Positions 1 to 59,427 of a stretch of 59,427 nt of DNA are shown here, in pieces. The notes beneath the pieces are model-generated. The model ran no database searches, was not told where the DNA came from, and saw only the letters and a program-made list of their open reading frames with translations. Both the position numbers and the translations under genes were made by a program. The stretch covers positions 1 to 59,427 of the forward strand of contig NZ_QKAP01000083.1 of the NCBI RefSeq assembly GCF_003247215.1. The letters are read 5' to 3'. How positions within the stretch are numbered: the stretch's first letter is position 1; each line of letters starts with the position of its first letter. The stretch comes from Malonomonas rubra. Its GTDB lineage: Bacteria > Desulfobacterota > Desulfuromonadia > Desulfuromonadales > Geopsychrobacteraceae.

Positions 1-905
1 TCAGTTTTAAATTCAGCAACGACTTGAGGCCCATTACTCATCTGGCTTCCCAAGGACTGATTAACATTCTTATCCAGCATTTTAAAAGGCCCTGATTCAC
101 TACCGCCAAATTGCAAATCTTGTACATGGTCAGCACTCCAGTTATCAATTGCATTCGGATTTTTTTCTAATTCCTCTTTCATACAAGGATCCATAAAATC
201 GCTATCGTCTCCCTTTGGCATCCGGTCTGACCGTATCCATTGGCTCCTGCTCTTCGTACCTTTTTGCATCGCTTTAAAATGTGATTTAAACCCTTTGGCA
301 AAAGCATTACCCAAATCTCTTGTACTTGCTGCTAGCCCATCAGCAGCGGATATGCCGGGCTTCCTGGTCAATGGGCACATTTTGTTCATTTCAGCAACCT
401 TAGCTCTTGCTTGAGCCTTCTGACAGGGCGTCCAGTCATCTTTACAAGTAATTGTGACAACTCCAGCAGACATACCGTCTATTTCAGGGAATGGAGGTGT
501 TTGACCTATCTGCGAGGCATGATTATGTGTAGTTATGTCCAAATGCCTAACTACGTTCGCTCCTTCAACTTTGACATCCATTGACCACGAATTAAAATAT
601 ACCTTCCCTCTATTCGTACTGGTAATCACCCCTTTTTTTGCCGCGCTGCCTGCTTCATCTCCTACGCTTTTTTTAAAATATGATTTATTTTTCAACCCTA
701 CTTCTTTATTTGAAATTTTGACTTTTTTACTGCCTTTTGTGGTGTCGGATGCCATTCCCGTATTCGGATATGGCACCGGCACACCAGGAGGTGTAGCAGG
801 ATTCTCCGGCGGAGTCATACAAACATCAGGCATTGCACAGATAGTCTTCCCCGATGCAGCCTTGCAGGAAATCTCACGACCATTAGCAAAAACATTATTG
901 CTCAT
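1..905 (-). CDS. PAAR-like DUF4150 protein with HNH-like toxin end (partial)
   Basis: The reading frame opens with ATG at 905 and stays open to the window edge, giving 301 visible residues and no stop. Residues 1 to about 130 have the DUF4150 (PAAR-like) layout: an N-terminal MSNNVFANG start, a cysteine in each of the first turns, and proline-rich VPVPYPNTG-type text. PAAR-like proteins cap the VgrG spike of type VI secretion systems and often carry the toxin. The C-terminal part contains DHVQDLQFGG (259-268) followed by NVNQSLGSQM (280-289). This matches the D-H-x3-L-Q-x-G-G plus N-x-S-x-G-S-Q pattern of HNH/endonuclease VII-fold polymorphic toxins, so H260 is a candidate catalytic residue. 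The start overlaps the upstream stop by one base (TGATG), which suggests translational coupling. The true C-terminus and any immunity gene lie outside the window. DUF4150 is seen clearly; the nuclease assignment is an inference from motif shape. Confidence 0.75.
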   Translation of the reverse strand, partial: MSNNVFANGREISCKAASGKTICAMPDVCMTPPENPATPPGVPVPYPNTGMASDTTKGSKKVKISNKEVGLKNKSYFKKSVGDEAGSAAKKGVITSTNRGKVYFNSWSMDVKVEGANVVRHLDITTHNHASQIGQTPPFPEIDGMSAGVVTITCKDDWTPCQKAQARAKVAEMNKMCPLTRKPGISAADGLAASTRDLGNAFAKGFKSHFKAMQKGTKSRSQWIRSDRMPKGDDSDFMDPCMKEELEKNPNAIDNWSADHVQDLQFGGSESGPFKMLDKNVNQSLGSQMSNGPQVVAEFKT

Positions 906-1942
906 CAATCAGCCCTCTCTATGCGTTGAGCCAATATCATTGCAGCACGGTTGCCTGAATCTGTCCCCCAATGAGCAAGAATGTTGTTTCCCACCAAATA
1001 ACTCTTCTTGCCAGCAGCGAGCAGGACCGCCAACATAATCGGTCCGATTGCAGCACCTACTTCACCAACGCAATCTGCCGGATGCCAGATGTCGTAAAAC
1101 TCTTTTCGCTGCCTTAAAACACGCAAAAGAGCCAGAGTCGCCTCTTTAAATGCGTATTGTTCGCCCGAGATATCAGTTATGCGGAAATCCGTTATTCCAA
1201 GATTGCAACCGGCCTCATCCAAGGCGCCATGAATCGCCTCCACCATACCGTCAGCACGCAGTGGAATCTCTGCGTTGGAAATGGTAGCTTTTTCCCTGCC
1301 AAAGCCAATCCCAATGCAGGTGAGGCCAGCCCTACCGTCAGGGGCTTCCACCAATATGGCCGCAGCTGCTTCACCAGGGACAAAGCCATTGGAGTTTTGG
1401 CTGGTCAGCAAACGCCCGCATTCTTCAAAGGATTTAAGAGTTGCACCAACCAATAAGCTGTCCACACCAGCGATAATGACCTGACCCAGACCATTTTCAA
1501 AGATAAGTTTTCGGGCGCGCTGCATAGCTGCTGCAATGCTGACTCTACCTTGAGAAAAACACTCCGATTTATCATGCAACCGGATCCCCAACTCTTTTTG
1601 CACTCCTGAAAAAACCTGGTTATTAAGATCATCCAAGCGCCCGGGACGATCCTCCTCAGCCAGGCAAAAAAGTACAGGCACTTGTTCTAATTTAAGCATG
1701 GGATCACTTGCAACGCATTCCTGCAAGGCACAAGTCACCATTTTAATGAGCCTAAAGGCTCCCCGCCTAGACTGCTCAATCGGGACGCGGCTTCCCATAA
1801 TCCACTCACCACCCGAATCTATGAAACGGGTTTCCTGAGCATTATCGATGCCGCAGCGGATTGCAGCGCAGGCGGAAGGAGCGCTCAGGCCAACAGCGCA
1901 GACCATTCCAGATCCGCTTATTGCCAGCGGCCTGGTGCTCAT
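905..1942 (-). CDS. T6SS-associated ketoacyl-synthase-like protein, catalytic residues absent
   Basis: This 345-aa protein has the thiolase-fold layout of beta-ketoacyl-ACP synthases: an N-terminal GMVCAVGLSAPSACAA segment, a central AGVDSLLVG strand and a C-terminal GEVGAAIGPIML segment. Against FabF by hand, the position of the nucleophilic cysteine falls in RVSIAAAMQRA with no cysteine. The region of the first catalytic histidine reads DISGEQYAFKE, and the GHTLGAAG region reads CVGEVGAAIG. None of the three catalytic residues is therefore evident. Proteins of this kind sit beside DUF2169 and PAAR-like genes in other T6SS cargo islands, so a structural or effector-loading role is more likely than fatty-acid synthesis. 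The start at 1942 was chosen because its ATGA overlaps the DUF2169 stop; an upstream in-frame start at 2032 would overlap that gene by about 90 bp. Confidence 0.7.
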   Translation of the reverse strand: MSTRPLAISGSGMVCAVGLSAPSACAAIRCGIDNAQETRFIDSGGEWIMGSRVPIEQSRRGAFRLIKMVTCALQECVASDPMLKLEQVPVLFCLAEEDRPGRLDDLNNQVFSGVQKELGIRLHDKSECFSQGRVSIAAAMQRARKLIFENGLGQVIIAGVDSLLVGATLKSFEECGRLLTSQNSNGFVPGEAAAAILVEAPDGRAGLTCIGIGFGREKATISNAEIPLRADGMVEAIHGALDEAGCNLGITDFRITDISGEQYAFKEATLALLRVLRQRKEFYDIWHPADCVGEVGAAIGPIMLAVLLAAGKKSYLVGNNILAHWGTDSGNRAAMILAQRIERAD

Positions 1943-3054
1943 ACGTTTTCCCCCTGCGCATCTTTGCTTTTTTCTCTGGCCAAAGACGCTAAAGAACGAT
2001 AATAGGTCTTTCCCATCTCCCGGGCCCGCCACCAGCCACGCGACATCTCGCCCACAACAACCTGCACGACCTCGAACATATTTCGCTTCAACGGCAAACT
2101 GGTCCTCCAGGTGACCATGAATCGACCCTTGTCAGGTTCTATAAGCAAAGTATCGGCAAACATCTGAGTTGAATTACGATCATAATTTTTCAGAAAGAAC
2201 ACGACCGGCAAGTCAAGTTTCGGAAGAATGAAGCATGTTTTCCCTTGAGGTGTCATATTGATCAACTCTACCTTCTCTCCACCTTTGAGATAGCGCACTT
2301 GCTGGTCCAGAGGGGCACTCTGGAAATAATCGTCTTTAAAGTCTGGGGGAAGAAACGGAAAGATGTTGTCCAGCCAGTTTTGATCATAGGTTCCGGCATG
2401 CTTTAGACGGGATTCCCAACCACGCCCTACCGGGCCGAAAGACATCGGCTGATAGTAGCCTGTCGGTTTGCGGACAGATTTCCCAATCTGTTCGGTATTT
2501 GGAAGAGGTTGTCCTTTGATTGCTTTTGCTTCCTGATTGGAATGAAATCCGACACCAATGGGGTTAGGCATAAACGCCTGATGTTTATCCGCCTTCTCGT
2601 GAGAATTATCTGTTCCACCAAACGCATTGTCGTAACTTAGCGGCATAACCGTGAACGGTTCCGGGGAAGAAACGGATATTCCCATGAGGGATTTATGCCA
2701 ACAGCGATTGCCAACTACGTTAAACGACTTGGTTAGTCCAGCAACCTTAAGAGTGACTGGTACCTTAGTGACCGCCCTTCCGCCTGGCGCATAGGCGCTA
2801 CCATTGAGGAGTACATCGCAGCGGGGTTTAAAAGGGGCATAGTCTGATTCATAAACCGGCGCAGACAATCCGGGCTCTCCGGTAAAACTGTCCGCTTCGA
2901 CCAATGGTTCCTGCTGCTCACAGAGCCTGGCTTCTTCTCCCTCTTCAGGGATTACGTAGGTACCTTTTGCAACGACAACCAGCGACTCCCGTCCTTCGGG
3001 ATTCATCCCCATGGTGTATCCAGCCACCATTTTTGTCGCGTTCAAAAGATCCAT
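1939..3054 (-). CDS. DUF2169 domain protein (T6SS effector-loading adaptor)
   Basis: This 371-aa protein starts MDLLNATKMVAGYTMGMNPEGRE and continues into the typical DUF2169 N-terminus, with VVAKGTYVIP, then SDYAPFKPRCDVLLNGSAYAPGG and later SYDNAFGGTD and NPIGVGFH. DUF2169 proteins are encoded next to VgrG, PAAR and toxin genes. They are regarded as adaptors or chaperones that help mount PAAR-type effectors on the spike (established for a few systems, inferred here). It lies between DUF6484 and the ketoacyl-synthase-like gene, with an ATGA overlap to the latter, so all three probably act on the PAAR-like toxin at the left end. No signal peptide or membrane segment is visible, so it should be cytoplasmic. 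Confidence 0.85.
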   Translation of the reverse strand: MDLLNATKMVAGYTMGMNPEGRESLVVVAKGTYVIPEEGEEARLCEQQEPLVEADSFTGEPGLSAPVYESDYAPFKPRCDVLLNGSAYAPGGRAVTKVPVTLKVAGLTKSFNVVGNRCWHKSLMGISVSSPEPFTVMPLSYDNAFGGTDNSHEKADKHQAFMPNPIGVGFHSNQEAKAIKGQPLPNTEQIGKSVRKPTGYYQPMSFGPVGRGWESRLKHAGTYDQNWLDNIFPFLPPDFKDDYFQSAPLDQQVRYLKGGEKVELINMTPQGKTCFILPKLDLPVVFFLKNYDRNSTQMFADTLLIEPDKGRFMVTWRTSLPLKRNMFEVVQVVVGEMSRGWWRAREMGKTYYRSLASLAREKSKDAQGENV

Positions 3055-3072
3055 CTTTTCCCCAGAAACAGC

Positions 3073-3579
3073 TCAATTGATTTGCACCGAGCCACCTTTT
3101 ATCCGATTTACCCCGGACGATCGACTCAACAAATAAGCGCCGCGTATCAGTATCTTGCCCGCTTTTGTTAAGGTTATACTTGACCTCCCGCAGCGCAGCA
3201 CAATCTGCTCTTTTGCATCGAAAGCAATCTGCTTCCCATCGACCGTAACAGCCTGTTCCTCATCCGCTTGCAGATTCAGTTCTGGAGCCTCGATCACTTC
3301 ATCCAGATACGAATGCAGGGTGTCGATAATAATCGGCAACCGTGGATCGCCATTTTCGAAAGTTAGCAGCACTTCCCGTTTGGAAGTACATGCCTGATGC
3401 AAAAGTTCCAGTTTCAGGGAACTGACAAAACGGGCGGCAACCGGGTAGCCCATGCTTCCAGGGAAATCAACAAACACGTCGCCGCTGCTGTCAATATGGT
3501 CAACAACACCAACCTGCACCCCGTCAATCCGTTCACTCAATTCAACCTGTTCGATGCTTTTCGTCAGGTCCTGTTTCAT
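3073..3579 (-). CDS. DUF6484 domain protein, T6SS spike-associated
   Basis: This is a 168-aa protein. Residues 18 to about 95 form the DUF6484 core, with GVVDHIDSSGDVFVDFPGS and then REVLLTFENGDPRLPIIID. The second half ends in a beta-rich repeat with IVLRCGRSSITLTKAGKILI and RSSGVNRIKGGSVQIN. That tail closely parallels the last 45 residues of the VgrG encoded two bases upstream (LKCGKASITLKKSGDILIKG). The gene sits between vgrG and DUF2169. A role in extending or decorating the VgrG needle, or in joining it to cargo, is inferred from the shared motif and the gene order; no biochemical function is known to me. Confidence 0.8.
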   Translation of the reverse strand: MKQDLTKSIEQVELSERIDGVQVGVVDHIDSSGDVFVDFPGSMGYPVAARFVSSLKLELLHQACTSKREVLLTFENGDPRLPIIIDTLHSYLDEVIEAPELNLQADEEQAVTVDGKQIAFDAKEQIVLRCGRSSITLTKAGKILIRGAYLLSRSSGVNRIKGGSVQIN

Positions 3580-3581
3580 GC

Positions 3582-5747
3582 TCAGTTCTCCAGAATCTTT
3601 TTGCCCTTAATCACCACATTGCCAGAGCCCTTGATCGTGATCCCCTTCCCTTTGATGAGGATGTCGCCACTCTTCTTCAAAGTGATCGACGCTTTGCCGC
3701 ATTTGAGGGTAAGTTGATCGGCGATATCAATAACTCCATTCTTTTTCCCTGATACCGCAAAATCATCACCGGCAGAAAGAGTCATCTTTTTACCGGAGGA
3801 ATATGCGATATCCTTCCCGGCATCTATAGATTTATTGGCGCCGACGTTCTCACTGCTATCGGCGCCAACATTCACCGACTTGGCGGCACCGATCTCTTCG
3901 GCTTTGGCAGCGCCAACGGTTTCATTCATCCCTGCGCCAACGGTTACCTGATAGGCCGCGCCGATGGTCAGTTCTTTTGCTGCGCCGATACTCTCAGCAG
4001 TGTTGACGGCAACCGTTTCGTTTTTATTGCTGCCGACATCCAGCTTCATGTTGGCGCCGATTGCTTCGGTGTGGTTGTTGCCGACAGTTATCGATTTGTT
4101 GTTGCCGATCTCCTCGCTCTGATCGACACCAACACTCTTACTTCTGTTGTTGCCGATCGACAACGTCTCGTCGTGCACTACGGTCTGGTTCTTGTCATTC
4201 TCGATGGCAATGGTCCAATCCTTCTGCCCATGCAGAAAAACCTCCTCCTCGCCTTTTTTATCCTCAAAACGGAACTCGTTCGAGCCCCCGCCACCGATGG
4301 TAGAATTTGATTTGATAGTGCTCTTGGTCTTTTCCGCCGGCAATGAATATGGCGGTTGGTTGTCACCGTGATAAACGCGGCCGACGATGATCGGCTGATC
4401 GGGGTCGCCTTCGATGAAATCGACGATCACTTCATGGCCGATCCGGGGAATGTACATCGCTCCCCACTTGGCGCCGGCCCAAAGCTGGCTGACCCGGATC
4501 CAACAGGAGCTTTTGTCATCTTTTTTCCCCTCGCGATCCCAATGAAATTGCACTTTGACCCGTCCGTGCTTGTCGGTATAGATCTCCTCACCGGCAGGTC
4601 CGACCACGATCGCGGTCTGAACCCCTTCGACAATCGGCCTCAGTGTCGACCTGACCGGCCGAAAGGGAACCTTGTGCGGCATGCAGGTAAAGCTGTTTTT
4701 ATAGGTCGCATCAGATTCCCCCGAAACGTATCCTCCCTGCTGAGCGCTGTGTTCGAGGCGGGTCAGGAGATATTCTTCGTCATTCAGATCGGTGCGATAG
4801 TGATTGATCAATTTAAAACGATATCCGGGACTGAACGCACGGCAGACACTTTCACCACTGATCGTGGAGAACTGGGCCTCTTCCTCTTCCATGCGGATAT
4901 CAACCAGTTTCTGGCCATCGGCTTTGACCGCATATTCTCCCGGATGGTCGTAAATCTCTCGCTCCCCCGGCCCCAGGTTCTGTTCCGGTTTCGCAGTTGC
5001 CGTAACTTTCAAGCTAGTTGTCGGCATCTCGAAGTTGAAATCGTTCAAGGAGTACTTGCCGGGGCGAATTTGCTGCTCAATTTCCAAACTGGTAATGACA
5101 TCTTGATCAAGCCAGCTACCGGCAGCAATCTCGCAGCTGGCCTCTTCCTGTTTCGGGCAGAGCGGATGTTCGCCCGGGCTGTCGGCAATGATCAGGGTGT
5201 GGACTTTCTCACTGTGCTCAAAGAAGTAATAAATCCCCTCTTCTTCCAGTAAACGACTGATGAAATTGAAATCGCTTTCGCGGTATTGAACGCAGTAATT
5301 ACGCTGAGAGTAGTTGGCATTTAAGCGGAAGCTGAAGTCCTGAAACCCATACTCTTCAAAGATAGATTTGATGATATCAGGGACCGATTTTTCCTGAAAA
5401 ATCCGTGAGTCGGTTGTGCGGGTGAGCAGCCACAGCCAAGGCACCATACAGGCGGAATAGTGTGAAAAGCGACTATCCCCCTCTCCTTCTCCACCACCCC
5501 GACCTTGAGAAAACCTGGCAATCAGGCCGTGAAAGAAACGTTTTTCCCCCTCAGCGGTAAAGATCGAGATAGAAACATTTTTGCCGATAATCTGGTCGAA
5601 TGAAATGCTGTGATCTTCTGAGATGAAGTCAAGATCGAACTGGAAAAGACCCGAAAGTTGCTCTTTGCCATGAAAACCGGTCAGCAGCAGCTTGTCCTTC
5701 CCAAGCGGCGTATTGATAGTGATGAACCGGTTTTCCTGAGTAATCAT
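3582..5747 (-). CDS. vgrG: type VI secretion system tip protein VgrG (TssI)
   Basis: This 721-aa VgrG trimerises as the T6SS spike. The N-terminal gp27-like part runs from LLLTGFHGKEQLSGLFQFDL through RNYCVQYRESDFNFISRLLE and EEGIYYFFEH. The gp5-like OB domain includes KVQFHWDREGKKDDKSSCWI, then RVSQLWAGAKWGAMYIPRIG and EVIVDFIEGDPDQPIIVGRV. The C-terminal needle (about residues 510-680) is a long run of short repeats of the form (E/S)xxGxxx(S/T)xxVGxx, expected to form a beta-helix. It ends in ITLKKSGDILIKG and VVIKGKKILEN. No fused toxin domain is present, so cargo must be carried by the downstream PAAR-like protein. The start at 5747 has AAGGTGG in front; the open frame extends to 5828 without a ribosome binding site. 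Confidence 0.95.
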   Translation of the reverse strand: MITQENRFITINTPLGKDKLLLTGFHGKEQLSGLFQFDLDFISEDHSISFDQIIGKNVSISIFTAEGEKRFFHGLIARFSQGRGGGEGEGDSRFSHYSACMVPWLWLLTRTTDSRIFQEKSVPDIIKSIFEEYGFQDFSFRLNANYSQRNYCVQYRESDFNFISRLLEEEGIYYFFEHSEKVHTLIIADSPGEHPLCPKQEEASCEIAAGSWLDQDVITSLEIEQQIRPGKYSLNDFNFEMPTTSLKVTATAKPEQNLGPGEREIYDHPGEYAVKADGQKLVDIRMEEEEAQFSTISGESVCRAFSPGYRFKLINHYRTDLNDEEYLLTRLEHSAQQGGYVSGESDATYKNSFTCMPHKVPFRPVRSTLRPIVEGVQTAIVVGPAGEEIYTDKHGRVKVQFHWDREGKKDDKSSCWIRVSQLWAGAKWGAMYIPRIGHEVIVDFIEGDPDQPIIVGRVYHGDNQPPYSLPAEKTKSTIKSNSTIGGGGSNEFRFEDKKGEEEVFLHGQKDWTIAIENDKNQTVVHDETLSIGNNRSKSVGVDQSEEIGNNKSITVGNNHTEAIGANMKLDVGSNKNETVAVNTAESIGAAKELTIGAAYQVTVGAGMNETVGAAKAEEIGAAKSVNVGADSSENVGANKSIDAGKDIAYSSGKKMTLSAGDDFAVSGKKNGVIDIADQLTLKCGKASITLKKSGDILIKGKGITIKGSGNVVIKGKKILEN

Positions 5748-5861
5748 AAGAGCCCACCTTTGGCAGGAAACACAAAGCAGAGCGATACTGCGACTCCACG
5801 ACTTCCGTGAGGTGTGGCAAACTAGCAACTCATTGTAATAAAAGAAAACTTTCTATTTTCA

Positions 5862-5889
5862 TTAATAGCAGCAGACGAGCCAATGTCAA
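5862..5889 (-). promoter_or_regulatory. candidate sigma70 promoter for the vgrG cargo module
   Basis: On the minus strand TTGACA (5889-5884) is followed after 16 bases by TATTAA (5867-5862), about 115 bp upstream of the vgrG start. It lies in the only sizeable gap of the right-hand part of the locus (5748-5926), so vgrG and its downstream cargo genes may have their own promoter. The gap shows nothing else I can name. Confidence 0.4.
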
Positions 5890-5926
5890 GGTTCACAGCC
5901 TTAATCTGCCCAGAATTCAAATACGA

Positions 5927-6049
5927 TTACCCCTTGTCTGCCAGAACCAGATGACCTGCTACCGGGTGCTTGCCCTCGTTGCGCAAAACGACCGCATCAA
6001 GCTGCAGCAACTGCAACCCGGAGGAGGCGAGCACCTGCTCAACATACTT
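5927..6049 (-). other. in-frame coding remainder behind a TGA stop (methyltransferase tail)
   Basis: Directly behind the TGA at 6052-6050 the same frame continues for 40 codons with good protein character and ends at TAA (5929-5927). It begins KYVEQVLASSGLQLLQLD and contains VLRNEGKHPVAGHLVLA. This is exactly how class I methyltransferases fused to TPRs end, with a helix that follows GRYAHR and a final V-x-G-x-L-V-L strand. The upstream protein therefore appears to have lost its last strand through a single nonsense change (CGA to TGA would restore R-K), unless the stop is read through. Confidence 0.75.
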
Positions 6050-7270
6050 TCAGCGATGCGCGTAACGACCGGTTTCGTTCAAAACAACATCCTGCCCTCC
6101 TCCAGCATCCTCCAACGTAAAAGCAAGCAGCCCACCAGGCCTTAAAGCTTGACTCGCTGCCTGCGTAACTGCCCCAAGCTCGCCGAAATAACAGAGCGTA
6201 TCGGCCGAAACGATCAGGTCATAGCTTTCCGGAGCCTGCGCCATAAACTGGGGCAGCTCAGCTTTGCGCAGTTCGTCGTAGGCTTGCCGACCGCTCGCTT
6301 TTTGCAGCATACCGGCAGACAGATCAACCCCGCAGAGATGCTTGGCATAAGGGAGCAAGAAATCAGCACAAAGCCCGGTACCGCAACCAGCATCCAAAAC
6401 ATCCAGATTCGCCACAGACTCAGGCAACTGTTCTTTTATCACTTCTGCAATCAATGCCGGGGCCCGATACTCCAGATTTTCCAACAGGTGGGCATTAAAG
6501 CGCTCCGCCATATCGTCAAAAATCTGCTCAACGTAAGCGTTCGGCGCCCTTTCCGGTGCTTGCTCGCTGAGACATGAGGCTTTCAGATAAGGGATGATCG
6601 GATTTGCCGGGTCACTCTCTTGCCACTCCTCAAACATCTGCTCAGCATCATTTTTCCGCCCGTCCAAAACCAATGCCTGAGCCTGTCCCTGCCATGCCCC
6701 TGCATGTTCCGGATTCAACTGGACTGCCCTGTGATAAGCTTCCGCAGCCGGTGAATAGTTACCGGTACGGCGCAGTGCATTCCCCAGATTATATTGAAAA
6801 TCAGCAGAATTGGAATTCAGCGATGTTGCTTTGCTATACGCCTCAAGAGCTTCAGCCGTTGTGTTTTGATCCATCAGAATCACACCCAGATTGTTGTACG
6901 CCGGGGCATGCGCCGGAAGCAGCTCAATCGCCTTGAGGTAACATCTTTCGGCCTCGTCGATCCGCCCCAATCCCTCCATCACATTGCCGAGATTGTTGTG
7001 CGCATCCGCATTATTCTGGGCGAGATTGATGATCTGCTGGATCAGTTCAGTAGCTTCTTTGTGACGGTCTTGCTGGTGGCAGAGCAGACCGTAGTAGTGG
7101 AGAGCGTTCAGGTCGTCGGGAGCCGTTTGAATAGTGCGTTTGTAAATGAGTTCTGCTTCCGGCAGTGCTCCTGATTGATGAAGGCACAGAGCAGTTTGTG
7201 TTGCCTCCTCGATCGTTAAGCAAACTGGCCTGCCAGATAAATTGGGTTGAAAATCGCTCCCAGTGCTCAT
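6050..7270 (-). CDS. TPR-repeat / class I SAM-dependent methyltransferase, prematurely stopped
   Basis: The 406 residues up to the stop contain about five TPR units (residues 25-200; for example HYYGLLCHQQDRHKEA, AHNNLGNVMEGLGRIDEAER and AYNNLGVILMDQN). A SAM-binding methyltransferase domain follows, with VLDAGCGTGLCADFL as motif I, DLSAGML, and SADTLCYFGELGA as motif IV. The substrate is unknown. Proteins of this build are common in deltaproteobacterial and methanotroph genomes. The gene sits between the 420-aa orphan and vgrG, so it belongs to the T6SS cargo module by position. The frame ends at a TGA that interrupts the C-terminal strand of the fold. The truncated protein keeps the SAM site but may be unstable. 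Confidence 0.8.
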   Translation of the reverse strand: MSTGSDFQPNLSGRPVCLTIEEATQTALCLHQSGALPEAELIYKRTIQTAPDDLNALHYYGLLCHQQDRHKEATELIQQIINLAQNNADAHNNLGNVMEGLGRIDEAERCYLKAIELLPAHAPAYNNLGVILMDQNTTAEALEAYSKATSLNSNSADFQYNLGNALRRTGNYSPAAEAYHRAVQLNPEHAGAWQGQAQALVLDGRKNDAEQMFEEWQESDPANPIIPYLKASCLSEQAPERAPNAYVEQIFDDMAERFNAHLLENLEYRAPALIAEVIKEQLPESVANLDVLDAGCGTGLCADFLLPYAKHLCGVDLSAGMLQKASGRQAYDELRKAELPQFMAQAPESYDLIVSADTLCYFGELGAVTQAASQALRPGGLLAFTLEDAGGGQDVVLNETGRYAHR

Positions 7271-7291
7271 TACGTCACACTCCTCACAATC

Positions 7292-8554
7292 TCAATTAAA
7301 ATAGCGCTCAATCAGACTCAAAACTTCATCTCTTCCGGGAAATACGCTTATACGACTCGTCGATGCTAGCTGGAGTAAACTCTTGGCGTGAAAAATATCC
7401 GCACGCCTCAATTTTTGGATTTCGTTCGGTTCGAACCTGAAACAGCCTGCAGGCTTTTGGTTAGCATAGTATCGAAGTAGGTGCTTTCCTCTCATAAGAT
7501 TGTTGGCCTGCTCAATTGCAGACTTAATCCCCTTGAGCTCCTCCGGCAGACCTTGGCGAGGAACGAGTGTGTCGAAGAATCCTATTCGATAGTCAATCCT
7601 GTCGTTGATCGACAATGGCAGAGCAACCTCAAGGAGCGTATGGTGGCAATTGTGAACGATAACCCCGAGTGGCAGCAACGCATATGCGGGATGCCCAAGT
7701 GTATCAACCCCCCACCTGTCAATAGCATACACTTGGTCACAGGTAGTTCCCGAGATATCGCAACCCCACGTGAGTCCAAACAAACGGTTAATTATCGAGA
7801 GATTTGCCCCCGAAACAAGTCTCTTGCTGTGTTCCCATCTTCCGGTCTTCTTATCCTTGATCCCACCCATGCCAGAGAATCCTGCAGGGTCACGCATAAA
7901 CTCTTGCAATTGGGGTTCAACCTGCCACCCTTCATGTCTCCACCTTGCTCCTCTTTCATTTTGGGCAACAGGCAATCCCTCAGCTTTCAGGTCAGCGATG
8001 ACTTTCCCAAAGAACTTTTTCGGTTGATGCCATACCTTCTGAGCGTCTGCTCCTACACCACCGCGGTAAGATTCCTTATCCTTTGCGGTCTGACCACCAC
8101 CTTTTTCTACCCAAGTGCCCGCTAGTCGAATAAGATCAGCCACATCCGTCGCGTCTAAGCGCTTTATATACAGAGGGTTGGAGGTGAACAATTTGAAAGC
8201 GGATTTGGATTTCTGAACCTTGTCCCACAGACGAAGATTGCCTTCTTCTGTCACCGCTGCGTCAAATGCCTTCAAGTGACCAGGTTCGTCCCCCATCGCT
8301 GTGAGGATCGCGACTCCTAGACATTGTAACCTCCGGAGAGGTTCTCCTCCATTGAACACGGTATAGATGTTCTTCGCAAGGTCAGCCTCTATGCGTTCCT
8401 TCTCGTAGCAAATTTGAAACGTATCCGGGAGTTGACGACCTGTCATCTCTTCCACTTTATTCTCCTTAAATTCATTGATAGCAAATTGCTTTGGGAAAAC
8501 ACCAAGGGACATCTTTGTCATTTCACCATCAAGCATCCCTTCTCTTGTTTTCAA
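7292..8554 (-). CDS. unrecognised 420-aa protein directly behind clpV
   Basis: I do not recognise a family. The predicted start is TTG immediately after the clpV stop, preceded by AGGTGA; an ATG at 8521 (MTKMSLG) is an alternative. The protein is soluble-looking and has no signal peptide. It has a basic central part (GARWRHEGWQVEPQ) and a segment rich in possible functional residues: GLTWGCDISGTTCDQVYAID, then VIVHNCHHTLLEV. The C-terminal 100 residues are helical and charged. Its place between clpV and the spike genes makes it a candidate cargo or accessory protein of the T6SS, but nothing in the sequence proves this. Codon use looks like that of its neighbours. Confidence 0.6.
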   Translation of the reverse strand: MKTREGMLDGEMTKMSLGVFPKQFAINEFKENKVEEMTGRQLPDTFQICYEKERIEADLAKNIYTVFNGGEPLRRLQCLGVAILTAMGDEPGHLKAFDAAVTEEGNLRLWDKVQKSKSAFKLFTSNPLYIKRLDATDVADLIRLAGTWVEKGGGQTAKDKESYRGGVGADAQKVWHQPKKFFGKVIADLKAEGLPVAQNERGARWRHEGWQVEPQLQEFMRDPAGFSGMGGIKDKKTGRWEHSKRLVSGANLSIINRLFGLTWGCDISGTTCDQVYAIDRWGVDTLGHPAYALLPLGVIVHNCHHTLLEVALPLSINDRIDYRIGFFDTLVPRQGLPEELKGIKSAIEQANNLMRGKHLLRYYANQKPAGCFRFEPNEIQKLRRADIFHAKSLLQLASTSRISVFPGRDEVLSLIERYFN

Positions 8555-11200
8555 TCACCTAACCTCAAACCCAAACCCTTCCCCTCTCAAACTCACAATC
8601 GCCTCCTTGATCTGCGCTCCATCCGCCATGCGCGCCAACAACTCACGCGACAGATCAGGCAACAGAGTATTGCTGAGAATATGATCGATATTCCGTGCCC
8701 CGCTCTCCACTTCCGTACAACGGCTCGCGATAGCTTCAATCAACCCATTTCCATACTTAAGTTCCACCTTGCGGTTCTCCATCATTCGTTTTGCGATCTT
8801 GTTCAGCTTGAGCCGGACGATAAGTCGGATAACCTCATCGGTCAGCGGGAAGTACGGCACCACTTTTAAGCGGCCAAGAAAAGCCGGTTTGAAATGCTTT
8901 AACAGGTCCGGGCGCAGGGCTTCGGCCAAACCAGCTGCATCCGGCATGGTTTCTTCGTCGGCACAGAGGCTCATAATGGTGTCGGTACCGAGGTTCGAGG
9001 TCAGGATGATCAGGGTGTTCTTGAAATCGATGCGCCGCCCTTCGCCGTCTTCAAGCATCCCCTTGTCGAACACCTGGTAGAACAGTTCCATCACGTCTGG
9101 ATGGGCCTTCTCAACCTCATCAAGCAACACCACGCTGTAAGGTCGTTTACGGACAGCTTCGGTCAGCACGCCCCCTTCTCCGTAACCGACGTAACCGGGT
9201 GGTGAACCTTTCAGGCTGGCGACGGTGTGAGCTTCCTGGTATTCGGACATGTTGATGGTGATGACGTTCTCTTCGCCACCGTAAAGCAGTTCGGAAATTG
9301 CCAGTGCCGTTTCGGTTTTACCAACCCCACTCGGCCCGGCGAAGAGGAAGACGCCGGTCGGTTTTGAGGGGTCTTCGATACCAGCATGTGCAGTCTGGAC
9401 AACCTGCGCAATCGCTTCGAGAGCGTGATCCTGGCCGATCAGGCGTTCACCCAGCAGCTTGTCGAGCTTCAGCACTGTTGCAATCTCGTCGACCAGCATG
9501 CGGCCGGTGGGGATACCGGTCCAACCGGAAATAACCTCGGAGATGATCTCGGAATCGACTTCCAGCTGCACCATCGGCGTATCGCCTTGGACGTCGGCTA
9601 GAGCCTGCTCAAGCTCCTGAAGTTTGTTCCGTTGTTCGGTCATATTTTTTGCTTCAGCAGGATCTTTTTCCATCTCGTCCTGCATGGCTTGGCGCAATTC
9701 GCGAATCTGCTCGGCCAACTCCACTTCTTTCTGCCATTTTTGGTTCAGAATATCGAGTCTCGCGGCGGTTTCTTCCTGCAGATTGGTTAATTCCTGCAGC
9801 CTTTCGCTGTGCTCACGCCCCATCAGTTCTTCCCGATTGAGGATTTTCGTTTCACGCTCATACGCGGCGAGCTGACGATTGGCCGCTTCGACTGCGGGCG
9901 GGATGGTGTTCTGCCCGATAGCCACGCGGGCACAGGCAGTATCGAGGACGCTGACCGACTTATCCGGCAGCTGCCGCCCAGGCAGGTATCGGTGTGACAG
10001 GCGCACCGAGTCGAGCAGCGCCTCGTCGGTCATCATGACCTTGTGGTGATTTTCCAGGAAAGGTGCAACGGCACGCATCATTACCAGTGCCGTTTTCTCG
10101 TCCGGCTCTTCAACTTTGACCACCTGGAAACGTCTGGCCAGTGCGGCATCTTTTTCGAAGTATTTTTTGTATTCCGACCAGGTGGTCGCTGCAATGGTGC
10201 GCAGCTCACCGCGCGCCAAAGCCGGTTTCAGCAGGTTGGCTGCATCACCGGAACCAGCCGCACCACCCGCGCCGATCATGGTGTGCGCCTCATCAATAAA
10301 CAGGATGATCGGCACCGGCGAAGCTTTAACTTCTTCAATGACCGACTTGAGACGCTCCTCGAATTCCCCCTTAATGCCCGCACCAGCTTGCAGCAATCCC
10401 AGATCGAGGGTATGAATGGCGACCCCCTGCAGCGGTGGCGGCACATCCCCTTCGACAATGCGTAGAGCAAAGCCTTCCACCACGGCGGTCTTGCCGACGC
10501 CTGCCTCGCCGGTAAGGATCGGGTTGTTCTGCCGCCGCCGAATCAGGATGTCGACCATCTGGCGGATTTCAAAATCGCGTCCCAACACTGGGTCAACCTG
10601 CCCCTGCCGGGCTCTTTCGGTCAAATTGATGGTGAACTGGTCGAGGGCCTTGGTGCCAATAGCAGCCCCTGTTGCCCGTCCCCCAGAGCGTGGTGCCGCT
10701 CCAGAAGACTGAACATCACGCTCCTCCACCGATCCAGCGGTCAAATCGACCAGATTCTCCTTCAGGGTATCGATTTTAATTTTCCTGAACTGATCGGAGC
10801 TCTCAATCAGTGTACGTGCAGATTTGGAGTCGCTGAGCAAAGCCAGCATGACATGCCCGGAACGAGTCGCCCCCGATTGAAAATCGACCGAAGCGTACAT
10901 CCAGGCCTGTTCAACCATTTTAGGGATATTGGGCGACAAAGCCGGGGTTCGCGCATTGCCGGTTTTGAACTCTTCGATCGCACCCGTCAGATCACCGATC
11001 AGGTGATCCTGATTGACCTCAAAATATCGCAGGATCTTTTGCAGATCGGTATCCGGCACCTCCAGCAGCTTGAGCAGGAAATGTTCAATATCGACCTCAT
11101 AATGGGTATGGGAAAGACAAAGCCCTGCAGCAGATTCAAGTGCTTTTCGGCAGGTGCTGTTGAGCTTACCGATCAGCGATTTAAGATCGTGCGTTGCCAT
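8555..11200 (-). CDS. clpV: T6SS AAA+ ATPase ClpV (TssH)
   Basis: This 881-aa hexameric unfoldase disassembles the contracted TssB/TssC sheath in the cytoplasm. The N-terminal Clp repeat domain (1-150) opens with [23 protein letters not shown] module 1 carries Walker [11 protein letters not shown] and Walker [16 protein letters not shown], with [17 protein letters not shown] behind it. A coiled-coil middle domain (about 420-550) is followed by AAA module 2 with [10 protein letters not shown] and [14 protein letters not shown]. The [11 protein letters not shown] insertion and the shortened middle domain are typical of the ClpV rather than the ClpB branch. The next gene begins at the base after the stop, so the two are co-translated or at least co-transcribed. 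Confidence 0.95.
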
Positions 11201-11234
11201 AATTGGTCTCCTTGTTTATTGCAGCGGTCTGTTT

Positions 11235-12272
11235 TCAGATCGCAACCGATAAATCCTTTTCCGCAAATGCCAGAGCGGTGTCATATGAACACCTGTATTC
11301 CGAGCTTTTAATCCAGCTCGTCCAGCCGAGTTGTGCGGCATCAGGCCCAGTTCCCCCAAGCATGCAAGGTCTGACTTCGCTCCGTTTTAAAATCAGCCGG
11401 ATATCAAACTCGAATTCGACGCCGACCATGTACTTCACCAGCGCGAAGATCGGGCGTAGCATCCTGCCATTCGGCAAAAAGCGTTGAAACTCATCAAAGC
11501 TGAGAGGCCCGAGTTCAACCCGGAATTTGGTCTGACATTCCCATACCTGACTGCCGACAACGGTATTGACGCCGAGTTTTCCATTGACCCCGCCGATTTG
11601 TGACAAGTTGTCCTTTTCCAGCGGCAGCACTCGGTTGATAAACTGTCTGACCGTTGCCGGGACACCGGAAAAGTGCTCGACCGATGCCTGTATCGATGTG
11701 GCCGATGCGGCATTGCGGGAAAAATGACCGCTGTAAAAGGTCAACGATTCTTCCGGCAGGCCGATCCTTTCTGACAATCCTGCCGTACCCAAACCGGTCA
11801 GGCTGAGCAGATGCTGCGACAAGCGATCATGCGCACCGGAGCGATAATTGACGGTGAACTTGTGCTTTTTCCAAGCAAGATAAAACAGGCTGATCAGCCG
11901 ATGATGAAAGACATCGAAGAAGGCTTTTAAGGTTCTGTCTTTCTTGTAGACCCGCTGTTGGGTCAGTTCGGTAAACCAGCATGGCAGAATGCCGGAAGGC
12001 CCGATCAAGCCAAGAAATGTCACTTCCAATTCAGCCGGCAGATCTTCTGTGCCCGGTACCAGCGATGAGATATCGCTGGCAGGAAACTGCAGGTTGGCGG
12101 GCACGCTGAAGCGTACGGCCTCCTCTCCTGGCACCAATGCCTGCCCCAGGCATTTCTTGCCACGAGCAGACTGCTCGAGCAGCTCCACCGCCTTGAAGAA
12201 AGAAAAGCGGTAATATTCCTCAGCAAGCAGCTCCGCTACAGCAGGATCTGGTTGCCGTTTCTTGGTGGCCAC
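11235..12272 (-). CDS. tssG: T6SS baseplate subunit TssG
   Basis: This 345-aa protein matches the TssG (VasB/ImpH) family. The N-terminal YYRFSFFKAVELLEQS is followed by EEAVRFSVPANLQFPASDI, then PAELEVTFLGLIGPSGILPC and the FFDVFHHRLISLFYLAWKK signature. TssG forms the 2:1 TssF2-TssG wedge with TssF and TssE around the VgrG hub. The start lies 37 bp inside the end of tssF, the overlap commonly seen for this pair. The C-terminus (YSFEF-type strands, RPCMLGGTGPDAAQLGWTSW) is also as in the family. Confidence 0.92.
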   Translation of the reverse strand: MATKKRQPDPAVAELLAEEYYRFSFFKAVELLEQSARGKKCLGQALVPGEEAVRFSVPANLQFPASDISSLVPGTEDLPAELEVTFLGLIGPSGILPCWFTELTQQRVYKKDRTLKAFFDVFHHRLISLFYLAWKKHKFTVNYRSGAHDRLSQHLLSLTGLGTAGLSERIGLPEESLTFYSGHFSRNAASATSIQASVEHFSGVPATVRQFINRVLPLEKDNLSQIGGVNGKLGVNTVVGSQVWECQTKFRVELGPLSFDEFQRFLPNGRMLRPIFALVKYMVGVEFEFDIRLILKRSEVRPCMLGGTGPDAAQLGWTSWIKSSEYRCSYDTALAFAEKDLSVAI

Positions 12273-14041
12273 TGTCTTAGTACCTCTTTTCTCTGGAGGG
12301 TTTTCACCACCAGCTGGGAAAAGGAGTTGACTGAAACATACTGTCCAAGAAATCTTTCCAATACGCTGGCGAACAACATCAAGCCTGTGCCGACAAATTT
12401 ATCTTCATCAAGGGTGATTGTCGTCTGGACACCTCGGCAGAACGCCTGTCCGACTCGGCGCGTTACATACTGCGACTGTAAGGAAACAATCCCGTCAATC
12501 TGTTGCTGATTGCTGGGAGAATTTTCAAAATCATAAAGCTTCAACAGCTCTTTAAGCCCCTCTTCGCCATCGTTGACAATCGACAGATAGTTCAACGACA
12601 GATGCGATATCAGGCGCCACTGCAATGCCCCTCCCAACGCCGGCCGACAGGAGCTGGTCGGTTTGATCAAACTACAGATTCGGTGCACCGGAGCGACAGT
12701 TTCCATGTCGAAATCCCCCTGCGCATCACCAAATGGAAGACGAGCAGGCAGATCGCGATTGGTGCAGGTGACGTTCAGGGTCAGCACTTCCACACCCGGT
12801 TGTGTGGGGTTGAAATCAAGATCGGTAAAGGACAGGTAGACCTCGGTTCCGTTATCCCCTTTTTTACCGGAAGGCCTGCGCTGGCTGTGCCAGAAAGCGT
12901 TGCTTCGAGTGCCGCCATCTTCTTCCAGGTGATGGCGCATCGAATAAAAGGGTTTGTACTCGACAGTCGAGCCAATATTGTTGGTGCGGGCCGAGACAAC
13001 GCGATCGACCGAGTAAATTTCCGTGGCCAACTGACGGCGGACATCGGCGACAATCCGGTACTCCGGTTGACGATGCTCCAGCCGGATCGGTTCGGCGATC
13101 CGCTGAAACAGATTGACCACAGGAGTTGCGTTCAACATGAACGTGTCTGCGTTGACAACCAAGTTGGTTTTAGCCATCCGGTTCAGATAAATCTTGACCT
13201 CGAAGCTGTTTCCCAACTCTTCGTGAGTGAAGCGGTCTAGGCCGCAGAGATCGAAGAACAGAAACTTTTCAGCGAAGACGAAATACTCAAACAACATTAG
13301 GTAGCCAGAAAATGAACGCTTCGAATAAGGCAAAAGGTTCTCGTTGTCGGAAAATCCGACCGGCACCAATCTATCCGGTTGCAGGCTGATCCTTTTCTGA
13401 TTGCCCTCGCTGGTTTCTGCAACCAGTTCAAGATGGCAGATATTGTTGTACAACAGCTCGTAGAGATGAAAGACATGCTGTGAGGGGCCACTGAGGAAGA
13501 AGCGCAACGACTGCCAATTGAGTGTTGACAAGCTGATGTCGTTAAAGGTTTTCAACCGCAAACTGAGTTGTTGCTGAGCGTTGGCGAGGTTGTGGTCGGG
13601 CTCACTCAAGGTCGCGGAGATGACTTCGATCGGCCAGAGCTGCACAGGGTAACAGGTTGAAAATTCACACGGGGTGCCAGCGACCGGCTTTGAATAAACT
13701 TTGCTCCCTCGTTCGATATGGTACCCGGTCTCCGACAAGTTCTGATTAACGGGATCGAAGCAGACCACAGACAGCGACGGAATCGGATTGATATAGTGTG
13801 GGTAGAGTATGTTCAGCAGCGACTCGGTGATTTCGGGGAAATCATCGTCGATTTTTTTATGAATCCGGCCACTGATAAAGGCGAAGGCTTCTATCAACCG
13901 CTCAGTAAAGGGGTCTTCGCATTTGTCCGCCTCCAACTGCAAGCGCCCGGCAATTTTAGGATATTTGCCGGCGAACTCGGCAGCCATTTCTCGGACAAAG
14001 GTCAATTCCCGTTCATAGTAGTAGAGCAGTTTGTCATCCAT
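12236..14041 (-). CDS. tssF: T6SS baseplate subunit TssF
   Basis: This 601-aa protein opens with MDDKLLYYYERELTFVREMA, followed by AEFAGKYPKIAGRLQLEA and ERLIEAFAFISGRIHKKIDD, the strongest TssF (VasA/ImpG) signature. It also has LLNILYPHYINPIPS and, near the end, PLVNxF-like and GNQILL text. TssF is the largest baseplate wedge protein and contacts Hcp and the sheath. It follows tssE by 33 bp and overlaps tssG. No irregularities were seen. Confidence 0.94.
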   Translation of the reverse strand: MDDKLLYYYERELTFVREMAAEFAGKYPKIAGRLQLEADKCEDPFTERLIEAFAFISGRIHKKIDDDFPEITESLLNILYPHYINPIPSLSVVCFDPVNQNLSETGYHIERGSKVYSKPVAGTPCEFSTCYPVQLWPIEVISATLSEPDHNLANAQQQLSLRLKTFNDISLSTLNWQSLRFFLSGPSQHVFHLYELLYNNICHLELVAETSEGNQKRISLQPDRLVPVGFSDNENLLPYSKRSFSGYLMLFEYFVFAEKFLFFDLCGLDRFTHEELGNSFEVKIYLNRMAKTNLVVNADTFMLNATPVVNLFQRIAEPIRLEHRQPEYRIVADVRRQLATEIYSVDRVVSARTNNIGSTVEYKPFYSMRHHLEEDGGTRSNAFWHSQRRPSGKKGDNGTEVYLSFTDLDFNPTQPGVEVLTLNVTCTNRDLPARLPFGDAQGDFDMETVAPVHRICSLIKPTSSCRPALGGALQWRLISHLSLNYLSIVNDGEEGLKELLKLYDFENSPSNQQQIDGIVSLQSQYVTRRVGQAFCRGVQTTITLDEDKFVGTGLMLFASVLERFLGQYVSVNSFSQLVVKTLQRKEVLRQWPPRNGNQILL

Positions 14042-14074
14042 GCCGACCCTTGCGTTACCCGACCGGCAATAAAG

Positions 14075-14551
14075 CTAACCGGTAACGGTACAAAGCCCTC
14101 GATTCATATCGAAGAATGTGTCGAATGCAACTGGCTCGGAGAGCGGTTCGACATGCAACACCGCAGTAATCCGAAACCTGAGTTTGCGCAGGTTCTGCTC
14201 CCCTGTTTCCAGATGGACCCTGACGTTCTTCAATCGCGGTTCAAATTTCACCAAAGTCTTTTCAATGTCCTGCCGCAACTGTTGCCTGATAATAATGCTG
14301 TTCGGGTTCTCGGCAGTAAAATCCTTCAAACCATACAATAGTAGAGACTTGTTGAGTTCGCGCAGTTCTGCTGCCGGTTCCTCGATCAGCCTGCGCGTAT
14401 TCAACAGAAGCTCCAAGTGATGGACAACCGATTTTTTGATCGGTTCGATCCCCTGCATGCGATTCTGAACCGGTTCACTTGAAACACTCGGTTCAAGGTC
14501 TATCAACCGGTCCAGAATCGATGTCCGGACATAAAAGCCAGGCTCACTCAC
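14075..14551 (-). CDS. tssE: T6SS baseplate subunit TssE (gp25-like)
   Basis: This 158-aa gp25/GPW family protein begins with FYVRTSILDRLIDLEP and then VVHHLELLLNTRR, where family members usually have LExLLNTR. Near the end it has the strand RKLRFRITAVLHVEP. TssE nucleates sheath polymerisation at the baseplate. Its ATG overlaps the hcp stop by four bases (ATGA), so it is translationally coupled to hcp, an uncommon but known order. Confidence 0.9.
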   Translation of the reverse strand: MSEPGFYVRTSILDRLIDLEPSVSSEPVQNRMQGIEPIKKSVVHHLELLLNTRRLIEEPAAELRELNKSLLLYGLKDFTAENPNSIIIRQQLRQDIEKTLVKFEPRLKNVRVHLETGEQNLRKLRFRITAVLHVEPLSEPVAFDTFFDMNRGLCTVTG

Positions 14552-15030
14552 TTCTCAACATTCTCGGCAATACTGAACTTAAACGGCAGCACAGAATCAC
14601 CAGAACCATCCGGCTTCTGAGGAGTATAATCAAATTCAAATTCACCAAAGTTGATCGATATGTTCTCGGTCAAACGATCTTCACTGCCTGATGCGCCGGT
14701 CGAAACAGAGGAGATAAGGCAGTTCTTCATGATCAACTTGATGTATTCAAGCGGCTTTTCTCCGGCTTTACGCACAGTCAAAGTTGCTTCTTTGATGTGC
14801 GTGCCTTTAGCGACACTCCCCAGCAGTTTGTGAGATGCCGAATCGACCCACTTGGTGACGCTGATATCTTGAAAGTTAGCTTTGCCAGCTCCAGAACCAC
14901 CACCTACATGGGTCGTTCCACTTTGAGTCGCGCCCCAACTCCAGCCAAGAACATCGATCTCCTTTTTATGTTTATCGTCAACAGACTCTCCATTGATCCC
15001 ATCTATTTTCAGAAACATATCAACAGCCAT
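14548..15030 (-). CDS. hcp: Hcp tube protein (TssD)
   Basis: This 160-aa Hcp family protein starts MAVDMFLKIDGINGESVDDK, with HKKEIDVLGWSWGATQSGTT and then KEATLTVRKAGEKPLEYIKL, and ends in GEFEFDYTPQKPDGSGD. Hexameric rings stack into the inner tube propelled by sheath contraction, and are also secreted. A strong AAGGAGATGAG precedes the ATG. The 120-bp gap between tssC and hcp contains a second strong Shine-Dalgarno-like AAAGGAGG (around 15135) that is followed by no open frame, possibly a relic. Confidence 0.95.
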   Translation of the reverse strand: MAVDMFLKIDGINGESVDDKHKKEIDVLGWSWGATQSGTTHVGGGSGAGKANFQDISVTKWVDSASHKLLGSVAKGTHIKEATLTVRKAGEKPLEYIKLIMKNCLISSVSTGASGSEDRLTENISINFGEFEFDYTPQKPDGSGDSVLPFKFSIAENVEK

Positions 15031-15152
15031 TTTCTCATCTCCTTATCAACGATTGCCGGTTAAAGCAGCCATGAGTACCAAGTTGCCCTCCATGAGATCG
15101 GCTAAAAGCACTTAAAACAGTTAATCCTCCTTTCTACTCGAAGCCCTATTTT

Positions 15153-16643
15153 TTAGGCAGCTGGTGGCGGCAACTCTGCAACCAAGCGCAGAGATACCGT
15201 CAGTTCATCAAGCTGATAATGCGGTTTCAAGAATGCGACAGCTTTATAGACGCCTGGCTTCCCGGGCACATCAACGACATCGACCCTCGCTTCGCGAAGT
15301 GGATATTTAGCCTTCATATCCTGACTGGCATCGTCGTCACCGAGGGTGTAGTTATTGATCCAGCGATTGAGAAAGTCCTGTGCGTTCTGCCGGGTCATGA
15401 AGCTGCCGATCTTGTCGCGCATGATCGATTTGAGGTAATGCGCGAATCTGGACACCGCCATGATGTACTGTAGTTGTGATGATAGTCGTGCGTTCGCAGT
15501 TGCACTGTCGGTATCGTAAACCTTTGGCTTATTGTTGGTCTGGGTGCTGAAGAAGGCGGCATAGTCCGTGTCTTTACAGTGCACCAAGGGGATGAAACCG
15601 AGGTCGGCAAATTCCTTTTCGCGCCGGTCGGTAATCGCGATTTCGGTCGGACATTTTAGTGCGACCTCCCCTTCGTCGGTATTGAAGGTATGGGTCGGCA
15701 AGCCCTCAACCAATCCCCCCCCTTCGACCCCACGAATTGCTGCGCACCAGTGATATTTGGCGAAGGCATCGGTCATTCTGGTCCCCAGTGCATAAGCGGC
15801 ATTCCCCCACAGGTATTTTCTGTGGTCGGTGCCATCGACCTGCTCTTCGTAACCGAATTTTTCCACCGGAACATTCGCTTGGCCGTAAGGCAGTCGCATC
15901 AGAATGTGTGGCAAGGCCAACGCGGTATATCGAGAATCTTCCGATTCACGGAACGACTTCCACTTGGTATATTCAACCGACTGGAATATCTTGTTCAGAT
16001 CTCTCGGCCCACCTAGTTCAGTGAAGCTCTCCCAGTTGAAAAGCTCAGGAGCCGCTGCAGAAACAAAGGGAGCATGGGCTGCGGCAGCCACCTCGGAAAT
16101 CTTTTCCAGCAGCGCCATGTCTTGTGGATGATTGCTGAACTCGTAATCTCCGATCATGGCGCCAAACGCCGAACCACCGAATGTACCGAACTCATCTTCA
16201 TAAATCTTTTTGAACAGTGCTGACTGATCGAACTCACTGGCCTTTTCAAGGTCTTTGAGAAGATCCTTCTTCGAGACATTCATGACCCTGATTTTCAGCT
16301 TTTCTCCGGTTTCCGTCTGCTGCACCAGATAATTTAACCCACGCCAGGACCCTTCTAGCTTCTGGAAATCGGGATGATGCATGATCTCGTTTAACTGGTC
16401 CGAAATCAGCTTGTCGATCTGACCAATGCGGGTATTGATCATGGCTTCGGTATCACTGGAAACCGTAATGGTTTCATCCATAATCTGGCTGACGAACTCG
16501 CTAATAACATCTTTGGCCCAGCCCTTTTGCTGTTCCTCGCGAGCCATCCGCCCGTCTTCCAGTATCTGGTCGAGCAGACTTTTTTCTTCTACGCTTTCAG
16601 CCGCTGTTGATTCGACCTGCTCTACAGCTTCTTTATCTGCCAT
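15153..16643 (-). CDS. tssC: T6SS sheath large subunit TssC
   Basis: This 496-aa protein is TssC (VipB/ImpD), the large sheath subunit. Key text includes FQKLEGSWRGLNYLVQQTET, LFKKIYEDEFGTFGG and GAMIGDYEF, then AAHAPFVSAAAPELF and the ARFAHYLK-like segment with SIMRDKIGSFMTRQNAQDFL. The C-terminal PLREARVDVVDVPGKPGVY completes the handshake strands. It pairs with TssB from the gene immediately upstream (9-bp spacing, AGGAGGTTGTT before the ATG). The unusually long acidic N-terminal leader (residues 1-40, EQVESTAAESVEEKS) is within family variation. Confidence 0.96.
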   Translation of the reverse strand: MADKEAVEQVESTAAESVEEKSLLDQILEDGRMAREEQQKGWAKDVISEFVSQIMDETITVSSDTEAMINTRIGQIDKLISDQLNEIMHHPDFQKLEGSWRGLNYLVQQTETGEKLKIRVMNVSKKDLLKDLEKASEFDQSALFKKIYEDEFGTFGGSAFGAMIGDYEFSNHPQDMALLEKISEVAAAAHAPFVSAAAPELFNWESFTELGGPRDLNKIFQSVEYTKWKSFRESEDSRYTALALPHILMRLPYGQANVPVEKFGYEEQVDGTDHRKYLWGNAAYALGTRMTDAFAKYHWCAAIRGVEGGGLVEGLPTHTFNTDEGEVALKCPTEIAITDRREKEFADLGFIPLVHCKDTDYAAFFSTQTNNKPKVYDTDSATANARLSSQLQYIMAVSRFAHYLKSIMRDKIGSFMTRQNAQDFLNRWINNYTLGDDDASQDMKAKYPLREARVDVVDVPGKPGVYKAVAFLKPHYQLDELTVSLRLVAELPPPAA

Positions 16644-16652
16644 AACAACCTC

Positions 16653-17165
16653 CTAATCTTCCTGCCCCTTGTCACCGGTTTCTTCGCCGAGTTTTTTCAA
16701 GGCATCACTGTTATGAATGACTTCCTGCAGCAGTTCGTCCAGCTTATCGTTACCATCTAGCTTACTGAGCAATTCAGACAGCTTAGTCCGGGTTTCAACA
16801 AGCTTGCGTAGTGGATCAACCTGATTGGCCACTTGTTCCGGATGAAAGTCATCCAACGCTTTAAAGCGGAGTTCGACAGGAATCTGGGTATCTTCGTCGG
16901 TCAATTTGTTATCAACCTTAAATGCCAGGCGCGGCTTGATGCCGGCCAGGACATTGTTGAAGTTGTCCCGATCTATCTCGACCAGCTTGCGGTCCTTCAA
17001 TTTGGGCAAGGGTTCATCCGGCTTCCCGGAAAAGTCTCCTAACACACCGACAACAAAAGGAATTTCCTTCATCTCGATGGCATCACCGATTTCGACATCG
17101 TAAGTAATCTGCACCCGCGGTGCGCGCACCCTGTCGATTTTATGTTGCAGACTCTCTTTGCCCAT
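16653..17165 (-). CDS. tssB: T6SS sheath small subunit TssB
   Basis: This 170-aa protein is TssB (VipA/ImpB), beginning MGKESLQHKIDRVRAPRVQI and TYDVEIGDAIEMKEIPFVVG, followed by VLGDFSGKP, the family hallmark. It folds together with TssC into the contractile sheath protomer. The start has a near-perfect AAGGAGG ribosome binding site, fitting the high copy number of sheath proteins. It lies 49 bp behind tssA. Confidence 0.95.
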   Translation of the reverse strand: MGKESLQHKIDRVRAPRVQITYDVEIGDAIEMKEIPFVVGVLGDFSGKPDEPLPKLKDRKLVEIDRDNFNNVLAGIKPRLAFKVDNKLTDEDTQIPVELRFKALDDFHPEQVANQVDPLRKLVETRTKLSELLSKLDGNDKLDELLQEVIHNSDALKKLGEETGDKGQED

Positions 17166-17214
17166 AGCGAACCTCCTTCCTTGCGATCCGTTTAGATTAG
17201 TAGTCTCTTCTTTA

Positions 17215-18558
17215 TTACTGCTTATATTTCGTTGCCTTGGTCACATCGGTCGTACAGAGCACCTTTAACAGCTCAGCCGCCCGGTCAAGATCCTGAAAAC
17301 GTTCATCAGGATTGGTCAGACACAGGTACAAACCTTCTATAACTTCACCAATCCAAGTTGGTGCCTCCCAAAGCTTCAAGTTCAACTCTTCAATCAGTGT
17401 GTTCAACTCTTCCAAAATAGGTTTGGCCAGATCGACCCTATTGGCCTTCAGACATAATCTGGCCATCAAAAGTCGATAACGATGCTTCTGACGAATCGAC
17501 AACGCACTGCAGGACGCTTCAAACAGCAAGGCCAGCGCGGCATCGATGTTATTCGGTCGCAACAGCGACAAGGCCTCCGACCAAACCGACTCTTCCTGAC
17601 CGTCTGCCGGCAACGGCGCTTTTTTCTGAACTTTCTCAGGCTGAGAAGGAGCAGCGATTTCTTCTTCCATAGCAGGTTCTTCCACTTCATCAGGCTGTTC
17701 CGGGATATTTTCTACTTCGCCAGCAGAATCCTCATCCGGAGCAGCCTCCTCCTCGAGCGACCAGCCCTTTTCCTTGAACAGCCGCTGGAAAAACTTCTCA
17801 CAGTCCTCTAGAGTTTCTCGCAGTTGCGCCAGGCTTGGTCCCTGGTCCCCGAACTTCTCATCAACCTGCTCGTCAAGTCGGATAAACTCCTGTTGAGAGT
17901 CCTGCAGCGCAAGCAACTGTGCCCGGATAAAGTTCTCGTCGGTGTACGCAAGAGCGTTATCGAACTCTTCCGGTGCAAGCTTGCCGTCGGCGATCGCCTC
18001 GCTGCGATTCTGCTGTCGCTTTTCATCGACAGTGCCATCGGCTGCAACGAGATCTTTTTCGTAACCGACTTCTCGCGACTCATGCCATTCAAGCCAACTA
18101 TAGGGGGTTGTTTTGCTTTTGTCGGTTAACGGAATCTGCTTGATCGACAGCCAGAGGTTGTCGTTCAAAAAAGCCAGCCGTCCGGCACGATAATCGAGGT
18201 CACCATCATCTATTTCCGGGTACAGAGTTTCCCAGAACTCCTGCAGCAGGCCATTGACAACCTGCAATCCAACTGCAAGCCCCTCGAATCCATCAACGTT
18301 GACCAGCCCTTCCGTTAACCAAGCTGCCAGCTGCAGGTCTTTACTCTTTTTGGCCAAGGCTTCTGCTGCCAACTGAATAACCTTGTTCCAGTCCGATGAT
18401 TTCAGATCACGCTGCCAGTCTCCTCGTTCCAGCTCATCATCCGCCTTACGTGCGTCTTTTATCTCGTCATAGACAGCTTCGTAACGCAGATCGGCTCCAG
18501 AAGGGTTGTCACCAGGAATCGGAGTAAGTATGTCGTTGACGTCTATCACGAATTGCAT
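17215..18558 (-). CDS. tssA: T6SS assembly protein TssA
   Basis: This 447-aa protein has the ImpA N-terminal domain (about 1-150), with PIPGDNPSGADLRYEAVYDE, then WLTEGLVNVDGFEGLAVGLQ and YPEIDDGD. An acidic, low-complexity linker (about 275-325; DEDSAGEVENIPEQPDEVEE) leads to a helical VasJ-like C-terminus. TssA scaffolds baseplate docking and tail polymerisation; long forms may also cap the growing sheath. It is followed closely by tssB and preceded by tagJ at 11 bp. Confidence 0.9.
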   Translation of the reverse strand: MQFVIDVNDILTPIPGDNPSGADLRYEAVYDEIKDARKADDELERGDWQRDLKSSDWNKVIQLAAEALAKKSKDLQLAAWLTEGLVNVDGFEGLAVGLQVVNGLLQEFWETLYPEIDDGDLDYRAGRLAFLNDNLWLSIKQIPLTDKSKTTPYSWLEWHESREVGYEKDLVAADGTVDEKRQQNRSEAIADGKLAPEEFDNALAYTDENFIRAQLLALQDSQQEFIRLDEQVDEKFGDQGPSLAQLRETLEDCEKFFQRLFKEKGWSLEEEAAPDEDSAGEVENIPEQPDEVEEPAMEEEIAAPSQPEKVQKKAPLPADGQEESVWSEALSLLRPNNIDAALALLFEASCSALSIRQKHRYRLLMARLCLKANRVDLAKPILEELNTLIEELNLKLWEAPTWIGEVIEGLYLCLTNPDERFQDLDRAAELLKVLCTTDVTKATKYKQ

Positions 18559-18569
18559 GACGAAAACCT

Positions 18570-19364
18570 CTACTCGCGCGCCGCAAAAACGATTTCACGT
18601 ATTTCCAGGAGGCCTATATCTTGTTCCCCGAACTGAAAAACATGTTGCCCCGCCCCTCTAGCATAGCCTCCTCCCTGAGAGAGCCAATCAGTCATACGGC
18701 CCATTTTTACCCGCTCATCTTCGTGGAGATATGATTCCGGGTAGAGAACCGGCAGATAACAGTTCAGGTCATGTCCGCTCCACGTGGTAATCCGGGCGGA
18801 TGTCCAGATCAGATCGAAAAGTGTTTTGGGTGGTTCGATGATTAATTCCCGGATCGCTTCGAACGGCATCCAGACATAGCGTTCATAGGTAAAGGTTTCC
18901 AGAAAACGGCAAAGAAACTGGTCGGTATCGATCAGTCCTCTAAAGTCCCGCCCATTCAGTGTTCCGACAAGTTGAGGGATCTGTTCATCGACTTGAGCGA
19001 TTAATTCATTTACTCTGTCGAGCTGGTTTGTTTCCAGCGCTTGCCAGGCTGCAAGATATGCATCGAGATAGACAGGTGATTCTGGAAAAACGCAGGGGCG
19101 ACGGCCCTGCTTTACGACTTCCAAACGCTCCTTTTCCGCATGGAGAAGATTTTTGTAGACCTGAACTCCAGTTTCCGAATCAGGATTCTGCTGCACGATT
19201 GCATTCAGATGGCGTTCAGCCTTGTCCCATTCTCCGGAGAGAACCAGAACCTGAAACAGAAGCGTACGAAACGAGAGATCAGTTGGGGCCGATTTTACAG
19301 CAGCAATTAGATTCTCTCGGGCCTCAGAAAGTCGACCAGACCTAAGCAGTTCCTTAGCTTCCAC
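18570..19364 (-). CDS. tagJ: T6SS accessory protein TagJ (ImpE/SciE family)
   Basis: This 264-aa protein has an N-terminal TPR-like pair (KELLRSGRLSEARENLIAAV; DLSFRTLLFQVLVLSGEWD) and the ImpE core with NGRDFRGLIDTDQF, then ERYVWMPFEAIRELIIEPPK and DLIWTSARI. TagJ binds the sheath TssB N-terminus and may steer ClpV access. It uses a GTG start with GGGGAGACC upstream. It is the first gene after the internal gap of the locus. Confidence 0.88.
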   Translation of the reverse strand: MEAKELLRSGRLSEARENLIAAVKSAPTDLSFRTLLFQVLVLSGEWDKAERHLNAIVQQNPDSETGVQVYKNLLHAEKERLEVVKQGRRPCVFPESPVYLDAYLAAWQALETNQLDRVNELIAQVDEQIPQLVGTLNGRDFRGLIDTDQFLCRFLETFTYERYVWMPFEAIRELIIEPPKTLFDLIWTSARITTWSGHDLNCYLPVLYPESYLHEDERVKMGRMTDWLSQGGGYARGAGQHVFQFGEQDIGLLEIREIVFAARE

Positions 19365-19486
19365 TGTGGTCTCCCCTTTGCTTTAATTAACGGCCCATAT
19401 CTATCTATATTTTAGCAGGTTGCAATCAACCTACAGCCCGTTGGCAAAAAAACCTTCTAAAATCAGGCGATAAAGAGTCCCTCTAT
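19365..19486. promoter_or_regulatory. internal gap of the T6SS locus with an 8-bp hairpin
   Basis: This 120-bp non-coding stretch separates the membrane-complex genes from the tail genes. It holds an 8-bp stem with a 4-base loop (19415-19434; GTAGGTTG / CAACCTGC on the minus strand) that lacks a U-tract, followed by the AT-rich text TAAAATATAGATAGATATGG. A promoter such as TTGCAA-N16-TAGATA in the minus orientation is possible. It could allow separate expression of tagJ-tssA-tssB-tssC-hcp, but the match is weak. Confidence 0.35.
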
Positions 19487-20227
19487 TTAATAGCTCTTCC
19501 CATCTATAAGCTTTTTCAAATCACTCAAAACCAATGACCGATTCAATACATATATGGCCGAATTGGTCATATTTCCGCCGATAAAAATCGCTGTCGGTAT
19601 TTTAGCAAGTTCTGTTTTCAACATCATAAGCAAACCGAGAATATGACGATCCAGTTCTTCATTTGTTGTTGTGGGTAAATTGCTGAACAGCTCAGCATTC
19701 CGTTCGATTACCGAACAATCGCAAGCAGACAGCAGCTCCTTGCCCTGTGCCTGATCTCCTGCTGCGTTCGCCAGCATATCCCAATCACTGCCAGGGGCAG
19801 GAACTCGAGCTATCTCTCGTTCAAAATCCGACAATTCTGCATAACGCTGCACCGAAATGAATTCCATCTGTACCCAGGTCTTTTCCAGCGCCAGCGGCAA
19901 CAGCTGTAAATTTTTTTCCCATCCGTTTAAGTTTCCGTGCCCCATAATCAGAAGCGGATAACTTCGATCGCTCCGGTCAGAGCTGTTCTTCAAAATTCCG
20001 CAGGCGAGTGCTCCTTTGCGCGGAGATTTAAGCCAAAAACGCCATGAATAAGCTTTCTCCTCTTGCCTGCCCTGTTGACAGCAGGGCTGATAACCGCGAT
20101 CGAGCCAGCTACAGATTGTTTTCGTCAGTGAATCTCCAACTCCAAGGGTGAAATAATCACCAGCCACAGGATGTTTCCCATGGGCAATCCAGTTCCATGC
20201 CGGCTTATATTTTCTCAATCCCAGCAT
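19487..20227 (-). CDS. tagF: T6SS regulator TagF (ImpM family)
   Basis: The protein has 246 residues from the ATG at 20227; an earlier ATG at 20263 is also possible and would overlap tssM further. The TagF/ImpM N-terminus is visible as AWNWIAHGKHPVAGDYFTLG, then WLDRGYQPC and WRFWLKSPRKGALACGIL. TagF represses T6SS activity independently of the threonine phosphorylation pathway in Pseudomonas, where it is fused to or acts with PppA. Here it stands alone and overlaps the tssM stop by 13 bp. No PppA phosphatase or PpkA kinase gene is visible in the window. Confidence 0.82.
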   Translation of the reverse strand: MLGLRKYKPAWNWIAHGKHPVAGDYFTLGVGDSLTKTICSWLDRGYQPCCQQGRQEEKAYSWRFWLKSPRKGALACGILKNSSDRSDRSYPLLIMGHGNLNGWEKNLQLLPLALEKTWVQMEFISVQRYAELSDFEREIARVPAPGSDWDMLANAAGDQAQGKELLSACDCSVIERNAELFSNLPTTTNEELDRHILGLLMMLKTELAKIPTAIFIGGNMTNSAIYVLNRSLVLSDLKKLIDGKSY

Positions 20228-23200
20228 TGACCGATATCTCGTGGGATGGTGCCGAGTGACCATTCACTGAGCGCCTTGATGGTCTTTAGTTTCTTACCGC
20301 TCAGCTGATACTTGACCTTGATTAGGTCAATTCCGCTACGCTCCAGAACATTCCTTTCTGCAGGGAAATCCTTCGGCCGGTAAATGGCCTGCCCATCTTC
20401 AAAAATCTTGATAAGCTCTGGGAACGAATATGTTTTTTCCAGTACAAAGTTGTTCTGGAACTCAATTCGCATATTCACTTCCCCGCAGGTTTCCGGATAC
20501 CAGGTAAAAGGCGTCGCCCTCGTCGGAAAGCTTTCGGTCGCAAGAATCAGGTTTTCGTTGGCACAAGGGATCAGCAGATGCGTGGCATGTAGGTTGAGTC
20601 GAGCACCTTTGTTCAAATCGGCTGGCAACCCTTTTATGAAAATCAGATAGCTTGATTGGGCAACCGGCGGTGGTAGCTGCGCTTTCTCCATCATGGAAAA
20701 CAGCGTCGGCTTGAATGGGAACGGTTTATCGTAAAAATAATTCTCCCGCTTTTTCTGCCCCTGCTGATAAAAGGGTTTCGCCGGACCCTCTACGAAGTTC
20801 ATGGCAAAACCAGGATTGCGGAACAGCATCTCCCACTCTTGTCGATCCGAACTGACCCTGCTGATCTTCTGCAGAACCTCGGCATCCCAAAGATCCTGCA
20901 AGTAGCAGGAGGTTTCTACCTGGAAATAATGCCAGAGAAAGTCGAGCGGCCCGGCCAGGAGTTGCCAGAAAATCTTCTCTTGTTGCGGCTCTCTCCCCAT
21001 ATGTTTCTGTAAAGCGAGCAGTGCGCGATAAGCAAGATAGAATGGCGACTCCCCAGTCACGGAATCTTCGTTATAAACCTGTGCAGTCGCGTCATAGACC
21101 GCTTTGCTCGCAGCGGTTTTCTTGGAGATAGCGACTAAAGCCTGCCGCATTTCTCGGTAAGAGTTTATGGCTTTGACACGTTCCCAGGGATGACCTTTTA
21201 CCCGGTCGACGGCCTGACGTCCTTGTGAGATAAGCTCTTTCCCCTTGTCAACGGCCTCACCAATCAGGCTTTTCTCTTCATCCTGAGTGGCAGAAACAGA
21301 AGCACTGAGATCCTGATGCCTAAAGACCTGTACCGCCCAAGCCGGTATATCGTCCTGTAGCGACAATACCGTCAGTTCGCTGGCCATACGTTGCAACAGA
21401 GCGAAATACGGGCTGAGGCTTTCCACAACCTTCAGCGACATCAAGCGCCAATCCTGGCCAGTCATGAGCAGTTGCTGCCCTTCGTTAAATCGCTCGGCAA
21501 ACTCTTCCCAGGCGGTAAAATAGCCGATATAGTACCATTGCTTGAATGTTGCCACCTGTCGATCAAATTCTTCAGCTTTCGCGATCGTCAGGTCGACTTT
21601 AAGATCCTCGATAAAGTTATCTATCGCCATTTTGCCTTTGGCAGTGAAAGCCGCGTCCACGTATATCTGTTCGCTATCCAGCGTGTTCTCTCCTGGCCAG
21701 AAATCGACCAACGTGATACGGGGCAGCGATTCTTGAGCGTTTGCCCAGGCAACCAGCCAGTTCAGGTTTCCTCCTTTGTGCCACAATATTGATTGCAGCA
21801 AATCATTCAGATGCTCTTTTTCCGTGAACATCCTCTCGCCATTTTGCGACCAGAGCAGATAAGAGCGATAAAGTTCAGGCATCTTTGCACTTACTTCTGC
21901 AGGCATGTCTGTTGTTCTATCCAGGTTCAGTTCTTTAACCGGTATCAGAGGGAGGTCTTCGGATGCCGCCGTCGGATCATCCAGCCGATCCTTGAGCTGG
22001 GTAATCCGCCGCAGTAGATGGATAACGTAATTGCCAATATCTTCGGCCGGGGTCAGTTCGTAAAAATTGCTGATTTCAGACCGCAAGGTCTGGTCGAATG
22101 GGGTAAGCAGATAGCGATTAAATTTGTCGCAGTAGCGTTTTTTCATTCTTTCTTCAGCTTGCAGGCTCTGTGACAGCCCGAAACGGGGAACGAGCCAGTC
22201 ACTGTTTTTGCTCTCAAGCTTTTCGATTTCTTTACGCAGAGCATCAAGAGACCCGAGGTCGGATAGTAGCTCATCCCTGAACTCAGGCCCTTGAATATAA
22301 TCATTCGAGACAGACTGCAGGGCGGTAATATTGTTGATAAATGAAAATGCCAGTAAACCGGAGAACGCAACTCCCAGCAACAGCCAAGCCGCTAGTCCAT
22401 AATTTCTCGTCAGCCGATTCCATTCCAACGCCCTTCCCGTCGGCGCAAAAATAGCCCTGTCTGCAGGGAGAATGCGGGAAAAGAAATCGTGCAGGAACAA
22501 CCCTTTGCTAGTTCCTGGTAAGACGTCTTTGGAACTGATCAAGCCAAGTTTGTTCAGAAAATGGGAGTATGGCGTGCCTTCCTGGCAACCACTGCTGAAA
22601 TAAAGTCCTCTGATGATCGGATTTTCCTGATATGGGGTTTCTTTAAAAGCTGCCCGGACAAAAGTTTCCAGACCGCTGCGAAGTTTGGCAAACTCGTCGG
22701 GAAAAAGAAGCAGTTCTGGAGCGATCTGGCTTTTCTTATGCTCGTGAATCAACAGCAGACGCAGGTTTCTCAAGCGATCCACGATTGAATTAACAGCCAA
22801 CCCTACTAGCTTGTCCGTTGCCTCATCCAATCCCTGATTCAGATACCCCATCGCCTGCTTCTGGGCAGATTCCGGAAGTTGATCACAGAATTGCGTCATC
22901 CCCTGAATCAGGTCGCATTTGGTGACGAGCAGGTAAACCGGAAATTTGACTCCCAAAGCCAGCATCAGTTCTTGAATGCGCATCCGGATGCTATGGGCAT
23001 CATCCTCAATTGCCACAGAATCAGCCGAAAGCAGCTTGTCTGCGGGCAGAGACACGATCAGGCCGTTTAAAGACTCTTTTCTACGATATTTGACCAGCAG
23101 GCGCAGAAACTTCAGCCATTCGTCTTTGTCCCGGCCCTCATCGACCGGGATAGCGTAGCGGCCCGCCGTATCGAGAATGACAGAATGGTCGAAAAACCAC

Positions 23201-23670
23201 CAATCGCAGTTTTTCGTCCCGGACAAACCGGAGACGCGGGGGGCTTCGGCAAATGGGGAGGACAACTTAGCACTAGTGATCGCGGTGGTCTTTCCAGAAC
23301 CGCTTTCGCCGATAACCATGTACCAAGGGAGAACGTAGAGCGGGTTGCCCAGTTTTTTAAGATGGGAACGTTTGAGCGTTCCAATCGCTTCTTTCCAGCG
23401 TTCCTGAAGTTCCTGGCGCTGTTGCCTTTCAGGCGCGCTAAGGTTCGCCTGTTGAAGCTCATCCTGCTCAACGATTTGGTTGACGAACTTCTGTTCTCGC
23501 CGCCGCATCCAGATTTTACGGAAAAACAGGCCGCTGATAATGAAGCCGACAATCGCCAGCAGAATAAAAAAACCATACCAACCCAAGGCAATGATCAGCA
23601 TAACCGCCAATAGAAGAACTAAGGAAATTCCTGTGACAATGAGAAGAATCTTGAAGATTTTCGCAACCAT
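20215..23670 (-). CDS. tssM: T6SS membrane complex protein TssM (IcmF)
   Basis: This 1151-aa inner-membrane protein carries two N-terminal transmembrane helices (about 8-50), then a cytoplasmic NTPase-like domain with Walker A GESGSGKTTA at residues 121-130 and WWFFDHSVILDTAGRY behind it. A third membrane helix is near residue 430 (LAAWLLLGVAFSGLLAFSF), and a large periplasmic region ends in the ImcF-related and DUF1215-type segments. TssM spans the envelope and meets TssJ in the periplasm and TssL in the membrane. Length and layout are normal, and the P-loop is intact. Confidence 0.95.
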   Translation of the reverse strand: MVAKIFKILLIVTGISLVLLLAVMLIIALGWYGFFILLAIVGFIISGLFFRKIWMRRREQKFVNQIVEQDELQQANLSAPERQQRQELQERWKEAIGTLKRSHLKKLGNPLYVLPWYMVIGESGSGKTTAITSAKLSSPFAEAPRVSGLSGTKNCDWWFFDHSVILDTAGRYAIPVDEGRDKDEWLKFLRLLVKYRRKESLNGLIVSLPADKLLSADSVAIEDDAHSIRMRIQELMLALGVKFPVYLLVTKCDLIQGMTQFCDQLPESAQKQAMGYLNQGLDEATDKLVGLAVNSIVDRLRNLRLLLIHEHKKSQIAPELLLFPDEFAKLRSGLETFVRAAFKETPYQENPIIRGLYFSSGCQEGTPYSHFLNKLGLISSKDVLPGTSKGLFLHDFFSRILPADRAIFAPTGRALEWNRLTRNYGLAAWLLLGVAFSGLLAFSFINNITALQSVSNDYIQGPEFRDELLSDLGSLDALRKEIEKLESKNSDWLVPRFGLSQSLQAEERMKKRYCDKFNRYLLTPFDQTLRSEISNFYELTPAEDIGNYVIHLLRRITQLKDRLDDPTAASEDLPLIPVKELNLDRTTDMPAEVSAKMPELYRSYLLWSQNGERMFTEKEHLNDLLQSILWHKGGNLNWLVAWANAQESLPRITLVDFWPGENTLDSEQIYVDAAFTAKGKMAIDNFIEDLKVDLTIAKAEEFDRQVATFKQWYYIGYFTAWEEFAERFNEGQQLLMTGQDWRLMSLKVVESLSPYFALLQRMASELTVLSLQDDIPAWAVQVFRHQDLSASVSATQDEEKSLIGEAVDKGKELISQGRQAVDRVKGHPWERVKAINSYREMRQALVAISKKTAASKAVYDATAQVYNEDSVTGESPFYLAYRALLALQKHMGREPQQEKIFWQLLAGPLDFLWHYFQVETSCYLQDLWDAEVLQKISRVSSDRQEWEMLFRNPGFAMNFVEGPAKPFYQQGQKKRENYFYDKPFPFKPTLFSMMEKAQLPPPVAQSSYLIFIKGLPADLNKGARLNLHATHLLIPCANENLILATESFPTRATPFTWYPETCGEVNMRIEFQNNFVLEKTYSFPELIKIFEDGQAIYRPKDFPAERNVLERSGIDLIKVKYQLSGKKLKTIKALSEWSLGTIPRDIGQCWD

Positions 23671-23694
23671 TTGTCACTCTCCCGCAACCCGGTA

Positions 23695-24357
23695 TCAGAA
23701 ACTTGCAACCTTCATCTTCAATATCAGTGTAAAAATCAATAACAATAGTGCAAACAACAGAATCGGCGACCCGAGCAGACCGAGGGTTGTCGGCGACAGG
23801 CGCCAGCGTTCACTTTTCAGAGGAATCGATTCAACCTCGGAGGCATACGACTGGGGAAACAGCTCACTTCGTTCCAGCGACGGGATGCCGAGCGAACTTC
23901 CAGTCAATAGCTTCAGGTTGGACGTCTTCAGTTGCTCCAGCAGGAACTCATCCCCCTCTTGGCAGTAACGACCCTTAAACCCCATGGCCAAACAAAGAAA
24001 ATAAACTTCACGGACATCCTGCTGCTGCAACCCAAGACTGTTCAACCGGGTGTAGAATTCCTCACCAGCATCAGCGGTCTGATAATAAAATCGTTGCAGG
24101 GTTTCCTGTTGCCAGCGCCCCTTCTCTGGCCAATTGGAACTGAGGATGGCCTCATCGATCCAAGCGCAAATGGCGAACCGGGCCTGATTATAATCATCCT
24201 GGCTGACTTGATTGTTCCTGACGTACTGTTCGCTTTCAGTCAACAACCTGCGAACCTCCGAGCTGAACTGATCGAAGCCGATCTGGCGACCTGCATCAGC
24301 AATCAGAAAATACGAAACGTAAGCAACCGTTTCAGAAAAACAATCTGTCATTCGCAT
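23695..24357 (-). CDS. tssL: T6SS inner-membrane protein TssL (DotU), short form
   Basis: This 220-aa TssL has the DotU domain (1-180), with FLIADAGRQIGFDQFSSEVR, then RFAICAWIDEAILSSNW and YFLCLAMGFKGRY. A single C-terminal membrane helix near 195-215 (LLGSPILLFALLLLIFTLI) is followed by a few residues. There is no fused OmpA/peptidoglycan-binding domain, so anchoring to the cell wall must come from elsewhere. It lacks the N-terminal D-R-T-V-I string that many IcmH/DotU proteins carry; three such strings are instead found in the first protein of the locus. Confidence 0.92.
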   Translation of the reverse strand: MRMTDCFSETVAYVSYFLIADAGRQIGFDQFSSEVRRLLTESEQYVRNNQVSQDDYNQARFAICAWIDEAILSSNWPEKGRWQQETLQRFYYQTADAGEEFYTRLNSLGLQQQDVREVYFLCLAMGFKGRYCQEGDEFLLEQLKTSNLKLLTGSSLGIPSLERSELFPQSYASEVESIPLKSERWRLSPTTLGLLGSPILLFALLLLIFTLILKMKVASF

Positions 24358-24359
24358 GG

Positions 24360-25751
24360 TTAATTTCTCCCGACAACCATCAATTCGACTTTCAAATCTT
24401 CTGGTGCTTTATCCCAATAAAGCGCAAGGTTTTTCAACTGCTGAACATTGGCCCAGGGCTCACTGTGATGATCAATCTGGAAATAGAGACAATTTGCCCT
24501 GCGTGGCAATTCCTGTGGCGGAATGGTCAGATGTTCCAGCCCGACGCCAGGCAGCGCACGAGCAATAAATAGAGGTAAGGATTCGCGAGTGGCCAGTTTG
24601 GCGATTCCCAGTAAAGCCTCGATGATCTGCTGGGGATCTTCATCACTTTCGATAACCAGGTAATAACGGTTACGACCATCGAAAATTGCCGGCTGCAGTT
24701 CGGAGGCAAAGTAAGTTCCGTCGTAAAGCAGGTTGATAACGTACTCGGGACCGGCGGTTATTTCATCAAGCAGTCTAGTGACCGTCGACTGCAATTCCCG
24801 ATAGCTTTGCGACAAGTTCGAATGATCATACTCGTTTAGCAACAATCCACCATCTGCCAACTTACCCATCACGCTGACTTCGCCGGAAAATGTTGACAAC
24901 TCGCCGATCAATTGTCTGGCCGCAGTGTACAGTTGCCAGGGATGGGTGTGTTGAGCAGTCAATAAGGAATGCAGCAAGGGGATATACCGATTAAGGGTTC
25001 GCAGGGCCAAAAGATAAACCATGTCCCTGGCACCGAATTCTGCCGTGTGGATCCCACGTTGCCGCTTATAGGCTTCGAGTTGACGACCGCGGCTGGCAAT
25101 CTGGTCGGAGACATCTCTGGCAAGTGTCAATAACTGCTGAGAGGTCTGCAGTGTAACCATGGGCGGGATAAAGTTTTCAGACAGGATGATTTCATCCGCT
25201 TGCACCTCCAGTTGGGCAAGTTCGATAAGCTGATAATTAGTGGCCTGCTCTTTCTCAGAGCCGAAGAAGAGCTTCAACAAAAAGCTGAGTTTTTTTACTT
25301 GCCCGTCCGGGCCTTGCTGATAAAGATCTACCACCTCATCGGCATCAAAAGAGGCAACAAATCTTGTGTTCAAATCGGCAAGATCTGATTCGTCGTTATA
25401 CTCCCCGACATTCCCCCCTTCGCTATTAAACCTGCGTAAACCGATGAAAACGGGCAGAGGTTCTTCTTTATTGGGCCAACAATCCTCGAAGGAGCGACTA
25501 CGCATCACGGCATTGTCATGAATCGCAGCATAACTGTTGTCCTGAAAAAGAAATTCTCCGTGCTGAATCTCGAAGACAAAGTTGCTTAGGGCTGCCTCAG
25601 CTACTTGCAACCTGACAACCCCCCAAAAATAAGGACCGATAAAACGATAGAGCGGCGCAATCAGAGACTGATGATAAAGGTCAGTCAGCTGCAAATGCTG
25701 AGGCTGGAGGAAAAGACCTTGATGCCAGAAAATCGGTTTTTCGATGCCCAT
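24360..25751 (-). CDS. tssK: T6SS baseplate-to-membrane connector TssK
   Basis: This 463-aa TssK starts with EKPIFWHQGLFLQPQHLQLT and has the LLTAQHTHPWQLYTAARQLI core and a C-terminal LPRRANCLYFQIDHHSEPW. Trimers link the baseplate (TssFGE) to the TssL/TssM cytoplasmic parts. It sits in the standard tssJ-tssK-tssL order, two bases upstream of tssL. Confidence 0.95.
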   Translation of the reverse strand: MGIEKPIFWHQGLFLQPQHLQLTDLYHQSLIAPLYRFIGPYFWGVVRLQVAEAALSNFVFEIQHGEFLFQDNSYAAIHDNAVMRSRSFEDCWPNKEEPLPVFIGLRRFNSEGGNVGEYNDESDLADLNTRFVASFDADEVVDLYQQGPDGQVKKLSFLLKLFFGSEKEQATNYQLIELAQLEVQADEIILSENFIPPMVTLQTSQQLLTLARDVSDQIASRGRQLEAYKRQRGIHTAEFGARDMVYLLALRTLNRYIPLLHSLLTAQHTHPWQLYTAARQLIGELSTFSGEVSVMGKLADGGLLLNEYDHSNLSQSYRELQSTVTRLLDEITAGPEYVINLLYDGTYFASELQPAIFDGRNRYYLVIESDEDPQQIIEALLGIAKLATRESLPLFIARALPGVGLEHLTIPPQELPRRANCLYFQIDHHSEPWANVQQLKNLALYWDKAPEDLKVELMVVGRN

Positions 25752-25775
25752 TCTGAGCCCCCTACTAACCGTCCA

Positions 25776-26288
25776 CTATTCTGAAATCTGCTGAGACCCT
25801 AATACCAAACGCTGATCAAAAAGTCGTAACGTATCAATTTTGGAGAAAAAACTCCTTTTGGTCGGTATTTCATAAAGTCTGATAATGTCCTCTTTTCGCA
25901 GGTTGTAGTAGCCTGCGACGATGCCGACAAACCTGGTGCCCTCAGCTCGGTCAAAGGTTAGATTTTGATGCTTGCCGGGATGAACAAACTCCTGCTGTGC
26001 AACCTTAACCGATGAGTCATACCGTTTGCAGTCGAGCAAATCGTACAGTCCATTCATGTCATGAGTTAACTGCTTGAAACTATTTGGGTCGCTCAACTGA
26101 TAAATACAGAGTTTCAAGCTGTGTGGTATCCCTTGGTGAAAGTTAAGTTGCTGGTCGGCCGATATTTCCAGGCGGATACAATCTTCACAAAAAGTTGCCG
26201 CGACCACAGGTGCAACCGCGGAACCGGAGCACGCGGAGAGCAAAGCCAATAACCCGACAAGACTGATCAATTTCGCTACAGATGTCAT
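25776..26288 (-). CDS. tssJ: T6SS outer-membrane lipoprotein TssJ
   Basis: The protein has 170 residues from the ATG at 26288, chosen for GAGGAAA in front and a proper signal peptide. The open frame extends to 26333 but overlaps the upstream gene. A lipobox LLSAC follows a hydrophobic stretch (KLISLVGLLALL), so the mature protein is lipidated. The TssJ core includes LEISADQQLNF, SLKLCIYQL and RTRFVGIVAGYYNL-type text. Two extra cysteines early in the mature part (FCEDC) are unusual and might form a disulfide. Confidence 0.88.
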   Translation of the reverse strand: MTSVAKLISLVGLLALLSACSGSAVAPVVAATFCEDCIRLEISADQQLNFHQGIPHSLKLCIYQLSDPNSFKQLTHDMNGLYDLLDCKRYDSSVKVAQQEFVHPGKHQNLTFDRAEGTRFVGIVAGYYNLRKEDIIRLYEIPTKRSFFSKIDTLRLFDQRLVLGSQQISE

Positions 26289-26295
26289 GATTTCC

Positions 26296-27030
26296 TCATT
26301 TTTCTGCATAAATTTGCTGGCAGTGTTTTTCAAATTCTCGCAATAACGCTTCTTTGAGCAACCCGGTCCTGTGCCAGTTGTCTAGCGTACGATATTTCTC
26401 TTCGTAGATTTTGTACATTTCCGCTTTTTGAAAGGGGCCTATTTTCATGCCGCCATTCAGGGAGGCTTCTATCTTCCGGGGGTCAAGTTCTCTTAACATC
26501 TCTTCCATTTTTGTCATCGCTGCATCGGTAAAAGCCCGATGCATGATCGAAAAAGCTTCTTTAATCTGCGCCAGATAGCTTTGCAGGGAAATCGATTCTG
26601 TTGCTTCATCAACATTGGACCTGATAACCAGCCGGATAGTTTCGCTGCCACCGACCTGCCCCATAAAAGTTGTGTTGATGCCCAGGATCAATTCGTTAAG
26701 GGTGTCGAAAATCAGGTTCAAGGATTCCGCAAGACGTTCCGGCAATTCGTCTGCTGAGCACTCAATTTCTTCGACTTGCTTCCCCAACAACAGCGGCACA
26801 AGCTTCTCGAAAACCTGCTTATCTAGCTGGGGGCCAGACTGCTGAACGGGTTTATCTATAGAGAATTGCGAAGCCAGTTTTTGTAAAAAAACAATTTTCA
26901 CGTCCAACGGTTCATCAACCAAACAACGCTGCAAATAATCTTCGATCGCAGTCGAGGGGTCTCCCTGCGCCTCCCGATAGAGACGCATTACTTCCGAACT
27001 AATTTTCTTTTCTTCTAACGAGCTAATCAT
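26296..27030 (-). CDS. TagH-like protein without FHA domain
   Basis: This 244-aa protein resembles the C-terminal half of TagH/ImpI FHA proteins of T6SS loci. It has ESLNLIFDTLNELILGINTT, then SIMHRAFTDAAMTKMEEMLR, DPRKIEASLNGG and AEMYKIYEEKYRTL. The FHA phosphothreonine-binding domain that normally occupies the first 100 residues is missing; a helical N-terminus of about 90 residues takes its place. The gene overlaps the upstream 638-aa gene by 8 bp and precedes tssJ. A scaffold role in the membrane complex is inferred. Assignment to TagH rests on C-terminal similarity read by eye. Confidence 0.6.
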   Translation of the reverse strand: MISSLEEKKISSEVMRLYREAQGDPSTAIEDYLQRCLVDEPLDVKIVFLQKLASQFSIDKPVQQSGPQLDKQVFEKLVPLLLGKQVEEIECSADELPERLAESLNLIFDTLNELILGINTTFMGQVGGSETIRLVIRSNVDEATESISLQSYLAQIKEAFSIMHRAFTDAAMTKMEEMLRELDPRKIEASLNGGMKIGPFQKAEMYKIYEEKYRTLDNWHRTGLLKEALLREFEKHCQQIYAEK

Positions 27031-28939
27031 GTCGCCTCGGTTTCATCTTCTGCTCAAATTCAGCCGGGTTCAGAATAATCGTCTCATCCAAGTGGTCATC
27101 ATTGCTTGGCTCTGGAGTCACAGGCGGTTGCATTTCTACTTCTGCGTTCTCAGGGTTTTGTTCAACAGCAATGATAACGGTTTTATCGATGTCTTCGTTT
27201 TTGGCATCATTGGTAAGATCGACCTCAGGTTCGGCAACGTGCAGAATGACTGTTTTATCCAGTTCTTCAACCGTCTTCGTTGGCGCAATGGGCGGCCCCT
27301 CAAGCTCAGGATGCGGTTCTTCATAGGGTTCAGAAACGGATTCCGCGTCCACCCGTTGCCACCGTTCCTTGATTTCACCGATAATTGTTCCGAGCGACCT
27401 TAAATCACCCACCTCCTTACTGGTTGCCACTTCTGCAGTCGCTTCTGTGAAAAGCGCATCTTTAACTTCAGCAGTCAATTTCTGCAACGCCTCGGTAAAA
27501 ATACCTGGCTGACAGCCCCTTTGCTGATTCTGGCTAGTTCGGAACAAATCCCATCCTAACTGCAGAGCACGTGTCCAGAAGAACAAACCGGATTCTGATC
27601 TATATTCCTGCGGTTTCCAGAAAATGTTTTCTGCAGCCAACAGTGGATTGCTTGAACTCTCAGGCAATTCTTCCTCATCTAAACGGGAAGTCATGGATAT
27701 GAGAAATAAACGGATATCCGCTATTGATTGTCGTGAGTTCGCCAAGAGGGTCGCAAACCAGATTAAAATGTATGAATGCAGCCTGCGAGTGGCAGGTAAA
27801 AAAGATTCATTCCTGTTGGTGACCAAAACCCCCCCGCCAAGCGGCTTGACAGTAAAATTCCAAAAGTTGGGCAAATGATTGTTCACTATTGGAAAATCGA
27901 TCCAGAACTGATCGAGAGAAATTTCCAGATCAGAATAGTTTTTAAGCACTTCCTCAGATAAAGCAAAATGCGCCAGTTGCGAAAGGTAGGTCAATTTCAG
28001 AAAGAGGATCTCCAAAAACCACTTGTCCCGGCCTGAAAATAAAAAGTTATTTTTTATCTGTTCACTGAATGCAACGTCTAAAAACCTGCCGTCATTTCCC
28101 GCTGCTTGTAATTCTGCTGGCGAGGCCCCTGATACCAGCGCAATAAAATCGAATGAGGTTAACGACGAGGCACTAAAGGCAACCATATAACTGTTATAGA
28201 AGGAAAAAGGAGAAATCCGTGAGACAGACAACCCCTGCTCGCCATAGCACTCTTCTTTGCAATTACAGGTACAGCAGGGCAAAGAGCTGGCTGTTGATGC
28301 CTTAGCCTGTCTGCCAAAATCACGGATCAAGACGAACCGGTCAAAAACAAAAGGAGCATCGTCATCTTCACGTTGATAAACGTAATAACTATCAGAATCA
28401 CAGGCAGAGCAATACAGATAGCGCCTTAGCGTAGAGGAATAAGGATGCACTCCTGCTTCCGCTAATGGTTCATCCTGATAATATTGGTCGAGAAGCGCAC
28501 CACATTCTGGGCAGATGGGATGGAAATAGAGCTGTTTAAATTGACAATAAAATAGTGCTCGAAAAGGTGCTGGAGCACAAGCGTCTGGGCTAGAGGAAAT
28601 CAGCTCGACACATGTCCCTTGCGAGCGACTACAAGATATATTGTCCTGCCAAAAACCATCGATGACAGAGTTGGAAATGGTTTCAAGAATGTTTTTGGTA
28701 TATGAATAATCGTCTTTTTGCTGAATCAGGAACAGTTCTTTCAACGAAAAGCCAGATACGGTAGATAAATCGACTTTCAGTATTCGGAAAAAAGGATTGA
28801 TGTCCGACAGAACCCGACAAACGCCTTGCCCCGATGTGAGTAAGTTATTTTTTACAGGGTGAGAATAGATATCCAGAAAGACATTATTCTCCCTTTTAAG
28901 CCAGGGAAGTAGTGAGATGGGAGAAATACTGTTATTCAC
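27023..28939 (-). CDS. first gene of the T6SS locus; cysteine-rich protein with three D-x-T-(V/I)-I motifs
   Basis: I do not recognise this 638-aa protein as a named family. A GTG start has GAGAGGA in front. Residues about 145-245 hold four cysteine pairs: PICPECG, YCSACD, PCCTCNCKEEC. This suggests a zinc ribbon and perhaps a second metal site. The middle is helical and hydrophobic in patches, without a clear membrane helix. The C-terminal 80 residues are acidic and disordered, and contain DKTVIL (about 561), DKTVII (about 585) and DETIIL (about 618). These have the shape of the D-R/K-T-V-I strings near the N-terminus of some TssL/IcmH proteins (from memory), which could be phosphothreonine sites for FHA domains. 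A regulatory or assembly role at the head of the operon is inferred. Confidence 0.6.
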   Translation of the reverse strand: MNNSISPISLLPWLKRENNVFLDIYSHPVKNNLLTSGQGVCRVLSDINPFFRILKVDLSTVSGFSLKELFLIQQKDDYSYTKNILETISNSVIDGFWQDNISCSRSQGTCVELISSSPDACAPAPFRALFYCQFKQLYFHPICPECGALLDQYYQDEPLAEAGVHPYSSTLRRYLYCSACDSDSYYVYQREDDDAPFVFDRFVLIRDFGRQAKASTASSLPCCTCNCKEECYGEQGLSVSRISPFSFYNSYMVAFSASSLTSFDFIALVSGASPAELQAAGNDGRFLDVAFSEQIKNNFLFSGRDKWFLEILFLKLTYLSQLAHFALSEEVLKNYSDLEISLDQFWIDFPIVNNHLPNFWNFTVKPLGGGVLVTNRNESFLPATRRLHSYILIWFATLLANSRQSIADIRLFLISMTSRLDEEELPESSSNPLLAAENIFWKPQEYRSESGLFFWTRALQLGWDLFRTSQNQQRGCQPGIFTEALQKLTAEVKDALFTEATAEVATSKEVGDLRSLGTIIGEIKERWQRVDAESVSEPYEEPHPELEGPPIAPTKTVEELDKTVILHVAEPEVDLTNDAKNEDIDKTVIIAVEQNPENAEVEMQPPVTPEPSNDDHLDETIILNPAEFEQKMKPRRHD

Positions 28940-29112
28940 GCAAAATCCTCTCAGGCACCTGAAGTAGCAATAATAGAGGAAAGCTTAAACAGATCTTAAA
29001 GTTTAAATATTCATCCCGCCCAAAAAGATAATTCAATAAAAAATTAGCCGTCGCAAATGTTAATTGAAGAGCTTGATCTATAGTAAAATGCTACTAAAAA
29101 GCTAATCGCTGT

Positions 29113-29350
29113 CAAGATAACCGAGGCATCAAGGATATTTTTGTCGCTAACGTCGATGGGCTCAAGGGCTTTACTGAAGCGATCGAGGCCGTCTTTCCGG
29201 GTATGCAAGCTCAGCTCTGCATTGTTCACATGGTTCGGCATAGCCTTAACTATGTTGCGATCAGCACTGAATCAGTTTTCGGTAATCTTTGAAGAGCGGA
29301 TGCTGCTGCTCTGCCCAGCGGTGCATTTACACAATCTGTTTCACAAACCC
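29113..29350 (+). mobile_element. IS256-family transposase remnant with internal deletion
   Basis: In one plus-strand frame (29119-29250) the text reads RGIKDIFVANVDGLKGFTEA and then FPGMQAQLCIVHMVRHSLNY, the conserved block around the second acidic residue of mutator-type (IS256) transposases. In another frame (29264-29302) it reads ALNQFSVIFEERM, which is the C-terminal end of the same protein. Everything between, including the last catalytic glutamate, is missing. The following AT-rich CATTTACACAATCTG text resembles an IS256 terminal non-coding end. The element is inactive. It lies just upstream of the T6SS operon; the stretch 28940-29112 before it shows no gene and no convincing promoter. 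Confidence 0.7.
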
Positions 29351-29385
29351 CTTTCCATTAAATGCACCGAGCAAAGCTATGACGT

Positions 29386-29856
29386 CTAATTGACAAATTG
29401 ATATTTAAAGAGTCTTTTAACCCCATCCGCAAGTGACGCACTGATTTCAAAATTGTACTTTCCTTTGCGGTCAAGATTTATATCGGCACCGAAACTTCCA
29501 TCCATAGCCAATAGCGAAACCGTTTTAGCGATTGTCCCATCAGGCCTCATGACTGTTATTTCTACTTTACCGTTCTCTAGAAACTTCCCGGATGAAATTT
29601 CCTTAAAAGTAACCATAATGTGATGGGTCTTTTGTAGCCCGTACTTGGCCATCAATTTTCGCACATCGTTCAAATAAGCGACGCTTTTAACCCCTGCAAC
29701 TTCATTCGCTCCTAGCATATACTTGTCTCCAGCAGGCGACATCCCGGGCAGGTCAGAAAGTTCTTTCGGCTGCCATTGTTGCAATTTGTCTCCGGGGAAG
29801 CCCAGAACTGGAACCGCTATTAATATTAATAGCAAAAGAAAATATGTTGATTTCAT
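29386..29856 (-). CDS. small secreted protein, YtkA/FixH-like beta-sandwich
   Basis: The protein has 156 residues from the ATG at 29856 (AGGAGTTGG in front; an upstream TTG at 29862 is less likely). A Sec signal peptide (STYFLLLLILIAVPVLG) is followed by a mature part with THHIMVTFKEISSGKFLENG, then EITVMRPDGTIAKTVSLLAM and DGSFGADINLDRKGKYNFEI. This matches small periplasmic proteins with a FixH/YtkA-type fold. The H-H before the first strand and M residues at strand ends would suit copper or another metal. It follows the metal-sensor-like gene and may be co-transcribed with it. Confidence 0.6.
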   Translation of the reverse strand: MKSTYFLLLLILIAVPVLGFPGDKLQQWQPKELSDLPGMSPAGDKYMLGANEVAGVKSVAYLNDVRKLMAKYGLQKTHHIMVTFKEISSGKFLENGKVEITVMRPDGTIAKTVSLLAMDGSFGADINLDRKGKYNFEISASLADGVKRLFKYQFVN

Positions 29857-29910
29857 GGCCAACTCCTAAATCTGGCCATAGCTTAGCCATCCCTCATCGG
29901 TCTTTTATAG

Positions 29911-30495
29911 TTACTGGAAAAGATCTTCGAGATTTTTAACGCCACCGCCTGAGCGAGCCTTGTCAAGCTGCTCTTTGGTTAACACTTTGCGTGCAGCGTT
30001 GAACGCTTGTAGGTGACGGACTTGAATATCGGCTTCCAGTTTTTGAGCTTTGCGCACTAAGTCTTCAGCGTCTTTCAGTGACCAATCGTCACTTGCCAGC
30101 AACTCAGCCAACTCCAGGCGGACAATTTTTACTTCTGCAGCGGTGCGGATATTTTCTTTACGACAATCTGAATGGATCGTTTTGAGCTCAGCAATTTGTT
30201 TTTCTGAGAGTTCTAGTTCCTTAGCTTGACCGAGGAAAAACAAATGTTCTTTCCGACAATCCATCATGTTCGGACCCATCATGTTCGGACCCATCATGTT
30301 CGGACCCATCATGTTCGGACCCATCATGTTCGGACCCATCATGTTCGGACCCATCATGTTCGGACCCATCATACATGAAGGTGATGATGACTCTCCTCCT
30401 TTATGGTGAGCCTCGTGCATTGAGGCAGAAAAGCTTATGCTAGCAATAAGCACTAAAAAAGAATTCATCAGAAGCATCATTATAGCTTTTTTCAT
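29911..30495 (-). CDS. periplasmic Spy/CpxP-like protein with MMGPN repeats
   Basis: The protein has 194 residues from the ATG at 30495, chosen for AAAGGAGAACAT directly in front. A signal peptide (AIMMLLMNSFLVLIASISFS) precedes a histidine-containing linker and seven copies of MMGPN. A helical C-terminal half has LSEKQIAELKTIHSDCRKEN and LVRKAQKLEADIQVRHLQAF, the LTxxQ/heavy-metal-resistance layout of Spy, CpxP and ZraP-like proteins. These are periplasmic chaperones or metal sensors. The methionine-rich repeats suggest copper binding (inference). The minus-strand text TGGCATGAGCTTTGA near 30565 is a weak sigma54-like match with one wrong base. Confidence 0.7.
   Translation of the reverse strand: MKKAIMMLLMNSFLVLIASISFSASMHEAHHKGGESSSPSCMMGPNMMGPNMMGPNMMGPNMMGPNMMGPNMMGPNMMDCRKEHLFFLGQAKELELSEKQIAELKTIHSDCRKENIRTAAEVKIVRLELAELLASDDWSLKDAEDLVRKAQKLEADIQVRHLQAFNAARKVLTKEQLDKARSGGGVKNLEDLFQ
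30265..30369 (-). repeat. seven perfect 15-bp tandem repeats encoding MMGPN
   Basis: The plus-strand unit CATGTTCGGACCCAT occurs seven times head to tail with no change, 105 bp in all. Because the unit is a multiple of three, loss or gain of copies alters protein length without a frameshift. Identity at every base, including synonymous positions, points to recent expansion. Confidence 0.95.
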
Positions 30496-30661
30496 ATGTT
30501 CTCCTTTAGGCGACATTAAGTGTTTAACCAATATCATATCATCTTATAATCAAAGCTCATGCCAGAATAAAAAACTATTCATGTCAGTGCGTTACAGATA
30601 GCACTGGGGAAAAGAGTAAAGAATTTGAAGAATATTCTCCATCGAGTTTGAATTTTCTATA

Positions 30662-30700
30662 GGCTCTAGACTATCAGAGCTTTTCTGCTAGTCTGGAGCC
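30662..30700. terminator. long hairpin, probable terminator in the gap 30540-30982
   Basis: A 17-bp stem with two wobble positions (GGCTCTAGACTATCAGA / TCTGCTAGTCTGGAGCC) and a 5-base loop is followed on the plus strand by TTCTATATTTT. It lies between the M20 hydrolase and the MMGPN gene, both on the minus strand, and probably ends transcription from the former. The same gap holds a doubtful 65-codon GTG frame (30950-30753, minus) with one hydrophobic helix and no ribosome binding site. Confidence 0.6.
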
Positions 30701-30982
30701 TTCTATATTTTCCATAAATGAGTAAAACCGAACTTTTGCCTGATGATATTATTTATTTTTGGTGATTTTCTGAAGGCTTGCTAGGTTTGATGGCCAAACA
30801 GATTCTTTTATATATTAAAACTACAAAGGTTAAAATAGATCTTGCGAATCCATAAACGTGTTGAAAGACCGGAGCTAACTGAATGGTATCCTGGATATGA
30901 GCCAGTGCATGGGTCTTTTCAGCTATCTGAATGGGTGTTTGGACAAGCACTAAATCGGAATAGAAATTTAGTTTAAGGGGAG

Positions 30983-32224
30983 CTATTCTTCAGCGAGCCG
31001 GACCGTTGCATCCAGCAGTAATTTTGCCCCTATACAAATATCTTCCATGCGGCTGTATTCTTTTATATTGTGACTTACCCCGCCTACGCTGGGAACGAAA
31101 ATCATCCCCACATCTGTAATGCTTGCCATATTCATAGCGTCATGCCCGGCGCCACTCGGCATTTTAATAAACGACATGTTGTTTTGCTTAGCAACCGTTT
31201 CGAGCGATGTCATGATACGTTTTGAAAGCTCGACTGGAGTGTCATCACACAATTTTTTCCAAGAAATGTCCAAACCTCTTTTGGCAGCGATTTGGGTCAT
31301 CAGCTCTGTAACAGCCTTTACCGCCTTATTTTTGTCACTACAACTTATGTCACGGATATCGATTCCCAGTTCTACCCTGCCGGGAACAACGTTCATCACC
31401 CCTGGGGAGACTTTTAGATAACCGACAGTTGCAACGGTATCCTTGCCAGCCGCCTCCGTCGCTATATTTTCTACGCCAAGAACCAATTCGCTAGCACCCA
31501 CCAATGCATCCTTACGCATTGCCATCGGAGTATTGCCAGAATGGTCAGATCGACCTGAAATCACAACGTTAAAGCGTGTCGGTGCGGCAATCGAGGAGAC
31601 CAAACCGATGGGACATTCCTTCTCTTCCAAGACCGGGCCTTGCTCTATGTGTAGCTCAAGGAATGCATGAACATTTTCTCGCGACAATGATGAATACTGG
31701 ATATTTTCAGGGTGGTAGCCACTTTCTCTCAGTGTGTCATAGAGCGTGAACCCATCGCTGTCGGTCAATGATTTCAAAGTCTTTAAATCAAGCTTTCCTG
31801 TGAGAGCCTTACTGCCAATGGTGGCAACTCCAAAGCGGCTCGATTCTTCGGCAGAGAAGTTGACCACCTCAATCGGCCTTTTGGTAACCTGTTCGCGATC
31901 ATTGAGAACCCTGATAATTTCAAGCGCAGCGAGAATGCCGACCGAGCCATCATAATTGCCGCCTTCGGGGACGGTATCCAGATGTGAACCGAGCATAACC
32001 GGTGGCAGATCCTCTTGTCCCGGCCGCTGACCACGAATATTCCCAACCGCGTCAACCACGACCTGCAGCCCGGCATCCTCCATTTTTTCCTGTAACCAAC
32101 CACGTGCAGCCAAGTCTTCAAGGGAATAAGCAACCCGGGTAAACCCGCCATTTTCGAGCGATCCGAATTGGGCGAGTTCAGCAAAGTCCTTTTCTAAACG
32201 ATCACGACGACAGCAGAAATACAT
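30983..32224 (-). CDS. M20 family amidohydrolase (allantoate/N-carbamoyl amino acid type)
   Basis: This 413-aa protein belongs to the hydantoinase/carbamoylase branch of the M20 metallopeptidases. Metal ligands are visible: GSHLDTVPEGGNYDG with H81 and D92, EESSRFG with E126/E127, ELHIEQGPVLE, and a late H in GGVSHNIKEYS. The lid region has GRSDHSGNTPMAMRKDAL and PSGAGHDAMNMA. The enzyme hydrolyses N-carbamoyl or ureido groups with two divalent metals in the cytosol; the exact substrate cannot be read from sequence. It starts two bases after the aldo/keto reductase stop and is co-transcribed with it. Confidence 0.85.
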   Translation of the reverse strand: MYFCCRRDRLEKDFAELAQFGSLENGGFTRVAYSLEDLAARGWLQEKMEDAGLQVVVDAVGNIRGQRPGQEDLPPVMLGSHLDTVPEGGNYDGSVGILAALEIIRVLNDREQVTKRPIEVVNFSAEESSRFGVATIGSKALTGKLDLKTLKSLTDSDGFTLYDTLRESGYHPENIQYSSLSRENVHAFLELHIEQGPVLEEKECPIGLVSSIAAPTRFNVVISGRSDHSGNTPMAMRKDALVGASELVLGVENIATEAAGKDTVATVGYLKVSPGVMNVVPGRVELGIDIRDISCSDKNKAVKAVTELMTQIAAKRGLDISWKKLCDDTPVELSKRIMTSLETVAKQNNMSFIKMPSGAGHDAMNMASITDVGMIFVPSVGGVSHNIKEYSRMEDICIGAKLLLDATVRLAEE

Positions 32225-32226
32225 GA

Positions 32227-33186
32227 TTATACAACTCGAATGATAAATTCAGGACAAGCAGCAGCGCAGTAACCACAGAGGATACAGGCTTCTTTTATAA
32301 TTTTAGCCTTACCATTTTCAAGAAAGATCCCATGATTAGTGCACGCCGGTATGCAGGCACCGCATCCCTTGCAAAATTGTTCCATAATCTGGATCTGGCG
32401 TTCCCTTTTTTCTAATTGCTCCCAAACTGTTGCTTCAGCTTCACCCGTGGTCAAAAGCTTGTAGTTGCCTTCTATCTCCTCTTTTGACAACATACCGATC
32501 GCTAAAGCGTGCATTCCAGGCAGGTTGAGCACAAAACGGAAACATTCACGCGCCTCTTTAATCAGGTTGCCACCAGCCAACGCCTTCATCCCATAGATGC
32601 CTTTGTCGCATTTTGCCGCGTAGGCAATCGCTTCAGCCATCTCAGCGGGTGTTCCATCGAGAATTCCCATCCCGTCACGATTGATCAGCGGATGGATTAC
32701 ATCGATGTCCGGATGTTCTGCCGCTTGTTTGACCGCACAAATATAATGGGTCGACAAACCGAGGTAATCGACCAAACCTTCCCGCTGCATGGATTTCATT
32801 TCCGCCAGTACTTCAGCCCGGTCGATAAAGGGGTTGACTAGGCGCGCTCCATGAATATGCAACACATCAAGTTTCTGCACATTCATCTCATTTAGGGCGC
32901 GCTCAACATGCCTACGCGCATCAACGGCTGTCGCAGCATGGGTTTTACTGATGATGTGAGGCTGTTGTGAAACTCCTTTTAGTCCTTCGCGAATATGTCG
33001 ATAGGTGCCGTATAGTTCTGCAGTGTCGATAACATTGACACCAAGTTTAATCGCATGCCGGATTAGCTCCCCCCCTTCTTCCGGAGCAACATTTGCTTGC
33101 AGAGGCCCTAACGGAAGAGAGCCGTAAACCAGCCTCGAAATCTTTAGATTTGTTCTTCCGAATCGATACCGTTTTTGTTGCACCAT
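32227..33186 (-). CDS. aldo/keto reductase with C-terminal 2[4Fe-4S] ferredoxin domain
   Basis: This 319-aa protein has the AKR barrel (1-250), with FGRTNLKISRLVYGSLPLGP, GVNVIDTAELYGTYRHI, the catalytic Y in AELYG, and DVLHIHG. The ferredoxin tail has CKGCGACIPAC and CILCGYCAAACPEF, enough cysteines for two [4Fe-4S] clusters. Members of this group couple carbonyl reduction to ferredoxin-type electron carriers in anaerobes; the substrate is unknown. Its ATG overlaps the stop of a small upstream frame (TAATG). Confidence 0.85.
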   Translation of the reverse strand: MVQQKRYRFGRTNLKISRLVYGSLPLGPLQANVAPEEGGELIRHAIKLGVNVIDTAELYGTYRHIREGLKGVSQQPHIISKTHAATAVDARRHVERALNEMNVQKLDVLHIHGARLVNPFIDRAEVLAEMKSMQREGLVDYLGLSTHYICAVKQAAEHPDIDVIHPLINRDGMGILDGTPAEMAEAIAYAAKCDKGIYGMKALAGGNLIKEARECFRFVLNLPGMHALAIGMLSKEEIEGNYKLLTTGEAEATVWEQLEKRERQIQIMEQFCKGCGACIPACTNHGIFLENGKAKIIKEACILCGYCAAACPEFIIRVV

Positions 33187-33479
33187 TAATCATTCCTTTT
33201 TTGAGGTTGCCGACAAAATACCTGCCTAGACAAAAGCCAGCAACAAAAAAGGCCGTGACTTTGGGAGCGCCTTAAAATCAGTGCTTTTGTTACGAAATGA
33301 TTATTTTTCCAGGTACAGAGACAAAACTTTTCTCCGTCCTTGAGCATATCACATGAATAAGCTTCTTCAGCTTCTGTTAACGTTCGGATTTGATTCAGGT
33401 CGATAATACCACCAAGGTGCAAATCACGGGTAACTGTTTCCAAGTTCCAACTGGATAGCTTACTGTGCGCATGAATCAA
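33186..33479 (-). CDS. possible small protein coupled to the aldo/keto reductase
   Basis: This 97-codon frame starts at TTG and ends in TAA, overlapping the ATG of the aldo/keto reductase gene by one base (TAATG), which suggests coupling. The middle (LNQIRTLTEAEEAYSCDMLK, EKFCLCTWKNN) looks protein-like, while the C-terminus (CCWLLSRQVFCRQPQ) does not. There is no family match I can name and no clear ribosome binding site at the TTG. It fills the gap between the reductase and tRNA-Pro and may instead be non-coding. Confidence 0.3.
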   Translation of the reverse strand: MIHAHSKLSSWNLETVTRDLHLGGIIDLNQIRTLTEAEEAYSCDMLKDGEKFCLCTWKNNHFVTKALILRRSQSHGLFCCWLLSRQVFCRQPQKRND

Positions 33480-33559
33480 AATAGTGGCATATCATCGCAT
33501 ATGTCCTCATATAAAAAAGCTATCATATTAGGGAGAACTGACATGAATCTGAATAGAAC

Positions 33560-33590
33560 AAAAAAAGCCGATTTCCTAAGGAAATCGGCT
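33560..33590 (-). terminator. rho-independent terminator of tRNA-Pro
   Basis: On the minus strand AGCCGATTTCC-TTAG-GAAATCGGCT is followed by TTTTTTT. It lies 10 bases behind the CCA end of the tRNA. The stem is perfect. Confidence 0.92.
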
Positions 33591-33600
33591 TCAGCGTTGA

Positions 33601-33677
<77 letters not shown>

Positions 33678-33696
33678 TCAACTCAACGCGTGGCGG

Positions 33697-33725
33697 ATTA
33701 TGTTGTATTTACAGTTATCTGTCAA
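33697..33725 (-). promoter_or_regulatory. sigma70 promoter of tRNA-Pro
   Basis: On the minus strand TTGACA (33725-33720), a 17-base spacer and CATAAT (33702-33697) precede the tRNA 5' end by 20 bases. A GC-rich discriminator (CCGCCACGCG) follows, typical of stringently controlled stable RNA. The promoter sits directly behind the stop of the ligase gene. Confidence 0.85.
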
Positions 33726-33726
33726 G

Positions 33727-35040
33727 CTAGTTCTTGCGATTATCGAAAACCCGACAGGCCTTTCCCTCGTGCCTGGTAATGCTGGAGGGCTCAACTAATT
33801 TTACTTTTACACTAAGGCCTAATGCGGAATGTATTTTCTTCTCTGCTTCGGTAACAAAAGCACGCTGCTGTTTCATCTCATCGAAGAAAATCTTCTCGTT
33901 AACCTCGACCTGCACCTCCAGTTTGTCCTGGTTATTTTCCCGCTCAACAACCAATTGATAATGTGGCTGACAGCCTTCGATCTGGAACAAAACTTCTTCG
34001 ATCTGGGTTGGAAAAACATTGACCCCTTTGATGATCAGCATATCATCGCTGCGGCCACGCGTCTTTTCCATGCGGGCAAAGGTCCGTCCACAATCACAGG
34101 TTTCGTAATGCAAGCGTGTTATGTCACGGGTACGATAGCGAATCATCGGAAAAGCCTGTTTTGTCAAGCTAGTCAAGACCAGTTCACCGACAGATCCTTC
34201 CGGCAAAACTTCACAGGTGTCAGGATCAATAATTTCAGCAATGAATTGATCCTCAGCCAAATGCATACCGGCTTTGCAGAGGCATTCCCCAGCCACACCC
34301 GGCCCCATGACTTCCGACAGACCGTAATTATCAGTAGCAATGACACCAAGACGATTTTCGATCTCAACGCGCATCTGCTCACTCCAGGGCTCCGCCCCGA
34401 ACAGGCCGACCCGTAACGCCAGGGATTCCGGAGCTATTCCCTGTTTTTCCATCCGATCAGCGATTGTTAGAGCATAGGAGGGAGTACACACCAATACAGA
34501 GGAACGATAATCCTGCATGATCATCAATTGTTTGTCGGTATTGCCTCCAGAGATCGGGATAACCGACGCTCCAATCGCTTCCGAGCCATAGTGCAAACCG
34601 AATGCACCGGTAAAAAGCCCATAACCAAAGGCAATATGAATAATGTCTTCGTTGGTCACACCTGCGGCTGTCATGAAACGAGCTACAAGCTCAGTCCAAC
34701 TGGCCAGATCTGCTTTGGTATAACCGACCACAGTCGGCTTGCCGGTCGTACCGGAAGAAGAATGGATGCGCACCACGTCACGCATCGGTACGGCAAACAT
34801 GCCGTAAGGGTAATTCAGTCGCAAATCTTCCTTGGTGGTAAAGGGAAGATTTGCAAGATCGGATAAGTCTTTCAAATCCCCTGGATTAAACCCAACCTCC
34901 TTAAATTTTCCCTGATAACAGGGAACATTTTCGGCAACTCTCATCAAAGTCTGCTGCAGCTGGCCCAGTTGCAGAGTGAGCAGTTCTTCTCGTGGCATGC
35001 ATTCGGCAACGGGGTTCCAGATGGTGGGTTGTTGTTCCAT
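33727..35040 (-). CDS. paaK: phenylacetate-CoA ligase, copy 1
   Basis: This 437-aa AMP-forming aryl-acid CoA ligase has the ATP/AMP loop [10 protein letters not shown] at 94-103, [13 protein letters not shown], the acid-binding GYGLSE-type text ([13 protein letters not shown]) and [10 protein letters not shown] followed by [20 protein letters not shown]. It activates phenylacetate or related aryl acids made by the neighbouring indolepyruvate oxidoreductase. It is the last gene of the iorA-iorB-paaK-ACT-paaK operon. Confidence 0.93.
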
Positions 35041-35083
35041 ATTACTTCAACTATCCGATCAATTAAATAGAGCTATCTACTTG

Positions 35084-35515
35084 TTAAATAGAGGTTAACT
35101 TCTTGCCTTCAATAACCCTAATACTATTCTTGGTTAGCACATCAATGGCGGCATCAACGTCGTCAAAGCGGAAAATGATGACCGCGTTATCGCCAGAACG
35201 CTCGACAAATGCATACATGTACTCAACGTTGATGTTGTTCTTATCAAGGGTCTGCAGCAACGATGACAGTCCCCCGGGTGAATCGGGAACTTCGACACCG
35301 ATAACTTCCGTTTTGCTGACCGTGAAATTGTGTTCGCGCAGTACATTAAAAGCCTTATCGGTATCGTTGACAATCAGCCGCAGGATACCGAAGTCGGACG
35401 TATCTGCCAGCGACAGTGCACGAATGTTAATCCCTGCATCGCCGAGAACCCCGGAGACCTCAGCCAACCGGCCCGATTTGTTTTCAATAAAAATCGAAAT
35501 CTGTTCAACTTTCAT
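35084..35515 (-). CDS. tandem ACT-domain protein
   Basis: The protein has 143 residues from the ATG at 35515 (AAGGGGA in front; an earlier start would overlap the upstream ligase). Two ACT domains are visible: [20 protein letters not shown] (3-70) and [20 protein letters not shown] (72-140). ACT domains bind amino acids, here probably aromatic ones, to regulate enzymes. The gene between two ligases suggests feedback sensing for this pathway (inference). Confidence 0.88.
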
Positions 35516-35531
35516 TGCCAGTCCCCTTTTT

Positions 35532-36839
35532 TCAGGATGATTTTTTACGGTTATCAATCACACGCACAGCCTTACCTTCGCTGCGTGCGATAGTTTTGGG
35601 TTCAACTAGTTTGACCTTACAGGTTACGCCGAGCAGATCCTTGATATCCTTGCGAATCTTGTTCGACATATTCTGCAATTCCTTAATTTCATCAGAGAAG
35701 GTCTGCTCATTGACTTCGACCTGAACCTCCAGCGTGTCCAAGTTCCCTTCACGTTCGACGATCAGTTGATAGTGCGGCTCAACCCCCTCGATATTGAACA
35801 ACACCGACTCGATCTGGCTCGGGAACACGTTGACACCACGAATGATTAGCATGTCGTCGCTACGTCCGGACAGACGCTCTATCCGGGCGTGGGTGCGGCC
35901 ACAGATACAAGGCTCCTTGATCAGGCGGGTAATGTCGCGGGTCCTATAACGGATCAACGGAATCCCTTCCTTGGTGATCGTGGTGATAACCAGTTCGCCC
36001 TTCTCCCCTACCGGCAACACTTCTCCGGTTTCCGGATTGATGATTTCTGGGATAAAATGATCCTCCCAGATATGCAAGCCGTTCTGTGCTTCGATACACT
36101 CGATAGCAACGCCGGGTCCAAGGATCTCCGATAACCCGTAGATATCGATCGCTTTGATATTCAGCTTCGCCTCTATTTCCTGACGCATCGTTTCGCTCCA
36201 AGGTTCTGCACCGAGGATACCGACCTTCAGCTTCAGTTTTTTGATGTCGATCCCCTCATCCGTCGCTGCTTCAGCAAGAAACAGACTGTAAGACGGGGTG
36301 CAGGTCAGAACAGTGGAGCCGAAATCCTGCATAATCATCAGCTGTTTTTTAGTGTTGCCTCCTGACATCGGAATAACCGATGCGCCGACCCGCTCAGCAC
36401 CGTAGTGAGCTCCGAGTCCGCCGGTGAACAGACCGTAACCGTAAGCGTTGTGGAGAACGTCACCTTTATTCCCCCCAGCAGCAGCAAAAGAACGCGCCAT
36501 CAGCTCAGTCCAGGTTTCGATGTCGCGACGAGTGTAACCGACGACAGTTGGCTTGCCGGTGGTTCCAGAGGAGGCATGAATCCGAACGATCTGCTCCAAA
36601 GGAACAGCAAACAATCCATAAGGATAATTGTCGCGCATATCCTGCTTCAAAGTGAACGGCAAACGCTGCAGATCAGCAAGCGACTTAATGTCTGCCGGAG
36701 TGATACCAGCTTTTTTGAACGACTCTTGATAAAAAGGAACCGTCGCGTACACACGCTCTACAGTCTGCTGCAAGCGTTTCAGTTGCAGCGATTCAATTGC
36801 TTCTCGCGGCAGAGTCTCAAAATCATCGTTCCAGATCAT
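35532..36839 (-). CDS. paaK: phenylacetate-CoA ligase, copy 2
   Basis: This 435-aa paralogue of the downstream ligase carries the same motifs: [10 protein letters not shown] at 89-98, [31 protein letters not shown] and [19 protein letters not shown]. The two differ over much of the length, so they may prefer different aryl acids (phenyl-, 4-hydroxyphenyl- or indoleacetate). It follows iorB by 28 bp. Confidence 0.93.
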
Positions 36840-36867
36840 TTAGTGTCTCCTGAAATTTCAGATACAT

Positions 36868-37446
36868 TTAAGCGGCATTACGGCCGAGCTCGAATGCCTT
36901 GAGATTGATATCGAGCAGCTTTGCCGGAACCATCTTCTTCAGTGCATCGATCCAGAGCTGATAATCGACATCAAGCACCTTGGACAGCGCACCGAGCAAC
37001 ACCGTGTTAACCGTTTTTGGATTTCCCGCTTCGAGGGCCAAATCGAGGCCGTTGATCACCTTGGTGTCCGGAAATTGCATGCTGATCTCCTCGGCTAGAT
37101 TTTCCGGGTAATCCTGCTTGCCGAGCGCAACCGAAGGTGGGGCAATCTTCAGATTATTGACGATCACCTGTCCGTTTTCGCGCAACAAGGGTAGATAACG
37201 TTTGGCTTCCAGCAGTTCAAAACTGAACAGGATATCGACCTCTCCTTCCGGAATAATCGGCGAGAAGACCTTCTCACCATAACGCACATGCGAGGTGACA
37301 CTGCCACCACGCTGTGACATGCCGTGGATCTCGTTCTTCTTTACGTCCTTGCCGGCCATCATCATGACCTCTGAGAGAACTTCACTGGCAAGCAGAGTGC
37401 CCTGCCCGCCAACTCCCGCCAGCAGAATATTTTTCACATCACTCAT
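36868..37446 (-). CDS. iorB: indolepyruvate:ferredoxin oxidoreductase, beta subunit
   Basis: This 192-aa gamma-type POR domain begins NILLAGVGGQGTLLASEVLS, then EIHGMSQRGGSVTSHVRYGE, both diagnostic of IorB. With IorA it oxidatively decarboxylates aryl pyruvates from Trp, Phe and Tyr to aryl-acetyl-CoA and reduces ferredoxin. It starts two bases after the iorA stop. Confidence 0.94.
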   Translation of the reverse strand: MSDVKNILLAGVGGQGTLLASEVLSEVMMMAGKDVKKNEIHGMSQRGGSVTSHVRYGEKVFSPIIPEGEVDILFSFELLEAKRYLPLLRENGQVIVNNLKIAPPSVALGKQDYPENLAEEISMQFPDTKVINGLDLALEAGNPKTVNTVLLGALSKVLDVDYQLWIDALKKMVPAKLLDINLKAFELGRNAA

Positions 37447-37448
37447 GG

Positions 37449-39197
37449 TTATTCACACTCCAGAAAAGCATCAAATCCGCAGGTCTGCTGACAGACTTTA
37501 CAACCAACACAGATAATCTTGTCGATATTCGATTTCTTGTTCTTTTCATCCCAAGCAATTGCCGGGCAACCGAGGCGAAGGCAGGTCTTGCAACCGGTGC
37601 ACTTATCATGTTCGACATAAAGCGGCATCCGCTTGTCCATGTTGTCGCGCGGCACCAGCATACAGGGACGGTTAGTGATGATCACCGAAGTTTCCGGCCG
37701 AGCCATCTCTTCACGGATCGTTTTCCGGGTCAGCTTAATATTATACGGATCGATTATTTTAACGTGCTCGACACCTACGGCACGGCAGAGTTGTTCAATA
37801 TCCACTTTATAGGTTTCCTGCTCATTGAGCCGATATCCAGAGGTTGGATTCTCCTGGCGGCCGGTCATCGCAGTAATCCGGTTGTCGAGAATGATCACTG
37901 TCGAGGCTGATTGATTGTACACCATGTCCATCAAACCGTTGATGCCGGTATGCAGGAACGTCGAGTCGCCGATGACGGCAACCACCTTGCGCTGTTCTTC
38001 TTCGGAGAGCACTTTGCTGATCCCGGTAGCGGTACCGATGCTGGCTCCCATGCAGACACAGGTATCCATCGCCGAGAGCGGTGGCAGGAAACCGAGGGTA
38101 TAACAGCCGATATCACCGGTCACATAAGCTTTGGCACGATTCAGCTCCATGAAAACCCCGCGATGAGGACAGCCGGGACACATGTTCGGTGGCCGGGGTG
38201 GCAATTCCGGGGAGTTATCCTCGGTGGGAGCCGTTTTGTCGAACAGTGCTTTCTGCAAACGTCCCGGAGTCAATTCTCCGCAAATCGAAATCTTCTCCTT
38301 GCCGATCACCTTGATCCCCATCGCCCGAACCTGCTCTTCGATGAATGGATCGAGTTCTTCCACAACATAGAGGGTCTCATAGCCAGCCGCGAAATCACGA
38401 ATCAACTGCTTCGGCAACGGATAAACCAGACCGATCTTCAAAACATCTGCTTCCGGCATCACTTCCTTGACATACTGGTATGAGACACCTGAAGTGATAA
38501 CCCCGACCTTGCCATCCCCTTTTTCAACCCGGTTGAACCGCTGCTGGCAGGCCCATTCTTCCATCTGCTGCAAACGTTCTTCAACAACGTAATGACGTTT
38601 GCGGGCGTTCCCCGGCAACATGACCAGTTTGGCAGCGTTGCGCTCCAATTTCGGTTCGGGCAAATCAGATCTGCGCTCAGCAAGGCCAACGATCGATTTA
38701 GAGTGGGAAATTCGCGTGGTGCTGCGCAAGAAAATCGGGGTGTCGAACTGCTCGCTGGCATCAAACGCGAGTTTTGTGAATTCAAGCGCTTCTTGGCTAT
38801 CTGCCGGTTCGAACATCGGTACCTTGGAGAATTTTGCGTAGTTGCGGCTATCTTGCTCATTCTGGGAGGAATGAAGTTCTGGGTCATCCGCCACGACCAA
38901 CACAAGGCCGCCACGAACTCCGGTATAGGATAGCGTGAAAAGCGGGTCTGCGGCGACATTGACGCCTACATGCTTCATCGTAACCAGCGAACGTGCGCCA
39001 CCAAAACAAGCACCGATAGCCACTTCCAAGGCAACTTTCTCGTTCGGTGCCCAAGAGGAGTCAATCTCTTTATATTTGGTTATATTTTCCAGAATTTCGG
39101 TACTCGGTGTGCCGGGATATGCTGATGCGACCAACACCCCGGCCTCATACGCACCCCGGGCTATGGCCTCATTGCCAGAGAGGATAACTTTCTGCAT
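37449..39197 (-). CDS. iorA: indolepyruvate:ferredoxin oxidoreductase, alpha subunit
   Basis: This 582-aa protein has an N-terminal PFOR domain (GNEAIARGAYEAGVLVASAY, PGTPSTEILENI), a TPP-binding domain (GDIGCYTLGFLPPLSAMDTC, VAVIGDSTFLHTGINGL) and a C-terminal 2[4Fe-4S] ferredoxin domain (CTGCKTCLRLGCP, CVGCKVCQQTCGF). It is the first gene of the operon and needs strict anaerobiosis or low oxygen. With the two ligases it forms a route for fermenting or respiring aromatic amino acids. Confidence 0.95.
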   Translation of the reverse strand: MQKVILSGNEAIARGAYEAGVLVASAYPGTPSTEILENITKYKEIDSSWAPNEKVALEVAIGACFGGARSLVTMKHVGVNVAADPLFTLSYTGVRGGLVLVVADDPELHSSQNEQDSRNYAKFSKVPMFEPADSQEALEFTKLAFDASEQFDTPIFLRSTTRISHSKSIVGLAERRSDLPEPKLERNAAKLVMLPGNARKRHYVVEERLQQMEEWACQQRFNRVEKGDGKVGVITSGVSYQYVKEVMPEADVLKIGLVYPLPKQLIRDFAAGYETLYVVEELDPFIEEQVRAMGIKVIGKEKISICGELTPGRLQKALFDKTAPTEDNSPELPPRPPNMCPGCPHRGVFMELNRAKAYVTGDIGCYTLGFLPPLSAMDTCVCMGASIGTATGISKVLSEEEQRKVVAVIGDSTFLHTGINGLMDMVYNQSASTVIILDNRITAMTGRQENPTSGYRLNEQETYKVDIEQLCRAVGVEHVKIIDPYNIKLTRKTIREEMARPETSVIITNRPCMLVPRDNMDKRMPLYVEHDKCTGCKTCLRLGCPAIAWDEKNKKSNIDKIICVGCKVCQQTCGFDAFLECE

Positions 39198-39281
39198 AAC
39201 AATCCTTGTGAATTTAATAACTTGAAATATGAGTATAGCGAGCCCGAATAATAGGCAATTGAGATGGTTCTGTCAATCAGA

Positions 39282-40205
39282 TCAGTTTTGACAGAAATCG
39301 AGCAAAATCCCTTCCAGCAAACCGGAATCGGCCACCAGAATAGAGCTCTGTTTAAAGTAACGCCCCAAAGCAATCAGCAGTTGCAAGCCGGGGATAATGA
39401 CATCCCCCCTACCCGGTTCGAATCCAGGCAATTGTTCCCGTTCAGCAACAGAGATACCACTCAAGGTATCCAGTACATTTTCCAGCCATTCGAACTCTAA
39501 CCGATGGTTATTGATGCGGTTGCGGTCATATTCGCGCATTTCCAGATCAAGCGCCGCCAGGGAAGTCACAGTGCCGGCAGTCCCAACCAATTGACATGTT
39601 TCAAGCAATTCAGCCGAAACCTTGGCACGTAACAGGTCAGAAGCAAATTTCACGACCATGGCTTTCAGATATTCAAGTCTATGCTCTTCGTCCGGCATCT
39701 CTTCGCAAAGCTGCACAACCCCAAGCGGATAACTACATGAAAACAAAACCTTTTGCTGATGACAGAAGATAACTTCCGTACTACCCCCGCCTATATCAAC
39801 AATCATAGAGCTGTCAGGTATTGGTTGCAGGGCCGACAAAACGCCAGCAGAACTTAATCGCGCCTCTTCTTCCCCGTTAATAATTTCCAAATCCAGACGA
39901 GTTTTTAACTTGATCAAATTAATCAGATGTTGAGCATTTTCGGCCCTGCGCAAAGCGGCAGTGCCGACAGCACGAACCTGGTCGACTCCCATTTGCTGCA
40001 AAATTTCCGCATATTCCGAAAATACAGCCAGAGTTCGCTCCATACTAGCACTAGCCAACCCCTGACCTGGCTGAAAACCGCCAGCAAGGCGGGTGATCTG
40101 CTGTCGATAAAGCTCTGGAAAATAATTTACTCCAGTACAGTTGCCGACCAGCATCCTGATGGTGTTGCTACCGACATCTATTGCTGCAATGCGCTTATCT
40201 TTCAC
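39282..40205 (-). CDS. Ppx/GppA family exopolyphosphatase/guanosine pentaphosphatase
   Basis: The protein has 307 residues from a GTG at 40205 (GAGGCGATTG in front), overlapping the upstream transporter stop by 11 bp. The open frame runs further up, but that text is antisense-like. Actin-fold motifs are IAAIDVGSNTIRMLVG at the start, MIVDIGGGSTEV in the middle and VGTAGTVTSLAALDL. The short form lacks the C-terminal HD domain, as in many Ppx2-type enzymes. Pairing with a phosphate transporter suggests polyphosphate turnover. Confidence 0.87.
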   Translation of the reverse strand: MKDKRIAAIDVGSNTIRMLVGNCTGVNYFPELYRQQITRLAGGFQPGQGLASASMERTLAVFSEYAEILQQMGVDQVRAVGTAALRRAENAQHLINLIKLKTRLDLEIINGEEEARLSSAGVLSALQPIPDSSMIVDIGGGSTEVIFCHQQKVLFSCSYPLGVVQLCEEMPDEEHRLEYLKAMVVKFASDLLRAKVSAELLETCQLVGTAGTVTSLAALDLEMREYDRNRINNHRLEFEWLENVLDTLSGISVAEREQLPGFEPGRGDVIIPGLQLLIALGRYFKQSSILVADSGLLEGILLDFCQN

Positions 40206-41883
40206 CAACAATCGCCTCAGAAACTTTGTAGGTATGGTCACCGATCTTTTCGAAATTATGCAACATATCGATAAACAACAAACCAGGCTGAACGGCACAT
40301 TCACCGGTGTTCAAGCGTGCGATATGCCTCAGACGCATGCTGGTTTCCATCTCGTCGACTTGATCTTCAAATTTAATCGCCATAGCGGCGATTGATGTAT
40401 CGCCTTGCTCCATCGCTTCAACGACAAAACGTAAAAACTCAATGGTTTTTTCGCCGATAATAGATATTTCATTCTCCCCTATATCGGAAAATATTATTCT
40501 TGCGTCGGCCTTTTTCTGCCCTAAGCGCCACAAATTCTCACAGTGATCCCCAATCCGCTCAAGATCGTTAATGATCTGCATCAGTGAACCAATACTTTCA
40601 GATGTCTGCGTAGAGATAGAACGCTGCGAAAGCACAGCCAGAAAGTTGGTAATCTCCCTCTGCAGCATATCAACAAGTTCTTCGCGTCGTTCTAGTTCAG
40701 AGATTCGTTTGAGGTCGAAATCTTCCAGGAAAAGGGTCGTCTCCTCCAACATCTCGAGTGCGATCAAGGCCATGCGCTGCGCTTCACGACGGGCTTGGCC
40801 GATTGCAATTGGTGGTGTATTCAACACCCGATTGTCGATGAATTTGACCTGCATACTATCGCTGATATCTTTACCACGGATGACGATCGTCGCCACTTTG
40901 GCAAGCAAACCAGTAAATGGTAGAAAGATAAGAACGTTAATCACATTGAACAATGTATGGGCGTTGGCTACATACCGGGCGATATAAGGCTTGTCTCCGA
41001 TCGCAGCTGTAAGGCTCTCAGCCTGCGCTTGGGTTTGAACAATAAAATCAGCTTCCCCAGGAGAAAACATTGCCACAAGCTTCAAATAGACCGGCAGTAA
41101 AGAAAGGACGATAAATGTGCCGATGACGTTAAACAGAAAATGAACAAATGCAGTGCGGCGCGCCGCAACCGAAGTGCCGATCGAAGCAATGTTTGCCGAG
41201 ATCGTGGTACCGATATTCTCCCCCAAAACTAGCGCTACACTGGTTTCAAACGAGATCAACCCAGATGTAGCCAGCGCCAGAGTAATTCCGATAGTTGCGG
41301 TACTGCTCTGCACGACAATTGTCATCAATGCACCAATCAGCACCGTTAGCAGGTTATTGTTAGAAACCTTAACCAGCAGCTCCTTGAATTCGTAACTCGA
41401 CTTTAAAGGATCGAATCCGAGTTTCATCGTCGTTAACCCAAGCAACAACAAACCGAACCCAAGGATAATTTCTCCCGTATAAATTTGCCGTTTATGTCGG
41501 CTAAAAAGCTTGAAAGCTGCACCGAGGCCAACAGCCGGTAACGCGAATTTACCAATATTGAAAGCAATCAATTGACCGGTAACGGTCGTTCCGATATTGG
41601 CACCAAAAATGACCCCAATCGCTTGCAATAGCGACAGCAGACCTGCGTTAACAAAACTGACGGTCATAATTGTGGTTGCGGTTGAGGATTGAATAATTGC
41701 GGTCACCGCAATGCCGACTAAAATCCCAACAAACCGGTTATTGGTAAGAATAGAGAATGTTTTGCGGATTTTGTCGGCCGCAAGCTTCTGCAGCCCTTCC
41801 GACATAACCTTCATGCCGAATAAAAAAAGTCCCAAACCGCCAAACAGACTGAAGATAAAGTTCTGATTTAATAATGAATCCAT
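40195..41883 (-). CDS. Na/Pi cotransporter family protein with PhoU-like tail
   Basis: The protein has 562 residues from the ATG at 41883. The membrane part (about 1-330) contains two inverted Na/Pi repeats, each with Q-S-S-T: AIIQSSTATTIMTVSFVNAG and TIVVQSSTATIGITLALATS. The PhoU-like helical domain (about 370-560) has NDLERIGDHCENL and HNFEKIGDHTYKVSEAI, both carrying the E-x2-G-D-H motif. It should take up or export phosphate across the inner membrane (NptA/YjbB type). Confidence 0.9.
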   Translation of the reverse strand: MDSLLNQNFIFSLFGGLGLFLFGMKVMSEGLQKLAADKIRKTFSILTNNRFVGILVGIAVTAIIQSSTATTIMTVSFVNAGLLSLLQAIGVIFGANIGTTVTGQLIAFNIGKFALPAVGLGAAFKLFSRHKRQIYTGEIILGFGLLLLGLTTMKLGFDPLKSSYEFKELLVKVSNNNLLTVLIGALMTIVVQSSTATIGITLALATSGLISFETSVALVLGENIGTTISANIASIGTSVAARRTAFVHFLFNVIGTFIVLSLLPVYLKLVAMFSPGEADFIVQTQAQAESLTAAIGDKPYIARYVANAHTLFNVINVLIFLPFTGLLAKVATIVIRGKDISDSMQVKFIDNRVLNTPPIAIGQARREAQRMALIALEMLEETTLFLEDFDLKRISELERREELVDMLQREITNFLAVLSQRSISTQTSESIGSLMQIINDLERIGDHCENLWRLGQKKADARIIFSDIGENEISIIGEKTIEFLRFVVEAMEQGDTSIAAMAIKFEDQVDEMETSMRLRHIARLNTGECAVQPGLLFIDMLHNFEKIGDHTYKVSEAIVGER

Positions 41884-41913
41884 AAGTCTCAACCGAACAG
41901 CAGACAAAAACAA

Positions 41914-41948
41914 AGCGATAGATTCATCAACAAATCTACCGCTTTTTT
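41914..41948. terminator. bidirectional hairpin terminator ahead of the phosphate transporter
   Basis: The stem is AGCGATAGATT / AATCTACCGCT (one wobble) with an 8-base loop, with T6 on the plus side and TTTGTTTTTG on the minus side. It ends 30 bp before the transporter start, so it either stops read-through from the upstream genes or acts as a leader attenuator. No promoter is evident between it and the start codon. Confidence 0.65.
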
Positions 41949-42008
41949 CTTAAGGCACAAAAGATAACTTGTGGGTTATTTTTCCTCAACCAGAAAAGCG
42001 AGGAAAAT

Positions 42009-42551
42009 TCAAAAAGATTTCTGCCCCGGCAAAGCGCCGATCTGGTAACGAAGATCAATGCTCTTCATAGTTCGCAACTCCGCCCGGAAATAGATAGCCT
42101 CATGAATCGAAGAGGCAGGCAAAATACCATCATTTGGTAGGGCATCAGCCTGAGTACGCAGAGAATCCTCAAAACAATAAAAACCGACATACAGATACGG
42201 AATCAGACAGGGGGCAGAATCGGTTAATTTAGCCAGGAGTTACCACGGATCGAGCGATTGATACTGACGACCCTGTTCGTCGGCTAGTAAGAAACCACAT
42301 AGCCCAGGGTAAGCATAACGTCACGTTGGTTGGTTACTTCCACCCAGAATGAACGATAATTCTAGTCTCCTGGAGAGGGTATCACCATCACTTCCTGTGA
42401 TTTTGCAAACAGGCACACTTCACCCGCGGCCCGCCCTTCCTGCAGCCCATCCATGTCAATCTGACTATCGGGGTGTGGTTGAGGTGTATTGTGGATAGTG
42501 CTGTAGGCGGATAAAGAAAACAGCAGCAAGAATAAAAAGTAACTTATTCAT
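42009..42551 (-). pseudogene. decayed gene for a small exported protein
   Basis: An ATG at 42551 opens MNKLLFILAAVFFI, a signal peptide, but the frame breaks within it. The next frame reads QIDMDGLQEGRAAGEVCLFA, stops at TAG, and resumes with NYRSFWVEVTNQRDVMLTLG before a second TAG. After another frame shift it reads LLADEQGRQYQSLDPW, a stop, and then LTDSAPCLIPYLYVGFYC to IDLRYQIGALPGQKSF and the final TGA. At least two frameshifts and three nonsense codons are visible, yet all pieces are collinear. I do not know the intact family. Confidence 0.8.
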
Positions 42552-42565
42552 AGGGCGCACTGAAT

Positions 42566-43045
42566 TTATTTCTTGTTACGTTTCAAGCATGCCAGCAACA
42601 TTGCCCGGTAATCTTTTTGCGAATTTCTGACTCGACAACTGAATATGCGCACTATGTTGAGCGCAAACTTCAATCCTAAAACCGGATCATTTTCTGCCAT
42701 GGACTCAAAGGTTTTGCGGTTTAGCCCGTACAAAACAGCATCTTCAGCGATCCGAGCAGTGGCAGAACGGGCACCTCCATCCAAAACGGCCATTTCACCA
42801 AAAACATCGTCCGGACCAAGAACAATCAATACCTGTTCATCACCTTCGGCCAGCATACGGGAAATCCGGACAGTTCCTTCTTTGATCAGATAAAGGGATT
42901 CACCCGGCATATTTTCAATAAAAATCGTTTTCCCCTCAGCGATCTGCTTTACCGTAAATATTTTTTCTAAGCTCTTGATTTCACCTGGACTCATCTGGTT
43001 GAACAGGGGGCTATCTTGTAAACCATCAAAACTGACCTGACTCAT
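42566..43045 (-). CDS. cyclic-nucleotide-binding-domain protein without DNA-binding part
   Basis: This 159-aa protein is a single CRP-like cNMP-binding barrel. It begins SPLFNQMSPGEIKSLEKIF, with ENMPGESLYLIKEGTVRI and the phosphate-binding cassette PDDVFGEMAVLDGGARSATA, where E and R are kept. After the C helix the protein ends with a short basic tail (KDYRAMLLACLKRNKK) instead of a helix-turn-helix. It probably acts as a soluble ligand sensor on a partner protein. It precedes the decayed gene by 14 bp and may have worked with it. Confidence 0.85.
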   Translation of the reverse strand: MSQVSFDGLQDSPLFNQMSPGEIKSLEKIFTVKQIAEGKTIFIENMPGESLYLIKEGTVRISRMLAEGDEQVLIVLGPDDVFGEMAVLDGGARSATARIAEDAVLYGLNRKTFESMAENDPVLGLKFALNIVRIFSCRVRNSQKDYRAMLLACLKRNKK

Positions 43046-43099
43046 TTAATAACAAACCTTTCCACTTGAGCGGAATCATTGAAAAGTTTAATAACCGTT

Positions 43100-43130
43100 G
43101 GGGCGACCCTGTAGACAACTACGTCACCCC
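43100..43130 (-). promoter_or_regulatory. strong hairpin in the leader of the cNMP-binding gene
   Basis: In the 400-bp stretch 43046-43448 the only clear structure is on the minus strand. It is an 8-bp stem GGGGTGAC / GTCGCCCC enclosing a second 4-bp stem GTAG-TTGT-CTAC, preceded by GCTAAACTTAGC and AGCAAAGATG. It lies 55 bp upstream of the start codon and has no U-tract. The AGCAAAG text recalls GEMM riboswitches, but the rest of that consensus is absent. The remaining stretch is AT-rich without a gene. Confidence 0.35.
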
Positions 43131-43390
43131 ATCTTTGCTAGCTAAGTTTAGCAGTTGCTGAATATTTTTCGTCAAAACCAGAAAAATAATAAATACGGTC
43201 AAGCCTCACAAGGGCACTGACAACATGACGCAGTATGAAAAACTACTGGAATATTTTTTATGGCGATAAAGTGTAAACAACGCTCTGAGATCTAACACAT
43301 AATGTACAAAGTTACCTTCTTCTTAAGTGCCTTATTTAACCTTCATGTCATATATCAAAGGATGATCGAAAATTCCAAACGCAAAACGTA

Positions 43391-43426
43391 AAAAAGCCAC
43401 TCACATTTTAATAAGTGGCTAAAAAA
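43391..43426 (-). terminator. rho-independent terminator of the HU gene
   Basis: On the minus strand AGCCACT and AGTGGCT flank a 12-base loop and are followed by TTTTTTA, 22 bp behind the HU stop. Confidence 0.88.
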
Positions 43427-43448
43427 CTTTCTGATTTTGGTTTACCTC

Positions 43449-43724
43449 TCAGTCGTCAACTCGCTCGCGCAATTCTTTGCCTACCTTAAAAAACGGCAGC
43501 ATCTTTTCCTTAACCTGGATCACTTCACCAGTCTTTGGATTCCGGCCCTTATAAGCCTTATAATCTTTAACCATAAAGCTACCGAAACCGCGTATTTCAA
43601 TACGATCTTTATCAATCAACGCCTGGGACATTGAATCGAAGATCAGATTAACAATCTGCTCCGCTTTCTTGTAAGTCAAATTCTTTTTAATGGACAGAGC
43701 TTCCACCAGTTCAGACTTGTTCAT
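43449..43724 (-). CDS. HU family DNA-binding protein
   Basis: This 91-aa protein has the HU layout: NKSELVEALSIKKNLTYKKA, then RIEIRGFGSFMVKDYKAYKG and RNPKTGEVIQVKEKMLPFFK. RNPKTGE is the DNA-intercalating beta-arm tip with its proline. As a dimer it bends and compacts DNA. The normal V-P-x-F before the last helix is L-P-F-F here, a minor change. It has its own promoter and terminator, so it is monocistronic. Confidence 0.94.
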   Translation of the reverse strand: MNKSELVEALSIKKNLTYKKAEQIVNLIFDSMSQALIDKDRIEIRGFGSFMVKDYKAYKGRNPKTGEVIQVKEKMLPFFKVGKELRERVDD

Positions 43725-43778
43725 GTTGCCCCCTGGAGGTGTGAAAATTAACTACTAAACTTACGGACATTTATGTTG

Positions 43779-43806
43779 AATATACAATATCATTTTCACA
43801 TGTCAA
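43779..43806 (-). promoter_or_regulatory. sigma70 promoter of the HU gene
   Basis: On the minus strand TTGACA (43806-43801), a 16-base spacer and TATATT (43784-43779) lie 55 bp ahead of the HU start codon. Both hexamers are near consensus. Confidence 0.75.
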
Positions 43807-43854
43807 CAATAGTGGCAAAAGTTTCAGGCAGTTGCAGGTTTTGTGGCCATTTTT

Positions 43855-44421
43855 TCAAATAATTGTAAAGGGTGAAAGCGTCCAGATGACCTTTGCATCC
43901 TCATCGCCAACGTTGTCCCATCGGTGGGGTAAATGTGATTTAAAGCATAAGCTATCCCCCGACTTAAGGTCATACACCTCATCGACAACCGTGACGCGCA
44001 AACGCCCTTCCAGGAGGTAAATCAACTCATCCCCAGGATGATACATATTCTTCCTGCCACTGCTGCCTCCTTTTTGCACCGTGCAAAAAAAAGACATAAA
44101 CTGAGGGTCGCGCAGACCAGAGGTGAAAGACTCAGTATGCATGTTATGCTCGTCATCATAGACTGTCTTGTCACGTGTTCCCGGCCGAGTATGTACAACT
44201 TCGTGCGAGGTGGAGACATCCTCAACAAAATAATTGATACTTTTATCGAAAACCGTCGCTAGACGCATCAGTATTTCTACCGAAGGAATCGTCAAGCCAC
44301 GTTCGATCCTCGAAATCATATTGGAAGAAACCTGTGATTTTTCAGCCAGGATCTGGATTGTCATATCCTGCTTCAAGCGGATTTCCTTAAGCTTCTTGCC
44401 TACAATCTTCTTTACCTGCAT
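43855..44421 (-). CDS. XRE-family regulator with cupin domain, copy 1
   Basis: This 188-aa protein has an N-terminal helix-turn-helix (residues 1-65: LKEIRLKQDMTIQILAEKSQ, VSSNMISRIERGLTIPSVEI) and a C-terminal cupin (110-180: HPGDELIYLLEGRLRVTVVD, DSLCFKSHLPHRWDNVGDED). Such regulators sense a small ligand in the cupin and control metabolic genes nearby; the ligand is unknown. It follows its paralogue by 36 bp on the same strand. Confidence 0.9.
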   Translation of the reverse strand: MQVKKIVGKKLKEIRLKQDMTIQILAEKSQVSSNMISRIERGLTIPSVEILMRLATVFDKSINYFVEDVSTSHEVVHTRPGTRDKTVYDDEHNMHTESFTSGLRDPQFMSFFCTVQKGGSSGRKNMYHPGDELIYLLEGRLRVTVVDEVYDLKSGDSLCFKSHLPHRWDNVGDEDAKVIWTLSPFTII

Positions 44422-44457
44422 CTAATCATCTCCAGTTCAGTCAGCATTCAACATCAG

Positions 44458-45018
44458 TTAGACGTTTGGTGGTGGAGAAACAACCCAGAGGATCTTAGCC
44501 TGTTGGTCGCTGCGATTTCGCCAACTATGGGGGATCGATGCTTTAAAACCGATCGAATCTCCTTTATCAAGAGTGTAGGTTTGTCCCTCAATGACAAATT
44601 CCAAACGCCCATCAAGAACCATCGCGAACTCTTCGCCGGTATGTACCATGCCACCCTCCCCGCTGTCGCAATAAGGCTCAAGAGTATCGACAAAAACAGA
44701 AAAACCAGGGTCACGAAGGCCCTGGGTTAAACTGCTGATCTGATGTTTATCTTCAAAGAAGAAGATCGGCTCACCTTTGTCAGCCGGGGTATGAACAACC
44801 ATGCTCCCCTTTTCCGCTTCTTCGACAAAGTAACTGATACTTAACCCGAGTGCATCGGCTAGCTTCATCAGAATTTCTACGGATGGAGTTGTCAAACCCC
44901 GTTCAATTCTTGAGATCATATTAGACGAAACTCGCGACATTTCAGCAAGTTCCTGTATGGTTTTATCCCTTTTCAAACGTGACGATTTGAGCTTTCTTCC
45001 GATTAATTTTTTCACCAT
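44458..45018 (-). CDS. XRE-family regulator with cupin domain, copy 2
   Basis: The protein has 186 residues from the ATG at 45018 (GGAG nine bases upstream; an ATG at 45033 has no ribosome binding site). Its layout matches copy 1: HTH with LKRDKTIQELAEMSRVSSNM and ISRIERGLTTPSVEILMKLA, and a cupin with HTGEEFAMVLDGRLEFVIEG and DSIGFKASIPHSWRNRSDQQ. The two share the HTH almost word for word, while the cupins differ. This fits gene duplication followed by a change of ligand. Confidence 0.9.
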   Translation of the reverse strand: MVKKLIGRKLKSSRLKRDKTIQELAEMSRVSSNMISRIERGLTTPSVEILMKLADALGLSISYFVEEAEKGSMVVHTPADKGEPIFFFEDKHQISSLTQGLRDPGFSVFVDTLEPYCDSGEGGMVHTGEEFAMVLDGRLEFVIEGQTYTLDKGDSIGFKASIPHSWRNRSDQQAKILWVVSPPPNV

Positions 45019-45049
45019 TCCAAAGCACTCCATACAATTTTAAAATCAC

Positions 45050-45078
45050 GTTTTATCATTCCTGTTTTTTTGTGTCAA
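45050..45078 (-). promoter_or_regulatory. sigma70 promoter of the XRE-cupin pair
   Basis: On the minus strand TTGACA (45078-45073) is followed after 16 to 17 bases by ATAAAA/TAAAAC, 30-40 bp ahead of the start at 45018. The -10 box is weak, which may allow regulation. Confidence 0.5.
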
Positions 45079-45139
45079 TCCTATATGAGATATAAGAAAC
45101 ATTAAATGGTAGTCCACCTTGGTCTTTATCTATAGCCGC

Positions 45140-45171
45140 TTGTCAACCAAGAAGATATGCCTGGTTGACAA
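45140..45171 (+). promoter_or_regulatory. BirA operator upstream of bioB
   Basis: TTGTCAACC (45140-45148), a 14-base spacer and GGTTGACAA (45163-45171) form a perfect inverted repeat (10 bp when the flanking A/T is counted). This matches the known BirA box TTGTAAACC-N14/15-GGTTTACAA apart from one symmetric change. It overlaps the -35 region of bioB, so holo-BirA with biotinyl-AMP should repress bioB-bioD. Confidence 0.92.
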
Positions 45172-45191
45172 TTGCGAAAAAAAAGGATAAT
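45165..45191 (+). promoter_or_regulatory. bioBD promoter inside the BirA operator
   Basis: TTGACA (45165-45170) lies in the right operator half-site. After 15 bases comes GATAAT (45186-45191). The spacer is short, but the position fits direct occlusion by BirA. Confidence 0.6.
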
Positions 45192-45220
45192 CTTCGGCCT
45201 CTGTCGAAATGGAGAGATTA

Positions 45221-46207
45221 ATGAATCATATAACCCAGAATCTCGTTGAACGAATCGCTGTCGGAGGGACTCTCAGCTCATCCGAAGCGCTGCAAATACT
45301 CACCGCAAAAGGAGCAGGATTAACTTCTTTTATGGCCGGAGCCCAACTTTTAAAAGAAAGGTTTCTCGGTGATAAAATTGATCTCTGTTCTATTATCAAT
45401 GCCAAATCTGGACGCTGTTTTGAAAACTGTAGTTTTTGTGCCCAATCTGGGCACTACCAGACAGAAAGCCCGATTTATCCGTTAAAATCTGTTGCAGAAA
45501 TCGTCCAGGGTGCTCGGCAAGCCGAAAACGACGGGAATCACTGCTATGGTATTGTCACTAGTGGCAGCCGCATAGAACCTGGTGAGGAATTCGAGCAGAT
45601 CCTCACAGCAATTCGTATGATTAATGCAGAAACAGCGATTTCTCCGTCAGCTTCACTTGGATTTCTCGTTTCGTCATCAGCCAAGGCCCTTGCTGACGCT
45701 GGCTGCAAAACTTACCACCACAACCTAGAAACGGCACGTTCGTTTTTCCCGGAAATCTGCACAACGCACAATTACGAAGATGATGTCGAAACGGTCCGTT
45801 GCGCCAAACAGGCAGGCATGGAAGTCTGCTGCGGAGGCATATTCGGTCTCGGCGAATCGCTCGAGCAGCGTTTTGAATTGGCTGTTACGCTGCAGGAACT
45901 CGACGTTGACTCGGTTCCACTTAATTTCCTCAACCCGGTTGCCGGGACGCCTCTGCAGGATACAGCGCTTCTGACACCGATGGATTGCCTGCGCATTATC
46001 TGTCTCTATCGCTATATGCTGCCGAAAAAAAGGATCTCTGTTTGCGGCGGTCGGGAGAAGAACCTTCGTGAATTTCAGTCAGCAATTTTTATGGCTGGAG
46101 CCAGTGGAACCATGATCGGCAACTACCTGACCACCACCGGCCGCAATTATGAGGTTGACATGCAAATGATTAAAGATGCAGAGGTCAACATCAATGTCTG
46201 CAAATAA
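45221..46207 (+). CDS. bioB: biotin synthase
   Basis: This is 328 residues from the ATG at 45221 (GGAGAG in front; an ATG at 45209 lacks one). The radical SAM cluster motif is C66-x3-C70-x2-C73 in SGRCFENCSFCAQSGHYQTE. The second-cluster ligands lie in YHHNLETARSFFPEICTTHN and TVRCAKQAGMEVCCGGIFGL. RISVCGGREKN is the C-terminal family hallmark. It inserts sulfur into dethiobiotin in the last step of biotin synthesis. No bioA, bioF or bioH gene is in the window. Confidence 0.96.
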   Translation: MNHITQNLVERIAVGGTLSSSEALQILTAKGAGLTSFMAGAQLLKERFLGDKIDLCSIINAKSGRCFENCSFCAQSGHYQTESPIYPLKSVAEIVQGARQAENDGNHCYGIVTSGSRIEPGEEFEQILTAIRMINAETAISPSASLGFLVSSSAKALADAGCKTYHHNLETARSFFPEICTTHNYEDDVETVRCAKQAGMEVCCGGIFGLGESLEQRFELAVTLQELDVDSVPLNFLNPVAGTPLQDTALLTPMDCLRIICLYRYMLPKKRISVCGGREKNLREFQSAIFMAGASGTMIGNYLTTTGRNYEVDMQMIKDAEVNINVCK

Positions 46208-46931
46208 CAAAGCAAAAGGCTTGTTTATTACCGGTACCGATACCGGTGTCGGGAAAACACTAGTGGCAGCAGCTTTGACCAAGATGCTGGTTGACAAAGG
46301 GGTCCAGGTCGGAGTTATGAAACCGGCGGAGACGGGAGTGAACCAACCGGAGCAACTGGGGCTGGACGGCAATCTTTTAAAGTGGGCGGCGCAGAACCAG
46401 CAGACCGACGATTCGATCTGCCCATATCGCCTAAGGGCACCACTGGCTCCGTCCGTGGCCGCTTCGAAAGAGCGGATCCGTATCGCCTACAGTCGACTGG
46501 TTGAACAGGCTAAAAACACGATCAATGAGTACGATTTCACCATAATCGAAGGAGCAGGCGGCCTGATGGTGCCACTGGCGGGAGGGTTTTTGATGGCCGA
46601 CTACGCCCGAGCTGTCGGCTTGCCACTGGTGGTAGTCTGTCGTCCCAATCTGGGTACAATCAACCACACGCTGTTGACCCTTTTCTCAGCGCGCAACCTT
46701 GACTTGCCGGTTGCCGGTTACCTGATCAACAATATGCCTTCAGAGCAGACAGTAGCCGAAGAAACTGTTGCTCACAGCCTCGCGTCTTTGACGACTGACG
46801 AACTGCTTGGTGTGCTGAACCAGGCCACGGGGAATGCACAAGAGAAAGTAACACAGCTGGCCGAACAGATTTCAAGGTTGAAGACCTACTCCCTCCTCGC
46901 GCGCCATCTGCCACCGTTTTTTTCCTGCTAA
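46194..46931 (+). CDS. bioD: dethiobiotin synthetase
   Basis: This is 245 residues from the ATG at 46194, overlapping the bioB end by 14 bp with GAGGTC in front. The P-loop is ITGTDTGVGKT near residue 14. KPAETGV, IEGAGGLMVPL and VGLPLVVVCRPNLGTINHTL are further BioD motifs. It forms the ureido ring from 7,8-diaminopelargonate, CO2 and ATP. Its stop overlaps that of the convergent zinc-ribbon gene by two bases. Confidence 0.95.
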   Translation: MSANNKAKGLFITGTDTGVGKTLVAAALTKMLVDKGVQVGVMKPAETGVNQPEQLGLDGNLLKWAAQNQQTDDSICPYRLRAPLAPSVAASKERIRIAYSRLVEQAKNTINEYDFTIIEGAGGLMVPLAGGFLMADYARAVGLPLVVVCRPNLGTINHTLLTLFSARNLDLPVAGYLINNMPSEQTVAEETVAHSLASLTTDELLGVLNQATGNAQEKVTQLAEQISRLKTYSLLARHLPPFFSC

Positions 46932-47230
46932 CCAAGCTCTTTGCGTTTTTGACCACAAACAGGGCAATAATCCCAACGACTGCGCAACAAGACCCCGCAG
47001 CCACAGGTGTTCTGCTTTGCAAGGTTACGATTTTTTGCTTTACTTGAAAACAGGAAAACCACTGCGATAGCGATACCGAGCAGCAACAGTTTGGCCGGTA
47101 TGCTGAATCTCGTGAGGGTCGCTACAGTACAATACCCGGCATAGTATGACCAGGTATTGTAACCGACGATCACCAATAGCAATAACGATGCTGCCGCGTA
47201 CATGATTCTGGCTTTTTGTTTTACGTTCAT
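46928..47230 (-). CDS. small membrane protein with C-terminal zinc ribbon
   Basis: The protein has 100 residues from the ATG at 47230 (AGAGGGG in front), overlapping the upstream stop as ATGA. Two membrane helices (MYAAASLLLLVIVGYNTW; LLLLGIAIAVVFLF) are followed by a zinc-ribbon tail with CGCG and CPVCGQKRKEL. It is the last gene of the metal-related cluster. The function is unknown; a role in assembly or metal delivery at the membrane is possible. Confidence 0.65.
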   Translation of the reverse strand: MNVKQKARIMYAAASLLLLVIVGYNTWSYYAGYCTVATLTRFSIPAKLLLLGIAIAVVFLFSSKAKNRNLAKQNTCGCGVLLRSRWDYCPVCGQKRKELG

Positions 47231-47481
47231 TTGCCCCTCTTCTGTATCGAACCGCAATACGGGCAATGTTTATGACTGATCAGTTTGCCACGATGGCAAG
47301 TGGAGCATGCCTCGCGCAACTGAAGCTGGCAATACGGACAAACCATCGCGTCGATATCGATCATGCGCTGGCATGCTGGGCAGCTGATTTCCATAACATC
47401 TTCGATTTGTCGCTCCGATTCCAGTTCAGCTTGCAGCAACCAGATCAGAACTGCCAATATGATCAATAACAGTAAAACCAT
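47227..47481 (-). CDS. membrane-anchored double zinc-ribbon protein
   Basis: This 84-aa protein has one N-terminal membrane helix (VLLLLIILAVLIWLL), then CPACQ, CPYCQ, CSTCH and CPYCG: four CxxC motifs for two zinc ribbons facing the cytoplasm. It lies four bases behind the ABC ATPase stop and probably belongs to the same complex. No closer family is recognised. Confidence 0.7.
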   Translation of the reverse strand: MVLLLLIILAVLIWLLQAELESERQIEDVMEISCPACQRMIDIDAMVCPYCQLQLREACSTCHRGKLISHKHCPYCGSIQKRGK

Positions 47482-47484
47482 ACT

Positions 47485-48192
47485 CTACCCGACACGAGCG
47501 TATAGCTCTTCCCGTTTGCAAACATCTTTTGCGATAAGTCCATCACGCAACAGCAAAGTCCGATCGAAATAACTTCTCACTTCATCGTTATGGGTGACCA
47601 TGACAATTGTCTGCCCCTCCTTATTCAGAACACTCAGTAATTGCATTATCTCACGGCTGGTTCCGGTGTCGAGGCTGCCAGTCGGCTCATCAGCGAGAAT
47701 CAGTGGTGGCTCGTTGACCAGAGCGCGAGCAATTGCGACTCGCTCCTGTTCGCCACCGGAAAGTTGATTCGGCAGATGGCCCGCACGATGTCCCAAACCA
47801 ACCCGTTGCAACACAGAATGAGCCATTTCCTTTTTTTGTCGCGAATGAATCTTCTTTACCGCCAACGGCAACATTACGTTTTCTTCTGCCGTCAAATAAG
47901 GGATCAGGTTAAAGGCCTGAAAAACAAATCCGAGATATTCTCGTCTAAAATCAGCACGTTTCTCGCTGTTTAATTGATAAAGGTCAATTCCATCAACCAC
48001 CACGGCACCTTCAGTCGGATGGCACAAACCGCCGAGGATCGACAACATGGTGCTTTTCCCCGATCCGGACGGTCCCATAACCCCGACAAAAGCTCCCTCT
48101 TCGATCTCCACACTGATCCCGTCCAGCGCCTTCACTTCAACCGCATCGCTGTTATAGACCTTGTGCAAATTTGAGAATTGAACAAACGACAT
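47485..48192 (-). CDS. ABC transporter ATP-binding protein (MacB/LolD type)
   Basis: This 235-aa ATPase has Walker [11 protein letters not shown]-loop VFQAFNL, signature [15 protein letters not shown], Walker [14 protein letters not shown] and H-loop MVTHNDE. The group pairs with FtsX-type permeases that move lipoproteins, work as mechanotransmitters or handle metals. It serves the permease encoded just upstream. Confidence 0.92.
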
Positions 48193-48201
48193 ACGGTACT
48201 C

Positions 48202-49359
48202 CTATAATGAACGCAAAGCTTCGGTCGGATCGAGTCGACTGGCCTGCAGGGCCGGATAAAAAGAAGCTATACAACCAACGACCAAAGCTAGCAGAATCGC
48301 CCCAGCCCCCAGTGCAGGATCCCACAGCGTTTTTACTTCCTGCTCGGTCATAAAGGGAAGAATCGCTTCTGTTGCCCCCATCCCGGTGAGAAAGCCGAGC
48401 AACCCAGCCAGCAAACTAACAGCTGAAGATTCCATTAGAATCAGCCGCATGACGTGGGAGCGCCGGAATCCCAACGCCCTGAATATGCCTATTTCACGAG
48501 TTCGCTCGTTGACTGCCCCCATCATGGTGACAAAAACGACAAGCGCACCGATTAGTAGAACGACGCCAGCTATCACCAAAGAGAAGGTGCGAAACTGCTC
48601 CAGACTGTGCATGCGGGTTTTAACCACCTGCTGGATCGCGCTGACCTCAACACCCGGTAGAACCGAACCGATCTGCTTAACCATATCGGTAACAGGACAT
48701 TCGGAACAAAGCGCTGCCACCTCGACCAGTGAAACTGTGCCGTTTTTATTCAGTAGCTGCTGGGCCATCGGCAAAGAGCCGATCAGGAGCTGATCGTCCT
48801 GAGATCCGGTTTTGGCCAACACACCACTTATCTGGAACTCTTCCCCGGCGACAGTGATTTTGTTACCCACCTGCAACCCCAATTTCTGCGCGACCGCATA
48901 CCCGGCGACCAGCTGCCGGTCATTGGTCACTGCCAGACCATCAATACTCCACCAACGTTTGAGGTGAAACTCTTTGTCAATGTCGACGCCCATCAACATC
49001 ACCCGCTCTTGACCTATTTCTACCGCTCCCAGCACCTTCGGAGCAACCGCTGCTATATTGCGGTTATTCGGAATCATCATGATCTTTTCCAGATCTACCT
49101 GCTGAATTTCCGTGCTATCGACGGAAACTCCCCCCAGGGTAATCCCTCCATAGCTAAGCGAGAGGTTGTCGCTTCTAGGCGTGATCAGGATGTTGGCACC
49201 GTAGTTCTCCATTTTGTGCTGAATGTCTGCCGTGAGGGCGCTCGACAAAGAAACCAATGTCACGACCGTGGCAACACCGATCATCAGACCGAGTACTAAA
49301 AAAGCCATGCGGCTTTTCCGTCGACGCAGATTATTGAAAGCGATTGATTCCAACTTCAC
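48202..49359 (-). CDS. FtsX/MacB-type ABC permease
   Basis: This 385-aa permease has one N-terminal helix (RMAFLVLGLMIGVATVVTLV), a periplasmic MacB-PCD domain (about 40-250) with a CSEC pair (residues 218-221), and three C-terminal helices (for example FSLVIAGVVLLIGALVVFVT). ERTREIGIFRALGFRRSHVM is the FtsX coupling loop. It resembles the two permeases of the Campylobacter P19 locus, though only one copy is present. Confidence 0.88.
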   Translation of the reverse strand: MKLESIAFNNLRRRKSRMAFLVLGLMIGVATVVTLVSLSSALTADIQHKMENYGANILITPRSDNLSLSYGGITLGGVSVDSTEIQQVDLEKIMMIPNNRNIAAVAPKVLGAVEIGQERVMLMGVDIDKEFHLKRWWSIDGLAVTNDRQLVAGYAVAQKLGLQVGNKITVAGEEFQISGVLAKTGSQDDQLLIGSLPMAQQLLNKNGTVSLVEVAALCSECPVTDMVKQIGSVLPGVEVSAIQQVVKTRMHSLEQFRTFSLVIAGVVLLIGALVVFVTMMGAVNERTREIGIFRALGFRRSHVMRLILMESSAVSLLAGLLGFLTGMGATEAILPFMTEQEVKTLWDPALGAGAILLALVVGCIASFYPALQASRLDPTEALRSL

Positions 49360-49368
49360 ATCAGCCCC

Positions 49369-49884
49369 CTACCCACCGAAATACTTTGCGCCTTGCAGAA
49401 TATCACTGTCATTGATGACCAGTTGTTTCCCTTCAATCCGACGGTTCAGCGGCGCTGGGTTACAGCCCCCTTTCACCACGTTGATCAGGTCGGAGCGAAA
49501 CTGCATACCGCAATTGTTGCAAACCATTGAAGTCGCTTCCTGCCGATAACCCTTTTTCTCCCGATAGCAAACATCACAAGCATCAAACGCAGCCCGCATC
49601 ACCCCATCAACACTTTTGATGACGAAAAAGCTGATATCTCCTGTGTCCGACGCATACTTGAAGTAGTGTGCATTGCCATCACTTATTTCATTAATATCGA
49701 GTCGCACTTCACCGTTGTTGCTGTTTACCATGACATGACCATCAGAAGCGCCTTGGAAAAGGAAAAAGCAACCACCACCAATGGCGAGCACTGCAACGAC
49801 AAGAACCGCTGCGATAATTCCGCCAAAACCATTTTTCTTTTCCTGATCAAACATCTCTTTTTTAGCCTGACGTTGCCTACTCAT
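49369..49884 (-). CDS. DUF2318 membrane protein, predicted metal-binding
   Basis: This 171-aa protein has one membrane helix (21-44) and a periplasmic DUF2318 domain with C103/C106 (DACDVCYREKKGY), C122/C125 (VCNNCGMQF) and C141 (GGCNPAP). DUF2318 proteins occur in iron uptake loci with P19 and FTR1, where they probably transfer electrons or metal. Here it is placed between the HMA-SurA fusion and the permease. AGGAGATGTG precedes the start. Confidence 0.85.
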   Translation of the reverse strand: MSRQRQAKKEMFDQEKKNGFGGIIAAVLVVAVLAIGGGCFFLFQGASDGHVMVNSNNGEVRLDINEISDGNAHYFKYASDTGDISFFVIKSVDGVMRAAFDACDVCYREKKGYRQEATSMVCNNCGMQFRSDLINVVKGGCNPAPLNRRIEGKQLVINDSDILQGAKYFGG

Positions 49885-49930
49885 TCACATCTCCTGATTT
49901 TTTTTGGTTTTTAAAAACTCATCAGAGCGA

Positions 49931-50794
49931 TCAGCAACAACTACCACCGCACCCGCCCGAGCCAATAGCTTGTTTCAATTGTGGGTCATAAATGATGACA
50001 GGTGAATTATCGAGGAGTGACCGATACCATTGGTCAAGAACCTGTTGCCGCTGTTGCTGATCATTTGTTTTGCCGATCACGAACTGATCGATATTGCGGC
50101 TGATCACCATATCTTCCTTAAGTTGTCGGCGAAAATTTTCAATTGAACCGTAACGACTCTGAATATAAGAACCAATGTTCGGCATCCCTTTTTGCATCTC
50201 CTCAATACGCAGTTCCACTTCACCCGGTTGAACAACAACTAGGTTTTTCTCAGCTGCTTGTAATAACAGAGTCTTTCGCATAATCGTTTGCCAGACTTGG
50301 GCAAGAGCCTGTTGTCTACCTTCCATCTTTTCTTCAGGACCGGAATTTTTCAGAAACTGATCAAGCTGCTGCTCAAAATCCTGCCGCGAAATAAGTTGAT
50401 CGCCGATCCTGGCAACATAATTGGCAGCAAGACGGGTTTCTTCGTTCTGAAGCAAATGATATTGCTCTGTCGAGAGAAGCTGTTTAACAGACGCCGGATA
50501 GCCCGCTTCAGTAATGGTATCGGTCAACTGCTTCGGTGTAACCAGCAAAGGATCGTATGCGACCTTCCCGATTCCAGTTGTTACGCTTATGTCGATTTTT
50601 TCAACACCAGAAACTTTGTCCAGGGCCTTAGTGATATTGTCCACGCAGGCACCGCAGGTCATATTCTCAACCTGAAGTTCTGCTAAGGCTAAATCAGACT
50701 GTTTCGTGATCCGGGTCGTAAAGCCTGCGTACACAGATGCTCCAACCACGGCAACAACACTTAACAAAATAACGACAATGATTTTTAACTTCAT
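49931..50794 (-). CDS. exported HMA-domain / SurA-like chaperone fusion
   Basis: This 287-aa protein starts with a signal peptide or anchor (IIVVILLSVVAVVGASVYAG), followed by a heavy-metal-associated domain (36-105) with NMTCGAC (C47, C50). A SurA-N-like helical part (about 115-265) has VARIGDQLISRQDFEQQLDQ and QALAQVWQTIMRKTLLLQAA. The protein ends in GGCGGSCC, a further metal-binding cluster. Copper or another soft metal is the likely ligand. A fusion of HMA with a SurA-type chaperone is unusual. It is the first gene of the cluster. Confidence 0.75.
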   Translation of the reverse strand: MKLKIIVVILLSVVAVVGASVYAGFTTRITKQSDLALAELQVENMTCGACVDNITKALDKVSGVEKIDISVTTGIGKVAYDPLLVTPKQLTDTITEAGYPASVKQLLSTEQYHLLQNEETRLAANYVARIGDQLISRQDFEQQLDQFLKNSGPEEKMEGRQQALAQVWQTIMRKTLLLQAAEKNLVVVQPGEVELRIEEMQKGMPNIGSYIQSRYGSIENFRRQLKEDMVISRNIDQFVIGKTNDQQQRQQVLDQWYRSLLDNSPVIIYDPQLKQAIGSGGCGGSCC

Positions 50795-50970
50795 CCCAAC
50801 TCCTCATTCTGCAAGTAAAAAGATTCCCCCTGCACAGATCAGGATTCATGCCAAAAGCGAAAAGAGCTTCAATAGGCTGATTTCAAATATTTTTTGGGAT
50901 TAAACGCTACACGACTTGAGGAATATTCTTCAGACAGATTGTAGACTTTTCTACAGTACAATACGGTTGG

Positions 50971-53900
50971 CTAGGATGCGTACGAAGACCCTATCGTTTC
51001 GATCGTCTCACGTATTTTCGTGAGAAGAAGAAACGGTGAAATAGGTTTATTCAATAAGATGATGTCGTCGCCGACCAACCCCTGGTCGCGTAAAGCGTTG
51101 AAGGTATAGCCACTGATAAAAACCACGGGAACATGGGTTCGTTTACGGATTTCCTGATAAAATTCAATCCCTTTTATCCCAGGCATAACAACATCGGAGA
51201 GAATCAGACTCAACTCCTGCTGCTTGACATCCAGCATCTTCAGAGCCGAGTCAGCACAGTTACTGGTTACCACCTGATAACCAACAGAAGTAAGAATGTT
51301 ATAGGTCGTTTCCAGAACCTGAGGGTCGTCTTCGACTAGGAGAATGGTTTCGTTGCCACCCGGCAGTTCTGAAGTGCTTTGCGAATATTTCTTCAGTGGT
51401 CTTTGGGTCGTCATGGGTAAATAAATTTTGAAACAGCTACCCTTCTCATGGGCACTGTCAACCAAGATATATCCCTTATGCTGCTTGACAATCCCCCAAG
51501 CAATCGCAAGTCCCAACCCAGTCCCTTTCCCGGTATCTTTGGTGGTATAAAAGGGGTCAAAGATATTTTGCAAAACCTGGTGCGGGATTCCAACACCGGT
51601 ATCCGTGACTGTAATCAGAGCATAATCGCCCGGCTCTCCGTAGCCATGTACCTTACAGAAGTCCTTATCAATTACCGTCCGTGAGGTTGTGATGGTCAGC
51701 GTGCCTCCACCGGGCATGGCATCCCGTGCATTGGTCGCCAGATTGACCAGCACCTGCTCGAGCTGTGAGGTGTCGGCCAAAACAAATAACTGCTGCTCTG
51801 CAAGGTGAAGATTTTTGTCAATATGTTCTCCTATCACTTTGCCGAACAGATCTTGGACCTGCAGTATCAGGTGGTTCAAGTCGACCGGCGTCGAAGGCCC
51901 CGTCTTTTTACGGCTGTACGCCAGCAAACCGTGAGTCAACTTGGAACCGCGTTCTGCCGCTTCAGCAATCTTGCTGATTTTCGGCAATAAGCCTTTATCG
52001 TTTGCATACAGGGATTGCAACAAACCAGCGTAACCGGAAATTACTGTCAGGATATTATTGAAGTCATGCGCGATCCCGCCAGTTAAGGTACCGATCGCTT
52101 CCATCCGTTGCGAATGTTGAAGCTGTTTTTCCAACGTTCGGCGGCGGGAGATGTCAATAAAAGTAATAACCCCACCGATCAACTCTCCATCGCGCATCAT
52201 TTGATGCCCCCAGAACTCAACCGGTATTTCCTGTCCATCCTTTTTCAACAGAACCCCATCGGAACCGGTAACCTTCTCCTCGCTCTCTATTGCCGCCATG
52301 AAAGGGGAATCACTGTCACCGCCATTCAGCTCGCGCAGTTTCTCGTTATCAACTAATTTGCAGAAACTTTGGCCGACGATTTCAGACTCATCATTGTAAC
52401 CCAACATACGCAAAGTCGATGGGTTACAGAATACGCACTCGCCGTTCAGGTCAATCCCGACAATCGCCTCAGCCGTCGAATTGAACAGAGTGCGTAGCAT
52501 TTCTTCACTGTGTGCAAGTTCCTGCACATAATCGAGTCGCTCACACTCGGCAGCTGCGCGAGAAGCGATTACCGAAAGTAATTCTTCAACGTGGGGCACG
52601 GCCAGCATAGGCTTGCAAGAAAACGCGCTGACGGAACCAAGAATTTGTCCTTTGTGTCCGAACATCGGGATACCGATAAAGCTTTTTATGTCAGCCAGAT
52701 TAAATAGGCTCAAAGCGGGGAATCGACCTGAAACACCTTCGGTATAGAAGCAGTAATTGCCATCAAGAATTTCCTCAAAGGGTGTACTGGAAACCTGCAT
52801 CGTAAAAGGAGTTTTTAACTGACCATGCAGGCAGCTGGCCTGCATTTCCAAGCGATCCCCCACAATTATGCCGATACTAGCACCATCGGCGTTCAACCAG
52901 TCGCACAGGTTTTGGACGATTTCATCCAGACAATCCTGCCCAGTTAATCCAACCGTGCTACGCACCAAAGTTTTGATTGAGGACTCATATTTCTCTCGCA
53001 ACGTGATGTCGCGAGCTACCGAGAAATAAACCTGCCGGCCTCCCAGTTCGAATAACTGACAACCGATTTCTACTGGCAACCAATCGCCGTCAGCAGTCAG
53101 CAATTCGGTTTTGAACAATGCCTGGTCATTTTCCCAAACTTCTTCGAGTATCTGTTCGAAGGTCTCCGGCTCTTCCTGGGCAACGCGATTCAGGTCATAA
53201 GGAGACAAGGCCTTAAACTGGCTTCTTGTATAGCCAAGCAGGCGGCAGGCAACATCGTTTACCTCGATGAAAGTCCCGGGCAAACCGTCGGAGAGGCGCT
53301 TTGAAACAAGGATGGCGTCGGTCACACCGTTAAACAAGCGAGAAAAATACTCCTGGTTTTGCATCAACAAGGTTTCCCGCTCATCGATGTTCTTACGCAT
53401 CTCGCGAAAGCTATCTGAAAGCCGGTCAATCTCTTGATGATTTCCATAAGGCAACGGGTGAGAATAATCGCCTTCGGCAAAAGATTCAGCACTTCTCGCT
53501 AGATCAGATATCGGTCGGACAATTTTCCATGCCAACCGATGCGCCCATACCGCCGCTAACAAAAAAGCCAGAAACAGTGAGCTGATCAATATAATTCTCA
53601 GTCGCCAGACAATACTCGACAGTCCGGCATGTTCCTGCCCATATAGCATGATCCATTCGACCGACGGAATCCTAATTGCTGTACCTAGATAGGACTTGCC
53701 ATTAAGTTCATAGTTGGTGGTTTTAACTATGCCGTCCAAGATCGACTCGACCGGTTGCAGATACTTCAATTCGGCGAGGTCAGGCATTCCTGCCTGAGGC
53801 AATTGAAAGATCATCCGCCCCTGTTGATCAAGCAACAACAGGTGGGCTGGCTGCCCTCCTGGCAGCGGGATAAAACGCTTATACAATCGCTCAATATTAA

Positions 53901-54432
53901 TGTAAGCGAAAATCAGACCCACCTCACTGCGATGAGTCAGAGCAACCGAAACTCGGCCATCGAGTTTTGAGAAAAACGCCCTGGACCAGCTGGGTTCGAC
54001 ACTGTCGTTGACATCCTTATGTTGTGGCAGCAATGAAAAATCTTGACCGATAAAGTCAAACGGACTGCGGCGAAGATGATTCGGTAAGCCGGTAGCAGCA
54101 ACCCGACCATCCGGGCCAAGGACAAAAACCGAATCGACGCTGTTGCTGCCATTGACGAGCTGATCGAGATAATCATTACACTTGCCCAGTTCGGAATTGA
54201 AAAGCTGGCAATATCGAGCTATTTCACGAACCAGTAGCTGCGGTTCTTGCAATTCCAGAGATATTTGAGCGGCAATCGATTCAGCGGTGGAATGATTTTG
54301 GCGGGAGAGGCTAAATTTCGTTTCTCGGGTAAAAAAGTCGAAAGATACAATACTGACAATCAGCAACGGCAGAATCGATACAACCACAAATCGCCAAGTG
54401 AGAGCATCTTTTAGGCTGTAATCGATCTTCAT
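50971..54432 (-). CDS. hybrid sensor histidine kinase
   Basis: This 1153-aa membrane sensor has TM1 (about 13-32), a periplasmic Cache-like domain, TM2 (about 283-303) and a HAMP segment (ARSAESFAEGDYSHPL). A PAS domain (362-480), a GAF domain (490-630, ADGASIGIIVGDRLEM) and a second PAS domain (645-770) follow. The HisKA domain has phospho-acceptor H789 (GGIAHDFNN), and the HATPase has NLATNARDAMPGGG, VTDTGVGIP and GKGTGLGLA. A receiver domain has D1080 (LILSDVVMPGIKG). No output domain or regulator gene lies beside it. The ligand is unknown. A 6-bp hairpin at 50940-50955 lies behind the stop. Confidence 0.9.
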   Translation of the reverse strand: MKIDYSLKDALTWRFVVVSILPLLIVSIVSFDFFTRETKFSLSRQNHSTAESIAAQISLELQEPQLLVREIARYCQLFNSELGKCNDYLDQLVNGSNSVDSVFVLGPDGRVAATGLPNHLRRSPFDFIGQDFSLLPQHKDVNDSVEPSWSRAFFSKLDGRVSVALTHRSEVGLIFAYINIERLYKRFIPLPGGQPAHLLLLDQQGRMIFQLPQAGMPDLAELKYLQPVESILDGIVKTTNYELNGKSYLGTAIRIPSVEWIMLYGQEHAGLSSIVWRLRIILISSLFLAFLLAAVWAHRLAWKIVRPISDLARSAESFAEGDYSHPLPYGNHQEIDRLSDSFREMRKNIDERETLLMQNQEYFSRLFNGVTDAILVSKRLSDGLPGTFIEVNDVACRLLGYTRSQFKALSPYDLNRVAQEEPETFEQILEEVWENDQALFKTELLTADGDWLPVEIGCQLFELGGRQVYFSVARDITLREKYESSIKTLVRSTVGLTGQDCLDEIVQNLCDWLNADGASIGIIVGDRLEMQASCLHGQLKTPFTMQVSSTPFEEILDGNYCFYTEGVSGRFPALSLFNLADIKSFIGIPMFGHKGQILGSVSAFSCKPMLAVPHVEELLSVIASRAAAECERLDYVQELAHSEEMLRTLFNSTAEAIVGIDLNGECVFCNPSTLRMLGYNDESEIVGQSFCKLVDNEKLRELNGGDSDSPFMAAIESEEKVTGSDGVLLKKDGQEIPVEFWGHQMMRDGELIGGVITFIDISRRRTLEKQLQHSQRMEAIGTLTGGIAHDFNNILTVISGYAGLLQSLYANDKGLLPKISKIAEAAERGSKLTHGLLAYSRKKTGPSTPVDLNHLILQVQDLFGKVIGEHIDKNLHLAEQQLFVLADTSQLEQVLVNLATNARDAMPGGGTLTITTSRTVIDKDFCKVHGYGEPGDYALITVTDTGVGIPHQVLQNIFDPFYTTKDTGKGTGLGLAIAWGIVKQHKGYILVDSAHEKGSCFKIYLPMTTQRPLKKYSQSTSELPGGNETILLVEDDPQVLETTYNILTSVGYQVVTSNCADSALKMLDVKQQELSLILSDVVMPGIKGIEFYQEIRKRTHVPVVFISGYTFNALRDQGLVGDDIILLNKPISPFLLLTKIRETIETIGSSYAS

Positions 54433-54526
54433 GTGAAAAGTCCGGTGAATGCAACAAGTCAGGTCAAAGTTAATTTTGCGCTGGAGTATAATTGAAAAAA
54501 ACGATTCATTTCAATAAATTAAAAGC

Positions 54527-55096
54527 CTAAAGCTCCTTACTTATTTTAAATTTAAGGCCCTGAAACGAACAGCGCACACCGTCCGGCAAGATTTCATCAA
54601 TGTGGGCACCATCAATTTCGGTCCCTTCCATAACCGGCAAATCGTTGATAACCGCTAGACGTGCTCCAGGATCCTGATGATAAACAATCTCGTCCACGCG
54701 CAAAGGTGGAATCTCGACTGTTGCCAACTGCTTAGTCTCAGTGTTTTTGTTCACCGGTGCTTCACCACGCTCTCCATCAAGTTTCACATGGTGGTCAATA
54801 CTTTCCTCTACTGCAATCGACGGCTCGAGTTCATTATGTTCAGGTACCTGAGTTTCAGGCTGTACGATCGGCACATGTTTCTCCATTTGCGATCCGGTTT
54901 CCGTACTCAACAGCCAGAACCCTGCACTGGCCAGGACAAAAATAAAACTGATGCCCAGAACATAAATCGGCCAACGAGCCGTTTGCGGCTGATCATAGTT
55001 GCGCTTTAGAATATCGTGCGCCAAATCAACACTGCCACCTCCTATCGCCGCATTTTCATCTTCGACTTTACGTAGTGCTTTCAGGATAGAGCTCAT
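54527..55096 (-). CDS. GspB-like general secretion pathway protein
   Basis: This is 189 residues from the ATG at 55096, overlapping the upstream stop by one base (TGATG). SSILKALRKVEDE is the conserved cytoplasmic start of GspB. One membrane helix (WPIYVLGISFIFVLASAGFW) follows, then a variable linker, and the C-terminal GspB domain with RLAVINDLPVMEGTEIDG and GVRCSFQGLKFKI. With GspA it helps insert the type II secretion secretin into the outer membrane; the other gsp genes are not in the window. Confidence 0.85.
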   Translation of the reverse strand: MSSILKALRKVEDENAAIGGGSVDLAHDILKRNYDQPQTARWPIYVLGISFIFVLASAGFWLLSTETGSQMEKHVPIVQPETQVPEHNELEPSIAVEESIDHHVKLDGERGEAPVNKNTETKQLATVEIPPLRVDEIVYHQDPGARLAVINDLPVMEGTEIDGAHIDEILPDGVRCSFQGLKFKISKEL

Positions 55097-56757
55097 CACT
55101 TCCCCTCTTCCTTCAGCCGCGGAATCTTGTAGCCAGCCTGACGATAAAGCCAAAACAAGGTATGATTTCCGACTCGCCCATCAGGATCCAGCTGTACCTT
55201 TCGCTGAAATTGAGTTACGGCATCGATTGTCGTTCGATCATAGACACTGTTGATCGGCACATCAAACTCCTGTAAACCGGAAAGCAGTGTCTGAAGTTTG
55301 CTTACATCCGACCCAATTTTTCCTGGCTGGTCAATAAAAGAAATTTCTTGATAATTGATATAAGGCAAAAAAGCCTTGCCGAACCAGATTTCCTTGAGAG
55401 CAGCAACATCAAGCCAGCCAGTTGAAGTGATAGCCGGACTGATATTGAACTGCCCGTCGAGGTATGCGTTTAACGACAAAAAACGCTTGCCGACAACATT
55501 CGGCAACGAGAGTTCGAGTACAACCGGCGCATCCAACAGCAACAACTCATCAGTCGTGGCCTGTAATTCCAGCAGGTCAAAACCAGCTCCAGCTAACGCG
55601 TTTGTCATCCCACCGCGAGTTCTGATGGGCGCAAGTTCCCGAATTTCTTTCCCCCACGCCTGGGCGACCTCCCGTAGCGATTGTTCAGCAGAAGCTGAAA
55701 CCCCAATTGCATCGATCTGGCGAACCAGCTCGGCAACCTGCTCGGGTTTGACGGTTGCCTCGGTCAAAACAGGTTTCTCAACGGGGACAGCCTGCAGCTC
55801 TGTGGCAACTGCGGCCGGCAAATCCGTTTCGGGCAATTGCGGATTGGTCTCCAGCATAGACACCGGTATAAAAAAGAGAGCCAGAAAAAGCACCATTGCA
55901 CCAGCCACTGCGATAGGACTTATGGATTTTTTTGCTTCTATTTTGTGTTGTCGCAACTCATCCTGCGCGATCTTTACATCCTGCCTACTAACCTTTTGCG
56001 CGTCCCGTCCATATGCAACCAACAACGCACGGTCACAGAGAATATTAATCAACCGAGGAGTACCCTGTGTGTAGTTGTAAATCTGCGTTAGCCCTTGTGG
56101 ATCAAACAGAGCGGGGCTGGTATTACCAGCAACCCGTAGCCTATGCTGTATATAGTGAATCGTATCCTCCTTATCCATCGGCTGCAGGTGATAGCTGACG
56201 GCCACCCGCTGCTTCAATTGGCGCAAATCCTGTCGCTGCAGCAGTTCATCGAGCTCTGGTTGCCCAACCAGAATCATCTGGATAAGCTTTTCCGTTTCCG
56301 TCTCCAGGTTCGACAACAACCGAAGCTGTTCCAAAACCTTGGGATCAAGATTCTGGGCTTCGTCTACGACCAGTACCACCGTTTTTCCCACTTCTCTTTG
56401 CTGCAGCAGATAATGATTAAGCGACTCGTGCAATGTTACCAGGTTCGAACTTTCCGGGTCGAACACGATCCCGAACTCACGATGGATAATCTGCAATAGC
56501 TCAATGGCTGTCAGGCAAGGGTTGAAAATCAACGCTACGCAGTATCCCCCCTCTTCCAACTGACTGAGCAAAGTTCTGAGCACAGTCGTCTTGCCGGTGC
56601 CGATTTCACCAGACAGCGACATGAATCCGACCCGCTGCTGAATGCCGTAAAGCAGATGAGCAAAGGCTTCCTTATGAATTTTACTGAGGAAAATAAAGCG
56701 TGGATTGGGAGTAATGTGGAACGGCTTCTCTTCAAAACCGTACATCTTTAGATACAT
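55096..56757 (-). CDS. GspA/ExeA-like AAA ATPase with peptidoglycan-binding domain
   Basis: This 553-aa protein has the N-terminal ExeA start (MYLKMYGFEEKPFHITPNPR), P-loop SGEIGTGKTT near 50-58, Walker B VVLVVDEAQNL and a sensor region GTPRLINILCDRALL. A membrane helix is at 280-303, and a periplasmic part ends in a peptidoglycan-binding domain (VPINSVYDRTTIDAVTQFQR, DPDGRVGNHTLFWL). It couples ATP use to secretin assembly through the cell wall. It is divergently placed from glgP. Confidence 0.9.
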   Translation of the reverse strand: MYLKMYGFEEKPFHITPNPRFIFLSKIHKEAFAHLLYGIQQRVGFMSLSGEIGTGKTTVLRTLLSQLEEGGYCVALIFNPCLTAIELLQIIHREFGIVFDPESSNLVTLHESLNHYLLQQREVGKTVVLVVDEAQNLDPKVLEQLRLLSNLETETEKLIQMILVGQPELDELLQRQDLRQLKQRVAVSYHLQPMDKEDTIHYIQHRLRVAGNTSPALFDPQGLTQIYNYTQGTPRLINILCDRALLVAYGRDAQKVSRQDVKIAQDELRQHKIEAKKSISPIAVAGAMVLFLALFFIPVSMLETNPQLPETDLPAAVATELQAVPVEKPVLTEATVKPEQVAELVRQIDAIGVSASAEQSLREVAQAWGKEIRELAPIRTRGGMTNALAGAGFDLLELQATTDELLLLDAPVVLELSLPNVVGKRFLSLNAYLDGQFNISPAITSTGWLDVAALKEIWFGKAFLPYINYQEISFIDQPGKIGSDVSKLQTLLSGLQEFDVPINSVYDRTTIDAVTQFQRKVQLDPDGRVGNHTLFWLYRQAGYKIPRLKEEGK

Positions 56758-56901
56758 AAAAAGCCCTGACCGTCATAAGAGTTTTTATCTTTAACTAATC
56801 ATTCACGGGGAACCAATATTTTTCAAGTTTTAAATAGCTAGACGATCCATCACCTTTTGCTAAACTCAAAGCAATTCAAATTAAAAACGGGAGGCCTGGT
56901 G

Positions 56902-58614
56902 ATGGAAAGCTGGAGACGATTCACTCAGGATCAGCGGATCGCTTATTTCTCGATGGAAATCGGACTTAAAGCTGAAATTCCAACTTACAGCGGCGGTCTA
57001 GGTGTGCTGGCTGGCGACACAATCAAGAGTGCCTCCGACCTGAAAATTCCTCTTGTTGCCGTCACCCTGCTTTATCGCAGAGGTTATTTTCTACAGCATT
57101 TCGGCGTCGATGGCTGGCAACAAGAAACTGATGTCAGCTGGCAGCCGGAAAAACATATGCAGCTGTTGCCGACCAAAACCCTTGTCACGATCGGCCAACG
57201 CGATGTCAAGATTCAAGCGTGGCTCTATAACGTCAAGAGTCCAACTGGCGGCGAAGTTCCGATCCTCTTTCTCGACACCGACATCCCAGGTAACGAAGAG
57301 GAAGACCGCACAATTACCAACCACCTGTACGGCGGCGGACTTGACCTGCGCTTAAAACAGGAAATCGTTCTTGGTATTGGTGGAGCCAGGATCTTGCGCA
57401 CGCTTAACTTTGACATCAAGAAATATCATATGAACGAGGGGCATGCCAGCTTGCTTACGCTAGAACTGTTGCATAACGCTCGCATCCCGATTGAAGGTTC
57501 CTGGAACGGCTCAAACTCCTGGGACATAAAAAAAGTGATGGAGCAATGCGTTTTTACAACCCATACCCCGGTTGAGGCAGGACATGATCGTTTCTCCTAC
57601 GATTTGGTCGAACAACTTATGCCGCCAGAAGTACCGATCAACATGCTGAAAGACATCTCTGGTAAAGAAAACCTGAACATGACTCTGCTCGCATTGTCCC
57701 TAAGCAATTATATTAACGGCGTCGCCAAACGCCATGGAGAGGTATCGAAGAACCTGTTCCCCGGTTTCGAAATCCACGCCATCACCAACGGGATCCATCC
57801 ATTCACGTGGTGTTCACCATTTTTTGTCAACCTGTTCGATCGGCATCTTCCCGGTTGGGCCAACGAACCGGAGCTACTAGTGCGGGTTGACAACATTCCC
57901 GACGAGGAGATCTGGGATAGTCATTGCGGCGCCAAAGCGTTTTTCTTTCAATATATCAAGGAGAAAACCGGCAAACAGCTCAATCCAGACCTGCTGACCA
58001 TCGGTTTCGCTCGACGAGCCGCTGCCTATAAACGTGGAGACCTGATCTTTCATGATATCGACCGCCTTTTAGAAATCGGCAATGGGAAGCTTCAGTTTGT
58101 TTTTGGTGGCAAGGCTCACCCAAAGGATGAAGAAGGAAAAAAAGTCATTCAACGCATCATCAAGCAGGCGGAAAAAATGAGCGGTCAGATAGAGATGGTC
58201 TATCTGGAAAATTACAATATGGAGATCGCTTCTAACTTCATCCCGGGAGTCGATATCTGGCTAAACAATCCGATGCGCCCACTTGAAGCCTCGGGCACCA
58301 GCGGCATGAAAGCAGCACTCAACGGAGTACCAAACTTTAGCGTTCTTGACGGATGGTGGATTGAAGGACATATCGAAGGAGTAACCGGCTGGTCGATCGG
58401 TCCTCCACCAGCCGAGGTAGACATAGAAGTTGGTCGAGCCGCCGAAGATTTGGAAGACATGTATAAAAAACTCGAAAAAATCATCATCCCCCTCTTCTAC
58501 CAAAACCGCAGCGGCTGGATTCAGGTGATGAAAAACGCCATCGGGAAAAATGCCTACTACTTCAACACCCATGTCATGATGCGTCGCTATGTCACCGATG
58601 CCTACATCAGGTAG
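56902..58614 (+). CDS. glgP: alpha-glucan phosphorylase, short form
   Basis: This is 570 residues from the ATG at 56902 (GGGAGG in front). It begins RIAYFSMEIGLKAEIPTYSG, GGLGVLAGDTIKSASDL, the GT35 short-form hallmark. HTPVEAGHDRF and GFARRAAAYKRGDLIF follow, and the PLP lysine is K470 in SGTSGMKAALNG. It releases glucose-1-phosphate from glycogen-like glucans. The length is typical for the archaeal/deltaproteobacterial type rather than the 800-aa E. coli enzyme. Confidence 0.93.
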   Translation: MESWRRFTQDQRIAYFSMEIGLKAEIPTYSGGLGVLAGDTIKSASDLKIPLVAVTLLYRRGYFLQHFGVDGWQQETDVSWQPEKHMQLLPTKTLVTIGQRDVKIQAWLYNVKSPTGGEVPILFLDTDIPGNEEEDRTITNHLYGGGLDLRLKQEIVLGIGGARILRTLNFDIKKYHMNEGHASLLTLELLHNARIPIEGSWNGSNSWDIKKVMEQCVFTTHTPVEAGHDRFSYDLVEQLMPPEVPINMLKDISGKENLNMTLLALSLSNYINGVAKRHGEVSKNLFPGFEIHAITNGIHPFTWCSPFFVNLFDRHLPGWANEPELLVRVDNIPDEEIWDSHCGAKAFFFQYIKEKTGKQLNPDLLTIGFARRAAAYKRGDLIFHDIDRLLEIGNGKLQFVFGGKAHPKDEEGKKVIQRIIKQAEKMSGQIEMVYLENYNMEIASNFIPGVDIWLNNPMRPLEASGTSGMKAALNGVPNFSVLDGWWIEGHIEGVTGWSIGPPPAEVDIEVGRAAEDLEDMYKKLEKIIIPLFYQNRSGWIQVMKNAIGKNAYYFNTHVMMRRYVTDAYIR

Positions 58615-58745
58615 AGCGCTTTTTCCGTCTTAAATATACTAGTTTGCAGGTAATCTCTCTTGCAGAGAATCTGCTTTGCAATTTCTCTGGTACTATGTTA
58701 GTTTGCTGCGGTTCTGGATAGCGAATCACCAAAGGAGATAAATGA

Positions 58746-59153
58746 ATGACCACAATCCTGATTGCTCTTCATGTTGTTGTCTGCGTCGCACTGATCATTA
58801 TTGTCCTGCTACAGATGGGCAAAGGAGCTGAAGCTGGAGCCTCATTTGGGGCAGGTGCCAGTCAAACAGTTTTCGGCGCATCCGGCAGCGGAAGTTTTAT
58901 GGGGAAAGTAACTGCGGCGGCTGCGATTATATTTATGCTGACCAGCCTTTCACTTGCATACTTTTATGGCTCTCCAAGCTCACAAAGCGTCATGCCGAGC
59001 ACAGTTGCATCACCTGAGCCTGAGACGCCTGTCCCAGCAGCATCACCTGTCCCTGAGGCACCTGCGCCAGTAGCATCACCTGCTCCTGAAGCACCTGCGC
59101 CAGTAGCCGCTCCGGCCCCTGAGGCCCCAGTTCCAACAGAGGAAAAAAAGTAA
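58746..59153 (+). CDS. secG: preprotein translocase subunit SecG with Pro/Ala-rich tail
   Basis: This 135-aa protein is SecG over residues 1-78: TTILIALHVVVCVALIIIVL and LQMGKGAEAGASFGAGASQT, then VTAAAAIIFMLTSLSLAYF as the second helix. The tail (80-135) is a run of near-identical SPxPEAPAPVA units. AAGGAGATAA precedes the ATG. SecG stimulates the SecYE channel by inverting with SecA. Long Pro/Ala tails on SecG are known in deltaproteobacteria. Confidence 0.92.
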   Translation: MTTILIALHVVVCVALIIIVLLQMGKGAEAGASFGAGASQTVFGASGSGSFMGKVTAAAAIIFMLTSLSLAYFYGSPSSQSVMPSTVASPEPETPVPAASPVPEAPAPVASPAPEAPAPVAAPAPEAPVPTEEKK

Positions 59154-59172
59154 TTTAACTGTTGATTATTGG

Positions 59173-59202
59173 TTGACAGCCGAGAAGGCTTTTCAGTATA
59201 TA
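59173..59202 (+). promoter_or_regulatory. sigma70 promoter of tRNA-Leu
   Basis: TTGACA (59173-59178), an 18-base spacer and TATATA (59197-59202) lie 12 bases ahead of the tRNA 5' end. Confidence 0.75.
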
Positions 59203-59214
59203 TACAAGCCGTTC

Positions 59215-59301
59215 GCCGAAGTGGTGGAACTGGTAGACACGCCATCTTGAGGGGGTGGTGGGAGTATTCCCGTGCGAGTTCGAGTCTCGCCTTCGGCACC
59301 A
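59215..59301 (+). tRNA. tRNA-Leu (anticodon GAG)
   Basis: This 87-nt class II tRNA has acceptor arms GCCGAAG / CTTCGGC, anticodon arm CCATC-TTGAGGG-GGTGG with GAG, a long variable arm (TGGGAGTATTCCC) and T-arm GCGAG-TTCGAGT-CTCGC. The 3' CCA is encoded. It is the likely attachment site of the element that begins behind it. Confidence 0.96.
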
Positions 59302-59307
59302 AAATTG

Positions 59308-59344
59308 AGGCCATTGTAAGTAAATCTATTACTTATAATGGCCT
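59308..59344 (+). terminator. hairpin behind tRNA-Leu
   Basis: AGGCCATTGTAAGTA and TACTTATAATGGCC pair over about 13 bp (one bulge) and are followed by TTTC. The U-tract is short, so termination may be partial. Confidence 0.65.
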
Positions 59345-59363
59345 TTCGTCGTTTGAGTTCGCT

Positions 59364-59385
59364 GGTCGTACACAAGGTCGTACAC
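59364..59385 (+). repeat. two direct repeats GGTCGTACAC
   Basis: GGTCGTACAC occurs at 59364-59373 and 59376-59385 with a two-base gap, just before the presumed integrase start. Such short direct repeats could be arm-type or excisionase binding sites; they may also be incidental. Confidence 0.6.
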
Positions 59386-59386
59386 C

Positions 59387-59427
59387 ATGCAACCCAAAAA
59401 CTTCCCTACCTATTTGTTCAAATCCCC
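59387..59427 (+). CDS. start of a presumed tyrosine-recombinase integrase (partial)
   Basis: An ATG at 59387 opens MQPKNFPTYLFKSP before the window ends. A Y-L-F or Y-L-Y string near residue 10 is common at the N-terminus of phage-type integrases, and an integrase directly behind a tRNA 3' end is the standard island layout. Only 13 codons are visible, and there is no ribosome binding site, so this rests mainly on position. Confidence 0.4.
   Translation, partial: MQPKNFPTYLFKS

Follow-up and report, generated by a model that had tools for sequence, protein, structure and literature searches.

The accessible text of one report places DUF2318 proteins "almost always" with the P19 iron system (PMC6083913). 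The Campylobacter jejuni system fetMP-fetABCDEF (FtrABCD in Brucella and Bordetella) encodes a DUF2318 protein together with FtsX-type permeases and a MacB/LolD-type ATPase, a combination also present in the locus described here. The Fet system is Fur-regulated and needed at low iron, and it comprises FetM (FTR1), FetP (P19), a FetA protein with eight predicted helices, DUF2318 and YHS, two FtsX-type permeases (FetB and FetC), and two periplasmic thioredoxins (FetE and FetF). In our locus, by contrast, the DUF2318 protein (FtrD) has 171 residues and one helix, there is a single permease, and no thioredoxin is recognized by Pfam among the six genes, the flanking kinase and bioD; an HMA-SurA protein and zinc-ribbon proteins are added, and the promoter architecture is that of a CusCBA operon of the genome. 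A partial precedent for a tie of DUF2318 to HMA domains and copper is found in Firmicutes, where the CsoR copper regulon includes DUF2318 proteins (HMA-DsbD_2-DUF2318 genes); as far as the accessible text goes, this case differs by its DsbD_2 fusion and its regulator, CsoR, and FtsX and ATPase genes are not mentioned (PMC4938975). With this one exception, the original prediction of an undescribed system, related to the P19 locus yet distinct from it, agrees with the literature searched.

The window (the whole stretch of 59,427 nucleotides that was analysed) contains a six-gene operon on the minus strand at 46928-50794, in which each gene corresponds to an open reading frame at the predicted place and the predicted families, ZR2 apart, are recognized by Pfam/NCBIfam (Table 1). 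The order is HMA-SurA, short FtrD, FtsX permease, ATPase, ZR1 and ZR2, with a 40-base overlap of the last two genes. All six were matched in the same order in 20 of 25 wider loci of the order (tblastn, E up to 0.01), and for this reason the set is not a product of chance; the remaining five comprise two loci without FtrD (L046, L047), two without a ZR match (L055, L056) and one that stops at a contig edge (L044). DUF2318 occurs once in the genome (profile search), the assembly of which has 149 contigs, 99.5% completeness and an estimated 3.75% contamination, so that contig membership rests on binning or assembly. A cultured relative, Geothermobacter hydrogeniphilus HR-1, has the cluster as well (locus L079).

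Table 1. Coordinates of the operon, its upstream elements and the second operon in the window.
Feature	Position	Strand	Basis
HMA-SurA protein, 287 aa	49931..50794	-	Pfam/NCBIfam, alignment, predicted structure
Short FtrD/DUF2318 protein, 171 aa	49369..49884	-	Pfam, alignment, predicted structure
FtsX/MacB-type permease, 385 aa	48202..49359	-	Pfam, Cys-position comparison
LolD/MacB-type ABC ATPase, 235 aa	47485..48192	-	Pfam/NCBIfam
ZR1, membrane helix and double zinc ribbon, 84 aa	47227..47481	-	Pfam, tblastn
ZR2, 112 aa	46928..47266	-	open reading frame, tblastn
Upstream palindromic box 1, consensus GYAGAATATTCTRC, 2 mismatches	50941..50954	-	aligned upstream regions
Upstream palindromic box 2, 3 mismatches, at a distance of 23 nt to box 1	50918..50931	-	aligned upstream regions
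Sigma-54-like element, TTGGCAT-N5-CTGAT	50838..50853	-	aligned upstream regions, pattern scan
Second operon, first gene: exported, repeated MMGPN units; Metal_resist PF13801 at 27.5 bits, just under the cut-off of 29.2	29911..30537	-	
YTK-family exported protein, no Pfam match	29386..29862	-	
Second-operon promoter: boxes 30647-30660 (4 mismatches) and 30627-30640 (2), sigma-54-like element 30549-30564	30549..30660	-	

The predicted HMA-chaperone fusion is borne out by matches of the HMA (5.5e-14) and SurA_N_2 (1.6e-08) profiles to one protein, which consists of an N-terminal membrane anchor (residues 1-27), a MerP/CopZ-like HMA domain, a SurA-like domain (~109-278) and a flexible Cys tail. 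The HMA motif MTCGAC supplies C47 and C50, both invariant in 29 aligned rows, and could also bind soft metals other than copper. The tail reads GCGGSCC, with C286 kept in 90% or more of these rows, and residues 281-287 are modeled with pLDDT <50. The fold matches of the HMA part include CCS, the superoxide dismutase copper chaperone of eukaryotes; in the structure search HMA matches fill the first 50 rows, and the assignment of the SurA-like part rests on Pfam. CCS is built of an HMA domain, a client-related domain and a short Cys tail. The domain order is thus the same, by analogy and not by kinship, but in HMA-SurA the middle domain is SurA-like and the protein is membrane-anchored. A second kind of SurA fusion, with an N-terminal zinc-ribbon-like motif, a membrane helix and the SurA-like part, lies directly upstream of FtrD in nine loci (SurA confirmed by profile in six). 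The layout of HMA domain, chaperone and flexible Cys tail, together with the recurrence of SurA, would suit a maturation machine by which a particular cuproprotein of the periplasm or outer membrane receives its copper, with HMA-SurA acting like CCS and the ABC pair supplying the energy for release, in line with what has been proposed for NosDFY/NosL. We consider this unlikely, though still worth weighing, as the operon that shares the promoter (see below) encodes an exporter.

FtrD (profile match 2.1e-31) has one membrane-like stretch and no YHS match in Pfam. Its cysteines follow the pattern CxxC...CxxC...C; all five are invariant in 52 aligned rows, the two CxxC motifs being formed by C103, C106, C122 and C125. 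The predicted model has pLDDT values of 90-98 per block over residues 51-170. The best match among solved structures has a Z score of 9.9 (rmsd 2.9, 101 residues), and the 50 listed matches are proteins that we take to be of the Rieske fold. Foldseek gave weaker matches (best E 9e-4, TM about 0.4 by query length), and a search by sequence found no solved structure. In Rieske proteins proper the ligand set is CxH...CxxH, whereas FtrD has CxxC...CxxC. From the model, the domain is predicted to adopt a Rieske fold in which cysteines replace the histidine ligands.

The permease matches FtsX (4.8e-22) and MacB_PCD (3.6e-19), and the ATPase ABC_tran (8.8e-35), with LolD as the nearest NCBIfam model (6.9e-68, below the LolD cut-off). 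Family and layout of the pair are those of MacB, LolCDE and FtsEX (the mechanotransmission ABC family), but the CxxC of our permease (C218 and C221, on the periplasmic side between the first and second membrane helices) has no counterpart Cys pair in E. coli LolC, LolE and MacB, and there is no MacA-like gene among the six. This periplasmic CxxC is present in 144 of 144 distinct systems with a short FtrD and a single permease, and in 0 of 16 permeases from loci with a long FtrD and several permeases; the 14 P19-linked permeases all belong to this second group (the order and named sets overlap, and the 198 loci counted are 184 distinct ones).

Two membrane zinc-ribbon proteins had been predicted, one of which was found as such: ZR1 matches a double zinc ribbon profile (1.9e-08), with eight Cys in CxxC pairs and one membrane helix. 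ZR2 has two membrane-like stretches and a C-terminal CxC...CxxC but no significant Pfam/NCBIfam family, and in its case "zinc ribbon" denotes resemblance only. The many CxxC motifs, the zinc-ribbon proteins and a SurA-type domain in two fusion forms would also be expected of a response to envelope thiol or folding stress, in which copper is only the trigger and envelope proteins with a wrong metal or damaged disulfides are repaired by SurA, the CxxC proteins and the ABC pair. We regard this as improbable, for the Cu-type HMA domain and the promoter shared with a Cu/Ag-type exporter point to the metal itself.

As predicted, the iron permease and P19 are absent from the cluster, and profile searches of the genome gave no match to FTR1 (PF03239; matched in 4 of 14 control genomes) or P19 (PF10634; 1 of 14), so neither was found elsewhere. 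The phylum sample comprised 394 genomes; DUF2318 is present in 103, of which 95 gave no P19 match. The P19-less clusters are mostly of a type of their own, with a short FtrD and one permease that carries the periplasmic CxxC, while P19 loci have two or more FtsX matches in 7/7 cases. These locus counts rest on six-frame profile matches (some loci are without a called FtrD gene), 5 of the 100 phylum loci were excluded by the FtrD threshold, the locus set leaves out 12 places of the phylum scan at which DUF2318 was weak, and the 80 best of 420, many of them on short contigs, make up the named set. An auxiliary role in iron uptake as in Campylobacter, with another importer in place of FetM/P19, would accord with the membership of FtrD, FtsX and ATPase in the families of FetA, FetB/C and FetD, deletions of which impair low-iron growth (accessible text of PMC10783030). 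This seems to us very improbable in view of the missing P19 and FTR1 matches, the different type of FtrD and permease, the promoter common with CusCBA, and the lack of any Fur-like box above shuffles upstream of 22 HMA-SurA genes. Sites like those of CsoR, CueR, MerR, CusR, Zur, NikR and ArsR (scored by consensus, as for Fur) did not exceed simple shuffles in these regions either.

CusCBA/SilABC copper-silver efflux genes are neighbours of the cluster in part of its relatives, although the cluster itself encodes no RND pump, adaptor or channel. Of the 88 P19-less loci, 31 have CusA/CusB genes at up to 7.5 kb on the same strand, against 0 of 7 P19 loci. A linked CusA shares 51% identity with plasmid SilA. 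The methionine triad (M573/M623/M672), which binds Cu(I) according to the accessible text of PMC8092243, is intact in 17 of the 18 linked copies that cover all three positions (33 were extracted, 15 were too short, and two of the 17 seem to come from a single genome); the CzrA and NczA pumps have Q/A/E and H/V/E there (PMC3637150, accessible text). In 50 of the 88 loci of the phylum neither HMA nor Cus genes are present within 7.5 kb, so that the link to copper covers part of the P19-less class.

In the genome of the window, another contig (C37) carries CusC-CusB-CusA-YTK with the triad MMM, and upstream of this operon stand paired boxes and TTGGCAT...CTGAT, an architecture common with the cluster. 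The TTGGCA/TGGCA element and the paired palindromes are kept in 10/10 aligned loci, with the -12 element reading TGA in the genus and not the usual GC; beyond these, the boxes with a TGGCA...TGA element occur in 6 of 13 further upstream regions and are absent in 7. The pattern of box 2 plus promoter has four sites in this genome (reversed pattern, 0). They lie ahead of the HMA-SurA operon, of CusCBA, of the window's Met-rich/YTK operon and of the gene for a small repeat protein. YTK relatives are found elsewhere directly after CusA or inside the FtrD cluster. The genome has another CusCBA operon on contig C96, where the pattern scan gave no such site.

The same pattern also precedes CusC in three other genomes (G007, G009 and G022). 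In 41 relatives it has 26 sites against 2 for the reversed pattern, only some of them ahead of copper or cluster genes; among 11 loci inspected, 3 precede CusC, 2 or 3 small exported repeat-like proteins, and the rest no linkable gene. The scan of the 394 phylum genomes gave 33 sites in 27 genomes (reversed, 1). At 7 of the 33 there is a second box with no more than 4 mismatches, a cut-off chosen after the scores were seen, and 6 of these 7 (3 of them in our genome) precede HMA/FtrD, CusC or YTK genes; the seventh, L330 in G035, has no labelled gene downstream. Without a good second box, 0 of 26 sites precede labelled genes. An NtrC-type regulator and a kinase are encoded divergently from the repeat-protein gene, and their relatives adjoin FtrD clusters in five other loci (48-55% for the regulator). 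Judged from these sequences, the cluster appears to share its on-switch with the copper/silver pump operon, and both are probably switched on by an NtrC-type regulator acting on sigma-54. The suggestion of a metal-handling or maturation system, perhaps for copper, draws support from this architecture, common to the cluster and a CusCBA operon of the Cu(I)/Ag(I) type.

Our preferred reading, with a probability of roughly 0.6, is that the cluster encodes a machine that handles Cu(I)/Ag(I)-type metal in the periplasm, works alongside the CusCBA pump and is switched on with it, probably via an NtrC-type regulator. The HMA domain of anchored HMA-SurA would take Cu(I) in the periplasm, the SurA-like part may hold a metal acceptor or else a client that is unfolded or damaged by metal, and the Cys tail could hand on metal or thiols. 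FtrD, anchored in the membrane, may serve as a redox or metal relay, with the periplasmic CxxC of the permease as the next station; direct contact of HMA-SurA, FtrD and FtsX is inferred. In MacB and FtsEX, ATP inside drives a conformational change outside, and the FtsX/ATPase pair would do the same. Excess metal would leave via CusCBA, whose genes are close to the cluster in some relatives but at another place in our genome.

On sequence grounds, a gene set read as an iron marker thus probably concerns copper in this lineage. If so, many iron annotations would be wrong, the cluster would represent a new class of ATP-driven periplasmic copper machinery, and the role of FetABCD would become testable through simpler relatives; the common promoter offers a ready handle on the metal signal. 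More tentatively, and with the odds against it, the FtrD-FtsX-ATPase module may be a copper machine at heart. In its P19-less forms it is paired with chaperones of the Cu(I) type, with copper efflux pumps and with peptides that resemble copper leaders (0 of 29 members of the leader family match PF11162, the DUF2946 CutF/CruR copper leader, at E up to 1), and where P19 is present the module would serve the copper site reportedly required by P19/FetP for iron transport, with the all-Cys Rieske-fold FtrD passing electrons or Cu(I) to the ATP-driven CxxC permease. This would explain why the FetBCD substrate has stayed unclear.

As to the surroundings, bioB/bioD adjoin the locus in the genus, and kdsB-pyrG-kdsA or XrtA-ATPase/GspB elsewhere; we take these as location markers only. 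ResB-like genes lie near 5 of the 80 named loci, and a gene of the M24 peptidase family is found upstream in 7 loci.

The HMA-led DUF2318/FtsX/ATPase cluster put forward in the original prediction is real, with all six genes in place (see the table): HMA-SurA, a short FtrD (DUF2318), an FtsX-type permease, an ATPase, and two last small membrane proteins with zinc-ribbon or Cys motifs. The absence of P19 (PF10634) and FTR1 (PF03239), also part of that prediction, holds beyond the locus, since neither matched anywhere in the 149 contigs of the own genome (99.5% complete, 3.75% contamination), where DUF2318 is a single-copy gene. Of the seven features listed for the Fet/P19 iron system, five were examined and are lacking in the cluster, which is therefore not a member of that system and may still work like its FetABCD part; a copper role for the FtrD-FtsX-ATPase module as a whole would merit a test. 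We read the cluster as a periplasmic machine that handles Cu(I)/Ag(I) alongside the efflux pump CusCBA (probability roughly 0.6); the order of hand-offs between its proteins is conjecture, based on where the Cys sites lie. The strongest rival reading assigns the cluster a role in maturation.

Positions of the features discussed (L, compared loci)
Feature	Sequence	Position	Strand
Six-gene cluster	window	46928-50794	minus
Hybrid kinase adjoining the operon	window	50971-54432	
XrtA/PEP-CTERM-type ATPase and GspB-like gene	window	54527-56757	
Met-rich/YTK operon	window	29386-30537	
Tandem MMGPN-coding repeats	window	~30260-30375	minus
YTK family member	window	29386-29862	
YTK family member	L072	8474-8980	
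YTK family member	L071	1443-2144	
Small exported repeat protein	L365	5218-5535	
Cys-rich small protein	L102	5580-6035	
Cys-rich small protein	L128	4005-4457	
Cys-rich small protein	L226	6613-7026	
Zinc-ribbon/SurA fusions	L227, L239, L260, L288, L289, L291-L294		

The copper reading draws on the neighbourhoods of DUF2318. Among 394 genomes of the phylum, DUF2318 is above the family cut-off in 103 and P19 in 13; both occur in 8 (in one the match is weak and interrupted by a stop), so 95 of the 103 carry DUF2318 without a P19 match. FtrD was found by our own profile in 95 of 100 DUF2318 places fetched, and neighbours were counted up to 7.5 kb away on the same strand. Within these limits, the seven loci with P19 all have FTR1, at least two permease matches and a long FtrD frame (330-528 aa), and none has HMA or Cus genes. 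The other 88 lack P19 (single permease in 67); HMA is found in 20 and CusA or CusB in 31, with HMA or Cus genes in 38 and neither in 50. A heavy-metal RND match above cut-off was present in 62 of 80 of the 103 DUF2318 genomes; at an estimated ~1-2 such genes per genome among the matches listed, chance would place one in less than 1% of 15-kb stretches, versus the 31/88 seen, and the chance of a fortuitous Cus-FtrD neighbourhood is thus small. The named set (best 80 of 420 loci), mainly from Desulfuromonadales and Desulfobulbaceae-type bacteria with some Nitrospirota, Acidobacteria, Deferribacteraceae and Spirochaetes, has HMA in 38 loci, Cus genes in 6 and P19 in none, within the DNA examined per locus.

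Closer to the window, 32 of 41 genomes (own included) give some HMA-SurA match, which spans at least 160 residues in 21, and the six genes keep their order in 20 of 25 wider loci of the order. In L053-L056 the HMA protein is too short for SurA (two of these four also have no zinc-ribbon gene), and L046 and L047 have HMA-SurA and no FtrD. One single-contig genome (G013) carries the whole cluster twice, ~74 kb apart (L042 and L043). The XrtA/PEP-CTERM-type ATPase (below the model cut-off) and GspB-like gene, which adjoin the kinase upstream of the cluster, are cluster neighbours in several relatives too.

The linked pumps resemble Cu(I)/Ag(I) transporters. Over its length, the CusA of L072 shares 51% identity with plasmid SilA; in this search, which covered up to 5000 records, identities among the matches listed run from 59% down to 27-32% for entries annotated just as CusA/CzcA family. 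The M573/M623/M672 triad is intact in 17 of the 18 linked CusA copies covering it (the exception reads MAH); CusA structures show Cu(I) bound by this triad (PMC8092243), and different residues occupy these positions in CzrA/NczA (PMC3637150). FtrD is associated with copper-type genes in two more cases. G246 carries, besides a P19 locus, an additional FtrD (L267) flanked on one side by an HMA protein of 483 aa and on the other by an HMA-bearing protein of P-type ATPase size (835 aa); in Geothrix paludis (L123), two HMA proteins (81 and 712 aa) come after the cluster. Exported proteins of the YTK family, some Met/His-rich, are sited after CusA and within FtrD clusters; one of three members scanned gave a weak YtkA-like Pfam match, below cut-off.

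In the HMA-SurA model, an HMA domain (36-107) is joined to a largely helical region, and the GCGGSCC tail is disordered. All fold matches listed fall on the HMA part (copper ATPase domains, copper chaperones, MerP, CCS), in which C47 and C50 are invariant across 29 rows. In nine loci a second SurA fusion, with a zinc-ribbon-like motif and a membrane helix before the SurA-like part, stands directly upstream of FtrD; SurA was confirmed by profile in six (five by our own, one by Pfam), and three of the nine adjoin Cus genes.

The FtrD domain is predicted to adopt a Rieske fold. Its model from 52 rows (pLDDT 90-98 per block, residues 51-170) best matches toluene-4-monooxygenase ferredoxin (Z 9.9, rmsd 2.9, 101 residues), and the 50 structural matches listed, judged in part by their titles, are Rieske-fold proteins; Foldseek was modest (best E 9e-4, TM ~0.4 by query length). 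C103 and C122 are 19 residues apart, as are the two ligand loops of Rieske ferredoxins, which carry CxH and CxxH whereas FtrD has CxxC in both. Our literature search found no paper naming both FtrD and Rieske.

The permeases separate two module types. Among 168 distinct permeases, the C218/C221 CxxC is found in 144/144 short-FtrD single-permease systems, 4/5 long-FtrD single-permease systems, 1/3 from short-FtrD loci with additional permeases, and 0/16 from long-FtrD loci with two or more, including all 14 P19-linked ones. By hydropathy the motif lies between membrane helices 1 and 2, a part that is periplasmic in MacB-type permeases; no Cys pair occupies this position in E. coli LolC, LolE or MacB. 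A quick tree of 85 phylum-set permeases, a rough guide with several long branches, requires 2 changes for the P19 label, 4 for HMA and 12 for Cus, implying many gains or losses of the Cus neighbourhood.

The regions upstream of HMA-SurA in ten aligned loci have in common a pair of GYAGAATATTCTRC-type palindromes spaced by 21-23 nt (degenerate in the window's copy) and, 76-100 nt past them, TGGCAY-N5-(C)TGA with a largely invariant TTGGCA...TGA core; among another 13 upstream regions, 6 showed both elements. A pattern combining the second palindrome (box 2) with the promoter has four sites in the own genome (reversed pattern, 0): before the cluster operon, CusCBA-YTK (contig C37), the Met-rich/YTK operon and a small repeat protein (contig C65). 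Searching 41 genomes gave 26 sites, spread over 17 genomes, against 2 with the reversed pattern; of the 26, at least four lie upstream of HMA-SurA (G000, G007, G009, G031) and four upstream of CusC (G000, G007, G009, G022); the sites opened in G024, G005 and one of G018 had no linkable gene downstream. In the phylum scan, 7 of all 33 sites examined are accompanied by a second box with no more than 4 mismatches (a limit chosen after the scores were seen); six of these precede HMA/FtrD, CusC or YTK genes (three in the own genome, three in other orders of the class) and none of the remaining 26 does. A looser pattern lies upstream of FtrD in 32/198 loci (26/184 distinct; 0.0 expected in simple shuffles), none P19-linked. 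The C65 repeat-protein gene is divergent from a kinase, different from the hybrid kinase adjoining the window's operon, and an NtrC-type regulator (Sigma54_activat, Fis-type HTH domains). Relatives of this regulator (48-55%) adjoin FtrD clusters in L233, L076, L106, L109 and L126, and L106, L109 and L233 (3/5) also have the promoter pattern; we infer that it binds the paired boxes.

The tandem MMGPN repeats belong to an exported Metal_resist-like protein with the cluster's promoter architecture, likely a methionine-rich copper binder. A small exported repeat protein (L365 and L357) with units like DRVGINQYGELASNDST and no Pfam match is also preceded by a cluster-type promoter, its gene being divergent from the pair of kinase and NtrC-type regulator.

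Exported Cys-rich small proteins stand directly upstream of FtrD in 29 loci, 26 of them in clusters without HMA. They show little conservation overall outside the cysteines and the C-terminal end just ahead of the stop (~P-x-(L/V/I)-Y-(L/I)-xxxx-(L/F)-(L/I)-(I/C)); this C-terminal conservation is partly by choice, because the 29 were selected by Cys count and this pattern after it was spotted in an unselected listing. None of the 29 matches DUF2946, and no family in Pfam/NCBIfam is shared by two or more of them. Their layout is similar to that of the CutF/CruR copper-sensing leaders, as described in PMC9426467 and PMC9973294, and they are candidates for a new nascent-chain sensor.
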